A DNA stretch of 64,000 nt from Calothrix sp. PCC 7103 (lineage in GTDB: Bacteria > Cyanobacteriota > Cyanobacteriia > Cyanobacteriales > Nostocaceae), in NCBI RefSeq assembly GCF_000331305.1, contig NZ_KB217478.1:1270564-1334563 (forward strand), read 5' to 3'. The translations under genes were made by a program, and so were the position numbers. Shown piece after piece: positions 1 through 64,000 of this stretch. The first letter of the stretch is position 1; the number at the start of each line of letters is the position of its first letter. The notes beneath the pieces are model-generated. The model ran no database searches and was not told the DNA's origin. It saw only the letters and a program-made list of their open reading frames with translations.

Positions 1-1229
1 TAGGTGTTATTGTTACTATCTAGTTGCTTGGCTTGTCTAATACACTCCTTAACGTACCAAGTCTTACCAGTACCAATAGGAGACTGGATAACAGTTAGCT
101 TGGCAGCATCCAAGTCGATACCCATATCAGCTACAAACTGTTTTGAGGTAGTAATAGCGTCAGTTAAGGGGTAGTGAGACTGCTTAAGCTGTTCTAAGGA
201 ACTCTTGGCACCGTAGTTTAGACCTCTTAGCAGTACTACTTTATACTCTTCTGTATTCCAAGCTGTACCATCTGCTTTAACTTCAGAGCCATAAGCATCC
301 TGTGCCCACTCCTGTAGCGCTTCTCTAGCCTCCTCTACTGACCAAGTACCAGTTAGAACCAACTTAGATGCTATGATACCAGTCTCTAGCGCTCTATTGT
401 TAGCAGTGCCAGCATTACGACTACCTGTAGCTAACTTAGCTTTACATCTCTTTACTAACCCCTCTACTTGCTTACTGGTTAGCTTCTGTACTGCTACTGT
501 ATCCTGGTATACCTGGATAGTATCTAGTAGTTCTGTAACTGTACCTACTATATTGGTACTAGTAGTCTTAGCCGTCTTAACTTTAGCTGTAGGAGCTACC
601 AGAGTGGTAAAGGGGAAGTCAGATAAGGTATAACGACGGTCAGAATGTAGTTCTAGTAGCTGTACTGCATAAGGGTCGCTAGGGTTCTTCATATGGTTAA
701 ACCCTGGTAAGCGCATTACACGGGGTAAGTCCTTAACTACCTCATCTCCTCCAGTTAGGTTTATGAGTAGTTGCTGGTAGGCTGTGAAGCGCTCTATGGG
801 ACATGCTTCAGGTTGTAGAAACCAGTAGAGATGCTTACCGTTTTTAGACTGTACTATGGCACTTGGTAGAGGTAGCTGGTCTAAGTTCTTAGGCTCACAT
901 CCGTCATAGTCACAAAAGAATGAAGTAACTCCAGTAATGTTAGCAGCCGTTCTACCAGTTCCATCTGTATGGTTAACTGTATGGTAGATGCCCGCACCTC
1001 GACTATTCAAGTCCATTAAGCGCTTCATTGTTCTAGAGTCAGTACTACCGTGCCAGTTAGCGACTAGGCTAGAGTCCTTTGTACCCTTAGTCTTGGCACC
1101 GTCATCAAAAGTCTGAAAACAGATGTCATTATCTCCATGTACTGCTCTTAGAAGCTCGATAGCAGTATCATAAGACTTGGTTGACAATGTAGAGGTATAT
1201 GAGTTATCTTTATTGGTATAAGTAAGCAT
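1..1229 (-). CDS. Plasmid-type replication protein (primase/ATPase), 3' end outside the window
   Basis: The minus strand is open from an ATG at 1229 to the window edge, giving 409 residues with no stop. Residues 104-110 read FFCDYDG and are followed near 123-139 by a segment ending in GKHLYWFL; this acidic pair plus S/G/H segment is typical of RepB-like archaeo-eukaryotic primases on mobile DNA. Near the visible end (383-390) SPIGTGKT is a Walker A loop, so a helicase-type ATPase domain begins there. A primase followed by an ATPase is the layout of the cyanobacterial plasmid replication family CyRepA1; that family name is an inference from layout. AAGGA lies about 11 nt before the ATG. Codon use (CTA, GTA, TAC, ACT) matches the rest of the first 6.5 kb and differs from the chromosomal part. 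Confidence 0.65.
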   Translation of the reverse strand, partial: MLTYTNKDNSYTSTLSTKSYDTAIELLRAVHGDNDICFQTFDDGAKTKGTKDSSLVANWHGSTDSRTMKRLMDLNSRGAGIYHTVNHTDGTGRTAANITGVTSFFCDYDGCEPKNLDQLPLPSAIVQSKNGKHLYWFLQPEACPIERFTAYQQLLINLTGGDEVVKDLPRVMRLPGFNHMKNPSDPYAVQLLELHSDRRYTLSDFPFTTLVAPTAKVKTAKTTSTNIVGTVTELLDTIQVYQDTVAVQKLTSKQVEGLVKRCKAKLATGSRNAGTANNRALETGIIASKLVLTGTWSVEEAREALQEWAQDAYGSEVKADGTAWNTEEYKVVLLRGLNYGAKSSLEQLKQSHYPLTDAITTSKQFVADMGIDLDAAKLTVIQSPIGTGKTWYVKECIRQAKQLDSNNNT

Positions 1230-1267
1230 TTGAGTTAGTTCCTTGAGTGCTTTATGTTTAACCGGAA

Positions 1268-1298
1268 AGCCCATTGGTGTTGATAGCACTAGTGGGCT
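1268..1298 (-). promoter_or_regulatory. Hairpin in the leader of the replication gene
   Basis: AGCCCA at 1268-1273 pairs with TGGGCT at 1293-1298, and the inner bases extend the stem to about 10 of 12 pairs. It lies 39 nt upstream of the replication gene start on the same strand and is followed only by a short T run. It could be an attenuator, a terminator for the small upstream RHH gene, or part of an origin; the sequence does not decide. Confidence 0.4.
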
Positions 1299-1322
1299 AT
1301 TTAACTATGTAACCTAGCTAGG

Positions 1323-1490
1323 TTAACCTACAGTAGACTTGATACTAGCGTTAAAGCAGACGTATCGTACATAGCTGCTAACCGACATCCCTAAACTACT
1401 TGCTCTATCTTTGAGACTCTCCATCTCATCGGTTGAGACTCTAGCTGATATCCACTTACTGTCTGTCTTTGTATACATCTTTGTCTCCAT
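1323..1490 (-). CDS. Very small ribbon-helix-helix DNA-binding protein (55 aa)
   Basis: A short open frame starts at ATG 1490 and ends with TAA at 1323. The product has a clear RHH pattern: a beta-strand segment WISARVS at residues 12-18, then a helix with DEMESLKDRASSLG, a turn, and a second helix starting MSVSSYVRYV. This is the CopG/MetJ-like or MobC-like fold that binds DNA as a dimer. It sits directly upstream of the replication gene in the same orientation, so a role as copy-number or transcriptional repressor is plausible but inferred. The start is ambiguous: a second ATG at 1478 has GGAG six bases upstream, giving 51 aa. A GTTTAC box lies just upstream (1499-1516). Confidence 0.6.
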   Translation of the reverse strand: METKMYTKTDSKWISARVSTDEMESLKDRASSLGMSVSSYVRYVCFNASIKSTVG

Positions 1491-1498
1491 AGTTCTCA

Positions 1499-1516
1499 CA
1501 CTATTAACTTGTAAAC
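1499..1516 (-). promoter_or_regulatory. GTTTAC box upstream of the small RHH gene
   Basis: On the minus strand this reads GTTTACAAGTTAATAGTG. It is one of five near-identical 18-nt boxes placed 7 to 27 nt before start codons in the first 6 kb (consensus GTTTACNNNTTANTAGTA). It is probably a promoter or operator element private to this mobile segment. Confidence 0.5.
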
Positions 1517-1582
1517 TAGGTTAGGTAACTAGGTTAACCTCTTATTATAAGATACAATACTTTTAGAGGTTATTCCGGGAAG

Positions 1583-1828
1583 TTACTGAAGAATATTTGT
1601 ATTATTTTCAGTTATCATACATTCACTTTTGTACAGTTCTACAGCTTCTCTTAATAGCGTCCTAGCTTCACAGTAGCCAGATGCTCCTATGTACTTATGT
1701 AGTGCTTTATACAGACCCTCGTGAGTATTATCTGTCCACTCTGGAGTGACAAAAGCACCTCTAGCTAGGTCTCCTAGTGGTGTATCTTCTTTCTTATAAG
1801 GACGTAGCCAAGTTCTAAAGGACTTCAT
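1583..1828 (-). CDS. YozE SAM-like family small protein
   Basis: The 81-residue product begins MKSFRTWLRPYKKEDTPLGDLAR and continues with a W followed by spaced helices ending in EAVELYKS. The opening F-x-W-L-x-x-Y pattern, the D-x-x-x-D-L-A segment and the late W/Y-bearing helix match the YozE_SAM_like family, a four-helix domain of unknown function in phages, plasmids and Firmicutes. No catalytic residue is visible. The gene lies in the same orientation as the replication gene, between two other small genes of the element. No strong ribosome-binding site was seen. Confidence 0.5.
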   Translation of the reverse strand: MKSFRTWLRPYKKEDTPLGDLARGAFVTPEWTDNTHEGLYKALHKYIGASGYCEARTLLREAVELYKSECMITENNTNILQ

Positions 1829-1946
1829 ATAGTTTACCTAGTAGGTTGTCCGTAGCAGTATTTTACTAACCTTGCTTACTGCCCCACTAACTCCTATCTC
1901 TTTCTTAGAGGTCGTGTCTGAGTTAGTGGTACAAAAGCTAGGGTAC

Positions 1947-2135
1947 CTAGTGGTTACTCTGGATACTCGGATAACGTTGCTGTACTTCCTCATCCGTTAA
2001 ATATCTAATGAACTCCTCAGTACTAGGCTCATCCACACACTGGTAAGTAACACAGTCGTGGTCGCATATACGAGCTAAGTAGTACCTACCTGTTGTATGT
2101 TCTACCCTAACCGTCTCATAACAGTCCCATGCCAT
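1947..2135 (-). CDS. Small hypothetical protein, 62 aa
   Basis: The product (start MAWDCYETVRVEH, end IQSNH) is not recognised. It is acidic in its second half, has four cysteines (CYE, ICDHDC, QCV) and no membrane segment. It is likely a real gene because a GTTTAC box (2154-2171) stands before it and its codon use fits the element. It is the first of several short minus-strand genes running toward the replication gene. The Cys/His spacing C-x2-D-x-C is too short to claim a zinc site. Confidence 0.4.
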   Translation of the reverse strand: MAWDCYETVRVEHTTGRYYLARICDHDCVTYQCVDEPSTEEFIRYLTDEEVQQRYPSIQSNH

Positions 2136-2153
2136 ACTTAGTTAACCTATCTA

Positions 2154-2171
2154 TACTACTAACTTGTAAAC
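2154..2171 (-). promoter_or_regulatory. GTTTAC box upstream of the 62-aa gene
   Basis: Minus-strand sequence GTTTACAAGTTAGTAGTA, which fits the consensus of the five boxes exactly and is followed by TAGATAGG before the ATG at 2135. Confidence 0.5.
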
Positions 2172-2386
2172 CTTATGCCAATATCAGGAAGTAGTTATAT
2201 CAAGTACCTCGGATGATATTTACAGTATAACTCGAACTACAAAAGAATGCAACTATGGTACCTAGCTAAGTAAGTAGCCTCAGATGTGAGGTTAGTTAGG
2301 TTGTCCGTTGGTGGGAAAACTTCTCTTAAGCTAGGTATCATTGTATGGTTAACCTTTAGATAATATTTATACTACGGTAGTAGTTT

Positions 2387-2827
2387 ATGGAAGTAGTAGC
2401 GACAATATTAAATGAGACTAGACCCAACGATATAGAGTACCTAGAGACAATGACAAAAGCGCAGATAATACGACTACTCAAACAGTCGTTACTGTTGCCT
2501 CATGAGGTCACTATAGCACTAGCTAATGATGTATCGGAGATGGTAGAGAAGACAGAGGCTAGGGACTTGATAACGTTATCCGAGTGGTTAGATAAGAATG
2601 GTTATCATATCGAGGACTCGGCTAAGTACCGACTAGCTAACCTAGTAGCACAAGGCTATAAAGAGAAGTATCAAAAGTTACCACGTAAGATAGCTAGGCA
2701 AGATAGCCGGGGTAAGTATCTTAAGAAGTCTTACGGCTACGATACCGATGAACTACCAGTACTTAAGGAGGCAATAGAGCGTTTAAAGACTCTAGGTTTC
2801 CCAGTAGTACGTACTGTGAAGACTTAA
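2387..2827 (+). CDS. Hypothetical protein of the mobile element, 146 aa
   Basis: The protein starts MEVVATILNETRPNDIEYLE and is mostly helical, with a basic middle (KEKYQKLPRKIARQDSRGKYLKKSYGY, residues about 91-118) that could bind nucleic acid. No family is recognised. The AT-rich stretch before the ATG includes TAGATAATATTTATACTA, which could supply a -10 element; there is no GTTTAC box and no clear ribosome-binding site. It is transcribed away from the minus-strand replication cluster. Confidence 0.5.
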   Translation: MEVVATILNETRPNDIEYLETMTKAQIIRLLKQSLLLPHEVTIALANDVSEMVEKTEARDLITLSEWLDKNGYHIEDSAKYRLANLVAQGYKEKYQKLPRKIARQDSRGKYLKKSYGYDTDELPVLKEAIERLKTLGFPVVRTVKT

Positions 2828-2838
2828 ATAAGGAGATG

Positions 2839-2950
2839 TAACAAAGGTACTTCAGGCGCCATCTTGTATTCGGCAATATTAGCCGTATTTAGTCGTATTC
2901 GTGCGTATTAGCCAGATAGTAGGTACCTCAAGCGCCACCTGCATTCGTAA
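2839..2950. repeat. Imperfect direct repeat pair (about 27 bp) after the 146-aa gene
   Basis: Two units about 70 bp apart begin GGTACTTCAGGCGCCATCTT (near 2847) and GGTACCTCAAGCGCCACCT (near 2922), each ending in a run like ATTCG. Between them the motif GTATT(A/C)G recurs. The gap carries no gene. It could be an iteron-like or regulatory region. Confidence 0.35.
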
Positions 2951-2983
2951 GTATATATACTCACCGTAGGTCATGCTATTTAA

Positions 2984-3001
2984 CTGTAAGTATCGGCTAG
3001 G
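2984..3001. repeat. 18-bp repeat, copy 1
   Basis: CTGTAAGTATCGGCTAGG is present here and, perfectly, in inverse orientation at 5368-5385. A 12-bp core (inverse) also occurs at 3621-3632. This copy abuts the GTTTAC box of the next gene. Confidence 0.55.
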
Positions 3002-3018
3002 TTTACGCTATAATAGTA
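3001..3018 (+). promoter_or_regulatory. GTTTAC box upstream of the 181-aa gene
   Basis: GTTTACGCTATAATAGTA, matching the shared box except ATA for TTA. It ends 7 nt before the ATG at 3026 and also contains TATAAT, so it may double as the promoter. Confidence 0.5.
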
Positions 3019-3025
3019 TATAGAG

Positions 3026-3571
3026 ATGTTGCAGGTAGCTAGTATGTTCAGTCTCCCCCCTAAAATAGATAGAGTTGGTAGTAGTCCAGAGTATGCAGCT
3101 AAGAAGTACTACACCGAGTTACCATATCAGTACAAAAGTACCACACTAGAGTCCTTAGTAACGGGTAAGCTGTCGGTAGGTACAGTAGAGGTACAGGTAT
3201 TACGTGGTGCTACCATAGAATACGATACGGCTAGTAGCTTATACCTTCCTAAGTACTCGTACTGGTTAGCTGAGAAGGAGTTAGCTTCATCACTAGATAC
3301 TAGTCAAGATAGAGTACATCGGTCACTTATTCGACTGCTTAAGAACGAAAGATACGATACTAAGCCCCACTACATCACCCAGGATGCACCTGGATGTATG
3401 GTATCAACCCTAAACGTAGTCTATGCTGGTCAGCTACATATCAACTGTTCTAAGTACCTTAGAGCGCTAGTAAAGGACTTAGCCACTCGTAGACCGTACA
3501 TTAATACTGCTAGAGTAGTCTATGATACATACAGTACTAGCTACTTCGCTCGACTAGGACTTATTAAGTAG
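3026..3571 (+). CDS. Hypothetical protein of the mobile element, 181 aa
   Basis: The product (MLQVASMFSLPPKIDRVGSS at the start, YFARLGLIK at the end) is not recognised. It has a central helix-rich stretch, KELASSLDTSQDRVHRSLIR, at about residues 85-104 that resembles a winged-helix or helix-turn-helix recognition region of phage or plasmid replication initiators; this is a weak pattern only. A second in-frame ATG (residue 7) could be the real start. An inverted-repeat terminator follows (3721-3781), shared with the convergent regulator gene. Confidence 0.5.
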   Translation: MLQVASMFSLPPKIDRVGSSPEYAAKKYYTELPYQYKSTTLESLVTGKLSVGTVEVQVLRGATIEYDTASSLYLPKYSYWLAEKELASSLDTSQDRVHRSLIRLLKNERYDTKPHYITQDAPGCMVSTLNVVYAGQLHINCSKYLRALVKDLATRRPYINTARVVYDTYSTSYFARLGLIK

Positions 3572-3720
3572 CAAGCGGGTTACGACCAGGTAAGTATGTA
3601 TAACCAGTAGGCTTTTCAGACGATACTTACAGACCAGTTATTCAGTTTGCAAGCTATTTATCATCTACAACTACGACATGTAAGTATCCTTCAAAAGATA
3701 GTCATAGTAGGGATAAGCAT

Positions 3721-3781
3721 CTACAACAATACCTAGGAGCCATCATAAGCTACCTAGGTATCATAGTATATTAGGTTGTAG
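3721..3781. terminator. Two-tier inverted repeat between convergent genes
   Basis: CTACAAC (3721-3727) pairs with GTTGTAG (3775-3781), and inside it ATACCTAGG (3729-3737) pairs with CCTAGGTAT (3753-3761). It lies between the convergent ends at 3571 and 3799, so it probably terminates both transcripts. Confidence 0.5.
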
Positions 3782-3798
3782 GGCTAATAGAGGACTAA

Positions 3799-4644
3799 CT
3801 ATCCTACGGCTACTTCAGACTCATAGAGTGTTAGGCTAGGTTGCATAGTACCAGACCAGATAGAGTACTTCTTGCTGCCTTGTACAGACCAGAGGTATCC
3901 ATCATCAGCTTGGTAGGTACCTTTTGTAGCTTCTTGCACTACCAGACTATACGCTTGAGTTGCTACATCCAGATGGTACCGACTAGCGAACTCATCTCTA
4001 GTTAGTCGTATAGTAGTAGGTAACTCTTGACTATTAATACCCCCCATTTGGGGGCTAACTTCTAAACTAGGTAGACTAGCTAGGTACACCGTAGCCTCAG
4101 TTAGTACATCTGTATCATTATAACCATACTCAGGTTTAAGTCCTTTAGCAATAGCAGCTACGAACTCAGGATACTCAACTAGCCTGGATATCTGTTCCAA
4201 CTTGTCTATTACTTTGCTACTCTTGACTCTTAAGTTAGCTATCTCCCACACTACGTCAGAGTACACTCGTACTACCTTAATATACTTCTTAGCACCATTA
4301 GCCGACTTATCGAGCATCCCTACTATTCTACGAGTAAGAAATACTAGTACTTCTATGTCGTTAACCCAGTCCTTAATATATGTATCTAGTAGAATACTGT
4401 CGTCTAGTTTATCTCCCACACACACACACACACTAGGAGTAACACCTAAGCTACTATCCTTATCTGGTAAGGGTTGGAGGGTGTTACACCTGTTATCTAA
4501 GGTGTTACTCCTACCTAGATACTCTTTAACAGCGATATCGACTATCTCAGATAGCGGTTTACCTAGTTGGTTTGCTAGTACTTCTAACTCACTCCTGACT
4601 GTTGACTCAGGTCTATAGGCTATAACTGACTTCTTACTAGGCAT
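3799..4644 (-). CDS. Ribbon-helix-helix regulator with long C-terminal region
   Basis: The 281-aa product begins MPSKKSVIAYRPESTVRSEL and has a strand-helix-helix segment in its first 45 residues (VIAYRPESTVRSELEVLANQ, then LGKPLSEIVDIAVKEYL) typical of RHH DNA-binding domains. The remainder is unrecognised and mostly helical. I chose ATG 4644 because GGAG lies 9 nt upstream; an in-frame TTG at 4659 overlaps that site. TATAAT (minus strand, 4674-4679) stands just before it, surrounded by AGGTGT-N-ACACCT type inverted repeats, so the protein probably represses itself. A CA-rich stretch inside the gene encodes VCVCV. It could be a plasmid copy-number or partition regulator. Confidence 0.6.
   Translation of the reverse strand: MPSKKSVIAYRPESTVRSELEVLANQLGKPLSEIVDIAVKEYLGRSNTLDNRCNTLQPLPDKDSSLGVTPSVCVCVGDKLDDSILLDTYIKDWVNDIEVLVFLTRRIVGMLDKSANGAKKYIKVVRVYSDVVWEIANLRVKSSKVIDKLEQISRLVEYPEFVAAIAKGLKPEYGYNDTDVLTEATVYLASLPSLEVSPQMGGINSQELPTTIRLTRDEFASRYHLDVATQAYSLVVQEATKGTYQADDGYLWSVQGSKKYSIWSGTMQPSLTLYESEVAVG
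4411..4447. repeat. (CA)n plus half-operator, intragenic copy
   Basis: ATCTC, then a run of about nine CA units, then CTAGGAGTAACACCT. The same arrangement occurs in inverse orientation at 4745-4777 upstream of the gene, with fewer CA units. The two copies form a long imperfect inverted repeat about 330 bp apart. Confidence 0.6.
4480..4512. promoter_or_regulatory. Intragenic operator-like sites
   Basis: GGTGTTACACC at 4480-4490 is a near-perfect inverted repeat, and AGGTGTTACTCCT at 4500-4512 is a second site with one arm altered. Both match the sites upstream of the RHH regulator gene in which they lie. Confidence 0.45.
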
Positions 4645-4660
4645 CTGCTTAAACTCCAAT

Positions 4661-4757
4661 AGGTGTAACTCTATTATAGAGGTGTAACTCCAGGTGTAAC
4701 ACCCTCTATCTATTATACAGTAAGCATTTCAGCCCGTCAACATAAGGTGTAACACCT
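4661..4757. promoter_or_regulatory. Promoter and operator cluster of the RHH regulator
   Basis: Four sites of the form AGGTGT-A-ACNCCN occur at 4661-4672, 4680-4692, 4692-4704 and 4745-4757, the last a full AGGTGTAACACCT inverted repeat. TATAAT lies between the first two on the minus strand. Sites flanking the -10 are the classical layout for autorepression. Confidence 0.55.
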
Positions 4758-4909
4758 AGGTGTGTGTGTGAGAGATAGGACTAACTTTAGAGCCTCCAGA
4801 ATATTTCTTAGTTAACCTAGCTAGGCAACCTAGTGATAATGGTTCTCATCCGATAGGTACTAAAATACCCCTAGGTCTGGTCTAGAGGTTAATAGTTAGG
4901 AGTAGCATA

Positions 4910-5098
4910 TTAGTCGGAGATAGTACAGATGTAGTTAATACCGTTAGGATGTGACACTAAGTAACTATTACCTATTCGGATATAGGAGAGTATCTTATTG
5001 CGCTTACAGAACTCATTAAATGCCCGACTGTTCTTAATGGTTATAGGCTTCTCGTAGCAAGCATAAGGGATACTGTCTTTATTAGTACTTCTGTTCAT
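4910..5098 (-). CDS. Small hypothetical protein, 62 aa
   Basis: The protein (MNRSTNKDSIPYACYEK to INYICTISD) is not recognised. It has two cysteines, no membrane helix and a basic middle. TATAAT occurs about 30 nt upstream on the minus strand within GATATAATG, which could serve as a -10. The gene stands alone between the regulator promoter and a 350-bp non-coding stretch. Its reality rests on codon use and that promoter only. Confidence 0.35.
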   Translation of the reverse strand: MNRSTNKDSIPYACYEKPITIKNSRAFNEFCKRNKILSYIRIGNSYLVSHPNGINYICTISD

Positions 5099-5447
5099 AC
5101 GTCTACCTATGTTACCTAGTTACATTATATCACATGTACTGCAAGCTAGCATCCTTATCTGGTACCTATTTCAGAAGTTCTGAGGGGCTATTTGCTGCAA
5201 TAGAATAGCCTAGATGGTTAACCTAGGCTAGCAGTTAGATACTTAGAACAGGATGAACTGTCTGTATCTATTATAGCATATTTCTGGTCTAAGGGTGGTA
5301 GCTCGTAAATACTTTGCTCGTTAGTGGCTACTTTAGCGCCATACCTATATCGGGTCTATGACTACTTCCTAGCCGATACTTACAGCCCTAAGCGTCCACT
5401 ATGCGCCAATAGTTGCTTACTTATTTCTTAGCTGATGGGTCTTATCT
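5099..5447. other. Non-coding stretch of the mobile element
   Basis: No gene was found. It holds a hairpin (AGCCTAG 5207-5213 with CTAGGCT 5223-5229), a TTAACCTAGG tract that recurs elsewhere in the element, and the second copy of the 18-bp repeat at 5368-5385. Confidence 0.5.
5368..5385. repeat. 18-bp repeat, copy 2 (inverse)
   Basis: CCTAGCCGATACTTACAG, the exact reverse complement of 2984-3001. In copy 1 a GTTTAC box follows directly; here it does not. Confidence 0.55.
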
Positions 5448-5684
5448 TCATTTGGTTGCCTCCTCTAGCTCCTTAAGTCTCTTCTGGTTAGCTTTAATAT
5501 TTGCTTCTAGTATATGTAGTGCTACCGAGTATCCTTTAAGTTCCTGTTGGCTGTGATGTTGGTCACGTAGTAACTCTATTGCCCTACGTACTAATGTACT
5601 AACTGTAGTACTTTGAGTATCGGCTGTCATTACCAACCAGTCGTAGTCCGTCTGTTGTAGCCTGATGGAGCGCTGTATCGACAT
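5448..5684 (-). CDS. CopG-like ribbon-helix-helix protein, 78 aa
   Basis: The product starts MSIQRSIRLQQTDYDWLVM, gives a short strand, then two helices (DYDWLVMTADTQ and TVSTLVRRAIELLRD), the RHH pattern, and ends in a charged helix (QKRLKELEEATK). Such small dimeric proteins repress plasmid and toxin-antitoxin promoters. It is divergent from the 197-aa gene at 5818, and repeated ACACTCA/TGAGTGT sites fill the space between, so it probably regulates both. A GTTTAC box lies at 5712-5729 on its strand. Confidence 0.6.
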   Translation of the reverse strand: MSIQRSIRLQQTDYDWLVMTADTQSTTVSTLVRRAIELLRDQHHSQQELKGYSVALHILEANIKANQKRLKELEEATK

Positions 5685-5711
5685 ATCGTTATCATCCCTA
5701 CTAAGTATCTA

Positions 5712-5796
5712 TATATCTAAACTGTAAACTCAGTGAGTGTCGGGTAACACTCAATAGGACTCACTAACACTCATTGAGGTTTACATATTATTAGTA
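5712..5796. promoter_or_regulatory. Divergent promoter region with two GTTTAC boxes and ACACTC sites
   Basis: A GTTTAC box faces left at 5712-5729 and another faces right at 5779-5796 (GTTTACATATTATTAGTA, consensus match). Between them GAGTGT (5735-5740) and ACACTC (5747-5752) form an inverted repeat, and ACACTC recurs at 5767-5772. The layout suggests an operator shared by both genes, most likely bound by the adjacent RHH protein. Confidence 0.55.
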
Positions 5797-5817
5797 GATA
5801 CTTACTACAGGATACTT

Positions 5818-6411
5818 ATGGACTTATCACAGCAGATAGCAGCAGCTAATAGAAAACTAGAGCTAGCTAAACAGGAGTTAGAAAGAGCCGAGAAAGAAAA
5901 GGAGTACCAGGAGTACATTAAGGAGTTCTCAGGTATACAAGTACGTAGATACCTTAAGGACTGGTTAGAGCGCGCTATCGATACTGGGGACTTCTCTAAC
6001 CTAGATAAACCTATTATGGATACCTACTGGAGCCGATACCCACAGGATAAGGAGCAACACTACATCTGGCTAGCTGCTAGACTCCTAACACATCCTGAAT
6101 ATGGCTTGGTATCTAATGATACAAGAGTACGTAATGTTAGTACTAAGTGGCTAGGGAAGGAATACTCAACACCAGAAGAGCTACTAGAGTCCATCGAAGC
6201 AAAGATAGGGAAGTCACCATTCAGTAGCCAAAGATGGTTCACTAAGCTGATGGGTATTGCTATTAAGGAACCTAACGGACTAACTAACCCTACAGCAACT
6301 ATCAAGCTACTCCAAGATAAGTACACTAAGGAGCCAGAGATAGAGGGGTTAAAAACAGAGCTACTAACACAGGAGGACGCTCTACAGATGTTCGTACTGT
6401 TCAACTCCTAA
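5818..6411 (+). CDS. Hypothetical protein with N-terminal coiled coil, 197 aa
   Basis: Residues 1-40 (MDLSQQIAAANRKLELAKQE onward, many E/K/L/A) form a strong coiled coil. The rest is mixed and unrecognised, with W-rich segments such as YIWLAARLL and SQRWFTKLMG. No enzyme motif is visible. Being divergent from an RHH gene suggests an element-borne structural or replication/partition function, but this is inference. A hairpin followed by TTTCTTT ends the transcript (6441-6470). Confidence 0.5.
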   Translation: MDLSQQIAAANRKLELAKQELERAEKEKEYQEYIKEFSGIQVRRYLKDWLERAIDTGDFSNLDKPIMDTYWSRYPQDKEQHYIWLAARLLTHPEYGLVSNDTRVRNVSTKWLGKEYSTPEELLESIEAKIGKSPFSSQRWFTKLMGIAIKEPNGLTNPTATIKLLQDKYTKEPEIEGLKTELLTQEDALQMFVLFNS

Positions 6412-6440
6412 ACTCAAATACCCCCAAATGGTGTTAATAG

Positions 6441-6476
6441 TATCCTAAGTATATATTGATACCTAGGATATTTCTT
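6441..6476 (+). terminator. Rho-independent-like terminator
   Basis: TATCCTA (6441-6447) pairs with TAGGATA (6464-6470), with an inner GTAT/ATAC extension, and TTTCTTT follows. It lies 30 nt after the 197-aa gene and is the last recognisable piece of the CTAG-rich element. Confidence 0.5.
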
Positions 6477-6546
6477 TAGGTACCTATGGCTATCAGATGG
6501 CTATTCTAGGTATGCTAGGGAAGTACAGATAGTACTAGAAGTAGTA

Positions 6547-7719
6547 GTGGATAAAGCTCACACCTGGTCATTTTGGTACACCCTGCCGATATACCCATTT
6601 GGCAGGCGCCAAACAATTCGTAAAGAAGTTGTAAAAGATACAGTTTGGACGTTCGACCAAATCCAGGGAATTTTTTATGTCGTCGTTCCGGTTAGAATGA
6701 CGGTGATTAAGCTTAACGAGGGTGGTTTATTAGTTTATGCACCCGTGGCGCCAACACCTGAATGCATCCGATTAATTGCTCAATTAGTAGAAAAACATGG
6801 TGATATAAAATACATTATATTACCAACAATATCAGGGTTAGAACATAAAGTATTCGTTGGTCCGTTTGCTCGACGCTTTCCATCATCACAAGTATTTATC
6901 GCACCAGGTCAATGGAGTTTTCCGATTAATTTACCGTTGAGTTGGCTAGGTTTACCAGCAAAGCGAACTCACCTTTTACCACAAGATAGTAAACAGGCAC
7001 CGTTTGCCAGTGAGTTTGATTATGCCATACTTGGGCCAATAGAACTTGGCCCCGGTCGATTTGCAGAAGTAGCATTTTTCCATAAGCTTTCAAATACACT
7101 TTTAGTAACCGACTCTATCGTCTCAATTCCATCGGAACCACCTGCCATAGTGCAGTTAGACTCATATCCATTATTATTTCACGCACGAGATAAAGCATTT
7201 GATATAGTAGCAGATACAGCAGAAAACCGTCGTAAAGGATGGCAACGCATAGCACTATTTGCCTTTTACTTTAGTCCAAGTGTTTTAGAAGTTCCCAAAT
7301 GGGGTCAAGTATTTAAAGACGCATTGGAAACCACCAACCGTTCCAAAAAAGCATATTTTGGTTTATACCCTTTCCAGTGGAGACCTGACTGGCAAAGTTG
7401 CTTCGACGCTTTATATGCGAATGGTCGCATTTTCGTAGCACCCATTTTACAAGCTCTTATTCTAAATCGGGCGCCTGTGGAAACACTCGAATGGGCAGAT
7501 AAAGTTGCAAAATGGCACTTTAAAAGCATAATACCTTGCCACTTAGAGGCGCCAGTCACCACTACACCCCACCAATTTAGACAAGCATTTGCATTTTTAG
7601 AGAAACAACCAACCACAACTAGTGCCATATTACCCGAAGCAGACTTTGAAGTACTGCGCGTAATCGATAATAATTTAGAAAAATTCGGAATAGTACCACC
7701 CGCTAAAGAAAAAGTTTAA
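6547..7719 (+). CDS. DUF4336 domain protein
   Basis: The 390-aa product shows the DUF4336 pattern from its first residues (WSFWYTLPIYPFGRRQTIRK, then KDTVWTFDQIQGIFYVVVPV), resembling a metallo-beta-lactamase-like fold without the full HxHxDH metal motif. It is common in cyanobacteria and its function is unknown. The length is normal and GTG at 6547 fits the expected family start, so the coding part seems complete. There is no Shine-Dalgarno sequence, and the bases just upstream (AGTACTAGAAGTAGTA) look like the foreign element, so native promoter and leader may be lost. From here onward GGCGCC sites are frequent. Confidence 0.75.
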   Translation: MDKAHTWSFWYTLPIYPFGRRQTIRKEVVKDTVWTFDQIQGIFYVVVPVRMTVIKLNEGGLLVYAPVAPTPECIRLIAQLVEKHGDIKYIILPTISGLEHKVFVGPFARRFPSSQVFIAPGQWSFPINLPLSWLGLPAKRTHLLPQDSKQAPFASEFDYAILGPIELGPGRFAEVAFFHKLSNTLLVTDSIVSIPSEPPAIVQLDSYPLLFHARDKAFDIVADTAENRRKGWQRIALFAFYFSPSVLEVPKWGQVFKDALETTNRSKKAYFGLYPFQWRPDWQSCFDALYANGRIFVAPILQALILNRAPVETLEWADKVAKWHFKSIIPCHLEAPVTTTPHQFRQAFAFLEKQPTTTSAILPEADFEVLRVIDNNLEKFGIVPPAKEKV

Positions 7720-7752
7720 AGTCATGAAAATGTGTTAGATTAATCTAGCTTA

Positions 7753-7852
7753 TTCGGTTCTTACAGGCGCCAGTTGTAAGATAAAACGGGGAAAGTTCGG
7801 TGAAATTCCGGCACTGTCCCGCAGCTGTAAAGTCAGGATGCCCGCCGAAAGC
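7753..7852 (+). promoter_or_regulatory. Cobalamin (adenosylcobalamin-type) riboswitch
   Basis: The conserved core is legible: CGGGGAAAGTTCGGTGAAA, then TTCCGGCACTGTCCCGC, then AGTCAGGATGCCCGCC, preceded by a TCTTACAGG/TGTAAGA stem. This is the B12-box arrangement. It ends about 31 nt before the ATG of the DUF1636 gene, and the ribosome-binding site GAGG (near 7875) is close enough for translational control when cobalamin binds. Confidence 0.9.
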
Positions 7853-7883
7853 AGTAAAAATAGCTATAATCTACGAGGTATAG

Positions 7884-8288
7884 ATGACAGCACACACAAT
7901 TTTTGTTTGTACAACATGTGCGAGTACATGGGAAAACGGTAAGCGTGTAGGAGAAAGCGGTGGTGAAAAACTTTTAAAGCGCTTACAACAAGACAATCAA
8001 AATTCTCAAAACCAAGAAATTAAAATTCAAGCAGTAGAATGCATGAGTGCTTGTAATCGCTCATGTGTAATTTGCTTCGCTTCCAAAGACAAATATACAT
8101 ATTTATTCGGCGACATATCACCAGAACTATCCTCAACAGAAATAGCAGGAGTATTCGAGTGTGCCAATAAATACTACAACCACCCACAAGGATTATTACC
8201 GTGGGCAGAACGTCCCGACCCCCTCAAAAAAGGTGTCCTAGCACGCATCCCAGTCATCCCCGCAGCTATCCCCGTAGGTTGGGTGTAG
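7884..8288 (+). CDS. DUF1636 cysteine-rich, ferredoxin-like metal protein
   Basis: The 134-aa product has CTTC at residues 9-12, then ECMSACNRSCVICFAS about 40 residues on, and a C-terminal PWAERPDPLKKGVLARIP. This is DUF1636, a thioredoxin-fold ferredoxin-like family (presumed [2Fe-2S] or metal binding) that often sits with cobalamin biosynthesis or cobalt transport genes. Control by a cobalamin riboswitch directly upstream supports a role in cobalt or cobalamin metabolism. No other cobalamin gene is adjacent here. Confidence 0.8.
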   Translation: MTAHTIFVCTTCASTWENGKRVGESGGEKLLKRLQQDNQNSQNQEIKIQAVECMSACNRSCVICFASKDKYTYLFGDISPELSSTEIAGVFECANKYYNHPQGLLPWAERPDPLKKGVLARIPVIPAAIPVGWV

Positions 8289-9023
8289 CGCAGCGGAAGC
8301 AAACACATAATTAATTTGTAAATGATGACCTCGTTGCACCAAATCTTTGTAATGCGACTCCGTTAAATCAAGCGTCTCTTGATGACATCGGTTGCAGAAC
8401 ATAGTTTAATTTACGGCGCCAACTATCCCAGAACATGCTATACTACAATATGATTACGCTTTGAAATTATTAAGGAGACTGAACTGTCAGTAACTCAGGG
8501 CTAAAGCCACTGAGCTTGTAACTAGATTACAACTCATGCTTTAGTCATAGCTGACCAGATTCAGTGCCGCAAGGTACTACGTTATTGGCAAGTGTTCAAG
8601 TTCCTACTCCGGGATGCGTAGCTAGTCCCGTGACCCTAGAACCGAACGATTAAACAGATTCCCAATCGTTAAGTCAGTGTCGTTTGGATAGTACCGACCA
8701 ATAACATTATCAAAGCTAACATTACTTCGAGTAGGAAAGGCGATTCTCGGCATTACAGAGATATGGATAGACACTACTCCTCTGTTTATCCAACCCCGCA
8801 AGGGGAAGATTTAATGCGATTAAAATCGCTTGAGTTGTTTACCTAGGACGGGCTAAAGCCTCTGAGTTTCCCACTTACCATGTAATCTTATGAGTGAATT
8901 AATAGCAACACACCTTCACACAAGGCGCCTTAATTCTTGTTCAGTCTAGCTAATCTCGATTTTAGCTTAGTCCTCGAATAGGCATCTTGTGCAAAACAAG
9001 TAGCACATATTGAGGAAAAATAA
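8289..9023. other. 735-bp non-coding region holding the structured RNA and hairpin ends
   Basis: No protein gene was found. Near its 3' side GGGCTAAAGCC (8850-8860) repeats the hairpin seen at 8498-8508, each followed by CTGAG, so similar hairpins bracket the structured RNA as in IS200/IS605-like elements. A dyad GCGATT/AATCGC lies at 8816-8829. The last 150 bp before rsgA are AT-rich with no obvious site beyond GAGG. Confidence 0.5.
8470..8830 (+). ncRNA. Large structured RNA, probable orphan HEARO/omega RNA (IscB/IsrB type)
   Basis: A dense set of perfect helices is present: GTCAG 8486-8490 with CTGAC 8551-8555; CTCAG 8494-8498 with CTGAG 8510-8514; TTGTAA 8516-8521 with TTACAA 8527-8532; a GCAA tetraloop hairpin at 8562-8577; GTTATTGG 8581-8588 with CCAATAAC 8698-8705; CCTACTC 8603-8609 with GAGTAGG 8729-8735; CGGGA 8610-8614 with TCCCG 8626-8630; AACGATT 8645-8651 with AATCGTT 8664-8670; GGATAGAC 8765-8772 with GTTTATCC 8784-8791; CCCC-GCAA-GGGG 8794-8805. 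Size, complexity and cyanobacterial host fit HEARO RNAs, the guides of IscB/IsrB nucleases. No such gene follows, so it would be an orphan. Family identity is inferred; the structure itself is directly visible. Confidence 0.6.
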
Positions 9024-10079
9024 ATGTACTTGAATTCTTTAGGCTGGAGTAACTTTTTTAATTCCAGCTTTGAACCCTTTCGTGTACAAGGATTTACAGT
9101 AGGTAGGGTAGCAATTGAGCATAGAAATACTTACGTTGTTTTAACTGAACAGGGAGAAGTATCAGCAGAAATAACAGGTAAACTGCGACATCAAGCTTTG
9201 CAACGTCAAGACTTTCCATCAGTAGGAGATTGGGTAGTTATTCGTACACGAGACTTCCAACAAGCAACCATTCACGAAATATTGCCAAGATTTAGCAAGT
9301 TTTCTCGTAAAACGGTTGGAGGCAAAACCGACGAACAAATAGTTGCAGCGAACGTTAATACTGTTTTTCTAGTATCTGGGTTGGATGGAGACTTTAATAT
9401 TAGAAGAATTGAACGTTATTTAATTCTTGCTTGGGAAAGTGGCGCCAACCCGGTTATAGTTTTAAACAAAGCAGATTTGTGCAATAACCTTGAACAGCGT
9501 TTAGTAGAAATAGAATCTGTTGCTTTGGGTGTACCAATACTTGTTTTAAGTGCGGCACATAATCAAGGTATTGATGCTTTAAAAACCTATTTACAACCAG
9601 GTAAAACTGTTGCGCTGCTTGGGTCTTCGGGTGTGGGTAAATCTACCATTACTAATCAACTAATGGGTGAAACAGTTCAAGCTGTACAATCTGTACGTCA
9701 GGATGATAGTAGAGGAAGGCACACCACAACTCATCGAGAGTTAATATTACTACCAACAGGAGGGGTAATTATAGATACCCCAGGAATGCGGGAAATACAG
9801 TTATGGACAGGTGATGAAGGTTTGCAGTCTACATTTGCTGACATTGAAATTATCGCGCAACAGTGCCGCTTCCGTAATTGCCAACACGCTCATGAACCTG
9901 GTTGTGCGGTACAGGAAGCTTTGCAGTCAGGTAAACTTGAGGCACCGAGGTTTTCAAGTTATCAAAAGTTACAGAGGGAGCTTGGTTATTTGGAGCGTAA
10001 ACAAGACCAAAGCTCATATTTAGCAGAAAAGGAACGGTGGAAGAAAATTACTAAATCTATGCGAAAGCATAAAAAGTGA
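9024..10079 (+). CDS. rsgA: Ribosome small-subunit-dependent GTPase A
   Basis: This 351-aa protein has an N-terminal OB-like domain, then a circularly permuted GTPase: the NKAD (G4) motif near residue 148 comes before the P-loop GSSGVGKST near 200, followed by the G3 element [10 protein letters not shown]-terminal zinc site reads [14 protein letters not shown]. This order is diagnostic for RsgA (YjeQ), which checks late 30S subunit assembly and is stimulated by the ribosome. GAGG lies a few bases before the ATG. It is convergent with the CheA gene; a perfect GC-rich hairpin (10121-10148) separates the ends. Confidence 0.93.
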
Positions 10080-10120
10080 TTTTTTGGCATGGGAAATAAA
10101 TGGTGCTTACTTGTTTTTGC

Positions 10121-10148
10121 GTAGCACAGGCAGGGATGCCTGTGCTAC
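10121..10148. repeat. REP-like hairpin, copy 1 (also likely bidirectional terminator)
   Basis: GTAGCACAGGCA-GGGA-TGCCTGTGCTAC is a perfect 12-bp stem with a GGGA loop. The same family, with core GGCA-(A/G)GGA-TGCC, recurs at 35651, 35686, 39501, 49679, 53324 and 54376. Confidence 0.75.
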
Positions 10149-10157
10149 ATAGGGAGA

Positions 10158-13100
10158 TTACCCTTTAACGAATACGTGTGTTAAACCATTAACTTGGTTA
10201 TCCATTAAGCCATCAACTGTGGCAATGAATTCATGTTCTAAATATGGTTTAGTCATGTAAGCTGTGGCACCTAATGCTTCGGCGAGTTTACGATGTTTTT
10301 CGGCACTACGCGAGGTTAAAATTATGACTGGTTTTTCAGATAAGCTAGTGTTTTGACGTACATTTGATAATAGTTCAAACCCGTTCATGCGTGGCATTTC
10401 TAAGTCTGAGACAACTAGCTGAATTTCTGGATGTCGCTGTAGTTGTTCAACTGCTTCAATACCGTTTTGAGCTTGTATTACTTGATAACCAGATTTTTGT
10501 AAGGTTAAAGATATTGTTTGCCGTAAACTAATGGCATCATCGACTACTAATACTACTTTTTCATTTTTGTTTTTTGTTGGTTTTGCTTGAGGTAGAATTT
10601 TGGCGCCTTGCTCGTGATTAGAGTTACGATTAGAGTTATCGTTTGATGCTGCGAGCATTGGTACTGATGTTATGGTTGCTGACATCGACAAAGCTTTTTT
10701 CTTAGCTCCAGAGAATGCAGGCAGTGACATGACCTCAAGAGATGCTTGCATTTCGTTTGATTCTAAAAGTAGAGAACCATCAATTACTAAAACGAGGTTG
10801 CCGTTTGCGAGACTCGAACAACCGTAAATAAATTTAGGAGGAGATATTGTAGAACTTAAAGGACGAATTACAAGCTCTTGTTCACCAATAATTTGATCAA
10901 CTTCTAAAGCTAATATGTCTTGGTTTCGTCGCAGTACTAATACTGGGTTTGCTACTTCTTCACGGTCTTGTATTATGGTACTGTGGTTAACATTGGCGCC
11001 ACTTCTAAATGAGCCACTGTAGTATAAAAAGTCGGAGAGGTTACGTAAACCCACCATACGCTCGTCTTTGCCAGTGTTCCAATGTAGAACTTTTCTACCC
11101 TCAAATTCTTTAATTTGCTCAGAAGATGGCAACAAGATTTTTTCAATACTATCTAACAGCAAGGCATAAACTGCACCTCCTGCTTGAACAATCATTAACT
11201 GGTCGGTAGTCATAGAAAATGGTATTTTGAGTACGAATGTTGTTCCTTGGTTAGGGAGAGAATAAACTGATATCGAACCATCAAGAGCTTGTAACTGGGT
11301 TTGTACTATGTCTAACCCAATGCCACGTCCAGAAATTTCACTAACTTGACCAGCAGTTGAAAATCCAGGAGAAAATAATAGCTCTAAAAGTTCTTCGTTG
11401 GTTGAATGGTATGAATCAGAAATTAAGCCAAGGTCAATACCTTTTCTACGAATTCTATCGAAGTTTAAACCCTGTCCATCGTCGCTAACTTCAATGACTG
11501 TTTGACTACCTTGGTGATATGCTCGAATCGTAATTACACCAGCTTCGGATTTACCTAGTTTTTGCCTTTCTTCTGGCGCCTCAATACCGTGGTCAAATGC
11601 GTTACGTACCAAATGTAACAAGGGGTCGTAGAGCTTTTCCGAAATCGCTTTATCTACTAGTACTTGAGTTCCAAATAGTTTGACCTCAGCTTTTTTGTTG
11701 TAAACGTTTGCGAGGTTTCCAACTAATTGGGGGAAGCGATTTAAGATGTTCGCTAGCGGCGCCATGCGTGCTTCTACAATATTATCGATAATATTAAGGG
11801 TTAAATTTTGATTCTTTTCATGAACTTGCGTTGATTGACGCAAAATTAAATCGAGTGACTCAGCTATTTCTTGTAACTGTAAGGTTTCTTCTTGTGCTGA
11901 GTGCAGCGCCATATAAAATTCGCTGTAGTCATCCATTTCTAAAGAATCAAAAGCAACACTTGCAACCTTTGTTGTTATTTGGTCTTTGTGTGACTGCATC
12001 TGAAGCGGTAAATCGCGTAGTATACCTATTGTTGCTTGATGTCTTTGAATATGTTGAGATAACTGCTCAATAACTTGTTGAAGTTGCTCATCTTGTAATG
12101 TTCTACGTTTATGATAGATTAACAATTCTCCTGCGAGATAGTTAAGACGCTGTAATCCATCAACATCGACTCTTACAAACGAACGCTGGCGAAGATTTTT
12201 ATTAATAGTTGCAGACTGTAATTTTTCCTTGTTAATTGTTTCTGGCGGTCTATTAACCGCGTTGGCTGTACTTGCGACACTTATAACTGTATCACCGAGT
12301 TCAGATTCGTCAGCAACTTCATTAATAGTTGGTTCATCGACTTGCAACTTGGTGTTTGTATTACCGATGGTAGGAAGCTGTACATTTTCATATAAACCAG
12401 AATTTTGATTGGTGGTTTCAGCTATATTTACACTAAAGGTAGTGGTTATTTCTTCACCCCATATAGCCTCAATACCACTTTGAATTGGTTCTACAGGCGC
12501 CTGTGATACTTCTTTAATTTCAAGTAGTTGTTGTAATTTTAGATTATCGCTCCAATTTTTTTCAACAGCAGTAACAGGAGGATGGCTTTTATACTCTTGT
12601 GCTAATTTATTAATTCGATTTTGCAGAAACTCTATAATGGATGAATCAATATCTACCTTGGCGTATCGGTATCTAGCAACGTTGAGTAAGACATTCAAAA
12701 TTATGCCCTGACGATATATTGACAAGCTTGGTGTATCACCTTCGTCGTATAGGAATAACCAAAACTCGCTCAACCAAGTTTCAACATAATCAACAACATT
12801 TTCTACTCCAGTTTTGGGAATTATTAGCGATAAACTTAATTCTTTTTCAGGAATATTTAACTCATGATTAAACCAACCTAATATATAACGAATTATTTTT
12901 AAATATAGTTTAGCGGTAGTAGGCTTTAAAGGCTCATCTTGAGTAGAATTTGGATTTGTGATAAAATTATATAGCTTTTCTACTTCGCTTCTTAGAGAAT
13001 ATGCTTCTTTTGATGAAGGTGTAATCCGGCTTGTTTCTTCTATTTTGGGTTCTGGTTGTATAGTTTCTTCTTGATATTCTTCAATATGGTTATCAGAAAA

Positions 13101-13928
13101 ATCAATAGCATATATATCATCGGACATTGCATACGATGTAACTTTAGATAATGAAAGTAATGCCTCAGAAGGTTCTCCTCCACGCATACGATCACCTGCA
13201 AGTACATCAACGCGAGCTTTCTGTAAATTATCTGAGCTAGCTTGAGCAATTGCTAGCGCAGCATCAGGGTTTGCGTCTAAAGCAGCTACCATTGCTTGGG
13301 CAATTGCGCCAAAGCCAGTTAAATTTAAAGATTCTGCTAATCCTAAAAATACTTCAGCTTGAGAACGTAAAAACTCTACCAACTCGTTATTATCTGGTGG
13401 CGCCTGTTCTAATATTTGGGCGATACTATCAATACGCTGAGACACACCCGTCTCAAATATCGACAAAACAATATCAAATCCCAATTCCTCTGAAGTTGGA
13501 ATATAAACTTCGGCGCCGAAAGCATCACCGAGTTTTTCTTGTAACTGAGCAAACACTGAAGCTGCACGCTGAAGAATATCATCGTTGTCAACAGTAGTTT
13601 TAGTAATTTCAGCAGTTACAGGCAATTGTAAACACTCATACGCCTGAAATAAAAGCGTTTGTAGCTGTGAATCAATTACTACATCAGGACTATAAAGTGC
13701 CTTAAAAATATCTTCAAGGGAGTGAGCAACCTTATTTATAACATCGAGTCCAACATTGGCGGCGCCACCTTTGAGGGTATGAGTTGCACGCATCAAGTTA
13801 TGAACTTTAGCGGTGCTATAATCATCAGCCAAACCAAAAAGTTCTTCCTCGATAGTTTGTAATAACTCTGGAGCTTCAGTTAAAAAGTAAATATAACCCT
13901 GCTCTCTAATAGAGGCGTCTGTAATCAT
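10158..13928 (-). CDS. pixL: Hybrid CheA histidine kinase of the phototaxis operon (PixL-like)
   Basis: The 1256-residue protein begins with an Hpt domain whose phosphorylatable His is H50 (ATHTLKGG). A long variable region follows, then the CheA dimerisation helices, an HATPase with HLVRNAFDHG and DDGQGL, a CheW-like domain, and a C-terminal receiver (about 1125-1245) with the phospho-acceptor Asp in VVSDLEMPRMNG. This is the layout of PixL/PtxE-type CheA proteins. It is last in the operon after the PixG, PixH, PixI and PixJ homologues. It would take signals from the GAF-bearing transducer and phosphorylate the stand-alone and fused receivers that steer type IV pili. Confidence 0.88.
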   Translation of the reverse strand: MITDASIREQGYIYFLTEAPELLQTIEEELFGLADDYSTAKVHNLMRATHTLKGGAANVGLDVINKVAHSLEDIFKALYSPDVVIDSQLQTLLFQAYECLQLPVTAEITKTTVDNDDILQRAASVFAQLQEKLGDAFGAEVYIPTSEELGFDIVLSIFETGVSQRIDSIAQILEQAPPDNNELVEFLRSQAEVFLGLAESLNLTGFGAIAQAMVAALDANPDAALAIAQASSDNLQKARVDVLAGDRMRGGEPSEALLSLSKVTSYAMSDDIYAIDFSDNHIEEYQEETIQPEPKIEETSRITPSSKEAYSLRSEVEKLYNFITNPNSTQDEPLKPTTAKLYLKIIRYILGWFNHELNIPEKELSLSLIIPKTGVENVVDYVETWLSEFWLFLYDEGDTPSLSIYRQGIILNVLLNVARYRYAKVDIDSSIIEFLQNRINKLAQEYKSHPPVTAVEKNWSDNLKLQQLLEIKEVSQAPVEPIQSGIEAIWGEEITTTFSVNIAETTNQNSGLYENVQLPTIGNTNTKLQVDEPTINEVADESELGDTVISVASTANAVNRPPETINKEKLQSATINKNLRQRSFVRVDVDGLQRLNYLAGELLIYHKRRTLQDEQLQQVIEQLSQHIQRHQATIGILRDLPLQMQSHKDQITTKVASVAFDSLEMDDYSEFYMALHSAQEETLQLQEIAESLDLILRQSTQVHEKNQNLTLNIIDNIVEARMAPLANILNRFPQLVGNLANVYNKKAEVKLFGTQVLVDKAISEKLYDPLLHLVRNAFDHGIEAPEERQKLGKSEAGVITIRAYHQGSQTVIEVSDDGQGLNFDRIRRKGIDLGLISDSYHSTNEELLELLFSPGFSTAGQVSEISGRGIGLDIVQTQLQALDGSISVYSLPNQGTTFVLKIPFSMTTDQLMIVQAGGAVYALLLDSIEKILLPSSEQIKEFEGRKVLHWNTGKDERMVGLRNLSDFLYYSGSFRSGANVNHSTIIQDREEVANPVLVLRRNQDILALEVDQIIGEQELVIRPLSSTISPPKFIYGCSSLANGNLVLVIDGSLLLESNEMQASLEVMSLPAFSGAKKKALSMSATITSVPMLAASNDNSNRNSNHEQGAKILPQAKPTKNKNEKVVLVVDDAISLRQTISLTLQKSGYQVIQAQNGIEAVEQLQRHPEIQLVVSDLEMPRMNGFELLSNVRQNTSLSEKPVIILTSRSAEKHRKLAEALGATAYMTKPYLEHEFIATVDGLMDNQVNGLTHVFVKG

Positions 13929-13965
13929 AATGAAAGTTAAAAATTATAAGTTAGGGCAGCAGCAG

Positions 13966-14040
13966 TTTTATTCCTCTGTGCCCTCCGTGTCTCTGTGGTA
14001 AGAGAAAGAATTTTTTACCACAGAGGCACAGAGAAACAGA
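13966..14040. repeat. Inverted-repeat element of the ACCACAGAGG family, copy 1
   Basis: CCTCTGTGCCCTCCGTGTCTCTGTGGTAA faces TTACCACAGAGGCACAGAGAAACAGAGAGG across a short A/T-rich loop, giving a hairpin with about 25 pairs. It lies between the PixJ-like and PixL-like genes. A related element is at 44483-44586. Confidence 0.65.
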
Positions 14041-14049
14041 GAGGGAGGA

Positions 14050-17000
14050 TTAGTGTACTTTGAATTTGCTAGCGCTGGACAGCAAATCTTGTGCCATATC
14101 TGAGAGTTGGTTGAAGACGGTGGTAATGTTACTTGCTTCGGCTGAAGTTTTGTTAGCAATTTTTGCTACGTCTTTCATCGAAGCTGTTACTGATACTGAT
14201 TGCAACATTTGCCCTTGTGTTGCGTCGGTAATTTGTTGTAATAGCTGACTAATTTCGGCAGTTGCTACCACAATTGCATTCAAGCTCAACCGGGTTTGAT
14301 TAACTAGGTTTGTACCTTCTACTACCTGTTGAATACCAGTTTCCATTGCTACAGCAACTTCGCCTGTTTCTTCTTGAATTTCTTGGACGAGTTTCTCAAT
14401 TTCGATGGTTGCTGCTGCTGACTGACGTGACAGCGAGCGTACTTCGTCTGCAACTACGGCAAACCCTTTACCGTATTCTCCTGCGCGGGTTGCTTCAATT
14501 GCCGCGTTAAGCGCAAGTACGTTAGTTTGAGTCGCGAAGTTACTAATTAGGTTTACAACTTTGGAAATTTTCTGCGAAGATTCTGAGAGACGCTTAATTT
14601 TTTTACTCGTTTGAGAAACAGTCTCGCGGATTCCTTGAATCGCTTCTACCGTCAGGTTCATGGCTTCATCACCAGATTCTACAGTTTGGTTAGCTTGTTG
14701 TACTGCTAATTGTACTAACTCAGCGTTACCTACAACTGCTTGCGTCGAATCTACCATCTGTTGAATTTCGCCCAAAGCTTCGTTTAGTTCTTTCGATTGC
14801 TGTTGCGCTAAGTTTGTTAGTCCCGATAGCGATGCACTACTTTGACTCGAAGTTGATGCTACTTGTTGCGCTGCTGCTTGTACTTGAACGACGATTTGAC
14901 GCAATGCTTGTAGGGTGTTGTTATATGCATCTGCTATTGTACCTAGCTCATCTTCGCTTATTGGCGCCCGTACTGTTAAGTCACCGTTTAGCGCTGGACG
15001 CACGGCAGAAAGTAGCTGCATGGCACCTTTTTGTAGATACTCTTTTGCTTCTTTTTCACGTTCTACAGCTTGAGCAACTCGTGTTGATTGCGCTTGAAGT
15101 TGCTCTAAGTACTCGGTTTGTTGCAGTGCAATTCCTAATTGGTCACCAATACGCGACAGCAAACTAACTTCAGATTCTTGCCATTCACGCACACCAGAGT
15201 TTTCAAATGCTGCTAACATACCCCAAAGTTTGGAACCTTGGAAAATTGGCACAATCGCGTAAGATTTAACTTGGTATTCGTCTAATACTTCTGTGTAACA
15301 AGATGGGAAACCAGCATTGTGAATATCTGGCCTAATATATGCTCGACGGTTACGTAATTCACCACCTTCTGTAGCTCTTAAGTAAGTATCTACACTAGCT
15401 TCACTAGTAGCGAACGCAGCGCGTATACCATAACAACTGCTGATGCTTTCTTGGAGACGAGGAATTTTATTTTGCTTCTCTAATAGCGATACCCAACCAT
15501 CACCAACCGATTCCGCAACAAATAAGCCACTCCAATCAGGATTCAAACGATACACCGTTACACGGTCGGTTTTGAGAAGCGAACGTACTTCTTTGGTCGC
15601 AGTATTAAAGATGGACTGCATATCCATCGACTGACGAATTTTGTCAATGACATTTGCTGCATCCCGGTCACGTTTTGCTGCTTTTTCAATCTCTTGGTTT
15701 TTCTGTTGCAACTGGTGCAAGTACTCAACTTGTTGTAACGCTACACCTAACTGGTCACTAACACGCACTAACAAATTAACTTCGATTTCTTCCCACTCGC
15801 GTGTTCCACTATTTTGATATGCTGCTAGTAATCCCCACAGAGTATCTCCTTGGAAAATTGGTACAATTACATAAGCGCGAGCTTGATACTGTTCTAATAT
15901 CTGGATATGGCAGTCAGCATGACCCATTGCGTATATGTCATTGGCAACAAAATACTCGCGGTTGCGATATCTTCCACCTTGGGTTTCTTGCAAGTAAGTA
16001 TCTGCCCAAACTTGCTTACCATTTGGTCCAACTAAACGCACCCAGTTACCACTAACTGATTCAGCAACAAATTCACCACTCCAGTCGGGTCTAAATTGGA
16101 AAACAACAACCCGGTCAGCATTGAGGAGCGAACGTAGTTCTTTAGTTGTTGTACTGAAAATAGAGTCAACATCTATCGATTGACGAATTTTATCAATAAT
16201 TGCAGTAGTAGATGAGTCTAACTCAGCTGATTTTTGTGCTTTCTGTGATTGTCGCTGCAATTTTTCAAATGTTTCAGCTTGCTGCATTGCCGCTCCTAAA
16301 AGTGCAGCAACTTGCTCCATCATCGTAACTTCAAACGCTTCCCATTTACGAGGCGCCGAGTGTTGATAGCTTGCTAAAAATGCCCAAAGCTTATTTTCTC
16401 TGAAAATGGGAACAGTAAGATAAGCTTTCGCTTCAAATTGTTCTAGCAGTTCCATATAGCAGGGAGGGAAACCCGCTTCTTTAACATCATTAACAACAAA
16501 AGTAGTTTTCTGCTGGAAACGACCACCTTTACTATCTTGCAAGTAAGTGTCTTTATTTTTATAAACATCGGCAAGATTACGGATTGAATCGCAATGACCG
16601 TTTTCTTTTAGCAACGCTTCGTTAATTTCTTCCTTATTTTTAAAAGGAATCCAACCTTTAGCTATTGACTCAGCAATAAATTCACCGCTCCAATCTGGGT
16701 TAAAACGGTAAACGACTGTACGGTCTGCTTCTAACAAACGACGAACATCTGCTACCGTTGTTTGAAGAATACTGTCAAAAAGAGATGTATCAGTAACAGT
16801 TGCGGTAAGAGCTTCACCGATTTTACGAGTTAAAGCAATCAAACTTTGCTGACGTTCAGCGGTGCGAGCTAGTTGTTTAGACTGCTCTTGGGTTTGTTGC
16901 AATGTTTCAACTTGTATTACTGCAACGCCAAAATTTGCTGCAAATTGATTTAATAATTTAACTTCCCACTCTTGCCATTCACGAGTATTAGAGTTTTGGT

Positions 17001-18081
17001 AAGCTGCTAATACACCCCACAACTTACTACCTGCAAATACCGGAACTGTAGCATATGCTTTAATTTCAAATTGTTCGAGAATATCAACGTGGCAAGGTGC
17101 GAAACCCATCTTATAGATGTCGTTCGCTATCAAGTTCTCATGACGCTTGTAACGTCCACCTTGATTTTCTTGGAGGTGGGTATCTTCCCAGACAGTTTTA
17201 ATATCATTACCAACTAAACGCATCCAGCCACCAGCAACTGATTCAGCAATAAATTCACCACTCCAGTCAGGGTTAAAGCGATAAATAGCAACTCTATCAC
17301 ATTGCAACATCTGGCGAATTTCTTGTGTAGTAGTTTGAAAAATTCGGTCAAGACTTGATGCACGTTGAATTTTGTCAATAACTTTAACAGAAGATTGATA
17401 CTGTTCTTCTTGACGCTGAAGTTGTTTTTGATACTCAAAGCCAACTATTTTGCTCTTACACTCAGCACAAAGCTGTGAAAGTAAAGTAATTTCTGATTCT
17501 TGCCAAGTGCGTGAGTTTCCACAACTGTGAACTACTAATAAGCCCCAAACATTGCCTTCGAGGATAATAGGTAAACTCAAACTTGACTTTACTTGGTATT
17601 TCTCAAGTAACTGTGTTTGGTAAGCACTAAGTTCAATCAAATTATTTTGAACTTGAATAATTACAGGTTCTAAATATTCTGTGCTTGTTTCCAAACCAAA
17701 CAAAACAGCAGGTAGAGTTTCATTACGAGCAGGTGTCCACTTATTGCTTCTAGATTCAGCAATTACAACTCCAGCATCATCGTTAGTAAAGCGATAAACA
17801 AGAACACGGTCAGTTTCAAGTTTTTCCCGGATTTCTTGTGCAAGCGTTGAAGTAACAGTATTAATATCCCCTGCTTTATGTATTGATGACGATATGCGAG
17901 CGAACATCTGGCGCCATACTTTAAACTGTTGTTCAGGACTGTCAGTATTAGAATTATTTTTGGAATTAGCTAATTCCATAATATCTTGACTCGAAACTAC
18001 AGGCGCCATATTTTCTAAATTATTATTTTCAGTTTTTTCCTCAGTCGAATGATTTCCGTTCTCTTGATACACGTTACTCAT
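14050..18081 (-). CDS. pixJ: Soluble methyl-accepting protein with five GAF domains, cyanobacteriochrome-like (PixJ/PtxD-like)
   Basis: The 1343-aa protein has five GAF domains (about 55-215, 235-395, 415-605, 630-790, 815-990), a HAMP-like linker (1015-1065) and a chemoreceptor signalling domain whose tip includes [21 protein letters not shown]2 and GAF4 carry the Cys-His chromophore dyad (C330-H331 in [11 protein letters not shown]724-H725 in [10 protein letters not shown]). GAF3 and GAF5 have Cys-Tyr (C541, C928). GAF1 lacks the Cys. No DXCF second cysteine and no transmembrane helix are visible. In cyanobacteria these GAFs bind phycocyanobilin or phycoviolobilin and sense light for phototaxis. 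It lies 22 nt after the CheW gene. Confidence 0.85.
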
Positions 18082-18103
18082 AGTATAAGCACCTTAAAAA
18101 TTG

Positions 18104-18592
18104 TTAATTATGGATATTCCACATTGAAGAATCAATGATAGCTTTCGCGTCTATACTGATAATAATTTGCTCATTAGCATCAATAAAATACCCTTCTAAA
18201 TAAGAAGCAATATCACGTGAAAACAAATCTAAGTTTGCAGGTTTTAATGAATCCATGTCAAGCGACTCTATGTCGATTAATTGACGTACCAGCAAACCTA
18301 AATACTTACCATCTTTTCTAATTACGACTGCCATCATTTTAGTGGCAAGATTATGACTTCTAGATAATGCTTCGTAACCTAACATATTCTCTATATCTAT
18401 AAGCCATAACATTTCACCGCGCCAGTTGTAAATTCCAGCAACACAGCTAGGCATTTGTGGTACACCACATATTTCTAAAGGCGATACTTGTAATACCTCT
18501 GTAATATTAGATAAAGAAATTACCGCAGTATCTTTATCACCCAAGTGAAAAGTTAAAAATTTTTCTTCTTGTTGTTGCGTTTCTAACACCAC
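18104..18592 (-). CDS. pixI: CheW-like coupling protein (PixI-like)
   Basis: This 162-aa protein is a single CheW domain: FLTFHLGDKDTAVISLSNI at the start, GVPQMPSCVAGIYNWRGEML in the middle and a late LEGYFID segment. It would couple the GAF transducer to the CheA. Its place between the PixH-like receiver and the PixJ-like transducer matches the Synechocystis pixGHIJ order. A 13-bp inverted repeat in the upstream spacer (18632-18691) may adjust its expression relative to the receiver. Confidence 0.85.
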   Translation of the reverse strand: MVLETQQQEEKFLTFHLGDKDTAVISLSNITEVLQVSPLEICGVPQMPSCVAGIYNWRGEMLWLIDIENMLGYEALSRSHNLATKMMAVVIRKDGKYLGLLVRQLIDIESLDMDSLKPANLDLFSRDIASYLEGYFIDANEQIIISIDAKAIIDSSMWNIHN

Positions 18593-18631
18593 TAATCCTT
18601 CGATATATTATTTAGTTTACTAAAAACAAAT

Positions 18632-18691
18632 AAACCTGGTTTATAGACATAATTTTAATTTATATTACAGGATATAAAATAAACCAGGTTT
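18632..18691 (-). repeat. Inverted repeat in the spacer between the PixH- and PixI-like genes
   Basis: AAACCTGGTTTAT (18632-18644) is the exact complement of ATAAACCAGGTTT (18679-18691), a large hairpin around 34 nt of AT-rich loop. Each arm also belongs to the dispersed AAACC(A/C/G)GGTTT family. Confidence 0.6.
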
Positions 18692-18695
18692 CTAG

Positions 18696-19070
18696 CTAAT
18701 TAGCTTTAATAAGTTGCTTAATAGCTCCTTCTAGTTCTTGTTTGTCAATAGGCTTAGAAATATAAGCATCGGCGCCTAGCATTGTACCCCACATTTTATC
18801 AACATCGGTATTTTTTGTTGAACAGAAAATAACAGGAATTGCGCTAGTCGTTGGATTATTTTTTAGCTCTCTACAAATTTCGTAACCACTTTTACCAGGT
18901 AGTATAACGTCAAGAAAAATTAAATCAGGTTTGCTACTACTCAATTTTTCTTGCGCTTCTTCGCTACTCTTAGCACTAATTACAGAAAAACCTGCCTGTT
19001 GCAAGTAACGGCTAATAATTTCCATATCAGTTAAGCCGTCTTCAACAACCAAAATAGTACTCATTGACAA
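18696..19070 (-). CDS. pixH: CheY-like single-domain response regulator (PixH-like)
   Basis: The 124-aa protein is a bare receiver: acidic pair ED near residue 11, phospho-acceptor Asp in LIFLDVILPGKSGYEI (about residue 54), and the KP pair in ISKPIDKQEL. It should be phosphorylated by the PixL-like kinase and act on pilus motors. It is second in the operon, about 315 bp after the PixG-like gene, so it may also have its own promoter. Confidence 0.85.
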   Translation of the reverse strand: MSMSTILVVEDGLTDMEIISRYLQQAGFSVISAKSSEEAQEKLSSSKPDLIFLDVILPGKSGYEICRELKNNPTTSAIPVIFCSTKNTDVDKMWGTMLGADAYISKPIDKQELEGAIKQLIKAN

Positions 19071-19384
19071 TCACCTGTTGTTTTCAAAAAGAAACAAAAA
19101 CTTTATTACTCTACTCATTGCTAGCTTTGTGTAAAATAAACACAGCTATTTATCAAAAATGAATTTATACAAGCGTGCAACAGCATTCAAATCAAGATAA
19201 GTATAAAAATTATCTTGAAGTACTAATTTGTACTTGGCACTTACAAATTGGTGCCCCATAAAAAGTCAACTTAGCAGTTACCTTTAATTGTGATGCATTG
19301 CTTCATAAATTGGCTCAGTAAAACCACGTATAAGAAGCCGATAAAAAGCGCAAAATCATATATATTAAAGTAAAGAAATGTAGC
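19071..19384. other. 314-bp spacer inside the phototaxis operon
   Basis: No gene. It is AT-rich with a short dyad around 19136-19160 and no recognisable binding site. It may hold an internal promoter for the pixH-like gene, since its length is unusual for an operon spacer. Confidence 0.4.
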
Positions 19385-20581
19385 TTACTTTTGTGTTGAC
19401 GCAGCTTGTAAGGCGCCGTTGGTAGAAGCCGCAGCGTGTACATACTTACGTACAACAGCCATAACTTTATCTGCTGCCACTGGTTTGCTAATAAAGTCGG
19501 TTGAACCAACGACCTTTGCCCTTACTCTGTCTAAAAGACCATCGCTACCAGTTAGAATGATTATAGGTGTGTGGGCAAAAACCGAGACTCTACGTAATTG
19601 CGCGCAAATTTCATAACCGCTAGCCACAGGCATAACTAAATCTAAGAAGATTAAGTCAGGTTTATGTTCAATTAAAATTGGTAAAGCTTGTAAAGGGTCT
19701 TGAATTTTAACAAATCTAAACCCGTTGGGCACAAGAATCTGTCCCAGCATTTGACATACTTGAGGACTGTCGTCAACACAAGCAATCAATGGGCTAGAAA
19801 ATGATGCTTTTGCTGCTGTTGAGTTTGGTTTTGCGTCACTAATTTTCACTGGTAAGTCAGGTACTTCTATAAGCTCGACAATTCCCTTGAGTATGTAAGG
19901 AAGTAACGAGCGAGTCACAGGCATTAAAGTTTGTTTCATTTTGAACGATAAATCCCGGAGGGTATATTTACCGTTCATAAACGTTACAAAATTTTTGTAA
20001 ACCCCTGGGCTAACAGAAGATTCAAGTTGCTCCGGTCTTCGTAAAATAGGAGCATGGTCTGGGTAAAAATTAGCTAGACCAGCATCCGACCAAGTTTTCC
20101 ACGAGTCTTGCATGAACTTTAACGACATGTCTGCACTCGTGAAACTCATTGGTGTTTCCAAGATGACATCCTGGTTACGATCGCTGCTAATAGGTGTGAA
20201 GTTAGCTTGTTGTGCTAGGTCAAACAACAATTCCGCAATTGTACTTTCGACTATGGAGTTGATTTGTTCGCGTTTGATTTTTTGCTTTTCGTGCAAAATT
20301 TCTAAAAGGCGATAATCCCAATAATCTATTTGAGTATCTTCCGCACGTAATTGTATTTTATCGATTTCCACCTCCGGACAATACTGTGCCATGTGGCGGC
20401 GCCAGCGTCGAAACGGATGTATTCCTCCTGTAGCCCAGACAATTCTGCCTAGACGATAGTAGAAAGTCCATCGATGTCCCTTAGCAGTTTTGATGTCTAA
20501 CTTGCCGCTATACTGCAATAAAGTACAAGTTTTAAATTCATCAAGTAAGTTACTCGACACCATCATTTCTGGATGGATCAT
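19385..20581 (-). CDS. pixG: PatA/PixG-type response regulator with N-terminal PATAN (DUF4388) region
   Basis: The 398-aa protein has an N-terminal DUF4388-like part (LLDEFKTCTLLQYSGKLDIK, then a GRIVWATGG segment) and a C-terminal receiver from about residue 265 with the phospho-acceptor Asp in LIFLDLVMPVASGYEI and a KPVA switch segment. PATAN plus receiver is the layout of PatA (heterocyst pattern) and PixG (phototaxis). Being first in a pixGHIJL-ordered operon points to PixG. A late ALQAAST tail follows the receiver. Confidence 0.83.
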   Translation of the reverse strand: MIHPEMMVSSNLLDEFKTCTLLQYSGKLDIKTAKGHRWTFYYRLGRIVWATGGIHPFRRWRRHMAQYCPEVEIDKIQLRAEDTQIDYWDYRLLEILHEKQKIKREQINSIVESTIAELLFDLAQQANFTPISSDRNQDVILETPMSFTSADMSLKFMQDSWKTWSDAGLANFYPDHAPILRRPEQLESSVSPGVYKNFVTFMNGKYTLRDLSFKMKQTLMPVTRSLLPYILKGIVELIEVPDLPVKISDAKPNSTAAKASFSSPLIACVDDSPQVCQMLGQILVPNGFRFVKIQDPLQALPILIEHKPDLIFLDLVMPVASGYEICAQLRRVSVFAHTPIIILTGSDGLLDRVRAKVVGSTDFISKPVAADKVMAVVRKYVHAAASTNGALQAASTQK

Positions 20582-21172
20582 CTTTTATTTCCTTCCAATT
20601 CAATCAGTCAAACCTTCCAATCTTAATGTGAAGCTATCTTAAGACAGCTACGTTAAAAAAATTAGATACACCTATTACTTATACCCTATGGTAACGTTTT
20701 ATTACGGCAATCAAATCAGTGTAAATCCTGATTTTCATTTTAAAGATATCTTGTAGAAATCCGGTTTCTGTAAGCTAACTAGCTGCTTTACTTTGTAAGA
20801 ACCCAACTAAGTTATGCAAAAAAGATTTCCTTACCGCCGTTTTAGGGGAAGAATCTAAGGCTGGTTCTAATAACTTAGCTTGTTCATGATAGAGAAAAAT
20901 TATTATTATTGTTATTAGTATTATTTTACCGCGAACTAATCCTTGTAGTCAAAGGTGTTGGTTGTGTTTTAAGAATTCTTTTTTGTCCTTTTACGCAAAA
21001 GTATTTTAGTAAATTTACGTATGTAGTTAAATGTTAAATTAATTTACAAATTGTCATTTTATCGTATTGTCATTCTGAGCGTAGCATAAACGGAGTTTTC
21101 CCGTAGGGTAGAATCTAAATTTCTGGCATATACTTTAGATGCTTCACTGCGGGATTCATGACATTGTTAGGT
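20582..21172. other. 590-bp intergenic region upstream of the phototaxis operon
   Basis: No gene. It must carry the operon promoter on the minus strand. It also holds an AAATCCGGTTTCT repeat fragment near 20757, a TTATTATTATT tract near 20894, and near 21065-21115 a CATTCTGAGCG...AGAATCT repeat related to one at 54290-54325. Confidence 0.4.
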
Positions 21173-22096
21173 TTATTTTTGGTTTTTAAAGTTATCGATT
21201 GCGGCTCTGAGATTGCCTTGATGTTGTAATAATAATTGTTCTCCTGCTTGTTTGTCTAAGTTAGTTGAGTGCATTAATAGTGCAAGTTTTACCCATTTGC
21301 CGCTATTTTCAAGGAGTGAGTTTGCAGCATCGCGACCTAAACCTGTAAGGTCTTGAAGTATGCGTAATGCACGGTCACGCAGTTTGTTATTTGTAACTGC
21401 GACATCTACCATGCGGTTGCCGTAAACTTTACCTAGGCGTACCATTGTGCCTGTCGATAGGATATTTAAGGCTAGTTTTGTGACTGTGCCTGCTTTTAAA
21501 CGAGTTGACCCTGCTAGTATTTCGGGACCAGTTAATAAGCGAATATCGATGTCAACGTCTGCTTTTACTTGCTCTGCTGGTACACAAGCTATAAATATTG
21601 TTGTAGCACCGCGCGTTTTTGCTGCTTCCAATGCACCGTGAACATACGGTGTTGTGCCACCAGCAGTAATACCAACTACTGCATCGTTTTTACCTACATT
21701 ACGTTCGACCATTGCAGCTTCTCCATCTTCTGCACGGTCTTCTAAATCTTCTGAACTACGAACTAAGGCGCCTGAACCACCTGCTATTATGCCTTGTACG
21801 AGTTCAGGAGGTGTGCAAAAAGTTGGTGGACATTCTGCTGCGTCTAATACTCCTAACCTTCCTGAAGTTCCTGCACCAATGTAAAATAGGCGCCCACCTA
21901 AACTTAAACCTGCTGCAATACGGTCAATTGCTTCTGCTAGTTCGTGTTTGGCTGCTGCGACTGCGTCAATTGCGCGTTGGTCTTCTGCATTAAATAACTT
22001 TACCAACTCAAGCGAACTTAGCTGGTCTAAGTTTAAACTGCTGGGGTTAACTTGCTCCGTCAAAAGATGCCCACGTTCTTGTAAAAAATTTGTCAT
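21173..22096 (-). CDS. murQ: N-acetylmuramic acid 6-phosphate etherase
   Basis: MurQ splits the lactyl ether of N-acetylmuramic acid 6-phosphate to give GlcNAc 6-phosphate in cell-wall recycling. The SIS-domain signature is clear: RLFYIGAGTSGRLGVLDAAE near the N-terminus and GGTTPYVHGALEAA later. I start at ATG 22096 (MTNFLQERGHLLTEQ), giving 307 aa, the usual family length; an in-frame ATG 48 nt upstream would add 16 atypical residues. It is monocistronic, 63 bp after the DUF3110 gene in the same orientation. A dedicated MurNAc transporter is not visible here. Confidence 0.92.
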   Translation of the reverse strand: MTNFLQERGHLLTEQVNPSSLNLDQLSSLELVKLFNAEDQRAIDAVAAAKHELAEAIDRIAAGLSLGGRLFYIGAGTSGRLGVLDAAECPPTFCTPPELVQGIIAGGSGALVRSSEDLEDRAEDGEAAMVERNVGKNDAVVGITAGGTTPYVHGALEAAKTRGATTIFIACVPAEQVKADVDIDIRLLTGPEILAGSTRLKAGTVTKLALNILSTGTMVRLGKVYGNRMVDVAVTNNKLRDRALRILQDLTGLGRDAANSLLENSGKWVKLALLMHSTNLDKQAGEQLLLQHQGNLRAAIDNFKNQK

Positions 22097-22159
22097 ACAT
22101 TTATTGCTAGTAGTTTGGTATGGGTAGGGAAGTGAGAAATACACACTTCCCTTTTACAT

Positions 22160-22567
22160 TCAAATCAATCCTTCCAGTCGGCGCCGAATGCTATCTAGTT
22201 CGCTATCGGCAATATCACTTGCATTCGATTGTTGTTGATTGGAAGCATCAGTATTTTTACTTGAGTTATCTGCATTGGGGTCCCAGTCGGTTTCTTCCAC
22301 ATTTAGCTCAGGAGGAATTGCTAAAGCGCCATTTGAAGGCACAATTTCATAATCGTAATCCATCTCAGAGCAAAAACCTTCTACTTCTTGAGAATCAATA
22401 GGCTCAACGGTGGGTACAGGAAAATCCTGAGCCTCAAGCAGCATCGCAAAACGTTCGGCATCGTCGCTTGACTCGAACATTAGCACCTTGTTACGGTCGC
22501 CAACTCGAATCGTGTGGATACCCTCGTCATCAGTCCGAGCATTAAAAAGTAACACGAAGACACGCAT
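22160..22567 (-). CDS. DUF3110 domain protein
   Basis: The 135-aa protein opens MRVFVLLFNARTDDEGIHTI and continues with a segment ending VLMFESSDDAERFAMLLEAQ, the DUF3110 pattern found throughout cyanobacteria and plant chloroplasts. The C-terminal 50 residues are low-complexity (Asn, Ser, Asp) and end in a short helix. Function is unknown. Many cyanobacteria have it near housekeeping genes; here murQ follows it on the same strand. Confidence 0.75.
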   Translation of the reverse strand: MRVFVLLFNARTDDEGIHTIRVGDRNKVLMFESSDDAERFAMLLEAQDFPVPTVEPIDSQEVEGFCSEMDYDYEIVPSNGALAIPPELNVEETDWDPNADNSSKNTDASNQQQSNASDIADSELDSIRRRLEGLI

Positions 22568-22999
22568 TTTCTGTAGTCACCAGTCCTTTCTAAATTCACC
22601 TCATCAATATTAAAGTTTAAAGAGCCTAAACGCTTATAGCTCTGTGAAACAATTACCACTTTTTTTGTATTTTTCCCGACGATAATATTTTATAGCGCAT
22701 ACTAAAGAAACCAGGTTTCTTCGACAAACGCGGTTTCTGGGTACTGAAGGTTCACTCAATTACAGCACAATCTTACACTACCAACCGAAAACTCGACTTT
22801 ATGCTAACCTGTAGGTCGTAATAAATCTTTATTTAATTTTACAGACAAGTAATGTACGTTCTCCCACAATGTCAAATAGGTTTGTATTCTGGTAGGTGGC
22901 ATTATTCTCTCATAACATGGGTCTAGCAGGCTCTTGAGCATGTTTTTTTGATGCAGTTTGTGTTCCGGCAGTAAAAATGCGATTAAATAGTAAACTCAT
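22568..22999. other. 432-bp divergent intergenic region
   Basis: No gene. A perfect palindrome AGAAACCAGGTTTCT lies at 22706-22720 and a partial one (CGGTTTCTGG) 11 nt on; these belong to a dispersed repeat family. It must hold promoters for the DUF3110 gene and the TamB-like gene. Confidence 0.5.
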
Positions 23000-25900
23000 A
23001 TGACTAATCCCAATCGCGATAGTAAATCTAAGCCTGTAAAAGCTCAACGGTTCTGGTTCATTTTGTTGACCCGCAGTGGTATCGCTGCTGGTATTTCGCT
23101 GCTTGGACTTGCGGGGTTTGGATCGTGGCGGTTGTGGAAATTTGTTAAGGAAGATTTAACGCCTATAGCTTCACAAAGCGTTACTACCGCGCTCAACCGT
23201 CCCGTTAAGTTAGGCGCCGTTCAAGGTTTTTCGTTTGGCACAGTTAAATTTGGCACCTCGTCTATTCCTGCTACACCCAATGACCCGGACAATGGAACTG
23301 TTGAATCTGTCGATGTTACTTTTGACCTGCTGCAACTGCTTTTAACGCGGCGCCTTAAACTCGATGTAACCCTTGTTAATCCTATTCTTTATATTGAACA
23401 AGACGACCAAGGACGTTGGATAACTACAAAAATTCAGCCTCCTGGTAAAAACGCACCCTTTAAAACTGACCTTGATAAAATACGCTTTCGTAACGGTAAT
23501 TTAATACTGGCACCATCACATACAAAAAAGCAACTCTCATTAGCTAACCTTAACGGAGTTGCCGACTTATTAGAAAATAACCAACTCGTTAAGTATGAGG
23601 TAGGTGGTAAAGCTGTTAATGGGGGTAGTGTGTTTGTTCGTGGCGAAACACGTCCTCGAACTATACAACATAAATTAAACCTACAGGTCGAAGATTTACT
23701 GGCAGAAGATGTAACAACTTTGGTTAAGCTGCCAATAGATTTACAGTTAGGGAAAGTAAAAAAAGCTGACTTAGATATCGAAGCACAACCGCAACAGCCA
23801 ACTTTATTGCATGGCAATGCGACTGTAGAGGGAGTTAAAGCTGCTGTCGCACGCTTGCCACGACCTTTTGTAAATGCCCGTGGGTCACTTAGTTTCGATA
23901 AAACAGAAGTCAAGTTAGAAAATGTCATTGCGTCTTACGGTAAAGTTCCGCTATTGGCAAATGGAACTATTGACAGAAAAACTGGTTATAATTTAGCCGC
24001 GCGTGTAAACGAAGTCAGTGCTGCCAATGTTCAAGAAACTCTAAAATTAAAATTACCTGTTCCTGTTGTTGCTTCGTTGAATGCAGATTTACTGGTGTCG
24101 GGAGAAATTGATAGTCCAATACTTTCTGGTAAAGGCAATACAACCAAAACCGCCAAAATAGATAAAGTTGACTTCGATAACGTGGGCGCCAAGTTTGAAT
24201 TTTTACCGCGTTTACAACAAATTAATTTTACAGATATTCAAGGTAAAGCTACTCTCGGTGGTGTTTTGACGGGTACAGGTGTAGTAACAATTGGACAAAA
24301 CCCCCAAGTCAATTTTAACGTTACTGCTAAAAATGTACCCGGAGATGCAATTGCTCAGATATATAATATTAATCCTGACTTTCAAATTGGTGCTGTTGCC
24401 GCTACTGCACAACTAAGCGGGGCGCCTGGAAATGTTCAAACAGTAGTACAATGGCAGTCTCCTAACAGTACATATCCAGGTACTGGAGAAACTACCGTTT
24501 ATTCCGACCGCTCCTTTACATTTCGTAATGTTTATTTAAATGTCGCAAGTGGTAAAGTTAAAGCTGCGGGAAGGTGGGCAAATCAACAGTGGCAAGTTAC
24601 CGCTGATACTTCGGGTATACCTATTGAACGGTTTGTAAATAAGGAACAATTAGAAAACGTTAATATAGAAGGTGTAAAATTTAACGGTAGGTTATTAGCT
24701 TCAGGTTCAACGGCACCGTTTAAAATTGCCAATGTCCAATCAGAAAATGCTGGTATTGAACTCGGTGGTGGAAGAATTGCGATTAAAAATGTTAAGTTTG
24801 ATGACCAAAACTTTGCCGCTCAGTTTGTCGCCAACAACGTTAGATTATCGCGCGTTCTCAAACAATCGGCACCTGTTTTACAAAATCCTTTAGCTGGTAC
24901 GTTTCAAATCGCTGGTAATCGCGATAATATTACCCTGAAAACAATTCAAGGTACAGGCAATGCGGTTTTGAACGTTGGAGGAGGTACGGTAGGTGTTAAT
25001 AATATTCAACTAGCTGATGGTGCCTATCAAGCTCAACTGCAAATCAATAACTCTAATGTTCAAGAGTTAGCACAAGTACCAAATATAGTCCAGGGTCGAG
25101 TTACAGGTAACTTTCAAGTTGCAGGAAGCGTTGACTCGTTCCAACTACCTGCTATACAAGCGAAAGGTACCGGACGTTTAAATGTAGACGGTGGTTCTTT
25201 CAATGCAACTAATATTATACTTGATAAAGGGCGTTATCAAGCAAAAGTTGAAACTAATAATGTTCGTTTGCAGCGTTATGCAAAAGTACCAACTTTAGTT
25301 GAGTCTGGTTTAAATGGTTTATTTGACGTTACAGGTACGGTTGACTCTTTTAAACTAGAGGACATTCAACTTAGTGGTATAGGAAAAGTTAAATACGCTG
25401 GTGGTAACGTAACTGCGTCGAATATTCGACTAGATAAAGGTCGCTATCAAGCTGCTGTCAATGCATCTGGTGTACAACTAAAGCGTATTAACCCACAGCT
25501 AGAGGGACTACTTGTTGGTAATTTACAAGTTGCGGGTGCAGTTAATGATATTAGTCTTGCGAATATAGCAGCAGTTGGTAAAGTTGGACTTTCTCAAGGG
25601 TTAGCAGGTATTCAACAACCTTTGGCAGCAGATATTGGTTGGAATGGTACAAAGTTAACTGTTCAACGTGCGACTTCACGAGATGTGACGGCAACTGGGT
25701 ATGTTATGGTTAATGCCAAAAATCCCAATACCCCAGAAATTACTGATTTAAATTTGGATGTAATCGCTAAAAATTATAACCTTTTAAACTTACCAACGAA
25801 GTTACCAAATGCAATCGCCTTAGCTGGTTTAGCTGATTTTAATGGTAAAATTACCGGGCGTCTGCCTGCACCAAATCTCAACGGGCAAGTAGCATTACGT

Positions 25901-28639
25901 AATTTGAATGTAAATAAATTTGCTTTTGATACTTTAACAGGTAGTTTAGCAAGCGAACGTGGAAGCGGTTTAAAATTAGACGTAGTTGGAACACAAGACC
26001 GCATTGCCTTAAATTTAGATGTGAATAACCGTCCTAAAGAATTTAATATACGTTGGAAACAAGCGACAGCAACAGGAATTGCTAGGGGTGATAATTTAGA
26101 TGTTAAAGTTAATAATTTTCCACTGTTAGCTTTAAATATTTCTCCCCCTGCAAATGGATTAATTGGTAAGGGTAGTGTTGCTGGGACATTGAATGGAGAT
26201 TTTCTAGTTAATCCAAACACTTTAACAGGAAATGGAAGTATTGCAGTTGCTAATCCTCAAGTTGGAACTATTAGAGGTAATAGTTTAAGTGCAAATTTTG
26301 CTTATAATAACGGCACCTTAACTCTTGAAAATAGTATATTTAAGAAAAATAATAGTACTTATAGCTTTGCTGGCACTGTGGTTCCGAGTACTCCAATTCC
26401 TAAAATTCAAGGTAAACTGGCAGTTGCTCAAGGTAACATTCAAGACGTTTTAACAACATTACAAATCTTTGAACTGCAAGATTTCCAACGTGGTTTAACA
26501 GAACCATCATATGGCAATGCAGCAAATCTGAGTGGTACAAGTTCTGTGGGAGTGCAAAACCAAGGAGCACTTACTCAAATAAAACGTTTCTCTGAAATTC
26601 AAGCTTTACTCGATAAACAACAATCTGATAAACGTGCATCTTCACCTTTGCCCGAACTAGCAGATTTAGTAGGAACTTTCAACGGCGAAGTCACATTGGA
26701 TACTGCTTCTAGTAATGGAATCAAGGCAGACTTTAAAATTAATGGTCAAAACTTTGCTTGGGGGCGCCTGGATGACGAAGACCGTTATTTTGGCGCCCAG
26801 CAAATAATTGCTCAAGGCAGTTTTGATGATGGAATATTACGACTACAACCCCTGCGAGTCGAGTCAAAAAATCGTCTCCTCGCTTTTGTGGGTAGTATTG
26901 GCGGCAAAGAACAGTCAGGACAATTACAGGTAACAAATTTTCCTGTAAAATTTCTTAATAACTTCGTCAAGCTGCCTGTAGGGTTAACAGGAAATCTGAG
27001 CGGACGAGCAGCCATTGCTGGTAATATTCTTAACCCACAAGCTAAAGGAGATTTTTCAGTTAGCGAAGGCGCCTTAAATTCTAAAGGCGTTCAGTCTGCG
27101 AATGCCAGTTTTAGCTATAGTAATGGACGTTTAAATTTTAATAGCGAAGTTAATGTAGACAACGCAGACCCTGTTACTATTACAGGTGGCATTCCCTACC
27201 AATTTCCAACTGCGGTTCTCCCACCAGAAAATAATAAAATTGACCTTGATGTCAAAGTCAAAAATAAAGGGTTGGCAGTGATAAACTTGTTAACCAACCA
27301 AGTAAAATATGAAGATGGGCAGGGAGCAGTTGATTTAAAAGTACAAGGAACTCGTGACCAACTTATTCTGAGTGGAAATGCAAACCTTAATAAAGCTACA
27401 TTTAGCTCACCAACAATACCTGGTAATATTACTGATGTTGCAGGTCAAATAAAATTTGATTTCGACCGTATCATCATTGATAACTTACAAGGAACATTTA
27501 GCCGAGGTAGCGTTAAAGCAATTGGTGAAATTCCGATATCGGACATAACACTTCAAGTTACTAATCCTTTAACCCTTACCCTTGACCGTATCGCGTTAAA
27601 TTTGAAAAGCTTATATCAAGGTAACGTCAGTGGTGGTTTACAGCTAACTGGCTCTGCTCTCAACCCATTAATTGGTGGTAATATCGAACTTAAAAACGGT
27701 AAAGTGCTACTTGCTGAGTCAACGAACCTAAACCCGCAGCCAAACGATACATTAGAAGAATTAACAACACTGCTCAAATCACAAACATCTGAGCCAGCAG
27801 AAACAGATAAAACCGTTACACGTTTTAATAATTTACAAATCAAGCTTGGTAACAACGTTAGAATTACGCGGGCGCCGATTCTTGATTTTATAGCAACTGG
27901 CGACCTTAACGTCACAGGCACAATCAACGACCCAGTGCCAGAAGGAGTTATTAAACTCAAGGATGGAGGAGTTAATTTATTTACCACTCGCTTTAATTTA
28001 GCGCGTGGATATGAGCATACAGCAACTTTTAAAACAACGCAACCGCGAGACCCCGAACTAGATATTCAACTATTTGCAAAAGTACTCGATGTCGTTCAAA
28101 GTAGCGATTTTACCCGTAACATTACTGGACTAGCTGCATTAGAAAGTGTCCGTGTAGAAGCTAAAATTCAAGGACTTGCAAGTCAGCTAAACGAAAATCT
28201 TGAACTTACTAGTTCACCTACACGCGGTCAAAATGAACTTGTCGCATTGCTTGGAGGTGGGTTTGTAGAAACTCAAGGTCGAGGGAGCGATAGTACATTA
28301 GGATTAATTAATATTGCAGGTTCTGCTGTACTTAATAACTTTCAAAGTGCGTTTAGCGAAATTGGTACAGCATTTGGTTTGAGTGAGTTTCGCTTATTCC
28401 CAACTATTATTACCCAAGACCCAGAAGCTGGTAAAAACTACACAAGCTTAGAACTTGCCGCAGAAGCAGGTGTAGACATTTCACCAAAAGTCTCAGCATC
28501 CGCACTCAAAATATTAACAACTAATGACCCAGTTCAATGGGGTTTAAACTATCGTATCAACAAAGAAATCCGCTTCCGCACCTCCACAAATTTATTCAAT
28601 GACAACCGCGCAGTATTAGAATTTGAACGTAGGTTCTAA
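23000..28639 (+). CDS. tamB: TamB-like translocation/assembly or lipid-transfer protein
   Basis: This 1879-aa protein has one N-terminal membrane anchor (FILLTRSGIAAGISLLGLAG) and then long beta-rich repeats (for example repeated LDKGRYQA units at about 740-830) leading to a C-terminal DUF490 domain ending in NDNRAVLEFERRF. This is the AsmA/TamB family, now thought to form periplasm-spanning grooves that move lipids or help outer-membrane protein assembly. The size is typical for cyanobacteria. It is followed 19 nt later by a sensor kinase gene. The repeated LDKGRYQA and GSVDSF modules suggest internal duplication. Confidence 0.85.
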   Translation: MTNPNRDSKSKPVKAQRFWFILLTRSGIAAGISLLGLAGFGSWRLWKFVKEDLTPIASQSVTTALNRPVKLGAVQGFSFGTVKFGTSSIPATPNDPDNGTVESVDVTFDLLQLLLTRRLKLDVTLVNPILYIEQDDQGRWITTKIQPPGKNAPFKTDLDKIRFRNGNLILAPSHTKKQLSLANLNGVADLLENNQLVKYEVGGKAVNGGSVFVRGETRPRTIQHKLNLQVEDLLAEDVTTLVKLPIDLQLGKVKKADLDIEAQPQQPTLLHGNATVEGVKAAVARLPRPFVNARGSLSFDKTEVKLENVIASYGKVPLLANGTIDRKTGYNLAARVNEVSAANVQETLKLKLPVPVVASLNADLLVSGEIDSPILSGKGNTTKTAKIDKVDFDNVGAKFEFLPRLQQINFTDIQGKATLGGVLTGTGVVTIGQNPQVNFNVTAKNVPGDAIAQIYNINPDFQIGAVAATAQLSGAPGNVQTVVQWQSPNSTYPGTGETTVYSDRSFTFRNVYLNVASGKVKAAGRWANQQWQVTADTSGIPIERFVNKEQLENVNIEGVKFNGRLLASGSTAPFKIANVQSENAGIELGGGRIAIKNVKFDDQNFAAQFVANNVRLSRVLKQSAPVLQNPLAGTFQIAGNRDNITLKTIQGTGNAVLNVGGGTVGVNNIQLADGAYQAQLQINNSNVQELAQVPNIVQGRVTGNFQVAGSVDSFQLPAIQAKGTGRLNVDGGSFNATNIILDKGRYQAKVETNNVRLQRYAKVPTLVESGLNGLFDVTGTVDSFKLEDIQLSGIGKVKYAGGNVTASNIRLDKGRYQAAVNASGVQLKRINPQLEGLLVGNLQVAGAVNDISLANIAAVGKVGLSQGLAGIQQPLAADIGWNGTKLTVQRATSRDVTATGYVMVNAKNPNTPEITDLNLDVIAKNYNLLNLPTKLPNAIALAGLADFNGKITGRLPAPNLNGQVALRNLNVNKFAFDTLTGSLASERGSGLKLDVVGTQDRIALNLDVNNRPKEFNIRWKQATATGIARGDNLDVKVNNFPLLALNISPPANGLIGKGSVAGTLNGDFLVNPNTLTGNGSIAVANPQVGTIRGNSLSANFAYNNGTLTLENSIFKKNNSTYSFAGTVVPSTPIPKIQGKLAVAQGNIQDVLTTLQIFELQDFQRGLTEPSYGNAANLSGTSSVGVQNQGALTQIKRFSEIQALLDKQQSDKRASSPLPELADLVGTFNGEVTLDTASSNGIKADFKINGQNFAWGRLDDEDRYFGAQQIIAQGSFDDGILRLQPLRVESKNRLLAFVGSIGGKEQSGQLQVTNFPVKFLNNFVKLPVGLTGNLSGRAAIAGNILNPQAKGDFSVSEGALNSKGVQSANASFSYSNGRLNFNSEVNVDNADPVTITGGIPYQFPTAVLPPENNKIDLDVKVKNKGLAVINLLTNQVKYEDGQGAVDLKVQGTRDQLILSGNANLNKATFSSPTIPGNITDVAGQIKFDFDRIIIDNLQGTFSRGSVKAIGEIPISDITLQVTNPLTLTLDRIALNLKSLYQGNVSGGLQLTGSALNPLIGGNIELKNGKVLLAESTNLNPQPNDTLEELTTLLKSQTSEPAETDKTVTRFNNLQIKLGNNVRITRAPILDFIATGDLNVTGTINDPVPEGVIKLKDGGVNLFTTRFNLARGYEHTATFKTTQPRDPELDIQLFAKVLDVVQSSDFTRNITGLAALESVRVEAKIQGLASQLNENLELTSSPTRGQNELVALLGGGFVETQGRGSDSTLGLINIAGSAVLNNFQSAFSEIGTAFGLSEFRLFPTIITQDPEAGKNYTSLELAAEAGVDISPKVSASALKILTTNDPVQWGLNYRINKEIRFRTSTNLFNDNRAVLEFERRF

Positions 28640-28658
28640 AATAAAACTTTAACTAACT

Positions 28659-30074
28659 GTGCTGTGTATAAATGACCTCTTAAAGCTGGAATTATTTCAA
28701 CACCTACCTCAACATCGTCTCGACTGGGTGTGTGAGCGCGCGTCTCTTCTAGAATTAGAAGTAGGCGAAATTTTAGTTAGGGAAGGAGATGTAGGACGAG
28801 GGTTTTGTATATTATCTAGTGGTGTTATGGCTATAACTCGCCGCAGCGAAGGAGTAGAAATGCCTATAGGACAACATAAGGCGCCAGAATTTTTTGGAGA
28901 AGTCCAAGTACTTACCGATGAAGTTGTACCAGTAACACTGCGGACTTTAACTCCATGTCGGTTACATTTACTCTCACCAGAAGATTTTTTAGAATTACTT
29001 CATGAATGTCGTGATTTTGAGCGCACTGTTTTTCGAGTTGTACAACGGCGCCTCGAAGGGTTAACATCATTTATTCGTCAGCGCGAAAAAATGGCGGCAC
29101 TAGGCACATTATCTGCGGGGTTAGCGCATGAACTCAACAATCCAGCAGCAGCAGTAGTACGCACACTACAAGATATTACTCCTGCCTTATTAGAATTACA
29201 GCGGATGAATATGGTGGCAGGGCAAAACCAAATTGATGAAGAACATACTCAAGAATGGCTCTCGGCGCGTGATGATGGTTATGATGCAATTCTTAACTCA
29301 CATATTGATATTAATACAATAGCTGAACGTGAAGAAGAACTTCTCGAATGGCTCGAAGATTACGGAGTTGAGCAACCTTGGAAACTTGCTGAACCGTTAG
29401 CAGCAAGTGGAGTTGAAATTAGTACACTCAATAAATTAATTGAAAGATGGCGCCAACATCCAACCGAGCTTCGAGATATGGGAATACGTTGGTTAGCGCT
29501 ATCATTCGATGTAATGTCCATGATAAATAGCGGACTCAAAGGTGCCAAGCGTATTTCTGAACTAGTACAAGTCATGAAATCATACTCGCATATGGATGAA
29601 GGCGCCGTTCAACAAGTAGATATACACGAAGGATTAGAAGATACGCTACGGTTATATGCCCATAAACTAAAGCATGGAATTCAAATTCGCCGTAACTATA
29701 ACTCTAAAATTCCAAAAATCATGGCTTACGGCAGTGAACTCAACCAAGTTTGGACGAATCTAATTGAAAACGCCATAGATGCAATTACCGTTAAAGGTGT
29801 TATAGAAATAACAACAAAATGTACTAATGAAAAAATTCAAATCGAAATAACCGACTCAGGTTTAGGCATCCCCCAAGAAATACAATCACGTATATTCGAG
29901 CCATTTTTTACCACAAAATCTATAGGTAAAGGTTCTGGGCTAGGGTTAGAAATGATAAGACGTATTATCGAAAACCGTCATTGTGGTAGCATCACCTTTA
30001 CCTCAAAACCTGGAGAAACACGTTTCACCGTTTCTTTGCCTATCTCTACACCTACAACATCGGCACCGTTCTAA
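28659..30074 (+). CDS. Histidine kinase with N-terminal cyclic-nucleotide-binding domain
   Basis: The 471-aa protein starts with a cNMP-binding (CRP-like) beta barrel (VGEILVREGDVGRGFCILSS, then GEVQVLTDEVVPVTL), followed by a histidine kinase: HisKA with GLAHELNNPAAAV and HATPase motifs NLIENAIDAI, DSGLGIP and GSGLGLEM. GTG at 28659 is the start, 19 nt after the TamB-like stop. The usual Arg of the cAMP-binding cassette is not obvious. It may be a cytosolic kinase responding to a small molecule; partner unknown. Confidence 0.85.
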   Translation: MLCINDLLKLELFQHLPQHRLDWVCERASLLELEVGEILVREGDVGRGFCILSSGVMAITRRSEGVEMPIGQHKAPEFFGEVQVLTDEVVPVTLRTLTPCRLHLLSPEDFLELLHECRDFERTVFRVVQRRLEGLTSFIRQREKMAALGTLSAGLAHELNNPAAAVVRTLQDITPALLELQRMNMVAGQNQIDEEHTQEWLSARDDGYDAILNSHIDINTIAEREEELLEWLEDYGVEQPWKLAEPLAASGVEISTLNKLIERWRQHPTELRDMGIRWLALSFDVMSMINSGLKGAKRISELVQVMKSYSHMDEGAVQQVDIHEGLEDTLRLYAHKLKHGIQIRRNYNSKIPKIMAYGSELNQVWTNLIENAIDAITVKGVIEITTKCTNEKIQIEITDSGLGIPQEIQSRIFEPFFTTKSIGKGSGLGLEMIRRIIENRHCGSITFTSKPGETRFTVSLPISTPTTSAPF

Positions 30075-30212
30075 ACGGTTACTTAATAATTAATAATCAA
30101 TTAAGAAATTATATGTCAGGAGAAAACTAGTTATTGTTAGTTAGACGCATAAAATTGGGAATAATAGGCAAACAAGAGACGAACAATAGTTTATTCAGGA
30201 ATATCAGAGACG

Positions 30213-33200
30213 ATGATACTATCTGGTTATCAAATTGGGGAGCAAATCTATGCAGGGACAAGAACCCTCGTTTATCGTGGGGTGAGACAACAAGACCAAA
30301 AGCCTGTTGTTATCAAGCTACTACGGCGTGATTATCCTTCCGTTAGCGAATTAGTGCAATTTCGCAACCAATACACCATCACCAAAAATCTTGATAATGA
30401 AGGCATTGTTAGAACTTACAGCTTAGAGAATTACCAAAATAGCTATGCATTGGTAATGGAAGACTTTGGTGGTATTTCTCTTAAACAGTATACGAGCGCA
30501 ACACCTATAAGCTTGGCTGATTTTTTCCCTATTGCTTTACAAATCGTTACCATTTTAAATAATTTATATCACCATAGAATTATTCACAAGGATATTAAAC
30601 CTGCCAATATCCTAATAAATCCAACTACAAAACAAGTAAAGCTAATTGACTTTAGCATAGCTTCTTTACTTTCAAGAGAAACACAAACTCCTAGTTGTCC
30701 TGACGTTTTAGAAGGAACCCTTGCATATATATCCCCCGAACAAACGGGGAGAATGAATCGGTTAGTAGATTGGCGTAGTGATTTTTACTCATTAGGTGCT
30801 AGTTTCTACGAGCTACTAACTGGGCAATTACCGTTTACAACTAACGACCTAATGGAGTTAGTGTATTGTCATCTAGCAAAGCAGCCTCCACAAGCTACTA
30901 CAATTAATACAGAGATTCCTATTGTTATCTCTAACATTGTAGCCAAACTGATGGCGAAAAATGCAGAAGACCGCTATCAAAGCGCTTTGGGGTTAAAGCA
31001 CGATTTAGAGCAAGCGTATTCAATATATAAAGAGACAGGAGAATTTACAAATTTTGAGTTAGGAAAGCGAGATATTCCTGACCGCTTTACCATTCCAGAA
31101 AAACTGTATGGTCGTGAATCTGAAATAAAAACGTTGCTAACCGCCTTTGACCGTATAGCAAAACCATTTACTCAACTCAATCGGTCGGAAATGATATTAG
31201 TAGCGGGTTATTCTGGAGTTGGAAAAACGGCTATAATTAATGAAATTCACAGACCAATTGTACAGAAAAAAGGTTATTTCATTAAAGGTAAATATGACCA
31301 GTTCCAACGCAATATTCCTCTTTCTGGATTTGTACAAGCATTTCGTGATTTAATGCAGCAACTATTGAGTGAAAAAGATGCTCAATTGGACTCATGGAAA
31401 AACAAAATTTTGGCAGAGCTAGGTGAGCAGAGCCAAGTAATTATAGAGGTAATTCCAGAACTTGAAGAAATTGTTGGTAAACAACCTCCTGTTACAGAGC
31501 TTTTTGGAAGTGCAGCTGCAAATCGTTTTAATTTACTATTCCAAAAGTTTTTGCAAGTATTTACAGCAAAAGAACATCCGTTAGTAATTTTTATTGATGA
31601 CTTACAGTGGGCTGACTCTGCATCGTTAAAATTAATCGAATTAGTGATGCAAAGTAATACACAGTATTTATTATTAATTGGCGCATATCGAGATAATGAA
31701 GTGGCGCCTGCACATCCATTAATGTTAACACTTGATAAAATAGAGAAAGATAAAGGTGTAATCAATACAATTGAACTGAAGCCACTTTCGTTAACTGATT
31801 TAAACTGCTTAGTTGCAGATGCTTTAAATTGCTCGTCAGATGCAGCAATTTCATTAACTGAATTAATTTATCAAAAAACCAAAGGGAATCCTTTCTTTAG
31901 CAATCAACTACTCAAGTCATTATACGAAGATGGATTAATATATTTTAATCATGAAAAGCTGCATTGGGAATGTAGACTTTCACAAATCAAAGAATTAGTG
32001 CTTAACGATGATGTAGTTGATTTTATGGTAAATCAATTACAAAAGTTACCATTAACTACTCAAGAAATTTTAAAATCGGCAGCTTGTATTGGGAATCAGT
32101 TTGACTTAAAGACTCTAGCAATAATCAATGATAAATCCCCAGCAGAAATAGGCGCCGAATTATGGAAAGCATTGCAAGAAGGATTTGTAATTCCCACAAA
32201 TGAAGTATATAAGTTTTATCAAGATGATAGCATTGATAGTACTGATGATAATAAATTAGGCGCCTTAAACGGGCACTATAAATTTCTCCATGACCGTGTA
32301 CAACAAGCAGCTTACTTGCTCATTCCTGAAGAGCAGAAAAAGTCAACGCACTTAAATATTGGTCAGCTTCTACTGAATAATACACCCAGAGAAAAGTACG
32401 AAGAGACAATTTTTGATATTGTTAACCAGTTGAATTATGGTGTTGACTTAATCAAGAGTCAAGAGCAGCTTAATCAACTAGCACATTTAAACTTAATTGC
32501 CGGACGTAAAGCCAAAACTTCTACTGCTTATAATGCAGCAAGTCAGTATTTAGATTTCGCGCTAAAGATAATATCCACAGATAGTTGGCAAAGTCAATAT
32601 AGCCTCACACTAGCTTTATACGAAAATGCTTGTGATGCAGCTTACCTGTGTGGTGACTATGAAAAAATGGAACAGTTAGCGCAAAAAGTTGTTGACAACG
32701 GCGCCAGTCTTCTAGATAAAATTGGAACTTACGAAATACAAATTCAAGGTAATATTGTCCAGAACAAACTTACCAATGCCTTAAAAATTGCTATTGAGCT
32801 TCTCAAAAACATAGGCATTGAGCTTCCCCATACCCCATCTCAATTAGATATTCAACAAGCATTTCAAACAACCGCAGAAAAGCTAGCAGATAAAAAAATA
32901 GCTGATTTAATTCACTTGCCAGAAATGACTGACCCAAATATTTTAGCTGCCATGCGTATTTTATCAAGCATGTTTACTGCTGCTTATATGGGGCGCCCTG
33001 AATTTGTACCATTAGTCAGCTTAAAAATGGTTGACTTATCAATCCAATACGGCAATACAGGACTTTCAGCAAATGGTTATTGCACTTACGGTTTTCTTTT
33101 ATGTAGTGTAGTTGGTGATATAAATGCAGGTTGCGAATTTGGAGAATTATCTTTAAATGTATTATCTAAAACAAATGCCACTTCATTACAAGCAACAATT

Positions 33201-35633
33201 TTACTTCCTTATAATAGTTTTATTGGGCTATGGAAAAATCATGCGAATAACTTTTTGAACCCTTTGAAGGAAGTTTATAAGATTGCATTAGAAACTGGTG
33301 ACTTGGAATTTGCAGCTTATGCATTAAACAATTATTCTTATTTAGCATACTTAACAGGTCAAGAGCTAGGAATTCTTGAAGATGAAATAGGTATATATTG
33401 TGAAAATGTTAATCATATGAAGCATCCGATGACATTACATTCTCTAACGATTTGGCAACAGACTATTCTAAACTTAGCAAAGAAAAGTGAAAATGTTTGT
33501 GTCTTATTAGGTGATGCTTATAATGAAGACATCATGTTGCCAAAACATTATGAGCAAAATTATGTAATGGCAATAGCAATTGTATATTTTAATAAAGTAT
33601 TTCTGAATTATTTGTTTCATGATATTTCATTAGCTTTATCAAATTTGATGGAAGTGGAGAACAGATTATCTAGTTTGACTGGCTCACTAATTGTACCTAA
33701 TTTTTATTTATATGATTCACTAGTAAGATTAGCATATTTTAGCGAAATTACATCTATAGAACAAAATAATTTTTTAGCAAAAATAGACTTTAACCAAGAA
33801 AAAATGAAGCATTGGGCAAACCATGCTCCAATGAATTTTTTAAACAAATACTACCTGGTAGAAGCTGAAAGATATCGGGTATTGGGTGAAAAAATGACTG
33901 CGATGGAATATTATGACAAAGCGATTGCACTTGCCAAGGAGAATAAATATATACAAGAAGAGGCTCTTGCAAATGAACTTGCAGCAAAATTTTATCTTGA
34001 CTGGGATAAGCAAACTATTGCTCAAGCATATATGGTTAATTCCTATTACTGCTACGCGCGATGGGGAGCGTTAGCAAAAGTCAGCGATTTAGAAACACGT
34101 TATCCAGAGCTACTTGTTTCAACAAGGCAGCAAGAGAGAATTAATATTAATTTTAATCCCACAGAAACAATATCTGTAAATAGTACAGAAAAAACTGTTA
34201 CTGGCAGTACTAAAGTTTTGGGTTCCTTAGATTTATCAAGCTTTGTTAAAGCTTCACAAGCAATTAGCAGTGAGATAGAGCTTGATAAGTTGCTTGTGAA
34301 ATTAATGCAAATTTTGCTTGAAAATGCTGGCGCCACAAAAGCTGTTTTAATTCTATCTAAATCTGATAAGTTAGTAATCGAGGCAACAAGTATATCTACA
34401 TCAACCACAAAAGTATTGCAATCAATACCAGTAGATGAAAGTCAAGATGTCCCTATTAGCTTAATTAACTATGTATCACGTACACGAAAAAGTTTAATTT
34501 TAAATGATGCCGTCACAGAAATGGAAAGCTTAAAATATGATTTAAAACAAATAGACTCATATATATTTAAATCTAAACCCAAAAGTTTGTTGTGCAATCC
34601 AATTCTAAATAAAGGTAAATTAATTGGTATTCTTTATCTAGAAAATAACCTTAATATTGGGACATTTCCCAAGGATAGATTAGATAGCATAAATCTACTT
34701 TGCTCTCAAGCTGCTATCTCCTTAGAAAATGCTAATCTGTACCAGCAGTCTCAAGACTATGCTCAACAGTTAAAGCACTCCTTTGACAACCTCAAACAGG
34801 CACAGCTACAGTTAATACAAAGCGAAAAAATGTCCGCACTTGGTAACTTAGTCTCAGGTATAGGACACGAAATTAATAACCCTGTTGGTTTTCTTGCTGG
34901 TAATATACAGCCAACACGCGAGTATGTTCAAGATTTATTAACACTTATAGACTTATATCAAGAACATTATCCTAACCCAGTTGCAGAAATTACAAAAGAA
35001 ATTAAAGCTAGAGATATAGAATTTATTAAACAAGATTTGCCTAAAGTCATATCTTCCATGCGACAAGCAGTTGACCGCATTTACGATATAAGTATTAGTC
35101 TGCGTACTTTTTCGAGGGCAGATACTGACAAGAAAATTCTTTTTAACATTCACGAGGGTATAGATAGCACCCTCATGATTCTCAAACACCGTTTGAAAGC
35201 ATCAAGTATTCGTCCCGAAATAGAAGTTGTAAGAAGTTATGATGATTTGCCGCAAATTAAGTGTTTTCCTGGACAACTTAACCAAGTGTTTATGAATTTG
35301 CTTGCTAATGCTATTGATGCTTTAGACGAATCTAGCCTTGGGCATAGCTATAATGAAATAATACTTAGCCCTAACCGCATTACAATCACTACGAAAATAA
35401 GTGATACTAAACAAGAGGTGATTATAAGTATTCAGGATAATGGACCAGGAATGACACCAGAAGTTAAGGCTCAAATATTTGACCATCTATTTACAACTAA
35501 ACCTGTTGGGCAAGGAACAGGGTTAGGACTAGCAATTGCTTATCAAATTATTGTGGAAAAACATTGTGGAAAAATAGAGGTAAAATCGGCGCCAGGTCAA
35601 GGTGCTTGTTTTCAGATCATAATTCCTGTTTAA
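30213..35633 (+). CDS. hstK: HstK-type hybrid Ser/Thr and His kinase
   Basis: The 1806-aa protein begins with a Ser/Thr kinase domain (HKDIKPANILINP, then LIDFSIASLL in the DFG position, and an APE-like YISPEQTGR). An AAA-type ATPase follows with Walker A AGYSGVGKT (about residue 335), then a long helical region, a GAF domain (about 1350-1510) and a histidine kinase (ALGNLVSGIGHEINNPVG, then NAIDALDE, GPGMTPEV, GTGLGLAI). This is the HstK layout of Nostoc-type cyanobacteria. It follows a cyclic-nucleotide histidine kinase by 138 bp and ends in a pair of REP-like hairpins. Confidence 0.88.
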   Translation: MILSGYQIGEQIYAGTRTLVYRGVRQQDQKPVVIKLLRRDYPSVSELVQFRNQYTITKNLDNEGIVRTYSLENYQNSYALVMEDFGGISLKQYTSATPISLADFFPIALQIVTILNNLYHHRIIHKDIKPANILINPTTKQVKLIDFSIASLLSRETQTPSCPDVLEGTLAYISPEQTGRMNRLVDWRSDFYSLGASFYELLTGQLPFTTNDLMELVYCHLAKQPPQATTINTEIPIVISNIVAKLMAKNAEDRYQSALGLKHDLEQAYSIYKETGEFTNFELGKRDIPDRFTIPEKLYGRESEIKTLLTAFDRIAKPFTQLNRSEMILVAGYSGVGKTAIINEIHRPIVQKKGYFIKGKYDQFQRNIPLSGFVQAFRDLMQQLLSEKDAQLDSWKNKILAELGEQSQVIIEVIPELEEIVGKQPPVTELFGSAAANRFNLLFQKFLQVFTAKEHPLVIFIDDLQWADSASLKLIELVMQSNTQYLLLIGAYRDNEVAPAHPLMLTLDKIEKDKGVINTIELKPLSLTDLNCLVADALNCSSDAAISLTELIYQKTKGNPFFSNQLLKSLYEDGLIYFNHEKLHWECRLSQIKELVLNDDVVDFMVNQLQKLPLTTQEILKSAACIGNQFDLKTLAIINDKSPAEIGAELWKALQEGFVIPTNEVYKFYQDDSIDSTDDNKLGALNGHYKFLHDRVQQAAYLLIPEEQKKSTHLNIGQLLLNNTPREKYEETIFDIVNQLNYGVDLIKSQEQLNQLAHLNLIAGRKAKTSTAYNAASQYLDFALKIISTDSWQSQYSLTLALYENACDAAYLCGDYEKMEQLAQKVVDNGASLLDKIGTYEIQIQGNIVQNKLTNALKIAIELLKNIGIELPHTPSQLDIQQAFQTTAEKLADKKIADLIHLPEMTDPNILAAMRILSSMFTAAYMGRPEFVPLVSLKMVDLSIQYGNTGLSANGYCTYGFLLCSVVGDINAGCEFGELSLNVLSKTNATSLQATILLPYNSFIGLWKNHANNFLNPLKEVYKIALETGDLEFAAYALNNYSYLAYLTGQELGILEDEIGIYCENVNHMKHPMTLHSLTIWQQTILNLAKKSENVCVLLGDAYNEDIMLPKHYEQNYVMAIAIVYFNKVFLNYLFHDISLALSNLMEVENRLSSLTGSLIVPNFYLYDSLVRLAYFSEITSIEQNNFLAKIDFNQEKMKHWANHAPMNFLNKYYLVEAERYRVLGEKMTAMEYYDKAIALAKENKYIQEEALANELAAKFYLDWDKQTIAQAYMVNSYYCYARWGALAKVSDLETRYPELLVSTRQQERININFNPTETISVNSTEKTVTGSTKVLGSLDLSSFVKASQAISSEIELDKLLVKLMQILLENAGATKAVLILSKSDKLVIEATSISTSTTKVLQSIPVDESQDVPISLINYVSRTRKSLILNDAVTEMESLKYDLKQIDSYIFKSKPKSLLCNPILNKGKLIGILYLENNLNIGTFPKDRLDSINLLCSQAAISLENANLYQQSQDYAQQLKHSFDNLKQAQLQLIQSEKMSALGNLVSGIGHEINNPVGFLAGNIQPTREYVQDLLTLIDLYQEHYPNPVAEITKEIKARDIEFIKQDLPKVISSMRQAVDRIYDISISLRTFSRADTDKKILFNIHEGIDSTLMILKHRLKASSIRPEIEVVRSYDDLPQIKCFPGQLNQVFMNLLANAIDALDESSLGHSYNEIILSPNRITITTKISDTKQEVIISIQDNGPGMTPEVKAQIFDHLFTTKPVGQGTGLGLAIAYQIIVEKHCGKIEVKSAPGQGACFQIIIPV

Positions 35634-36012
35634 GGGTTTCCACTTACTTCTTGTGGAGCAGGCATCCCTGCCTGCCTTATTATAATGGAACGGGCAAGGA
35701 TGCCCATTCCACAACATTGTTAATTTATTTTTTGGAAGTGCTTTAACTTACGTAAGTAAATTTACTATTAATTTGTGGGCAAAAGTTTGTAAAATTTTAT
35801 GCTGAACTTATATATAATGATAAAAACTTTAAAACAATTTAATACTTTTTATTTATTTAGTTCATACGATTGAGAAATAGCATTTACGCTGAAAATATTC
35901 CTAAAATTGCTCAAAAATTGCTTGATATCGCTTTATCTATCACAAGCATTTCAATTGAATTGAAAACAGTCGAAATGTTGTTAATAAAAATATCAAAACA
36001 AAACATCATCAT
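35634..36012. other. 379-bp region with paired REP-like hairpins
   Basis: TTGTGGAGCAGGCATCCCTG at 35651-35670 and TGGAACGGGCAAGGATGCCC at 35686-35705 are two copies of the REP-like family 10 nt apart, the first 18 nt after the HstK stop, so they probably end its transcript. The rest is AT-rich. A short ORF overlapping the ThDP gene start has no support. Confidence 0.55.
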
Positions 36013-37776
36013 ATGTTACTTACAGAAAAAGCCTTTCAAAACCAGACATCTGAGCAATCTAACGATGTTTTGCAATGCACAGCCCCAAAATTCACTCAAA
36101 CAGTAGCTGATTCAATTGTACAAGTACTTGGAGTGCTAGGAGTGCATCATGCCTTTGGCATAGGAGGTGGCGCCATTGCTCCAATATGGTCAGCTTTAGA
36201 ACAAAGTGTAATTGAAGTGCTGCACTTCCGTCATGAGGCAGGAGCAGCTTTTGCCGCAATGGAAGCATATTTCGCCAATAATCGTCCGGTTGTTGTGTTT
36301 ACTACTACTGGTCCAGGCATCACTAATGCTTTAACGGGAATCGCAGCTGCGCGCTCTGAGGGAGCAAAAGTAATTTTAATATCGGGCTGTACGCCAACAA
36401 GATACCAGGGTAAGTGGGCATTTCAGGAAACAAGTCCTCACACACTGCCTCAAGAAATTTTTACGGCTGGCTCTTTATTTCATTATGCACGCTGCATCCA
36501 TTCAGCTTCAGAACTGCCAGAAATAGCACAACAGCTTGCATTTGCTCTATCAAAACCCGGTGGTTTTGTAGCTCATCTCAGTATTCCTGCTGATATTCAA
36601 ACAAGTTTTAGCCCTAATCTTAATATTAAGCAGCAAAATCCAAAATTATCGCCACTTATTCCAGATCAAAAAGTAATTGACAAAGTTGCTAAATTATTAA
36701 CTTCCGAATCCTTTGCTATTTGGATAGGTTTCGGCGCCCGTGATGCATCAAGAGAAGTACGGGAGCTTGTTGAAAGAACGGGAGCAACCGTAATGTGTTC
36801 GCCTCGTGGTAAAGGTATCGTGAGTGAAAATCATCCTCAATTTCTTGGTGTGACTGGATTTGCTGGACATACATCTGTTTTGGAGTATATGAAATTCTCC
36901 CCTCCCCAACGCCTCCTCGTTTTGGGAACTCGTTTAGGAGAATTTACCTCGTTTTGGAACTCGGCAATGATACCACCCAAAGGTATTATTCATGTGGATG
37001 TTGACCCTCTAGTTCCAGGAACTGCTTACCCAACAGTTCATACACTTCCTGTAATCGCTGATATTAAAACCTTTCTAGAATTATTACTGCAAAAATTACC
37101 ATCACACTTAAATAAATCTTCAATACCATTATTACATCCTAATCCTTGCTCTCTTACCAAACAAGAAGAGGGAACTATTTTTGAGAATGCTTTAGTTCGA
37201 CCAAGCGTATTGATGGAGAAAGTTCAGGAAATAATTGTGGAAGGTAGTGATGCCATTGTTATGGCTGACGCAGGTAATTGTCTTGCCTGGTCAATTCACC
37301 ACCTTAAATTTAATACAGCAAAACGCTGGCGAGGAAGTACTGGCTTTGGTTCAATGGGATATGCCACGACTGGAGTTGTTGGTGCCACCCTTGTAAGTGA
37401 CTCCAAGGCAGTAGTGATAGTTGGCGATGGTGCAATGTTAATGAACAACGAAGTGAATACAGCAGTTCAATATAATATTCCCGCTGTTTGGATTGTTCTT
37501 AACGATGCTTGTTATAACATGTGTGCCCAAGGCACAAAAAAACAAGGATATGTCAGCGTTAAAACACAAATCCCATCTACAGATTTTGTCATGCTCGCAC
37601 GTAGTATGGGTGCCGATGGTATTTGTGTAGAAACCGAATCTCAAATAGAAGCAGCGCTTTCACAAGCAATGAGCGCAAAAGTTCCATTTATTGTAGATGT
37701 TAGAATTGACCCCACCGAAATAGCGCCAATTGGCACAAGAATTAATAGTCTAATCGCACAAGCAGCCAAATCATAA
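36013..37776 (+). CDS. ThDP-dependent acetolactate-synthase-like enzyme (ScyA-like)
   Basis: The 587-aa protein has the three ThDP domains: a pyrimidine-binding part with the catalytic Glu in FRHEAGAAFAAMEAYF, a central domain, and a pyrophosphate motif GDGAMLMNNEVNTAVQ leading to LND (family GDG-x26-NN/ND). It resembles IlvB but has no small regulatory subunit nearby and faces a KAS III gene, so a specialised acyloin-forming reaction (as for ScyA in scytonemin biosynthesis) is more likely than branched-chain amino acid synthesis. The substrate is not known from sequence. It is convergent with the KAS III gene, with a 30-bp palindrome between them. Confidence 0.75.
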   Translation: MLLTEKAFQNQTSEQSNDVLQCTAPKFTQTVADSIVQVLGVLGVHHAFGIGGGAIAPIWSALEQSVIEVLHFRHEAGAAFAAMEAYFANNRPVVVFTTTGPGITNALTGIAAARSEGAKVILISGCTPTRYQGKWAFQETSPHTLPQEIFTAGSLFHYARCIHSASELPEIAQQLAFALSKPGGFVAHLSIPADIQTSFSPNLNIKQQNPKLSPLIPDQKVIDKVAKLLTSESFAIWIGFGARDASREVRELVERTGATVMCSPRGKGIVSENHPQFLGVTGFAGHTSVLEYMKFSPPQRLLVLGTRLGEFTSFWNSAMIPPKGIIHVDVDPLVPGTAYPTVHTLPVIADIKTFLELLLQKLPSHLNKSSIPLLHPNPCSLTKQEEGTIFENALVRPSVLMEKVQEIIVEGSDAIVMADAGNCLAWSIHHLKFNTAKRWRGSTGFGSMGYATTGVVGATLVSDSKAVVIVGDGAMLMNNEVNTAVQYNIPAVWIVLNDACYNMCAQGTKKQGYVSVKTQIPSTDFVMLARSMGADGICVETESQIEAALSQAMSAKVPFIVDVRIDPTEIAPIGTRINSLIAQAAKS

Positions 37777-37800
37777 AACATCTGATTAATTGCCCGTGCC

Positions 37801-37830
37801 TGTAGAGACGTTACATGTAACGTCTCTACA
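37801..37830. repeat. Perfect 30-bp palindrome, TGTAGAGACG family copy 1
   Basis: TGTAGAGACG-TTACATGTAA-CGTCTCTACA reads the same on both strands. It sits between convergent gene ends and may act as a bidirectional terminator. Relatives: 39220-39247, 53738-53765, 56572-56599 and a divergent one at 44284-44311. Confidence 0.8.
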
Positions 37831-37839
37831 ATAATTTTA

Positions 37840-38922
37840 TTACTGTGGTAACGTACCTAGCGCCACATCTCCCCAACGCATAACAGTTGCAGCCGCACTA
37901 CTAGCAGTACCAAAGCTGTACATTAAAACTAAATCATTTTCGCAAATCTTGCCCATTTGTGATGCATGATATAGATTTGCTAAAGTTACTACTGCTCCCA
38001 TATTAGCGTAACTGGGGTAAAAGTTAACTGTACGCTCTGGATCAATTCTTAATGTACGTATATAAAAATTTGCAAGCCAAGCAGTTGCTGTATTCAAAAC
38101 AAAAAAATTAATATCATTTAGGGTAACTCCTGCGGCAGCAGCAGCACCTTCACAACAAGTGCGAACCATTTCCGCAGAAGTATTGCCAATAATATTGTTC
38201 ATATCCTTAGCCACTTTCATGCGAAACTTCTGGTTTCCCTTTTCATCTTCTATTACTTTTACATCTAATTTGTCACACAAGACACTAGTATTGATTGCCT
38301 TTGTACCTAAAATACCCTGGTTAACAGATAGTGAACCAACTACAAAAGCCCCGGCGCCATCGCCAAAAAACCATGAAAGAGTATCATCTTCATCAACAAG
38401 GCGAGAATAAGTACAAGAAATCACTACTAGTACATTTCTATATTTACCAGCTTGGACTAAAGCAGAAGCTGTTTCTAAAGCTACCGGAGCGCTGCAACAA
38501 CTTGCATCAAGATTCCAGGCGCCGCATTTTAACCCCAACTCACGAGCGAGGAAAGCAGCATTACCAAACCCAAGTTGGTCAGGTAAAAACGAGGAAACAA
38601 TTATCAGGTCTACATCCAACGGAGAAAGCTTGGCGCCATCAATTGCCTCTTTTGCAGCACGATATTCTAAAGTTAATGCGGTTTCACCCTCACCAAGTAC
38701 TCGTCGCTCAACAGTACCGCGAAATGGGTCTTTTAAATATGGCATCATCTCCAGTTCAAAATCGTTGCTCGGAGTTGATTCAGTCAGTGACATTAACCTA
38801 CACAAGGTTTTAGATTCAGCTTTAGCAACCAGTTCTGGATATTTTTCTTGATAATAACTGTTAGTACGAATTACGCTTGGTAAACTTACCGCAAGCGAAC
38901 GAATTCCTACTGGAATATGCAT
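37840..38922 (-). CDS. 3-oxoacyl-ACP synthase III-like protein with an altered active site
   Basis: The 360-aa protein has the thiolase fold: an active-site Cys in NLDASCCSAPVA and the glycine-rich end SFGTASSAAATVMRW. In FabH the second catalytic residue lies in PHQAN; here the matching segment reads VLNTATAW, so His is replaced by Asn or Thr. The Asn of the third motif is kept (YANMGA). Such changes occur in KAS III-like acyltransferases and ester-forming enzymes of natural-product clusters. Its partner is the convergent ThDP enzyme. The FabH role in fatty acid synthesis is unlikely. Confidence 0.7.
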   Translation of the reverse strand: MHIPVGIRSLAVSLPSVIRTNSYYQEKYPELVAKAESKTLCRLMSLTESTPSNDFELEMMPYLKDPFRGTVERRVLGEGETALTLEYRAAKEAIDGAKLSPLDVDLIIVSSFLPDQLGFGNAAFLARELGLKCGAWNLDASCCSAPVALETASALVQAGKYRNVLVVISCTYSRLVDEDDTLSWFFGDGAGAFVVGSLSVNQGILGTKAINTSVLCDKLDVKVIEDEKGNQKFRMKVAKDMNNIIGNTSAEMVRTCCEGAAAAAGVTLNDINFFVLNTATAWLANFYIRTLRIDPERTVNFYPSYANMGAVVTLANLYHASQMGKICENDLVLMYSFGTASSAAATVMRWGDVALGTLPQ

Positions 38923-39532
38923 TTGTTTATCTCCTCGTTGTAATTTTGATTTTTGCGGGAGATGCTTGATTATTAGATAATTTAAAACCCTGAATATAGG
39001 AAAATATTCTTACTGCCCTATTCAAAAAATAAATTGTATTTACATTAAACTCTACTTTTATTCTTTAAACCTTACGGTATTTGCGGAAAATTGCTAAGTT
39101 TTTTCAAGTTTTTTCTAAGTATTTACTCTTGATTTATTAAATTAAGTATGTATTTATACTGTTAAAAAAACGTAGAGATTTTATATCATGTCCGGTAACA
39201 TAGCCATAATAAAATTGTTGTAGAGACGCGATTAATCGCGTCTCTACTGAAGCGGGTAATTATGAGTAATCAACCGGACATGATATTACGAATGATTTTA
39301 GGTGTTATAGATACTAGCGCTCTTCCATCACTTTGGTCGGAGCAAAATCTAAACCCCTTACTACATAAGCTTTTCATCAAAACCTATAATTTTTAGATTC
39401 TGTTAGGAAATAAAGCTTTAAACCCAGTTTCTATATGGAGCCTAAAAATCACGTTCGATTTTTAGCTAGATAACGAAGTGGGGTATTATATTTTTAAAAG
39501 GCGGGCAAGGATGCCCGCTCCACAAGAGAGTT
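38923..39532. other. 610-bp intergenic region with nested inverted repeats
   Basis: ATATCATGTCCGGT (39183-39196) is the exact complement of ACCGGACATGATAT (39273-39286). Between the arms lies a perfect GTAGAGACG...CGTCTCTAC palindrome (39220-39247). The whole 104-bp unit looks like a small non-autonomous element. A REP-like hairpin, GCGGGCA-AGGA-TGCCCGC, follows at 39501-39518 just before the next gene. Confidence 0.65.
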
Positions 39533-40126
39533 ATGAAAAGTTTACAGCAAGTTGGTATAGTTATATTAGCGGCAGGCGCCTCTACTCGCATGGGCACACC
39601 TAAGCAGCTACTCAAATTTCAAGGACGTAGCTTTTTGCGCCACACTACAGAAATAGCTTTGGCTTCTGTTTGCAAACCTGTTATAGTCGTACTCGGAGCA
39701 AATGCCTTACAAATTCATGATGAAATATCTGAACTTCCTGTTGTTATTGTTGAAAATCATGATTGGCGCCAAGGAATGGGAGGTTCTATTCAAGCGGGTA
39801 TAAAAAAGCTTGAGCATGATAGTAATATTGATGGTGCCATACTTTTACTTTGTGACCAACCATTTATTTCTGTGGATATTATTAATGAGCTTGTAGAAGC
39901 TTTTTATACTACGGCAAAACCAATTATAGCGAGTGAGTACAAGCAAACGTTAGGAGTGCCAGCACTTTTTAGTCGTCAGATTTTTGCTGAATTAATGAAT
40001 TTAAATAGTGCTTCTGGAGCAAAACAAGTTATTCATAAGTATGATAAATTAGTACATACAGTTAATTTTGAATTAGGCGCCATTGATATTGATACCCCAG
40101 AAGAATATGAGCAATTAAATATCTAA
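39533..40126 (+). CDS. MocA-like nucleotidyltransferase
   Basis: The 197-aa protein has the MobA/MocA signature LAAGASTRMGTPKQLLKF near residue 13 and later LCDQPFISVDIINELVEAFY, the GT-A nucleotidyltransferase fold. MocA-type enzymes attach CMP to molybdopterin; related ones activate other sugars or cofactors. No molybdopterin or molybdenum-enzyme gene is adjacent, so the exact substrate is open. Its last 12 bases overlap the convergent hybrid kinase gene. A REP-like hairpin ends 14 nt before the ATG. Confidence 0.75.
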   Translation: MKSLQQVGIVILAAGASTRMGTPKQLLKFQGRSFLRHTTEIALASVCKPVIVVLGANALQIHDEISELPVVIVENHDWRQGMGGSIQAGIKKLEHDSNIDGAILLLCDQPFISVDIINELVEAFYTTAKPIIASEYKQTLGVPALFSRQIFAELMNLNSASGAKQVIHKYDKLVHTVNFELGAIDIDTPEEYEQLNI

Positions 40127-42091
40127 GGAATTGTTAGTAATAAAATTAATTATATCAACCAGTTCATCAGGTTCAATAGGCTTTGATATACTGGCTTGAA
40201 AACCTGCTCGCATGATTTTATCGTTTGATTCATTAACATAGCCACTAATTGCTACTGATTTTAATGGTTCAGTCCATTGTAAACCTAGTGTTTTCGCTTC
40301 TTCGAGTAACATGTAACCATCTTTATCAGGCATTATTAAGTCGCTGATCAAAATATCTGGTTTATTTGTTTGCAAAATTTGTAAAGCTTGTGTTGCAGAA
40401 TTAACTGCGGTAACTTTGGCACCTTCATGTTCTAAAAGCATTACTAATAAATCTAATGTATCTGTTTCATCGTCAACAACCAAAATTTTTAATCCTTTAA
40501 GTAAAGATTTTTTTAATGTACTATAATTTCTTTTATCGCCTTGTATAGTTGTATTTTCTGTGCTTGTTACTTTATTTAATAATGGCAGTCGAATTGTAAA
40601 AATTGCTCCTTGATTTACACCTTGGCTTTCTGCTTCAATAGTGCCACCATGCATTTCAATTAATTTTTTTGCTATTGTCAACCCTAACCCTGCTCCTTGA
40701 TGAGTGCGAGTCCGAGAACCATCTTCTTGACGAAATTGTTCAAACACATAAGGAAGAAATTTCTCGCTAATTCCTTGCCCTGTGTCACTAATACTAATTT
40801 GAACAGTATTCTCACTATTTTTATTTACATCAATACAAACTTTTACAGTCCCTTTTTCAGGAGTGAATTTGATTGCATTAGATAGTAAATTCAAAATTAC
40901 TTGATATAATTTTCTTTTATCACCTAATACTTCTACTGCTGAATAATTACATACATACTCTAAACTTATAGATTTAGCTCTAACTGGTAATTGCGTAGTG
41001 TCAATGGCGTCTTCCATAACAGATTTTAAATCAACAACTTTACGTTCAAACTGCATATGTCCAGATTTTAAACGCGAAATATCTAAAATTTGTTCAACTA
41101 CACCTTGTTGTCGCTTTAAGTTACGTTCGATAACTTCTAAACGCTGGTTTCTAGTTTTTTGATCAAAAGGATATTTACGTAGTAATTGCGTCCATCCTAA
41201 TATGGCATTTAATGGTGTACGTAGTTCATGAGAAGCTATCGATAAAAACTCATCTTGAACACTATATGCTTGTAATAACTCTTCTGTATATTTTTGCTGT
41301 GCAACTTCACACTCTTTTCGGTCGGTAATATCTAAAATAATACCACTAGCTCTTATGGCTTTACCCGAATTATCGTAGAAAAAATGTCCTTTACTCGCTA
41401 TCCAATGAATACTATTATCTAACCAGACAACACGAAACTCTTGATAAAAGTCACTGTTATTTTCTAAAGCAAATTCTAATGCTTGGCTAATTAAATATCT
41501 GTCTTCATTATATACACAATTAATAAATTTTTGATATGTTCCATCGAAACTTCCTATTTCTAGTCCAAATAATCGTTCGTGATTATCATTCCAAGTAATA
41601 GTATTTGTTATTAAGTCCCAGTCCCAAATACCTAAGTTTGCAGCATCTTGCGCTACTCTAAACCTCTCTTGGTGTTCGTAAAGAAGTTTTTGATTAGCTA
41701 CATACTCTTCTTTAATTCTTTTTTGTTCTAAACACTTTTCAATGGCAACAACAAGACGACGATAGTGTTGCTTTTTTAGAACATAATCGTCTAAACCTGC
41801 CTTCATCGCTTCTACAGCAATCTCCTCACTACCACTGTCTGTGAACATAATAACAGGGCAATTGGGATATTTATCTTTTATTTTTTTTACTACTGTTAGT
41901 CCATCAATCCAAAGTAGCTTGTTATCGGTTACTACTAAATCGAAATTACCTGTTAATAGTGCTTGCTCTAAATCATCGTCGTTTGTAATTTCGTCAAATG
42001 TTATACCTTGAGCAAATTTTAGCTTCAATTCGCGAGCAGCGAGGAAGCGGTCGTTGGGATTATCATCGATAAGGAGAATGTGTAATGGCAT
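40115..42091 (-). CDS. Hybrid histidine kinase, receiver-PAS-kinase-receiver
   Basis: The 658-aa protein starts with a receiver (DDNPNDRFLAARELKLKF; Asp in VVTDNKLLWIDG), then a PAS domain (about 145-265), a HisKA box FLSIASHELRTPLNAIL, HATPase motifs NLLSNAIKFTPEKG, DTGQGI and GAGLGL, and a C-terminal receiver (Asp in ILISDLIMPDKDGYM). It probably receives and passes phosphate in a phosphorelay. The first receiver has K-L-L in place of the usual MP after the Asp, so it may be degenerate. Confidence 0.82.
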   Translation of the reverse strand: MPLHILLIDDNPNDRFLAARELKLKFAQGITFDEITNDDDLEQALLTGNFDLVVTDNKLLWIDGLTVVKKIKDKYPNCPVIMFTDSGSEEIAVEAMKAGLDDYVLKKQHYRRLVVAIEKCLEQKRIKEEYVANQKLLYEHQERFRVAQDAANLGIWDWDLITNTITWNDNHERLFGLEIGSFDGTYQKFINCVYNEDRYLISQALEFALENNSDFYQEFRVVWLDNSIHWIASKGHFFYDNSGKAIRASGIILDITDRKECEVAQQKYTEELLQAYSVQDEFLSIASHELRTPLNAILGWTQLLRKYPFDQKTRNQRLEVIERNLKRQQGVVEQILDISRLKSGHMQFERKVVDLKSVMEDAIDTTQLPVRAKSISLEYVCNYSAVEVLGDKRKLYQVILNLLSNAIKFTPEKGTVKVCIDVNKNSENTVQISISDTGQGISEKFLPYVFEQFRQEDGSRTRTHQGAGLGLTIAKKLIEMHGGTIEAESQGVNQGAIFTIRLPLLNKVTSTENTTIQGDKRNYSTLKKSLLKGLKILVVDDETDTLDLLVMLLEHEGAKVTAVNSATQALQILQTNKPDILISDLIMPDKDGYMLLEEAKTLGLQWTEPLKSVAISGYVNESNDKIMRAGFQASISKPIEPDELVDIINFITNNSLDI

Positions 42092-42168
42092 TTTGGATTT
42101 TTATATGGAGCGGGTTTACATATATATATGTTAAAAGAAAGTGCAGAATTTTGGTTAACCCGCCTTTA

Positions 42169-42441
42169 CTAGACAGGTTGCAGTTGTATCCAGAACTTAC
42201 TACCTTTTCCTAATTCGGAATCTACACCGCATTGTCCGTTTATCCTTTCAACTCCTTTCCGTACCATAGCCAAGCCTATTCCAGTTCCTGGGTAAGACTC
42301 AACGCCGTGTAAACGTTCAAACACACCAAATATTTTGTCATGATATTCTGGCTTGATTCCAATCCCGTTGTCTTCTACCCACAGAATGAAATTATTTTGA
42401 TTAGGTAACATCTTCAATAAGTCCCTCAATAAAGGATTCAT
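42169..42441 (-). pseudogene. Orphan HATPase fragment of a histidine kinase
   Basis: The 90 residues (MNPLLRDLLKMLPNQNNFIL onward) comprise only the end of an HATPase domain: VEDNGIGIKPEYHDKIF, RLHGVESYPGTGIGLAMV and KGVERINGQCGVDSE. These match the C-terminus of the kinase at 42649-44220 closely. No kinase start or HisKA box remains, so this is a remnant of a duplicated kinase. The cysteine in NGQCGV replaces the usual Arg. Confidence 0.65.
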
Positions 42442-42502
42442 CTTCTGTTGTAATTAAAGTTTGTCATAACTTAATCTATTTGACTTGTCCATCCTTTTGA
42501 TG

Positions 42503-42646
42503 TCAAGCAATTTCTTTTGATTGTTGTTGCTTGCCATCAATAATTTGCAGCGAAACATTTATATTTGCCTTTTGAAACGCGCGCTGGGTCAAATAAATTT
42601 AGTTTGGGTCATCTTCCACCAGTAAAATGGTATGTATTGCTGTCAT
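42503..42646 (-). pseudogene. Frameshifted fragment of an Rcp1-like response regulator
   Basis: Two nt after the stop of the kinase gene, an ATG at 42646 opens MTAIHTILLVEDDPN and stops at TAA. Shifting frame by one base, the sequence goes on IYLTQRAFQKANINVSLQII, the normal next segment of a phytochrome-type response regulator. A small deletion near 42600 therefore broke the gene, and everything after about 48 residues is missing. The kinase has thus probably lost its cognate regulator. Confidence 0.6.
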
Positions 42647-42648
42647 AC

Positions 42649-44220
42649 TTACCTGCTATCGTCTTTCAGTTCAATCCAGAAACTACTGCCTTGTCCCTTT
42701 ATAGACTCGATACCAACACGACCCCCCATTCTTTCAACTCCTTTACGAACAATTGCTAACCCAATACCTGTACCTGGGTAACGCTCTATTCCGTGTAAAC
42801 GTTCAAAAACGCGAAAGATGCGTTTATGGTGTTCAGCTTCTATACCAATACCATTATCCTTTACCCATAACCTTACCCATCCTGGAGTTGTAATTTCTGC
42901 CCATATTAGTACCTGTGGTTGTTCGCCAACTCTTACAAATTTAATCGCATTAGTTAATAAATTGGCAATCACTTGTGCGGCGGTATTAAAATGCGCTAAA
43001 ACTGTGGGCAGTGGCGCCGAAATTATCACTTTAGCGTCTTTTGCTTTTAAATCACTATCTAACTGAGTCATTACCTCAAACATTACATTATTTAAATTGA
43101 CTGGTTGCAAGTATAAATCTGCACGACTAAGACGACTGTAAGCGAGTAAATCTTGAATCAGATTTTCTAAACGCTGGGCAGAGTTGAGAATTCGACTAAT
43201 ATATTCGTTTCCCACTTCGTCAAGTAGCTTACCATAGTCTTCTGCCAATGCTTCGGCAAAACCCTGCATTGCCCGTAACGGCGCCCGCAAATCATGGGAT
43301 ACTGTGTAAGCAAATGCCTCTAATTCCTTATTAGCAGCTTGCAACTGGGATATACGCTCCATAACTTGCTGTTCCAAAGTTTCTGTTAAATGGCGAATTT
43401 GTTCATGTGCAAGTTTTTGTTCAGTAATATCTTCGGCAATACCAACATAATAATTAAGCGCTCCTGTTTCGTCACAGATAGGAAAACCTCTATCCCATAT
43501 CCAGCGAACCGAACCATCAGGACGTATAATTCTGAATTCTATATTAGTAAGTTGCCCGTTTTCCTGTTGTTGTAACTTGCCTATAACTCGCTTATAATCT
43601 TCTGGATGTACCGCATCGAGCCAAGAGAGTGGCTGACTAATAAGACTATCACAAGAGCGATACCAAATTTTTTCATAAGCCTTATTAGCATAAAAATGCT
43701 GGCGAGAATCTGGACTAGCAATCCAAATTATGGCATCAAGATTATCAGCAAACAAACGGAACCGCTTTTCGCTTTCATTTAAAGCAGTTTTGATAAACTG
43801 TTTTGATATCTCAAGCTCTAACTCTAAGTGAGTCTGCTCAATTAGTTTGTGAACCGCAAAGCGTAAACAAACCGCATCAATTTTTTCTTTTATCAAATAA
43901 TCATAAGTTTCTTCATCTCTAGCCAAAGCTTCATGTTGCTGAGGAGTTAATATGACTACAGGCAATTTACTACCTTTATTAGTGTTAAATTCTGCCTGTA
44001 ATTGTTCAATAAACGCGCGCGCGTTCATATCAGGCAATATAAAATCGAGTAAAATAGCATCAGGTTTACCTTGCTTACATAACTCTAATCCAAGAGTCGC
44101 GGACTCTACCTGCAAAATTTTATAGATATATTGCTTATCTTGCAGCAGGTAACGACGATAAGTTTGTCGGTCTTCATAATTGTCGTCCACAATCAGAACC
44201 GTCTTTTGATTCTGTATCAT
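42649..44220 (-). CDS. Sensor histidine kinase, receiver-PAS-kinase (phytochrome-like transmitter)
   Basis: With the ATG at 44220 the protein has 523 aa: an N-terminal receiver (VLIVDDNYEDRQTYRRYLLQ; Asp in ILLDFILPDMNA), a PAS domain (about 165-290), a coiled linker, a HisKA box AFAYTVSHDLRAPLRAMQGF and HATPase motifs NLLTNAIKFV, DNGIGI and GTGIGLAI. An upstream ATG at 44259 would add 13 residues of unlike composition. The response-regulator gene two bases after its stop is broken (42503-42646). Confidence 0.8.
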   Translation of the reverse strand: MIQNQKTVLIVDDNYEDRQTYRRYLLQDKQYIYKILQVESATLGLELCKQGKPDAILLDFILPDMNARAFIEQLQAEFNTNKGSKLPVVILTPQQHEALARDEETYDYLIKEKIDAVCLRFAVHKLIEQTHLELELEISKQFIKTALNESEKRFRLFADNLDAIIWIASPDSRQHFYANKAYEKIWYRSCDSLISQPLSWLDAVHPEDYKRVIGKLQQQENGQLTNIEFRIIRPDGSVRWIWDRGFPICDETGALNYYVGIAEDITEQKLAHEQIRHLTETLEQQVMERISQLQAANKELEAFAYTVSHDLRAPLRAMQGFAEALAEDYGKLLDEVGNEYISRILNSAQRLENLIQDLLAYSRLSRADLYLQPVNLNNVMFEVMTQLDSDLKAKDAKVIISAPLPTVLAHFNTAAQVIANLLTNAIKFVRVGEQPQVLIWAEITTPGWVRLWVKDNGIGIEAEHHKRIFRVFERLHGIERYPGTGIGLAIVRKGVERMGGRVGIESIKGQGSSFWIELKDDSR

Positions 44221-44748
44221 TGCTACCTGTGTAATGTATCTATAACATTGGTAATACATCCAAACCTAAATTGGTTTAGATAAGTAGAGAGATTACATGT
44301 AACCTCTCCACCTATTATTTGACGATAGTAACAACTCTCGACAAATCTTAAATCTTTCTAATTGAAGGTAGATAACAAATTTTAACACTCCATTATTCGT
44401 AAATCTTAATTGTTATCTATATAAAATCAGCCTTTAGATAGAGTTCTCTTTGAATCAACTCAACCATGTTGATATTAATTAGTTTTACCACAGAGGCGCA
44501 GAGTACACAGAGAGAAGAGAGTACGCGCCTTTTAGACGCGATGAATGGAGTTTCTACTCTGTGCCCTCTGTGTGTTTGTGGTAAAAACATATACCTCTAA
44601 AAAATTAGTAAAGAGTTTTGGCAAATATAAACTTCGGTTACAATCATCTAGATAAAATTGTTCTCATAAATAACTATCTGTGGGTAGGAGAATCTCCTGT
44701 AAGTTTGTGGTTAAATCGAGCAACAGTAGTCATATTGATATATATATT
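44221..44748. other. Intergenic region with two repeat elements
   Basis: No gene. GTAGAGAGATTACATGTAAC with CTCTCCAC (44284-44311) is a divergent member of the TGTAGAGACG palindrome family. TTTTACCACAGAGGCGCAGA...GTGGTAAAA (44483-44586) is the second ACCACAGAGG element, with an insert bearing GCGCC and TAGACGCG. Confidence 0.6.
44483..44586. repeat. Inverted-repeat element of the ACCACAGAGG family, copy 2
   Basis: GTTTTACCACAGAGGCGCAG at 44482-44501 faces CTCTGTGTGTTTGTGGTAAA at 44566-44585. It matches the arms of the element at 13966-14040 but has a longer centre. Confidence 0.6.
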
Positions 44749-45288
44749 ATGCTCGGCACAGAAATTTTAGAACAATATGCCACAGGTAAAAGAGATTTTA
44801 CTGGCGCCGATTTAAGCGAAGCAGAACTCGAAGGTGCCAATCTCACTAGTATAATATTAGACGAGGCATTATTAGACGGTGCCAATTTGAACGGGGCAAA
44901 CTTAAGTCAGGCAAGTTTACAAAATGCTGACTTGAATGGAGCAAATTTAACAAACGCTGACTTGACTGGTGCCAATTTAACAGGAGCAATTTTAGAAGGG
45001 GCAATTTTAGAGGGTGCAATTTTAGATAGTGCAAACCTTAGCTACTCAGAACTGACGGTAGCTAAGATGATAGAAGCTGATTTAACGCAAGCTGATTTGA
45101 GTGAAGCGAATTTAAATGCAGCTAACCTCGATAAAGCTAATTTAAGTGGAGTTGACGCACATCAAGCTGATTTGAGTAGCGCTAACTTGGCAAGTGCTGA
45201 TTTACATGAGGCAAATCTAAGTGGAGCGAATTTAGAAGGCGCCAATTTAGAAGGAACGATTTTAGATGAAAATACTGATATAGATTAA
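44749..45288 (+). CDS. Pentapeptide-repeat protein
   Basis: Starting at ATG 44749 (MLGTEILEQYATGKRDFTGA) the product has 179 aa, almost all A(D/N)LXX repeats (about 28), forming a right-handed square helix that may mimic DNA or act as a scaffold. An upstream GTG (44680) would add 23 non-repeat residues and has no better start signal. The glycogen-debranching-type gene follows after 3 bases, suggesting co-transcription. Such repeats are very common in cyanobacteria and the target is unknown. Confidence 0.8.
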   Translation: MLGTEILEQYATGKRDFTGADLSEAELEGANLTSIILDEALLDGANLNGANLSQASLQNADLNGANLTNADLTGANLTGAILEGAILEGAILDSANLSYSELTVAKMIEADLTQADLSEANLNAANLDKANLSGVDAHQADLSSANLASADLHEANLSGANLEGANLEGTILDENTDID

Positions 45289-45291
45289 TCC

Positions 45292-47430
45292 ATGAACATG
45301 CGAGTTACCGTTGGACCCCCATCATTAACAATCAACCACGGCAGCACTTTTATGGTGACTGACTTAGATGGGCAGATTAATCAAGATAAATTTTTGGGTA
45401 TTTTTACAGACGATACTCGTTTTTTAAGTTACTACGCTCTTTATGCCGATGCTTTACCTTGGATTCGTTTGCGGTCTACAACACCAAGATATTATGCTGC
45501 ACAAGTTTATCTGACAAATCCAGAATTGACAACTGAAGATGGAGTTATTCCCAAAGGCGCCTTATCACTAACTGTGGGTAGAACAGTAGAAGGAGGTATT
45601 CACGAAGATATAGACATAACAAATTATAGTACAAAGAAAGTTAGTTTTAGTTTTGAAATTGCCCTACGTTCAGACTTTGCCGATATTTTGGAAGTGCAGC
45701 AAGGTAAAATTATACGTCGAGGATGCATCGAAACAAGATGGGATAAAGAGCGTAACGAATTACATACGACTTATAAAAATAAAGATTTTTCTCGCAGCAT
45801 AATTTACCAATTGCGTAACTATACATCTCAACCTCATTATGCCAACGGTCGCGTTACCTTTGAAATTGCATTAGAACCAGGCGCCAGTTGGCATACCTGT
45901 GGTAATTTTATTCTAGTTTTAGATAAATTAACGCGCGAGCCTTTAAATATATGTTATGACTCTGCTGTGAATACTGAAGTTAATTCTAAATTAGAACAAT
46001 TGAATCAAAAATGGGTTGAGTCAGTCACCGAACTAACGACAGCAAACGAGGAAGTATATCGAGTATACAAACAATCTGTCAGAGATTTAGCGGCATTACG
46101 ACTATATGATTATGATTTAGGTGATGATATTTGGCTACCTGCTGCTGGTGTTCCGAAGTTTGTAACAATTTTTGGACGTGACAGTTTAATTGCTAGCTTA
46201 CAGGCTACAACAGTTCATCCTGGCTTTGCACGCGGTGCCTTAAAAAAGTTATCACAACTACAAGCTACAACATGGGATGATTGGCGTGATTCTGAACCAG
46301 GTAAAATTTTACATGAAATACGCAACGGTGAATTAGCGCATTTCCAAAAGGTACCTCATATACCTTATTATGGTACTGCCGATGCAACTGTATTATATTT
46401 AATAGTTTTGCATGAAACGTGGAAATGGTTAGGGGATAATTCATTACTTAACTCATATAGAGATACAGCATTACGCTGTTTAGAGTGGATTGATAATTAT
46501 GGTGATTTAGACGGTGATGGTTTTCAAGAATATAAAACTCGTTCGAGTAACGGTATAGAGAACCAAGGTTGGAAAGATTCAGGAGATGCAATAGTGTATC
46601 CTGATGGTAGTAAGGTCTCGGCGCCGAAAGCCTTGTGTGAACTCCAAGGTTATGTATATGATGCCTGGATACGTATGGCTGAAGTATTCGATGCTTTGGA
46701 TGAATGCTCGTATGCCAACTCGCTACGCAGCAAAGCATCGCAACTCCAAGCGAAGTTTGAAAAACACTTTTGGTGCGATGATATAGGTTATTATGCGTTT
46801 GCACTCGATAAAGACAAACAGCCAGTTAAAACTATTGCTTCAAATCCAGGTCACTGTCTATGGAGTGGTATTGTAAGTAAAGAGCGTGCGAGTCGTGTAG
46901 TTGAAAAACTTATGGCGCCAGATATGTTTACAGGTTGGGGAATAAGAACATTATCAGCAGAAAATCCAGCATTTAACCCATTTTCTTATCATCTTGGTTC
47001 AATTTGGCCTCATGACAATGGTATTATTGCACTAGGATTAAAAAAATATGGTTTCACCGAAGAAGTAGCTCGTGTGGCACGTAGTCTGTTTGAAGCTGCC
47101 AGCTATTTTGCATCTTACCGTATCCCTGAAGTATATGCAGGTATTGAGGAAAAACCAGGCGCCTTTCCAGTTCCTTATATAGAGGCAAATGTACCACAAG
47201 CCTGGGCAGCAGGTTCAATATTCCAGCTTTTACAAGCAATACTCGGTCTTACTGCTGATGCACCAAACAACAAACTTTACGTCAACCCCTGTTTACCAGC
47301 TTGGTTGCCAGAAATCACATTGCGTCGTTTAGAAATTGGTAATAGTAAAGTTGATTTAAAATTTTGGCATCAAGATGGGGAAACTCACTGGGATGCTTCA
47401 GTTGCATCAGGTGATATTGAAGTGAGATAG
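45292..47430 (+). CDS. Glycogen-debranching-type amylo-alpha-1,6-glucosidase
   Basis: The 712-aa protein has an N-terminal beta-sandwich (GDE_N-like; GSTFMVTDLDGQINQDKF near the start) and a C-terminal (alpha/alpha)6 barrel with WLPAAGVPKFVTIFGRDS, YKTRSSNGIENQGWKDSGDA and LGSIWPHDNGIIALG. It resembles archaeal and cyanobacterial debranching proteins distinct from GlgX. Substrate may be glycogen or another glucan or glucosylated polymer. It starts 3 bases after the pentapeptide gene. Confidence 0.82.
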   Translation: MNMRVTVGPPSLTINHGSTFMVTDLDGQINQDKFLGIFTDDTRFLSYYALYADALPWIRLRSTTPRYYAAQVYLTNPELTTEDGVIPKGALSLTVGRTVEGGIHEDIDITNYSTKKVSFSFEIALRSDFADILEVQQGKIIRRGCIETRWDKERNELHTTYKNKDFSRSIIYQLRNYTSQPHYANGRVTFEIALEPGASWHTCGNFILVLDKLTREPLNICYDSAVNTEVNSKLEQLNQKWVESVTELTTANEEVYRVYKQSVRDLAALRLYDYDLGDDIWLPAAGVPKFVTIFGRDSLIASLQATTVHPGFARGALKKLSQLQATTWDDWRDSEPGKILHEIRNGELAHFQKVPHIPYYGTADATVLYLIVLHETWKWLGDNSLLNSYRDTALRCLEWIDNYGDLDGDGFQEYKTRSSNGIENQGWKDSGDAIVYPDGSKVSAPKALCELQGYVYDAWIRMAEVFDALDECSYANSLRSKASQLQAKFEKHFWCDDIGYYAFALDKDKQPVKTIASNPGHCLWSGIVSKERASRVVEKLMAPDMFTGWGIRTLSAENPAFNPFSYHLGSIWPHDNGIIALGLKKYGFTEEVARVARSLFEAASYFASYRIPEVYAGIEEKPGAFPVPYIEANVPQAWAAGSIFQLLQAILGLTADAPNNKLYVNPCLPAWLPEITLRRLEIGNSKVDLKFWHQDGETHWDASVASGDIEVR

Positions 47431-47949
47431 TAAGCTTATAAACGAAAGTAGACGAAAACACATAAACGAATGTTCCCGACAAATAATTGAAACTCAATAA
47501 TCATTCCAGAGACAGAGAAAAACGGAGCTAGAGCGTCCTAGCCAGAGATAGATGTACTTTAACACCAATAAAAGCTATTTAATATATATAACGAAAGGTA
47601 TTTCTCTATGGAGGAGCTAAATAATATTTATCACCTCGATAGACAAACATCTTGCCAACATCATAAAAATAGGTTATTTGACGAATGATTTAAGAATTTT
47701 ATCTCAAGATTTTAAGAGAAAGTGATTAAGAACATACTAAGATGACAGAAGCAGCGCTAATTATCCTTCTTCCTCACTACTTTGTTCTTAATTTAAGAAA
47801 CCAGAAACCGGGTTTCTAAGTAAAATCGTTGTTTTCATTATAAGATATCGACAAAGAAAGCCGGTTTCTACGGTTTCTAATATTCGTACTCACACATATA
47901 GAAAATAGCACAACGTATCAATTTAGCCATTTCGCAGGAGTGAATTTGA
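47431..47949. other. 519-bp intergenic region
   Basis: No convincing gene; a 26-codon frame at 47609 has no support. A perfect palindrome AGAAACCGGGTTTCT lies at 47803-47817 with a partial AGCCGGTTTCT copy near 47860. Near the end, AGGAG precedes the SLH gene start by 9 bases. Confidence 0.45.
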
Positions 47950-49659
47950 ATGTTTAGTAATTTGCATCGGTTATTAGCAAGTACTGTAATGGTAATGGGA
48001 GTCTCCCTTGGTGCAGTTAGTCCTGCCGTAATTTCCACCTCAGTTCAAGCTCAGGAAACAGTTCGTGGTAACGCATCAGATTTAAGAATCCCATCCAAAA
48101 AAATATCTCAAACACCTACTCCAACACAAGGAACCGTCAGCTTTCCTGATGTCAGCCAAGATTATTGGGCAAGTCCTTTTATTCAAGCGCTTGCAGAAAG
48201 AAACATAATTGCAGGTTTTCCTGATGGTACTTATAAACCAGAACAACCTGTAACCCGCGCTGAATTTGCAGCAATTATTCAAAAAGCTTTCAATCAAAAC
48301 CGGGTACGACAGCTACCAACAGGTGGTTTTAGAGATATACGCTCCAACTTCTGGGCAGCACAAGCAATTACAACAGCTTTTGAAACAGGCTTTTTATCTG
48401 GTTATCCAGATAATACCTTCCGACCAAATCAGCAGATAACCAAGGTACAAGCAGTGGTTTCATTAGCTAGTGGTTTAGGATTAACTGGTGGTGACACAGC
48501 AATTCTGACCAGCTTCTACACAGATGCAAATGCTATTCCTACTTATGCAGTATCTCAAGTTGCTGGCGCCACACAAGCAAGTGTCGTTGTTAATTATCCA
48601 GACATCAGAGTATTTAATCCAGAAGTACCACTAACACGTGCAGATGCTGCTGCACACGTGTACCAAGCATTAGTAAGACAAGGAAGATTGCAACCTATTG
48701 CAAGCAACTTACCTGCGGCGAGTTATATAGTAGGTAGTACCCAAACTGGTACAACTCCTCCAGGTGGTCAAACAGGTAGCGATATTGTTACCACGGCATC
48801 GGCAAGCAATTCATTTACAGTTTTAGCCTCGTTGTTAAGAACAGCAGGTTTAGCAGAAAGCTTGCAACAGGGTGGACCATTCACAGTATTTGCTCCTACA
48901 GACGAAGCATTTGCAGCACTACCAAAAGAAACTCTAGACCGCTTACAACAGCCAGAAAACCGAGAAACTTTAATTAGAATATTAACTTATCACGTTGTAC
49001 CTGGACAGTTAACAGCTAGCCAATTAAGAACTGGTGAAATAAACACTGCCGAAGGTAAACCAGTTAATGTGAATGTTAATACATCTGAAAATCGAGTCAC
49101 AATTAATAACGCTCAAGTAACTCAGGCAGACATTTCAGCTAGTAACGGTGTTATCCACGCCATTAACAGAGTTTTAGTACCATCCGATATCAGCTTAAAC
49201 CTTGGTTCGCAAGGACAAGCAGGAGTTGACCCAGGTCGTGCAACCCGTGGTGGTAGAAGCTATATCGGCGCTGCAGGTAATATTGGTATAACTGGTGGTG
49301 GTGGCTCATCACTTGGTGAAGGTAATTTCGCGGTCATCAGTAAAATAGGCTTGACAAATAATTTCTCAGTGCGTCCAAGCGCCGTATTTGGAGACAACAC
49401 AACAGTATTAGTGCCCTTAACATTTGACTTGGCACCACGTGCAGCTAACCCAACAGGAGGCCAAGCATTCGCAATATCACCTTACATTGGTGCGGGTGTT
49501 GCCATTGAAACCGATGACGATGCCGAAGTCGGACTGCTATTAACTGGTGGTTTAGACATCCCACTAGGTTCTCGTTTCACACTTAACGGTGGTGTAAATG
49601 CAGCATTTCTTGATGAAACCGATGTTGGCATACAAGTAGGTGTAGGCTTCAACTTCTAA
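47950..49659 (+). CDS. Outer-membrane protein with SLH, fasciclin and beta-barrel domains
   Basis: The 569-aa protein has a signal peptide (MFSNLHRLLASTVMVMGVSL, cleavage after VQAQ), then three SLH repeats (FPDVSQDYWASPFIQALAER; FRDIRSNFWAAQAITTAFET; a degenerate third), a FAS1 domain (SFTVLASLLRTAGLAESLQQ, then GPFTVFAPTDEAFAALP and YHVVPGQLTASQL) and a C-terminal glycine-rich region ending in VGIQVGVGFNF, the aromatic end typical of an outer-membrane barrel. SLH would bind peptidoglycan. AGGAG precedes the ATG. A second FAS1 protein lies 1.2 kb away. Confidence 0.75.
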   Translation: MFSNLHRLLASTVMVMGVSLGAVSPAVISTSVQAQETVRGNASDLRIPSKKISQTPTPTQGTVSFPDVSQDYWASPFIQALAERNIIAGFPDGTYKPEQPVTRAEFAAIIQKAFNQNRVRQLPTGGFRDIRSNFWAAQAITTAFETGFLSGYPDNTFRPNQQITKVQAVVSLASGLGLTGGDTAILTSFYTDANAIPTYAVSQVAGATQASVVVNYPDIRVFNPEVPLTRADAAAHVYQALVRQGRLQPIASNLPAASYIVGSTQTGTTPPGGQTGSDIVTTASASNSFTVLASLLRTAGLAESLQQGGPFTVFAPTDEAFAALPKETLDRLQQPENRETLIRILTYHVVPGQLTASQLRTGEINTAEGKPVNVNVNTSENRVTINNAQVTQADISASNGVIHAINRVLVPSDISLNLGSQGQAGVDPGRATRGGRSYIGAAGNIGITGGGGSSLGEGNFAVISKIGLTNNFSVRPSAVFGDNTTVLVPLTFDLAPRAANPTGGQAFAISPYIGAGVAIETDDDAEVGLLLTGGLDIPLGSRFTLNGGVNAAFLDETDVGIQVGVGFNF

Positions 49660-49678
49660 TCTTGTAGCTTATCTTGTG

Positions 49679-49699
49679 GCACAGGCATCCTGCCTGTGC
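49679..49699. repeat. REP-like hairpin, copy at the SLH gene end
   Basis: GCACAGGCA-TCC-TGCCTGTGC, 20 nt after the SLH/fasciclin stop; likely a terminator. Confidence 0.7.
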
Positions 49700-49809
49700 A
49701 TTCAAAGTCATTATATTTTAGCCGTTAACAGTATACTAGATTGACTTGCACTAAAATGCCAAAACTATTAAACTAAGTCTATAAACTAAGTTTACTAAAG
49801 CGTTAAATC

Positions 49810-50052
49810 GTGGAAACAGTAAATATTCATCAAGCAAAGACGAATCTCTCGCGACTTTTATCGCGTGTTGAACTGGGAGAAGAAATCATTATTTCAAATC
49901 GAGGTATTCCGGTTGCTAAGTTAGTACCATTTCGCTCCTCATCAAATCGACTGAGTAGTTTAGGGCTAGACAAAGGGCGTTTTGTAGTACCAGAAGATTT
50001 TAACGCTCCCTTACCCGAAGATATATTAGCAGCATTTGAAGGTGACGCTTAA
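49810..50052 (+). CDS. Type II antitoxin, Phd/YefM family
   Basis: The 80-aa protein begins with GTG (METVNIHQAKTNLSRLLSRV), then EEIIISNRGIPVAKLVPF, the Phd/YefM DNA-binding fold. The disordered C-terminus (PEDFNAPLPEDILAAFEGDA) would wrap the toxin. The stop is directly followed by the toxin start, a classical TA operon, and the antitoxin should repress it. Confidence 0.88.
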   Translation: METVNIHQAKTNLSRLLSRVELGEEIIISNRGIPVAKLVPFRSSSNRLSSLGLDKGRFVVPEDFNAPLPEDILAAFEGDA

Positions 50053-50436
50053 GTGAAACTATTGCTGGATACACAATGTTGGTTGTGGTGGTTTGCCGAA
50101 CCAGAGCGTTTGAATGAGGATATAATAACTCAGATTGCCGACGAAGCGAATGAATTATGGTTTTCCGTTGCTAGCATTTGGGAAATAGGCATAAAAGTTT
50201 CTATAGGAAAATTACCACTGCCAGAACCACTCGACAGTTATATTTCCAGTCGAATGGCAGAACTCGGAGTTCAATTGCTTGACATTAGGGCAAATCATGC
50301 TGTAAAAGCATCTTCATTGCCCTTGCATCATCGTGACCCCTTTGACAGAATGTTGATTGCACAGGCAATAATTGAAGACATGACGCTCGTAAGTGCTGAT
50401 TCTATGTTCAGACAATACGATGTTTCCATTCTTTAA
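50053..50436 (+). CDS. PIN-domain toxin (VapC family)
   Basis: The 127-aa protein has the PIN acidic residues: LLDTQ near residue 5, SIWEIGIK in the centre, and DPFDRMLIAQA, then SADSMF at the end. PIN toxins are Mg-dependent RNases, often cutting tRNA. GTG at 50053 follows the antitoxin stop directly. The Cys in LLDTQCWLWW where His-Ala-Leu is common is a minor variant. Confidence 0.88.
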   Translation: MKLLLDTQCWLWWFAEPERLNEDIITQIADEANELWFSVASIWEIGIKVSIGKLPLPEPLDSYISSRMAELGVQLLDIRANHAVKASSLPLHHRDPFDRMLIAQAIIEDMTLVSADSMFRQYDVSIL

Positions 50437-50853
50437 ACTGTTGAAACTCCGCGACTAACCCTTTGGGTATAGTCTCGGATTCTGAAAGACTTGGCTGGTC
50501 GTCTTCACAACATCCCATACCTTCATCGCAATACAAGTTGCTCTGGCACAGCGGGGTTGACAGGCTCACCATCCAACGACAGTGATATCTCCTTAAAGGT
50601 GTTTCGTCCGTAACTTTCTGGCTGACCACCAGTAGGGTTTTATCCAATATTATCTTATCAATATTTTGACAATTATTCAACCCTGAATCTCCCTGTCAAA
50701 CATAAATGTTTGATTCGGTCAAAAAATATTTCACAATTGTCGCGCCATTCCCCTACACCCAAACTTCGTTATGGGTGCAGTACCCTGGCTGTTTTAGATG
50801 GATAAGGAGTAAAGGGTAAAAGAAAAAATCTTACCCTTTCCTCCTTTACACTT
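50437..50853. other. 417-bp region, possible relic of an IS200/IS605 or TnpB-type element
   Basis: A perfect dyad GACTA-TACCC-AAA-GGGT-TAGTC (read on the minus strand, about 50453-50475) and several further short hairpins are present. A 90-codon minus-strand frame (50408-50680) overlaps the toxin end and looks like an accidental or decayed coding stretch. Such a region, with a hairpin near its 3' end, resembles the 3' end of tnpB-type elements but no protein motif confirms it. Confidence 0.3.
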
Positions 50854-51513
50854 CTATTTAAAGTTAGGTGGTAAAAGTACCTTATCAACTACGTGAACAA
50901 CACCATTACTTGCAGGAATATCAGCTTGCACAACTTTGGCGCCATTAACAGTAACACCTGTATCAACAGATACTTTAAGCGATTGACCTTCTACAGTATT
51001 AACGTTTCCAGATTTTAATTGGCTTGATGTAACTTTTCCAGGTACAACATGATAACCAAGAAGCTGAACTAATTTTTGCTTGTTGGCTGGTTTTAACAAG
51101 TTATCCACAGTACCTGTTGGTAAAGCATTAAAAGCTGCATCGGTAGGTGCAAATACAGTGTAAGAACCTTGCCCACCCAAATTTTGCTCTAAACCAGCTG
51201 CTTTAACTGCCTTTGTTAAAATTGTAAACTGCCCTTGGCTTGATGCAGCTTGTGCTAATTGTCCTAAATTTTGACTTCCTGTTGTGGCACCTGTTGTAGG
51301 AGTTGGTGAAGCTGTTACAGTCACAGTTTCAGTAGGTGCAGCAGTAACAGTAGGAATTTCTGCAACAGGTGAGGTATTTGGATTTGCGGTTTCCACAGCC
51401 GAAGGAGTTGTTGTATTATCAGATGTTGGTTGTCCGCAAGCTGATAAAGCAATGGCGCTACTCAGTAATAATGTGCTTAAAAACGTCTTTCTTAACATTC
51501 CAATTGCCTTCAT
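50854..51513 (-). CDS. Fasciclin (FAS1) domain lipoprotein
   Basis: The 219-aa protein has a lipoprotein signal (FLSTLLLSSAIALSACGQPT, lipobox LSAC), a Thr/Pro-rich linker (about 30-75) and one FAS1 domain (FTILTKAVKAAGLEQNLGGQ, then SYTVFAPTDAAFNALP and LGYHVVPGKVTSSQL). It is likely anchored in the membrane facing the periplasm and involved in adhesion or wall contacts. A second in-frame ATG at residue 6 is a possible start. Confidence 0.82.
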   Translation of the reverse strand: MKAIGMLRKTFLSTLLLSSAIALSACGQPTSDNTTTPSAVETANPNTSPVAEIPTVTAAPTETVTVTASPTPTTGATTGSQNLGQLAQAASSQGQFTILTKAVKAAGLEQNLGGQGSYTVFAPTDAAFNALPTGTVDNLLKPANKQKLVQLLGYHVVPGKVTSSQLKSGNVNTVEGQSLKVSVDTGVTVNGAKVVQADIPASNGVVHVVDKVLLPPNFK

Positions 51514-51637
51514 TGCTTTTTATAGAAAAACTCTATGTTTTACAAAAGTTAATAGAATATTTTTAATAATTTCTCTGTCTAATGGCATAAATAAGGCATA
51601 AGCAACCTTATTTTTTGACATATAGCACAATTTAATC

Positions 51638-51994
51638 ATGCAACTAACACCATTACACACAGCAATACTCGTCACTGACTTAGAAAAAGCCGAGCATTTC
51701 TACGGTGAAGTATTGGGAATGTCAAAAATTGACCGAGTAATGAAGTTTCCGGGTACGTGGTATCAAATTGGAGATTACCAGCTTCATTTAATTGTGGCGC
51801 CAGAAGTCGCAAATAAGCCCAAACACGAAAAATGGGGACGCAACCCCCATATAGCTTTTTCAGTTTCCGACTTAGATGCCGCTAAACAGCGGCTATTAAA
51901 TTATAACTTCCCAATACAACCAAGTGCGTCAGGGCGCCCAGCAATTTTTACTCAAGACCCGGATGGAAATGTGATTGAGTTAGGTCAACTATAA
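51638..51994 (+). CDS. VOC/glyoxalase-fold protein
   Basis: The 118-aa protein is one VOC fold: LHTAILVTDLEKAEHFYGEV, then HIAFSVSDLDAAKQRLL and FTQDPDGNVIELGQ. Metal ligands by family pattern are His 7, His 53, His 72 and Glu 115 or nearby. It could act on small electrophiles such as methylglyoxal or an antibiotic; not decided by sequence. It is 24 bp upstream of the serine-recombinase-like gene. Confidence 0.72.
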   Translation: MQLTPLHTAILVTDLEKAEHFYGEVLGMSKIDRVMKFPGTWYQIGDYQLHLIVAPEVANKPKHEKWGRNPHIAFSVSDLDAAKQRLLNYNFPIQPSASGRPAIFTQDPDGNVIELGQL

Positions 51995-52018
51995 TATAGT
52001 CATTACCGTAAGTACACT

Positions 52019-53317
52019 ATGACGGTTTTTGCTTATTCTTACACCGACCCACTTTTAGATGTTACACCCGAACCAAATAGTTGGGGGTGGGAGGTTGACC
52101 GAGTTTATGAGGACTTGGGAAAACGCGAACAACTACAAAATTTACTAACAGACTGTCGAAACAACCCTCCAAAATATCTGTTGATTCGTACTTTGGAAGA
52201 ATTGGGTGATAATTTGGAGCAAGTCAGCGTGCTGATTACAGAATTAAAAGCTTTAGGAATTACTTTAGTTGCAGTTGAGCAAAGCTATAATTCTTCAGAA
52301 AATACACTTAATCAACACATAGAACTAATTAATTTAATACAGCAAATTCAATATCAACATCGTAGTCGTCGCATTCGCCAAGGTCATGCTCGCAACCGTC
52401 TTAATGTGGCGCCTCCTCCGGGTAAAGTTCCTTACGGCTATCGTAGGGGTAAAGGTAAATACATAGTTGACCGTACCACAGCACTTGTCGTCAAAGACTT
52501 TTTCGAGAACTTCTTGCTTTACGGTTCATTACGAAATGCTGTAAGGTACATCGCAAAAAAATACAACAAAAAAATTTCTGTCACCACAGGAAAGCGCTGG
52601 TTAACAAATCAGGTATATAGAGGCAACACCGCATACCAGAATGGTGAAATTATCTCAGATACACATGTACCGATAATTACGAAAGAAGAAGCAGCACAAG
52701 TAGACAGGTTATTGCGTCGTAACAGTCGTTTAAGTACACGTTCCGCTAGCGCACCCCGTTCTTTAGCGGGTTTAGTAACTTGCAGCGAATGTAAATCACA
52801 CATGACTATTACGCGCGTTACTATACGCAAACAAACGAAAGAATATCTATATTTACGTCCCATCAACTGTCCTAAACAACCCAAATGCCAATCAGTACCT
52901 TATCAAGAAGTTTTAGGGAAAACGATTTCTGCTGTATGTCAAGACTTACCAAAAGCAGTTGAGGGAGTGAATTTTCCCCAACTAGATACAGTAAAAAGTC
53001 ACTTAGGACAAGAAATTGCGCGTGCAAATGCAATTTTAGAAAAAATTCCAGAATTCATTGAAACAGGTGTTCTAGACGAAGAGACAGCCAAACTTAGAAC
53101 TTATAAGCTTCGCACCGAAATTTCAGCAATGGAAGCGAAACTAGCAACACTTCCCCCTGTCAACTTACGTTCAGTAGCGCAAGCAGTATCAATTCCTCAA
53201 TTTTGGCTCGACCTCTCCGAACCTGAGCGACGATTTTACCTGCGCGAATTTATTAGAGAAATTCAACTCGTCCGTCAAGACAACTCTTGGGAATTACAAA
53301 TAATTTTTATTTTTTAG
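52019..53317 (+). CDS. Serine-recombinase-like protein with altered catalytic region
   Basis: The 432-aa protein has an N-terminal resolvase-like domain (TVFAYSYTDPLLD, then LIRTLEELGDNLEQV), the recombinase DNA-binding domain (IRQGHARNRLN, GKVPYGYRRG) and a zinc ribbon (CSECKSHM, then INCPKQPKC). Large serine recombinases show Y-x-R-x-S around the nucleophile; here it reads AYSYTD, with no Arg and no Ser in the expected spot. It resembles a form I recall as widespread and conserved in cyanobacteria, suggesting domestication to a non-recombination role, such as DNA binding. Confidence 0.7.
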   Translation: MTVFAYSYTDPLLDVTPEPNSWGWEVDRVYEDLGKREQLQNLLTDCRNNPPKYLLIRTLEELGDNLEQVSVLITELKALGITLVAVEQSYNSSENTLNQHIELINLIQQIQYQHRSRRIRQGHARNRLNVAPPPGKVPYGYRRGKGKYIVDRTTALVVKDFFENFLLYGSLRNAVRYIAKKYNKKISVTTGKRWLTNQVYRGNTAYQNGEIISDTHVPIITKEEAAQVDRLLRRNSRLSTRSASAPRSLAGLVTCSECKSHMTITRVTIRKQTKEYLYLRPINCPKQPKCQSVPYQEVLGKTISAVCQDLPKAVEGVNFPQLDTVKSHLGQEIARANAILEKIPEFIETGVLDEETAKLRTYKLRTEISAMEAKLATLPPVNLRSVAQAVSIPQFWLDLSEPERRFYLREFIREIQLVRQDNSWELQIIFIF

Positions 53318-53345
53318 TAAGTATTGTGGAATGGGCATCCTTGCC

Positions 53346-53571
53346 ATTAGTGTCAAGTTAAGCTAAAACTTACTACGTCAATAAGCATTTATGCTTAAAA
53401 ATTAGGTTTGAAACGAACAAAAAACGAACTTTTAATGGCGCCATAAATGCTTTGAAAATCAGCATCGCTCTGAAATTCCGTATAGAAGCAAGGCAAAAGT
53501 TAGTCTTTATACTTCGTCACTAACAAAACCTCTCGTTGACAAATGGTTTTAAACCTTAAGTTGACACCAAT
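53346..53571. mobile_element. MITE-like element, 226 bp
   Basis: The ends read ATTAGTGTCAAGTTAAGC and, in inverse, ATTGGTGTCAACTTAAGG (15 of 18 identical). GGCATCCTTGCC occurs on both sides (53334-53345 and 53572-53583), consistent with a target-site duplication of up to 12 bp. No reading frame for a transposase is inside, so it would move by a transposase elsewhere. Confidence 0.65.
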
Positions 53572-53737
53572 GGCATCCTTGCCCGTTCTAAACAAGCGGG
53601 CGCCATCGATGTAGAGGATGTTTGAGAAAATCAGCAACCCTCGTAAAAAAAGTTCTCAGGGCGTAAGTTGTTAGTAAGTAAATACAACAGCACCCAATAC
53701 TACTCGGTTAAGGATTTTTTGTAATGATTTCGCATGT

Positions 53738-53765
53738 GTAGAGACGCGATTAATCGCGTCTCTAC
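53738..53765. repeat. TGTAGAGACG-family palindrome, copy
   Basis: GTAGAGACGCGAT facing ATCGCGTCTCTAC around a TAAT-like centre, perfect, 28 bp. The same sequence is at 39220-39247. Confidence 0.75.
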
Positions 53766-53790
53766 GAGGTTTGCGGTTTATACAATTTTC

Positions 53791-54009
53791 TTAACCGAGC
53801 AGTATTGGGAGTCTTGCAAGAAGTTGTTCTAACTCAGGGTATTCATTGCGAACTTCTGCAACACGCTGCTGTGAAACGAAGGGGAAAGCATCAATTAAAG
53901 CTTTCGGACGCAAAGTTATCTCAGCACTATATACTAAATTCCATGCTTCTTTATATTTACCAGTACGGTCTAATTGTATAGCACGTTGTATTACAGGCAA
54001 AGCTTCCAA
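53791..54009 (-). CDS. Small hypothetical protein, 72 aa
   Basis: The product (MEALPVIQRAIQLDRTGKYK, then EAWNLVYSAEITLRPKALID) has a helix-turn-helix shape reminiscent of one TPR unit, but no family is recognised. It lies alone between two repeat-rich regions and has no ribosome-binding signal. Its reality is uncertain, resting on helix-like amphipathic pattern and absence of overlap with other genes. Confidence 0.3.
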   Translation of the reverse strand: MEALPVIQRAIQLDRTGKYKEAWNLVYSAEITLRPKALIDAFPFVSQQRVAEVRNEYPELEQLLARLPILLG

Positions 54010-54480
54010 TAAGGTTACTAAATTATGTAAGCTAGATGCTTGAAGCCCTTTTTGAAAAACACTTAAAAATATTTATAATAATTTACGCAGTATATTTTTG
54101 ATGTATTGAAACTCAAAGCAAATTTAGTAATGATAATATTGATATATTTATCTTTAGTCCTCTAAAAGAGGACTTTGGCTATTAGCATAGGGACTTACAG
54201 TCCCATGCGGTTAGGGATGTAGTAGTATTCACAAATACTGAGTAATATTAATTACAATATACAGCAGGTGCAATATGTAAGTTATCGAAATCTGAGAGAT
54301 TCTTCGCTGCGCTCAGAATGACAATTTACTACTTAAGTTTGGTTTCATTGTGATGTTGCAAATTTATTGATTATAGAACAGGCAGGGATGCCTGTTCCAC
54401 AATTTTAGATTTTACAGTTTCAGTTTAGATTTCCAGCTTGCAGTTCCAGCTTATAGCTTCATTTTTTTGGTAGCAGGGTT
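54010..54480. other. 471-bp intergenic region with hairpins and repeat fragments
   Basis: GTCCTCT-AAA-AGAGGAC (54157-54173) is a perfect hairpin followed by TTT, and GGGACTTACAGTCCC follows near 54192. A stretch around 54290-54325 (GATTCTTCGCTGCGCTCAGA, then ATGACAATT) is a dispersed repeat related to 21065-21115. A REP-like hairpin GAACAGGCA-GGGA-TGCCTGTTC lies at 54376-54397. Confidence 0.55.
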
Positions 54481-56229
54481 TTATGCTGGGTAAATTCTTA
54501 GCCTGCGGTTAGGTTCTTCACCGAAACTGTTTGATTTTAATCGATAATGCTCGACTAATTCGTGTTGCATTTTACGTACTTGAGCGGAACGGGGTAATAA
54601 TTCTACTGGTTGCCCTTTGGGAATTACTATTTGCTCGACTGCAAGTCTTGCTTCTTCCAAAGCATCCATTTCGTCGTCGGTGCCATTGTGAAGAAATAGC
54701 TGCAATTCGTTTTCGTCAGAAAATTCTGGGTCATCGATGTTGAGCATTCTTCGCAACCCGCGCGTAATTTGCGGGATGGTACTCGATTTAATCATGTGCA
54801 GTGGTAAGTGTCTTGACTTCGCCAATTGCCTCAATTTGGCATGGTTTTTGACGTGTGACCGCAGTGCCAAAATGGAATCTGCACTGTCTATGTCTTTTGT
54901 CAAGATAACTGGCAAGTTTAATACTTTGACGACTTGTTCGAGTTGATGCCGACTCACACCATATGGATAAATGTGCAACGGCAAGTCTTCGCCATTGGGT
55001 CCTGGTACTCGTGAGTTTTCATCAAATTCTAAGTCTGAGGTATCAAAACTTGCTTCTTGTGAAAGCAAACGGTCAAATTCGCTTTTCGGTGCTGATGAGC
55101 CGTTTAGCTCAGTAGGTACTGCCTGCAACGGCGCCATTCTACCCGATGACCGCCAATTATTACCTTGCTGCCGTTGGGATGCAAAGTTTTCATCGAGAGT
55201 AGTGACGTTTCCACCTCGACCATTTATTGCTGTTAACTGGCGAGTAATAGAAAGTTTACCATTTTCATCGACGGCTCGGGTTTGCGGACTCGGTTGGCGC
55301 CCACGTAACAATGTGTCAACTGTATCAGCAACACTTTCGTGAACAACCCAGCGCTTACGTTCGTGCATTTCAACTGCAATATCGAACGTAGGCAATGCTT
55401 TACGTTCCAAAACAGTTTTTTGACTGCCTCTTCGTCGTGCCTCGTCGTCTCCCAACGTCACAGCTTGAATACCACCTACTAAATCCGATAAAGTGGGGTT
55501 TTTAATCAAGTTCTCAATTTGATTCCCATGCGCTGTACCAACTAACTGCACGCCTCGTTCCGCAATTGTCCGCGCTGCTACGGCTTCAAGCTCGGTACCA
55601 ATTTCATCAATAACGATAACTTCCGGCATATGGTTTTCCACAGCCTCAATCATCACTTGATGCTGCTCGTTTGGATGGGCGACTTGCATCCTACGAGCTC
55701 TGCCAATTGCTGGGTGCGGTACATCACCATCTCCAGCAATTTCATTCGATGTATCAATGATGACCACACGCTTGTTAAGCTCATCCGCCAAGACGCGGGC
55801 AATTTCACGCAGCGCAGTAGTTTTACCAACACCTGGGCGACCTAGCATGAGTATCGATTTACCTGTTTCCACTAAATCGCGAATCATGCCAATCGTTCCA
55901 AAAATTGCTCGACCAACACGACAGGTCAAACCAATTATTTTGCCGGAACGGTTACGGATAGCACTGATACGGTGCAGGGTCAGCTCAATCCCCGCACGAT
56001 TGTCTCCACCAAAGCTTCCCACTCTAGATACACAATCATCGATTTGTGCTTGAGTGATAGGTGCCTCCCTTAGATACTCAGCTTTATCAGGAAAGCGAGC
56101 TTCGGGACGGCGCCCTAAATCCAAGACCACTTCTACTAAACTATCTCGTTGCGGATGATTCTCTAGAATTTCTCGCAGGTCTTGAGGCAGTATATCTAAT
56201 AACTTCTGGAGCTCGTCTTTAATCGTCAT
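54481..56229 (-). CDS. ycf45: AAA ATPase with R3H domain (Ycf45-like)
   Basis: The 582-aa protein has an N-terminal domain, then an AAA-type ATPase with Walker A LGRPGVGKTTALRE (about 130-143) and Walker B EVIVIDEIG, followed by a long linker and a C-terminal R3H domain (SVRKMQHEL-like region near the end, LRIYPA terminus). It resembles chloroplast Ycf45 and the SpoIIIAA family; single-stranded nucleic acid binding is implied by R3H. It is monocistronic with LdpA upstream on the same strand. Confidence 0.85.
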   Translation of the reverse strand: MTIKDELQKLLDILPQDLREILENHPQRDSLVEVVLDLGRRPEARFPDKAEYLREAPITQAQIDDCVSRVGSFGGDNRAGIELTLHRISAIRNRSGKIIGLTCRVGRAIFGTIGMIRDLVETGKSILMLGRPGVGKTTALREIARVLADELNKRVVIIDTSNEIAGDGDVPHPAIGRARRMQVAHPNEQHQVMIEAVENHMPEVIVIDEIGTELEAVAARTIAERGVQLVGTAHGNQIENLIKNPTLSDLVGGIQAVTLGDDEARRRGSQKTVLERKALPTFDIAVEMHERKRWVVHESVADTVDTLLRGRQPSPQTRAVDENGKLSITRQLTAINGRGGNVTTLDENFASQRQQGNNWRSSGRMAPLQAVPTELNGSSAPKSEFDRLLSQEASFDTSDLEFDENSRVPGPNGEDLPLHIYPYGVSRHQLEQVVKVLNLPVILTKDIDSADSILALRSHVKNHAKLRQLAKSRHLPLHMIKSSTIPQITRGLRRMLNIDDPEFSDENELQLFLHNGTDDEMDALEEARLAVEQIVIPKGQPVELLPRSAQVRKMQHELVEHYRLKSNSFGEEPNRRLRIYPA

Positions 56230-56354
56230 GCTTTTTATGGTGACGTTTTAAGAGATTTTTGGACATTTATGATGCGCGATATTAACGATAACAAAGTGCT
56301 TAATAAAAGTACTTGTTATGAAACCTATTAACTGAAATAACACTTAATGGAGTT

Positions 56355-57485
56355 TCAGTACAAGGTACGCGCTATACTTTGCTGTGACTTGAGCTGGGAA
56401 ACGAGAGAATGGGCAAGTTTTACCGCTTGCCAGAGCAATTCAGGCTCGTCCTCTAGACGAACACATTTAACATCGTATTGATTCACCTCCTTTGTTTCTA
56501 ACTGTTCCAAAATTGGTGACAGCAATGCACGCGCATAACTGCCGTATGCTATACCAGAAATATAATTCCGCGTAGAGACGTAATTAATCACGTCTCTACG
56601 TAGCATTCCCATTGCTTTTAACTTAGCAACGGTGTAGCTATTTGTGCCTCCTGCTAACTGCACATATCCTGGTAAAGAAGCTGCCAAAACTTTTTGCCCT
56701 AGCTTTATTGCCGCAATAGTGGTGCCAGAACCAATATCACCACTCATTGGACGACCATCCGTTTGCCAAATTAAATTAGGAACAGTCGGAGCTATTAATT
56801 CATATAGGGCATGTAAATAGTCAATTAAATCTTCGCCATCAGGACAACTGACAGCAACTAATTTCAACTGCTTTACGTGCGGCTCGATTGCTTGCCACAA
56901 CCGCTTAAATTCCGCGAAACGTCCTACTTTGGTATGTATTTCTACTGCGTCTACTCCTGTTGACAATACCAATGGTGCTATCGCTCCTGGCGTTGATACA
57001 TAAGAACTTGTATAAATTATATCATAGGGACAGATAGGGATACAACGTCCACAGCCATAACATTTTTGCGATATTACACCAGAGAAATTACTGGAATGCT
57101 CTTTAAATACAATTGCTTGAGCGGGACATACTTTCTCGCAGGGTCTTGGGCAAGTGGAAGGACATAGACGCTCATCAAATTCGGCTTTGCGAAAGTGAGG
57201 GTCTTCTCCATCGTTTAGACTTACCATCAAGAAAGGCATCTTTACTTCACAGTTGATACCCAGGCTTTGAGATTTGGCGGATAATATCGAAGCAACTCTA
57301 AGCGCGTCTTGTGCTGCTGAAATTACAGCAGGGTCGGCTGCTACATCGATACAGTCGGCACCTGCCAGTGCATAAGCTAAAGTTAAACTTCTCACCGCAG
57401 GCAAGTGTTGATAACTGGCTCCGCAGATCAGCTTGAACCAGTGACCAAAATCTAGAGAACGTAAAGGGTTAAACAAATCAGTCAC
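56355..57485 (-). CDS. ldpA: LdpA, light-dependent period circadian input protein, with a repeat-derived insert
   Basis: The 376-aa protein carries two [4Fe-4S]-type cysteine sets (LCPSTCPRPCEKVCPAQ near 130 and CYGCGRCIPICP near 165), as in LdpA, which modulates the circadian period with redox and light in Synechococcus. At residues 296-306 the peptide RRDVINYVSTR is encoded by a GTAGAGACG-family palindrome (56572-56599), between KAMGML and ISGIAYGSY, two blocks that in my memory of homologues lie closer together. The frame is kept, so the protein may be intact but longer. GGCGCC-rich chromosomal codon use. Confidence 0.82.
   Translation of the reverse strand: MTDLFNPLRSLDFGHWFKLICGASYQHLPAVRSLTLAYALAGADCIDVAADPAVISAAQDALRVASILSAKSQSLGINCEVKMPFLMVSLNDGEDPHFRKAEFDERLCPSTCPRPCEKVCPAQAIVFKEHSSNFSGVISQKCYGCGRCIPICPYDIIYTSSYVSTPGAIAPLVLSTGVDAVEIHTKVGRFAEFKRLWQAIEPHVKQLKLVAVSCPDGEDLIDYLHALYELIAPTVPNLIWQTDGRPMSGDIGSGTTIAAIKLGQKVLAASLPGYVQLAGGTNSYTVAKLKAMGMLRRDVINYVSTRNYISGIAYGSYARALLSPILEQLETKEVNQYDVKCVRLEDEPELLWQAVKLAHSLVSQLKSQQSIARTLY
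56572..56599. repeat. TGTAGAGACG-family palindrome inside ldpA
   Basis: GTAGAGACGTAATT facing AATCACGTCTCTAC, one mismatched pair, 28 bp. It is read in frame and adds about ten codons. Confidence 0.75.
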
Positions 57486-57569
57486 ATTTCTATTATGCTA
57501 TTTGTGACAAAAAATGGTAGCCCTAACCTCTAAAAAAGTTTTCAATTCAAAGACCAAAAACGTTTTTAG

Positions 57570-58964
57570 TTATAAAGTACTATAATTGATTGGAATTTCG
57601 ATGACAAATTTAGCTCCTTCTCCTGGCAAAGAATAGCATGTTAAATTGCCATGATGCTTTTGAACCACAATTTGGTAACTAATTGATAATCCTAAACCAG
57701 TACCTTTACCTACAGGCTTCGTAGTAAAAAATGGGTCAAATAATCGTGAACACGTAGAAGAATCAATTCCAGGGCCGTTGTCAGCAACAATAATTTTGAC
57801 GGTATTTTTGCTTGTGGGCTGGGTTTGAATCAAAATTTGTGGTGAGGCATGAGAATTCAGAATTTTTTGTTGGGAAGCTAATGTTTGTGTAGTGTCAAAA
57901 TTATCTTGATTTAATGATACGACAGTATCTTCTTGGAATCGGTTCTTTGTACCCAGGCGCCATGCTCCATTTCCCATCTCTAAAGCATCAATAGCGTTAT
58001 TCAAAATATGCATGAAAACCTGATTTAACTCGCTGGCATAACACATGACATTCGGCAAAGTTGCAAAATCTTTGATAACGGAAATCATTGGACGATGAGC
58101 AGTCTCCTTGAGTCGATGGTCTAACATGACTAGGGTGCTTTCAATGCCTTCATGAATATCCACCGACTTCATAGTCGCTTCATCTAACCGCGAAAAATTT
58201 TGCAACGCTAGTACTATTGACCTAATTCTCTCTGTACCTCGATACATGGCGCCCATTAAACTTTGCAAATCATGAACTACAAAATTCAAATCGATTTCTT
58301 TGATTGTTGCTTGAAGTTTTGGCGTTGGATTCGGACATTCTTTTTGATACATTTCTACTAATTTTACTAAGTCTAGAATATATTCATTTGCGTATTGTAA
58401 ATTGCCGTAGATAAAACTAACGGGGTTATTAATTTCGTGTGCGACTCCTGCGACTAATTGTCCAAGAGCAAACATTTTTTCATTTTGTATTTGTTGGACT
58501 TGAGCAGCTTTTAATTGATCAAACGCATTTTGCAATAATATATTTTTTTCTTGTAATTTATTTTGTAGTAAACGTAAATTAATTTGATTTTCAATTCGTA
58601 GTACAACTTCGGCACCGTGAAAAGGTTTAGTGATATAATCTACACCACCGACATCGAAAGCTTTAACTTTGTCTAACACATCATCGAGTGCGCTAATAAA
58701 AATGACAGGGATTTCACTTGTTTTATCTTCTGATTTGAGATGTTTACATACTTCATATCCATCCATACCGGGCATATTGATATCAAGTAAAATCACATCA
58801 GGCAAAAGCATTTGACACGCAGTTAACGCCATTTTACCGTTCAGAGCTTTGCGAACTTCGTATCCTTGTGCTGTTAACATTGCTGATAGCAACCGCAAAT
58901 TGTCAGGTGTGTCATCGACAACAAGTATATTAGCTTTATAATTATGATTGCGCTCTAAAAGCAT
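57570..58964 (-). CDS. Response regulator histidine kinase
   Basis: The 464-aa protein has an N-terminal receiver (NILVVDDTPDNLRLLSAMLT; Asp in VILLDINMPGMDGYEV), a coiled linker and a histidine kinase (FALGQLVAGVAHEINNPVS, then ILNNAIDALE, DNGPGI, GTGLGLSI). The receiver closely matches that of the GGDEF/EAL gene just upstream. It is transcribed on the minus strand, 377 bp from it. Confidence 0.83.
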   Translation of the reverse strand: MLLERNHNYKANILVVDDTPDNLRLLSAMLTAQGYEVRKALNGKMALTACQMLLPDVILLDINMPGMDGYEVCKHLKSEDKTSEIPVIFISALDDVLDKVKAFDVGGVDYITKPFHGAEVVLRIENQINLRLLQNKLQEKNILLQNAFDQLKAAQVQQIQNEKMFALGQLVAGVAHEINNPVSFIYGNLQYANEYILDLVKLVEMYQKECPNPTPKLQATIKEIDLNFVVHDLQSLMGAMYRGTERIRSIVLALQNFSRLDEATMKSVDIHEGIESTLVMLDHRLKETAHRPMISVIKDFATLPNVMCYASELNQVFMHILNNAIDALEMGNGAWRLGTKNRFQEDTVVSLNQDNFDTTQTLASQQKILNSHASPQILIQTQPTSKNTVKIIVADNGPGIDSSTCSRLFDPFFTTKPVGKGTGLGLSISYQIVVQKHHGNLTCYSLPGEGAKFVIEIPINYSTL

Positions 58965-59341
58965 CTCAAAAAATAACCTGCTCTATATTATCTTAACAAC
59001 TAATATTACAAAACACATATACTGGTAAACGAATAAGACACTTCACAAAAAAACCTGGTTTCTACGATTTCACTTATTACACGTAAATAAATTTGTCAAA
59101 AAGTATACTTTTATTTAGGTAGAATCCACAGAGATATAGCATTCGGTCGATTTACCGCGCAACGTATAGTCAGCAAAACTTATAGTTGTATACTAACTAT
59201 GGTGTAGTGCAATACTTTTTGTAACAAGTCTAATTTAAGTATATTAGATAACATGAGCATCGTAATTAAATTATCGTCATTTTTACATAAGCTTTTTATT
59301 AGTGCAGCATCATATCATATACTATGTTACGTTACCGAGGG
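58965..59341. other. 377-bp intergenic region
   Basis: No gene. An AAACCTGGTTTCT fragment of the dispersed family lies near 59052. Nothing else stands out. Confidence 0.4.
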
Positions 59342-61177
59342 CTACCATCGCGGATTGGAAGCAATGAAATCGAGGACAAGTTCTTGTTTTAGGGGTTGAG
59401 AGAATAAAAATCCTTGAGCGAGGTCGCAATTCAGAGTACGTAGTTGAGTTAGTTGTTCTTGAGTTTCGACACCTTCAGCGATTGTCAGCATTCCCATTGA
59501 GTGTGAAATGCCAATCATAGCCGGTACTAGTCCCATATTTTCTTGATTATCTTGCATCCTCTTGACAAATGACTTATCAATCTTCAGCGCATTCAACGGA
59601 AAACTATGGAGGTAGCTTAAGGAAGAATAACCCGTACCAAAATCATCAATAACAAGTTTGAATTTTTTTTCTTTTAACTGCTGTAAAATTCCTCTAACTA
59701 TATCATTATTTTCCATAATCACGCTTTCTGTAATTTCTAATTCGACATAACTAGGATTCACCTGAGTTTCTGCGATAATATTATCAATGACGGTGCCGAA
59801 ATCAGGGTAAGAAAATAACCGTGCCGATAAATTAATATTGATTGTGATATTTTTTGAAAAGGCTGAATCCTTTTGCCAGATTTTGAGTTGCCTTAAAGCA
59901 GTTTTCAGTATCCAAATATTCAGTGTGTAAATCAACCCAATTTCTTCTGCTGCGGGTATAAATTCAGTAGGTGGAACCATACCTTTAGTTGGGTGTTGCC
60001 ATCGAACAAGAGCTTCAAAACCAGCGATTTGACCTGTAGCAAGTGAAATGATTGGCTGGTAGTAAATTAAAAATTCTTCACGCTCCACAGCTCGACGTAA
60101 GTCATTTTCGAGTTCTAATATCTGAATAGCTTTAAAATGCATATCAGGGTCAAATACATGATAACGTGCGCGTCCTGAAGACTTTGCACGATACATTGCA
60201 GTGTCCGCATCACGTAATAAATATTCGGCTTTTTCGTAGTTACTATTACCCCAACTAATACCAATACTAGCATTCATAAACACTTCGTATCGAGACAATT
60301 TAAATGCTAATGACAATTTTTTCAAAACAGCTTCGGCTACGTCAATAGCCATATTTAAACTAGTGATGTTTTCTAATAAAATAGCGAATTCATCACCACC
60401 AAATCTTGCTAAAGTATCGAAAGGACTTAGTAATCCCTGGATGCGGCGAGCAATAGCAATGAGTAATTCGTCTCCAACAAAATGACCAAGCGAGTCGTTA
60501 ATCACTTTGAAACGGTCACAATCTAAAAATAAAACGGCAAATTGATAGTTAGTATCTTGTTTTGCAATCTTCAGCGCTCTTTCAAGCTGTCGAATGAATA
60601 AAACGCGATTTGGTAGACCAGTTAAGGAGTCATGCAAAGCAATGTCAAGAAGTTTACCTTGTAGTTCACGTCGAGAATGAATCTCAACTTGCAATTGTTG
60701 CATAGCTTGCTCTAACTCTTGAGTCCGCTTCTTAACTCGTTCCTCTAACTCAGCATTTAGCTTTACAACCTCTAAACGAGCTTCACGCAGAGCAATTTGA
60801 TTTTGCACTCGTACCAAAACTTCTTCAAATTCAAACGGTTTTGTGATATAATCTACGCCCCCTACGCGAAAAGCCTTCACTTTATCAAAAACATCATCAA
60901 GTGCGCTGACAAAAATTACCGGAATATCGGTAGTCTTATGCCAGTTTTTTAAACGATGGCAAACTTCATAACCATCAATTTCAGGCATCATGATATCGAG
61001 TAAAATTAAATCAGGCAGAATCGTTTGGCACGCAGTTAAAGCCATTTGCCAGTTTAGAGCTTTGCGAACGTTGTACCCTTCCCTGATTAAAATTGCTGAC
61101 AAAACTCTGAGATTATCGGCGGTATCGTCGATAATCAATATATCTTTCTTCGGATTGATCAAACTGACATCGTTCAT
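59342..61177 (-). CDS. Receiver-GGDEF-EAL protein (cyclic di-GMP turnover)
   Basis: The 611-aa protein has a receiver (ILIIDDTADNLRVLSAILIR; Asp in LILLDIMMPEIDGYEV), a coiled coil (about 130-170), a GGDEF domain (TLARFGGDEFAILLE) and an EAL domain (AGFEALVRWQHP, then DDFGTGYSSLSYL). Both catalytic signatures are intact, while the RxxD inhibitory site is not evident, so it could make or degrade c-di-GMP under receiver control. Its receiver is near-identical in pattern to that of the next gene. Confidence 0.87.
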   Translation of the reverse strand: MNDVSLINPKKDILIIDDTADNLRVLSAILIREGYNVRKALNWQMALTACQTILPDLILLDIMMPEIDGYEVCHRLKNWHKTTDIPVIFVSALDDVFDKVKAFRVGGVDYITKPFEFEEVLVRVQNQIALREARLEVVKLNAELEERVKKRTQELEQAMQQLQVEIHSRRELQGKLLDIALHDSLTGLPNRVLFIRQLERALKIAKQDTNYQFAVLFLDCDRFKVINDSLGHFVGDELLIAIARRIQGLLSPFDTLARFGGDEFAILLENITSLNMAIDVAEAVLKKLSLAFKLSRYEVFMNASIGISWGNSNYEKAEYLLRDADTAMYRAKSSGRARYHVFDPDMHFKAIQILELENDLRRAVEREEFLIYYQPIISLATGQIAGFEALVRWQHPTKGMVPPTEFIPAAEEIGLIYTLNIWILKTALRQLKIWQKDSAFSKNITININLSARLFSYPDFGTVIDNIIAETQVNPSYVELEITESVIMENNDIVRGILQQLKEKKFKLVIDDFGTGYSSLSYLHSFPLNALKIDKSFVKRMQDNQENMGLVPAMIGISHSMGMLTIAEGVETQEQLTQLRTLNCDLAQGFLFSQPLKQELVLDFIASNPRW

Positions 61178-61740
61178 TCTGCATTTGCTGTCTAGAAATT
61201 CTTTAATTTTCGCTCCTCTCGCTTAACGAAAGGCGCCCCAAGAGTGAAAACATTAACTAGTCGAGCAATAAGGCGTCGATGATGCCATCTACCTCTAAAC
61301 TCTTGAAGCACTATCCAGATCGCTTCAGATCAGCTATTTGCTTAATAAACATTTATACCTAATTTCTGCATAAATAACAAAGTTTCAAACTTGTTATAGC
61401 ATCTTGGTTATTGGTTAAGTATTACTGAATCAGGTCAAATAACCGTATACAGCAGAGTTTGAAAATCTTTTCACTATTTTTTCTTTAGAAGGTTAGTAAA
61501 ATAAATCACCATGATTTTAACCGTACAGCAAAATATTACGTTGTAGAGTGAAAATCATTGAGAAGGAGAGAATAACATAGTTTACTCGTATCATCAATTA
61601 GATAAACATCTAATTGCTAATTCTACAGCGAGATAATAAAATGCACCTCCAAGCCGAATCAAAATACTGAATTTATGATTGAAATTCCTTTAAAACAAGC
61701 TATTATGCACAAATAATTATTCATTTAATGGTTTGTAGGT
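61178..61740. other. 563-bp divergent intergenic region
   Basis: No gene seen. A rare GATCG-CTTCAGATC tract near 61319 is notable because GATC is infrequent in the window. It must contain promoters for the c-di-GMP gene and the permease. Confidence 0.4.
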
Positions 61741-62514
61741 GTGAAATATTGGCACGAAACGATTGCGGTCTCACAGCGAATAATAACTGAACTTCTGCGC
61801 CGAAAACGCAGTTTAATTTTCTGGTGTATATTTCCAGTCTCAGTATTAATTATTAATGGACTGATTATAGCTGAACGAGCAAAGCTTTCACTTTCAGTCG
61901 CATTTGAAAACGCTGCACCATCAACCTTAGTGGGAGCAGCATTATTTTTTAGCTGCTTAGGTGGAAGTGTTGCCACCGTAGTCGCAGAACGAGAACAGCG
62001 CACCTTAAAACGTTTATTTATTTCTCCCTTAAGCGGCGCCTCATATTTTATGGGTATTTTTCTTGCCCATAGCTTTATTGGCATAGGGCAAACACTACTT
62101 ATATATAGCGTAGCAGCATTTTGGGGCGCCAGTTTCAAAGGTTCCATACTACTTGGAGCAATTATCATTCTCACGAGCATCATCGCTTACGTAGGATTAG
62201 GATTCATATTAGGCACACAGTTAGCACGTCGCACCGAAGACGTAAACGCCCTAGTAGCAGCATTTGGAGTTCCCTTACTAATACTAGGAGGTTCCTTTCT
62301 ACCAACATCACTATTTCCCAAAAGCCTACTGAATATTGCCCGCTTCAACCCTATATACCACATGAACGAAGCCCTATTAAAAGTATCCGCAAACGGAGGA
62401 AACATCGCCGACATAGAACCTCACCTCCTATTCTTACTATGGTTCGCACTAATCATGATAGTATCCGGCTGGCTCTCATACAGACGAATGCTCCTTGTAG
62501 AAAGAAGACTTTAG
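61741..62514 (+). CDS. ABC-2 type permease
   Basis: The 257-aa protein (GTG start) has five or six hydrophobic segments (SLIFWCIFPVSVLIINGLII; STLVGAALFFSCLGGSVATV; YFMGIFLAHSFIGIGQTLLI; GAIIILTSIIAYVGLGFILG; ALVAAFGVPLLILGGSF; LLFLLWFALIMIVSGWL), and the ABC-2 loop AEREQRTLKRLFISPLSG. It pairs naturally with the ABC ATPase gene at 62999 as an exporter, but a 480-bp gap with an Hsp20 fragment now separates them. The cargo is unknown. Confidence 0.8.
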   Translation: MKYWHETIAVSQRIITELLRRKRSLIFWCIFPVSVLIINGLIIAERAKLSLSVAFENAAPSTLVGAALFFSCLGGSVATVVAEREQRTLKRLFISPLSGASYFMGIFLAHSFIGIGQTLLIYSVAAFWGASFKGSILLGAIIILTSIIAYVGLGFILGTQLARRTEDVNALVAAFGVPLLILGGSFLPTSLFPKSLLNIARFNPIYHMNEALLKVSANGGNIADIEPHLLFLLWFALIMIVSGWLSYRRMLLVERRL

Positions 62515-62817
62515 TGTAATACTTCTAACCTTTACGGTTTCTAAATTACAAATCAATCCTCAAATCACTATTTTTGGTACTACTGGTTAAGTTAACCAGT
62601 AGTACTTCGCCCTTGGTTACTTTCAGGCTAGCGTCCTAAAGTCATTTATATTTATGACTGTAGTCAATTTACTCAAAACATAACTTTAGTTACTCTGTAG
62701 TTATAGACTGTGTGGTAATCATGAAAACTTCAGGTGTAACTAACCGTAATCTTACAAATTCAGGCGCAATTACTATAAGAATTAAAGTAATCAAAACAAA
62801 CTCTTCCTAAAATTACT
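62515..62817. other. 303-bp intergenic region with a long palindrome
   Basis: GTACTACTGGTTAA (62577-62590) faces TTAACCAGTAGTAC (62592-62605), a 14-bp near-perfect palindrome that may terminate the permease transcript. The rest should hold the promoter of the Hsp20-derived transcript. Confidence 0.5.
62577..62605. terminator. Long palindrome after the ABC-2 permease
   Basis: A 14-bp stem around one central base, 63 bp after the permease stop. It has no T run on the plus side, so its termination role is moderate. Confidence 0.4.
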
Positions 62818-63006
62818 ATGATGTTAACACGCTATAACCCTTGGCAAGAATTAAACGGATTACAACGCCAAATGGATTCTTTATTTGAACAAAAAGCGAC
62901 AGTAAAAGCTCCTGTAGCAGAACTTCATGAAACTGATGCAGCATTAATTCTGAAGTTAGAACTTCCTGGAGTTGAAGCTAAAGATATAGACATCAACTAT
63001 GCTTAA
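62818..63006 (+). pseudogene. Truncated Hsp20-type small heat-shock gene
   Basis: The 62 residues begin MMLTRYNPWQELNGLQRQMD and reach LILKLELPGVEAKDIDINYA, the opening of an Hsp20 alpha-crystallin domain, then stop. A normal member is about 145 aa, so the C-terminal two-thirds are missing. The stop overlaps the start of the ABC ATPase gene by 8 bp; the Hsp20 sequence ends exactly where that gene begins. The 5' end and probably the promoter are those of a heat-shock gene. Confidence 0.75.
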
Positions 63007-63916
63007 AATCAAAAACTTAAACAAATCACACGGCGCCAGAAAAGTCCTAAATAATTTAAATCTAAATATCGGTACAGGTGAAATATATGGCTTACTCGGC
63101 GCCAACGGAGCAGGCAAGACAACTACTATAAATATTATTTGTAATCTTATCCAAGCTGACAGTGGCTATATTTCAATTCATAATCAACCGATTACAGATG
63201 ATACAAAAGCATTAATTGGCATTGCCCCCCAAGAAAACTTACTATATAAAACTTTGTCATGTGAGGAAAATCTGACATTTTTTGCACAAATATACGGTTT
63301 ACGTGCAAGAACATGTCGTGAGCAAGTACTCAAAACACTCGCTGACGTAAAGCTATTTGACCGGGCAAAAAGTCCAGTGGAAACCCTAAGCGGAGGAATG
63401 CAACGGCGCCTAAATATGGCAGTTGCTTTAGTACACCAACCAAAACTCGTAATTTTAGATGAACCAACCACAGGGTTAGACATCGAAGCACGTTACGAAA
63501 TTTGGGAGCTGATCAAACAACTTAAAAATCAGGGTATCACAATTTTACTCACAACCCATTTACTCGACGAAGCCGAACGACTATGTGATAAAATTGGCAT
63601 TCTTAAAAATGGTCAAATATTAGCAGAAGGCAGTTTGGCTCAATTACGTCAGTATATACCCGCAGAGGAAGTAGTAACAATAAAAACTGCGAACGAGGAA
63701 AAAGCAATTGCGTTGGCACAAGAATACGGTTTTACACCTCGACGTTACGGAAGCGATTTGACATTTTGGATACCCGAAGCATTAGAACTAAAAGAAATTA
63801 TGGGGCGTTTTGAGGGTGTTGATATTGATTCTATTTCTCGTCAACCTGTGCGCTTAGAGCATATCTATCTCGAAGTCACGCAGCAAGATAGCGTAAAATC
63901 CAACAATGTTAGATAG
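62999..63916 (+). CDS. ABC transporter ATP-binding protein
   Basis: The 305-aa protein has Walker A GANGAGKTT (about 37-45), signature ETLSGGMQRRL and Walker B LVILDEPTTGLD, followed by a C-terminal regulatory part. It fits the ABC-2 exporter type (ABCA/DrrA-like). Its ATG overlaps the truncated Hsp20 frame. An ABC-2 permease lies upstream at 61741-62514, so the exporter seems split by the Hsp20 insertion or rearrangement, unless further permease genes follow downstream. Confidence 0.86.
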   Translation: MLKIKNLNKSHGARKVLNNLNLNIGTGEIYGLLGANGAGKTTTINIICNLIQADSGYISIHNQPITDDTKALIGIAPQENLLYKTLSCEENLTFFAQIYGLRARTCREQVLKTLADVKLFDRAKSPVETLSGGMQRRLNMAVALVHQPKLVILDEPTTGLDIEARYEIWELIKQLKNQGITILLTTHLLDEAERLCDKIGILKNGQILAEGSLAQLRQYIPAEEVVTIKTANEEKAIALAQEYGFTPRRYGSDLTFWIPEALELKEIMGRFEGVDIDSISRQPVRLEHIYLEVTQQDSVKSNNVR

Positions 63917-63969
63917 AAACTGCATTTAATAAAAAATCGGTTTCTAACACCTAAAAGAGAGGAACCAAG

Positions 63970-64000
63970 ATGAGTTGGACTAAAGTTCTGGCACAAGACG
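63970..64000 (+). CDS. First codons of a gene running off the window
   Basis: GAGAGGAACC precedes an ATG at 63970, then SWTKVLAQD. From memory, cyanobacterial Rieske-type [2Fe-2S] proteins often start this way, but ten residues cannot settle it. Confidence 0.3.
   Translation, partial: MSWTKVLAQD

Follow-up and report, generated by a model that had tools for sequence, protein, structure and literature searches.

What is a guide-RNA gene doing at a locus that lacks a nuclease gene? Within a window of 64,000 nucleotides (the whole stretch of DNA analysed here; C7:1270564-1334563 of the 11.6-Mb genome of Calothrix sp. PCC 7103), an initial annotation had recognised an orphan HEARO/omega-like RNA and proposed that it is a non-autonomous, transposable guide RNA, which may have a nuclease partner at another locus in the genome or may serve another use. 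Here we examine this RNA through its ends, its relatives, its insertion sites, and its potential partners. Features are given in window coordinates:

8470..8485 (+), putative 16-nt guide in the host flank directly 5' of the core, with the same sequence in four congeners whose site is empty
8486..8889 (+), whole mini-element of 404 bp without a protein gene, delimited by the empty site in four congeners
8486..8725 (+), HEARO/omegaRNA core (RF02033, 120.5 bits)
8498..8517 (+), left-end GGGCTAAAGCC repeat copy, from a repeat search
8726..8807 (+), extra 3' domain of type B, found at IscB-less HEARO loci only, from a profile scan
8729..8734 (+), pseudoknot P1, 5' strand, from covariation
8774..8779 (+), pseudoknot P1, 3' strand, from covariation
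8765..8773 (+), pseudoknot P2, 5' strand, from covariation
8783..8791 (+), pseudoknot P2, 3' strand, from covariation
8806..8889 (+), right end, common to IscB elements of the same genome, holding the second GGGCTAAAGCC copy (8850-8869)
8890..8893 (+), ATGA, presumed TAM, directly 3' of the guide where the site is empty
8890..8949 (+), 19-codon ORF starting at the ATG of the motif, from the sequence and the empty sites

Core RNA, element ends, and possible partners

The assignment to the HEARO RNAs is borne out by the Rfam covariance model RF02033, which matched 8486-8725 (+) at 120.5 bits (E 2.4e-24; gathering score 83 bits) over model positions 1-211 of 211, and none of the genome's RRXRR (IscB) matches fell inside the window. 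The initial annotation had named a weak covariance score and a lack of relatives near IscB genes as grounds for abandoning the idea; the opposite was seen, both in this score and in the 49 of 145 surveyed HEARO loci at which the core is followed by a full IscB gene. The predicted fold of the 404-nt element (-116.4 kcal/mol, z -3.54) was equalled by none of 100 shuffles, and 31 inverted-repeat pairs of at least 6 nt each in 8470-8900, counted without a chance control, agree with the many helices described. The matching motif reported at both ends was likewise recovered, both GGGCTAAAGCC copies lying within a 20-nt direct repeat (8498-8517/8850-8869, 90% identical). Conservation does not extend to every helix that had been listed: only in the window copy is the 9-bp pairing 8601-8609/8729-8737 perfect and complete; it amounts to 6-7 nt in the two nearest relatives, has no match longer than 7 nt in the remaining 22 type B sequences, and was rejected as a conserved long-range helix. 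A search of 8290-9030 for sigma-70 consensus promoters returned none. Further upstream, a cobalamin riboswitch (RF00174, window 7738-7863, 49.7 bits) precedes a 134-aa ORF (7884-8288).

With a query of 1,817 bases spanning the site, the same genome and six congeners were searched. Four of the six (G002, G004, G005, and G006) contain an exact empty site in which the left flank abuts the right flank, the junction reading ...TTAAGGAGACTGAACT directly followed by ATGAGTGAATT..., while in G001 and G003 the flanks matched partially or separately. The same empty site is present in four named records, which are not independent because at least one of them is G002's own genome. Insertion occurred without target duplication, and the boundary is ambiguous by one T (8485 or 8889). 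As in IS200/IS605 mini-elements, the subterminal hairpins are common to gene-carrying elements. The extent originally given, 8470-8870, misses the final 19 bases and includes the guide, the ends being 8486 and 8889; transposability had been proposed, but where exactly the element ends, its start-codon target, and the conserved 3' domain confined to IscB-less loci had escaped notice. As four of the six congeners have the site unoccupied, the window copy most likely entered after the split of its host lineage from theirs.

IscB guides are 16 nt long. Inspection of the sequence 5' of 8486 as a guide, recommended at the outset, revealed that 8470-8485 directly precedes ATGAGT in the four empty sites, and from this anatomy we deduce a putative guide 5' of the core whose target lies beside a presumed TAM. 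ATGA came next in each of the first eight right ends inspected. The window's ATGAGT agrees with the NTGA given as the TAM of IsrB in PMC9581776. When the genome was searched for the guide plus ATGA with up to three mismatches, the occupied site (two mismatches) and six places with three mismatches were retrieved, compared with 12 matches for a reversed-guide control; as these are only three-mismatch places, and fewer than the control's, no intact second target remains in the assembly within this search.

The 19-codon ORF at 8890-8949 was cut off by the insertion from AAGGAG at 8472-8477. It lies 5' of an RsgA-like gene, AAGGAG precedes it in the relatives' empty sites, and its frame is preserved in four relatives as judged by eye; it may be a leader peptide. 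The protein encoded behind the element (9024-10079), which we take to be RsgA-like, is 94-96% identical to Calothrix and Dulcicalothrix records. Seven plasmid records had partial matches covering 9-44% of the element.

The genome contains seven HEARO matches, two of them below the gathering score. At C7:4978161-4978559 lies a 393-bp sibling mini-element that is 79% identical to the window copy, a more worn one (L161) measures 322 bp, and a congener carries one of 432 bp (L095); the HEARO score, the empty sites of the four congeners, and the sibling together uphold the description as a non-autonomous, transposable guide RNA. The genome search for IscB that had been suggested yielded seven RRXRR matches, all outside the window, and behind three of the HEARO matches there is an RRXRR gene whose open frame spans 434-441 codons. 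Resident IscBs lie at C7:7746644-7747171 and C10:226937-227464. Among the IscB-like proteins inspected (L156, L157, and L162), L156 aligned to solved IscB structures through RuvC and HNH and contains DPGAKNTG, a VEH...N...CN stretch, and THWIDA, presumably catalytic. The IscBs inspected carry HNH, as opposed to the HNH-less partner of an IsrB system, and seven ORFs adjoining HEARO cores in other genomes contain an HNH-like stretch by eye. The window RNA has no RRXRR/IscB (HNH) gene of its own and would be associated with one in trans at most; it is likely used in this way by IscB made elsewhere in the genome. ISC transposons are reported to occur primarily in Cyanobacteria (PMC6452270).

Six Y1_Tnp matches were found in the genome, and element ends around all six were at chance level (best E 0.028). 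Two RRXRR genes have no adjacent HEARO match (G000:C7:3847540-3848058, L011/L162, 474 codons; C12:207758-208273, L012, 415 codons) and, as nucleases for which no guide RNA is recognised, are the reverse of the orphan RNA. Elsewhere (C7:189006-189094; L165 1501-1589, minus strand), ATGA comes after a right end that has no adjacent HEARO match and is a remnant of another element.

The extra 3' domain of IscB-less loci

The survey comprised 138 loci of 20 relatives, taken from the strongest HEARO matches listed (41 genomes), plus the seven of the same genome; some listed loci, several of them at contig ends, were omitted. IscB was called by tblastn with three IscB-like proteins of the Calothrix genome, matches below 300 residues being scored as partial, and "without IscB" means none within the approximately 2 kb fetched per locus. 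The 145 loci divide into 84 without IscB, 12 with partial IscB, and 49 with full IscB; IscB-less loci are therefore the majority in a sample that leans to strong HEARO scores. Many copies occupy different sites within one genome. In all 49 full-IscB loci, iscB starts closely 3' of the core end; IscB RNAs are described as belonging to the 5' side (PMC12558985).

At the corresponding position, the window copy carries other sequence. A blastn search with 8726-8806 among the 145 loci matched only L095, L159, and L203, all IscB-less. Domain profiles seeded from IscB-less loci distinguished a type B (30 loci including the window copy) and a type A (27 loci), all among the 84; one or the other is present in 57 and neither in 27. 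At E up to 1, on both strands of the whole fetched stretches, neither profile matched any of the 61 loci with IscB sequence, and the domain was accordingly rejected as a scrap of iscB or a distal part of IscB elements. An Rfam search of 13 loci (E up to 0.01) returned HEARO only, plus one tRNA.

The initial annotation had suspected crossing pairs near 8756-8791. These resolve into P1 and P2, which together form a real H-type pseudoknot, judged from covariation. In an alignment of 25 of the 30 type B sequences, 94.9% of cells pair, compared with 32-57% for six slid versions of the helices, and 10 of the 15 pairs vary on both sides, a number matched by 2 of 500 shuffles. The pairing percentage, the both-side-changed cells, and the covariation score were equalled by none of the 500, although related sequences may beat shuffles without structure and most rows stem from G026 and G029. 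The number of further pair types was equalled by 307 of 500 shuffles and so gives no support. By eye, the rows of L187 and L198 appear misaligned in P1, which lowers its score. RNAalifold alone predicted P2 and not P1, which crosses it. Many of the pairs are G-U, which favours a structure that acts as RNA. Covariation shows the type B domain to be under selection as structure. For type A (16 of 27 sequences), 33 pairs were predicted, 19 of which vary on both sides.

Other hairpin-rich 3' stretches, alike within groups, occur among IscB-less loci with neither domain (L167, L169, L171, L173, and L174 of G040; L179 of G033; L184 of G038; L216-L220 of G030). Further types of 3' domain beyond A and B may exist.

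Across the phylum (292 genomes, with E cut-offs of 1e-12 for HEARO and 1e-4 for the other model searches), type B was present in at least 11 genomes, type A in at least 24, HEARO in at least 38, and RRXRR in at least 45, all of which are lower bounds because only 7-15 candidates were scored per genome. Type A or B occurred in at least 25 genomes, and RRXRR in 22 of these 25 compared with 45 of 292 overall; G007, G182, and G227 possess well-kept type A copies with no RRXRR match. The count for type A includes some matches outside mini-elements, since type A was also found without HEARO or at introns. In the Calothrix genome, four type-A-like matches without an adjacent HEARO (one on C5, two on C10, and one on C12) have similar surroundings:

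L282 2045-2138 (C5), type-A-like stretch
L283 2007-2100 (C10), type-A-like stretch
L284 1995-2088 (-) (C10), type-A-like stretch
L285 2047-2172 (C12), type-A-like stretch

No Rfam family was assigned to these four stretches, which may represent an undescribed RNA present on both plasmids and chromosome. Type A matches also adjoin or overlap matches to group II introns:

L286 1864-2113, group II intron match
L288 1966-2137 (-), group II intron match
L289 1989-2199 (-), group II intron match
L292 1805-2143 (-), group II intron match

By eye, L286 retains traces of the end of a HEARO core and of a right end, its intron apparently lying within a HEARO mini-element.

Insertion sites, start codons, and right ends

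The 2009 paper on the discovery of HEARO reportedly mentions insertion before ATGA or GTGA. We assembled 59 right-end junctions, 22 through a right-end profile and 37 through the point at which same-genome copies stop matching. Junctions with no RTGA at the end (L177, L221, and L235) were excluded, as were unclear or different ends (including L188, L202, L205, L226, L229, L232, L234, L237, and L238), the copies of G030 and G025, and several of G024. The motif was ATGA at 43 junctions, GTGA at 15, and CTGA at 1, a tally partly made by choice because ends were excluded and the nearest RTGA was chosen by script; the ATGA of the window copy was established from the empty site.

In rebuilt empty sites, the motif opens an ORF of at least 60 codons at 33 of 59 junctions, compared with 20% of 5,843 background RTGA, and is the first in-frame start of such an ORF at 19 of 59 (background 4.2%). 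A second ORF caller placed exact starts at 18 of the 59 (53 of 1,676 background sites, 3.2%); the other junctions lie inside a same-strand ORF (17), inside an opposite ORF (4), no more than 60 bases upstream of a start (4), or in intergenic DNA (16). About three quarters of background RTGA sites fall inside ORFs; outside ORFs, exact starts account for 18 of 38 junctions versus 53 of 437 background sites (12%). The next gene downstream is co-directional at 14 of the 16 intergenic junctions, a figure with no background for comparison, and the next gene upstream of these 16 and the four near-start junctions has no orientation bias (9 same, 10 opposite, 1 unknown).

Families were scanned for 20 of the 33 motif-opened ORFs (NCBIfam 10, Pfam 10). 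NCBIfam alignments begin at residue 1-6 for clpP, sufB, purT, sqdB, a ParD antitoxin, an ssuB-like gene, and trhO (sqdB and the ssuB-like gene scoring below curated cut-offs), the remainder being a nicotinate phosphoribosyltransferase aligned from residue 22, one ORF with weak matches, and one with none. Pfam alignments begin at residues 5, 9, 14, and 16 for four ORFs (Metallophos, CheB, CPP1-like, and DUF3318); another four match from residue 36 or later, or weakly, and two have no family. From alignments so near residue 1 it follows that some junctions scored as inside a same-strand ORF (sufB, purT, and sqdB) are starts that the caller had extended.

GGAG, GAGG, or AGGA stands 4-15 bases before the motif in 29 of 59 right ends compared with 7% of 1,500 background ATGA, a comparison limited by the relatedness of the right ends to one another. 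Such a Shine-Dalgarno-like 4-mer is present at 9 of the 18 exact-start junctions and absent from 30 of 59 right ends overall; the window right end, which reads ATGTAA there, has none. Given that the guide is read from the flank, insertion at a start codon would borrow the host promoter.

Proposed explanation and its rivals

We propose that 8486-8889 is a non-autonomous mini-transposon of the IS200/IS605 (ISC) type with an omegaRNA but without a protein gene, and we consider this explanation, trans use included, to be probably correct as a whole. The mini-element would be moved by a Y1 transposase encoded elsewhere. An upstream host promoter would transcribe through the flank guide (8470-8485) into the omegaRNA, which IscB from another element would bind; the loaded IscB would cut chromosome copies with the empty site (guide target plus ATGAGT), and repair from the occupied copy would restore or spread the element. 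Many cyanobacteria carry several chromosome copies, which makes such homing plausible. The extra 3' domain probably replaces the cis supply from iscB mRNA, for example through 3'-end stability or IscB capture. Insertion at a start codon would provide the host promoter for the guide; in many copies, a purine-rich right end would return a ribosome-binding site to the split gene. Counting against this explanation are the search for a sigma-70 consensus promoter that found none, the three genomes with well-kept type A copies and no RRXRR match, the chance-level ends around the Y1 matches, the type-A-like matches without HEARO, the 27 IscB-less loci with neither domain, and the window right end that lacks a Shine-Dalgarno-like 4-mer.

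Decay in place of an IscB element after internal deletion of its gene, leaving an RNA without function, is quite improbable. The core and right end do match those of IscB elements, the same genome harbours the more worn 322-bp copy, and three genomes retain copies without any RRXRR match; yet four of the six congeners lack the insertion, and what replaces iscB is a covarying domain common to IscB-less copies rather than gene scrap, so that an IscB element losing its gene after insertion would need to have gained a domain. It is also unlikely that the RNA now serves a non-IscB partner or a host function, such as regulation of the gene behind it, as exaptation would have it. The 18 exact starts and the co-directional gene downstream of 14 of 16 intergenic junctions (the latter without background) would fit such a role, as would the persistence of type A copies in three genomes without RRXRR and the type-A-like RNAs without HEARO. 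The window copy is recent, however, many copies occupy varied sites in one genome, and the HEARO core is retained; with recent insertion and scattered sites, a single conserved host role does not emerge.

The start-codon preference could itself be a by-product of the ATGA/GTGA motif and of selection against insertion within genes, with neither promoter gain nor gene sparing, and this we judge a considerable possibility, if a somewhat doubtful one. The motif is a start codon plus A, most background RTGA lies inside ORFs, and right ends lacking a Shine-Dalgarno-like 4-mer are in a slight majority, half of the exact starts included. Against this stand the excess of exact starts outside ORFs over the 12% background and the enrichment of such 4-mers over the 7% background, though the right ends are related. 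Returning to RNA-only mobility, it is quite possible, and we hold it tentatively, that nuclease-free omegaRNA elements in general are RNA-only mobile lineages that have 3' domains of their own (of at least two kinds), use IscB made elsewhere, and settle at start codons with a host promoter, many of them returning a ribosome-binding site.

Relation to known systems and significance

The window element resembles the HEARO RNA/IscB omegaRNA (RF02033) in its full-length core match and in a core start that coincides with the left end, and differs in lacking a nuclease gene and in carrying the covarying 8726-8807, absent from the 211-position model and from IscB-linked loci. PATEs, which we take to be the IS200/IS605-derived MITE-like elements that resemble it, are likewise short and geneless, with the ends of a parent element and no target duplication, whereas the window element includes a complete guide-RNA gene. 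OmegaRNAs that stand alone and work with IscB have been reported (PMC9581776, citing Altae-Tran 2021) and, like the window RNA, have no adjacent nuclease and an IscB elsewhere in the genome; compared through that citing paper, the window element adds an empty site, ends, a 3' domain of IscB-less loci only, and start-codon targeting. The TnpB gene drive of IS200/IS605 elements reported on plasmids (PMC11870625) parallels the proposed model in that the guide is recorded from the insertion site and element-free copies are cut; it differs in that TnpB acts in cis, and TnpB RNA lies at the 3' side whereas IscB RNA lies at the 5' side (PMC12558985). A 343-nt HEARO RNA of Limnospira, longer than the Rfam model, has been used (PMC12286853), and expression of HEARO RNA in cyanobacteria is touched on, without detail, in PMC8400943. 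Among the titles and beginnings of abstracts that were listed, neither an IscB-less-only 3' domain nor start-codon insertion of IscB/HEARO was mentioned, and parts of both findings may already be in print.

What extends beyond the known standalone omegaRNAs is the IscB-less-only 3' domain together with the start-codon habit. The orphan guide RNA becomes a testable class, that of RNA-only transposons that may exploit a Cas9-ancestor nuclease made elsewhere, and a domain found only in nuclease-free elements offers a way to learn what a guide RNA requires to work in trans, which is useful for IscB tools. The start-codon habit would, if true, explain both how an element whose guide lies beyond its own 5' end is transcribed and how the host survives its position before genes like clpP.
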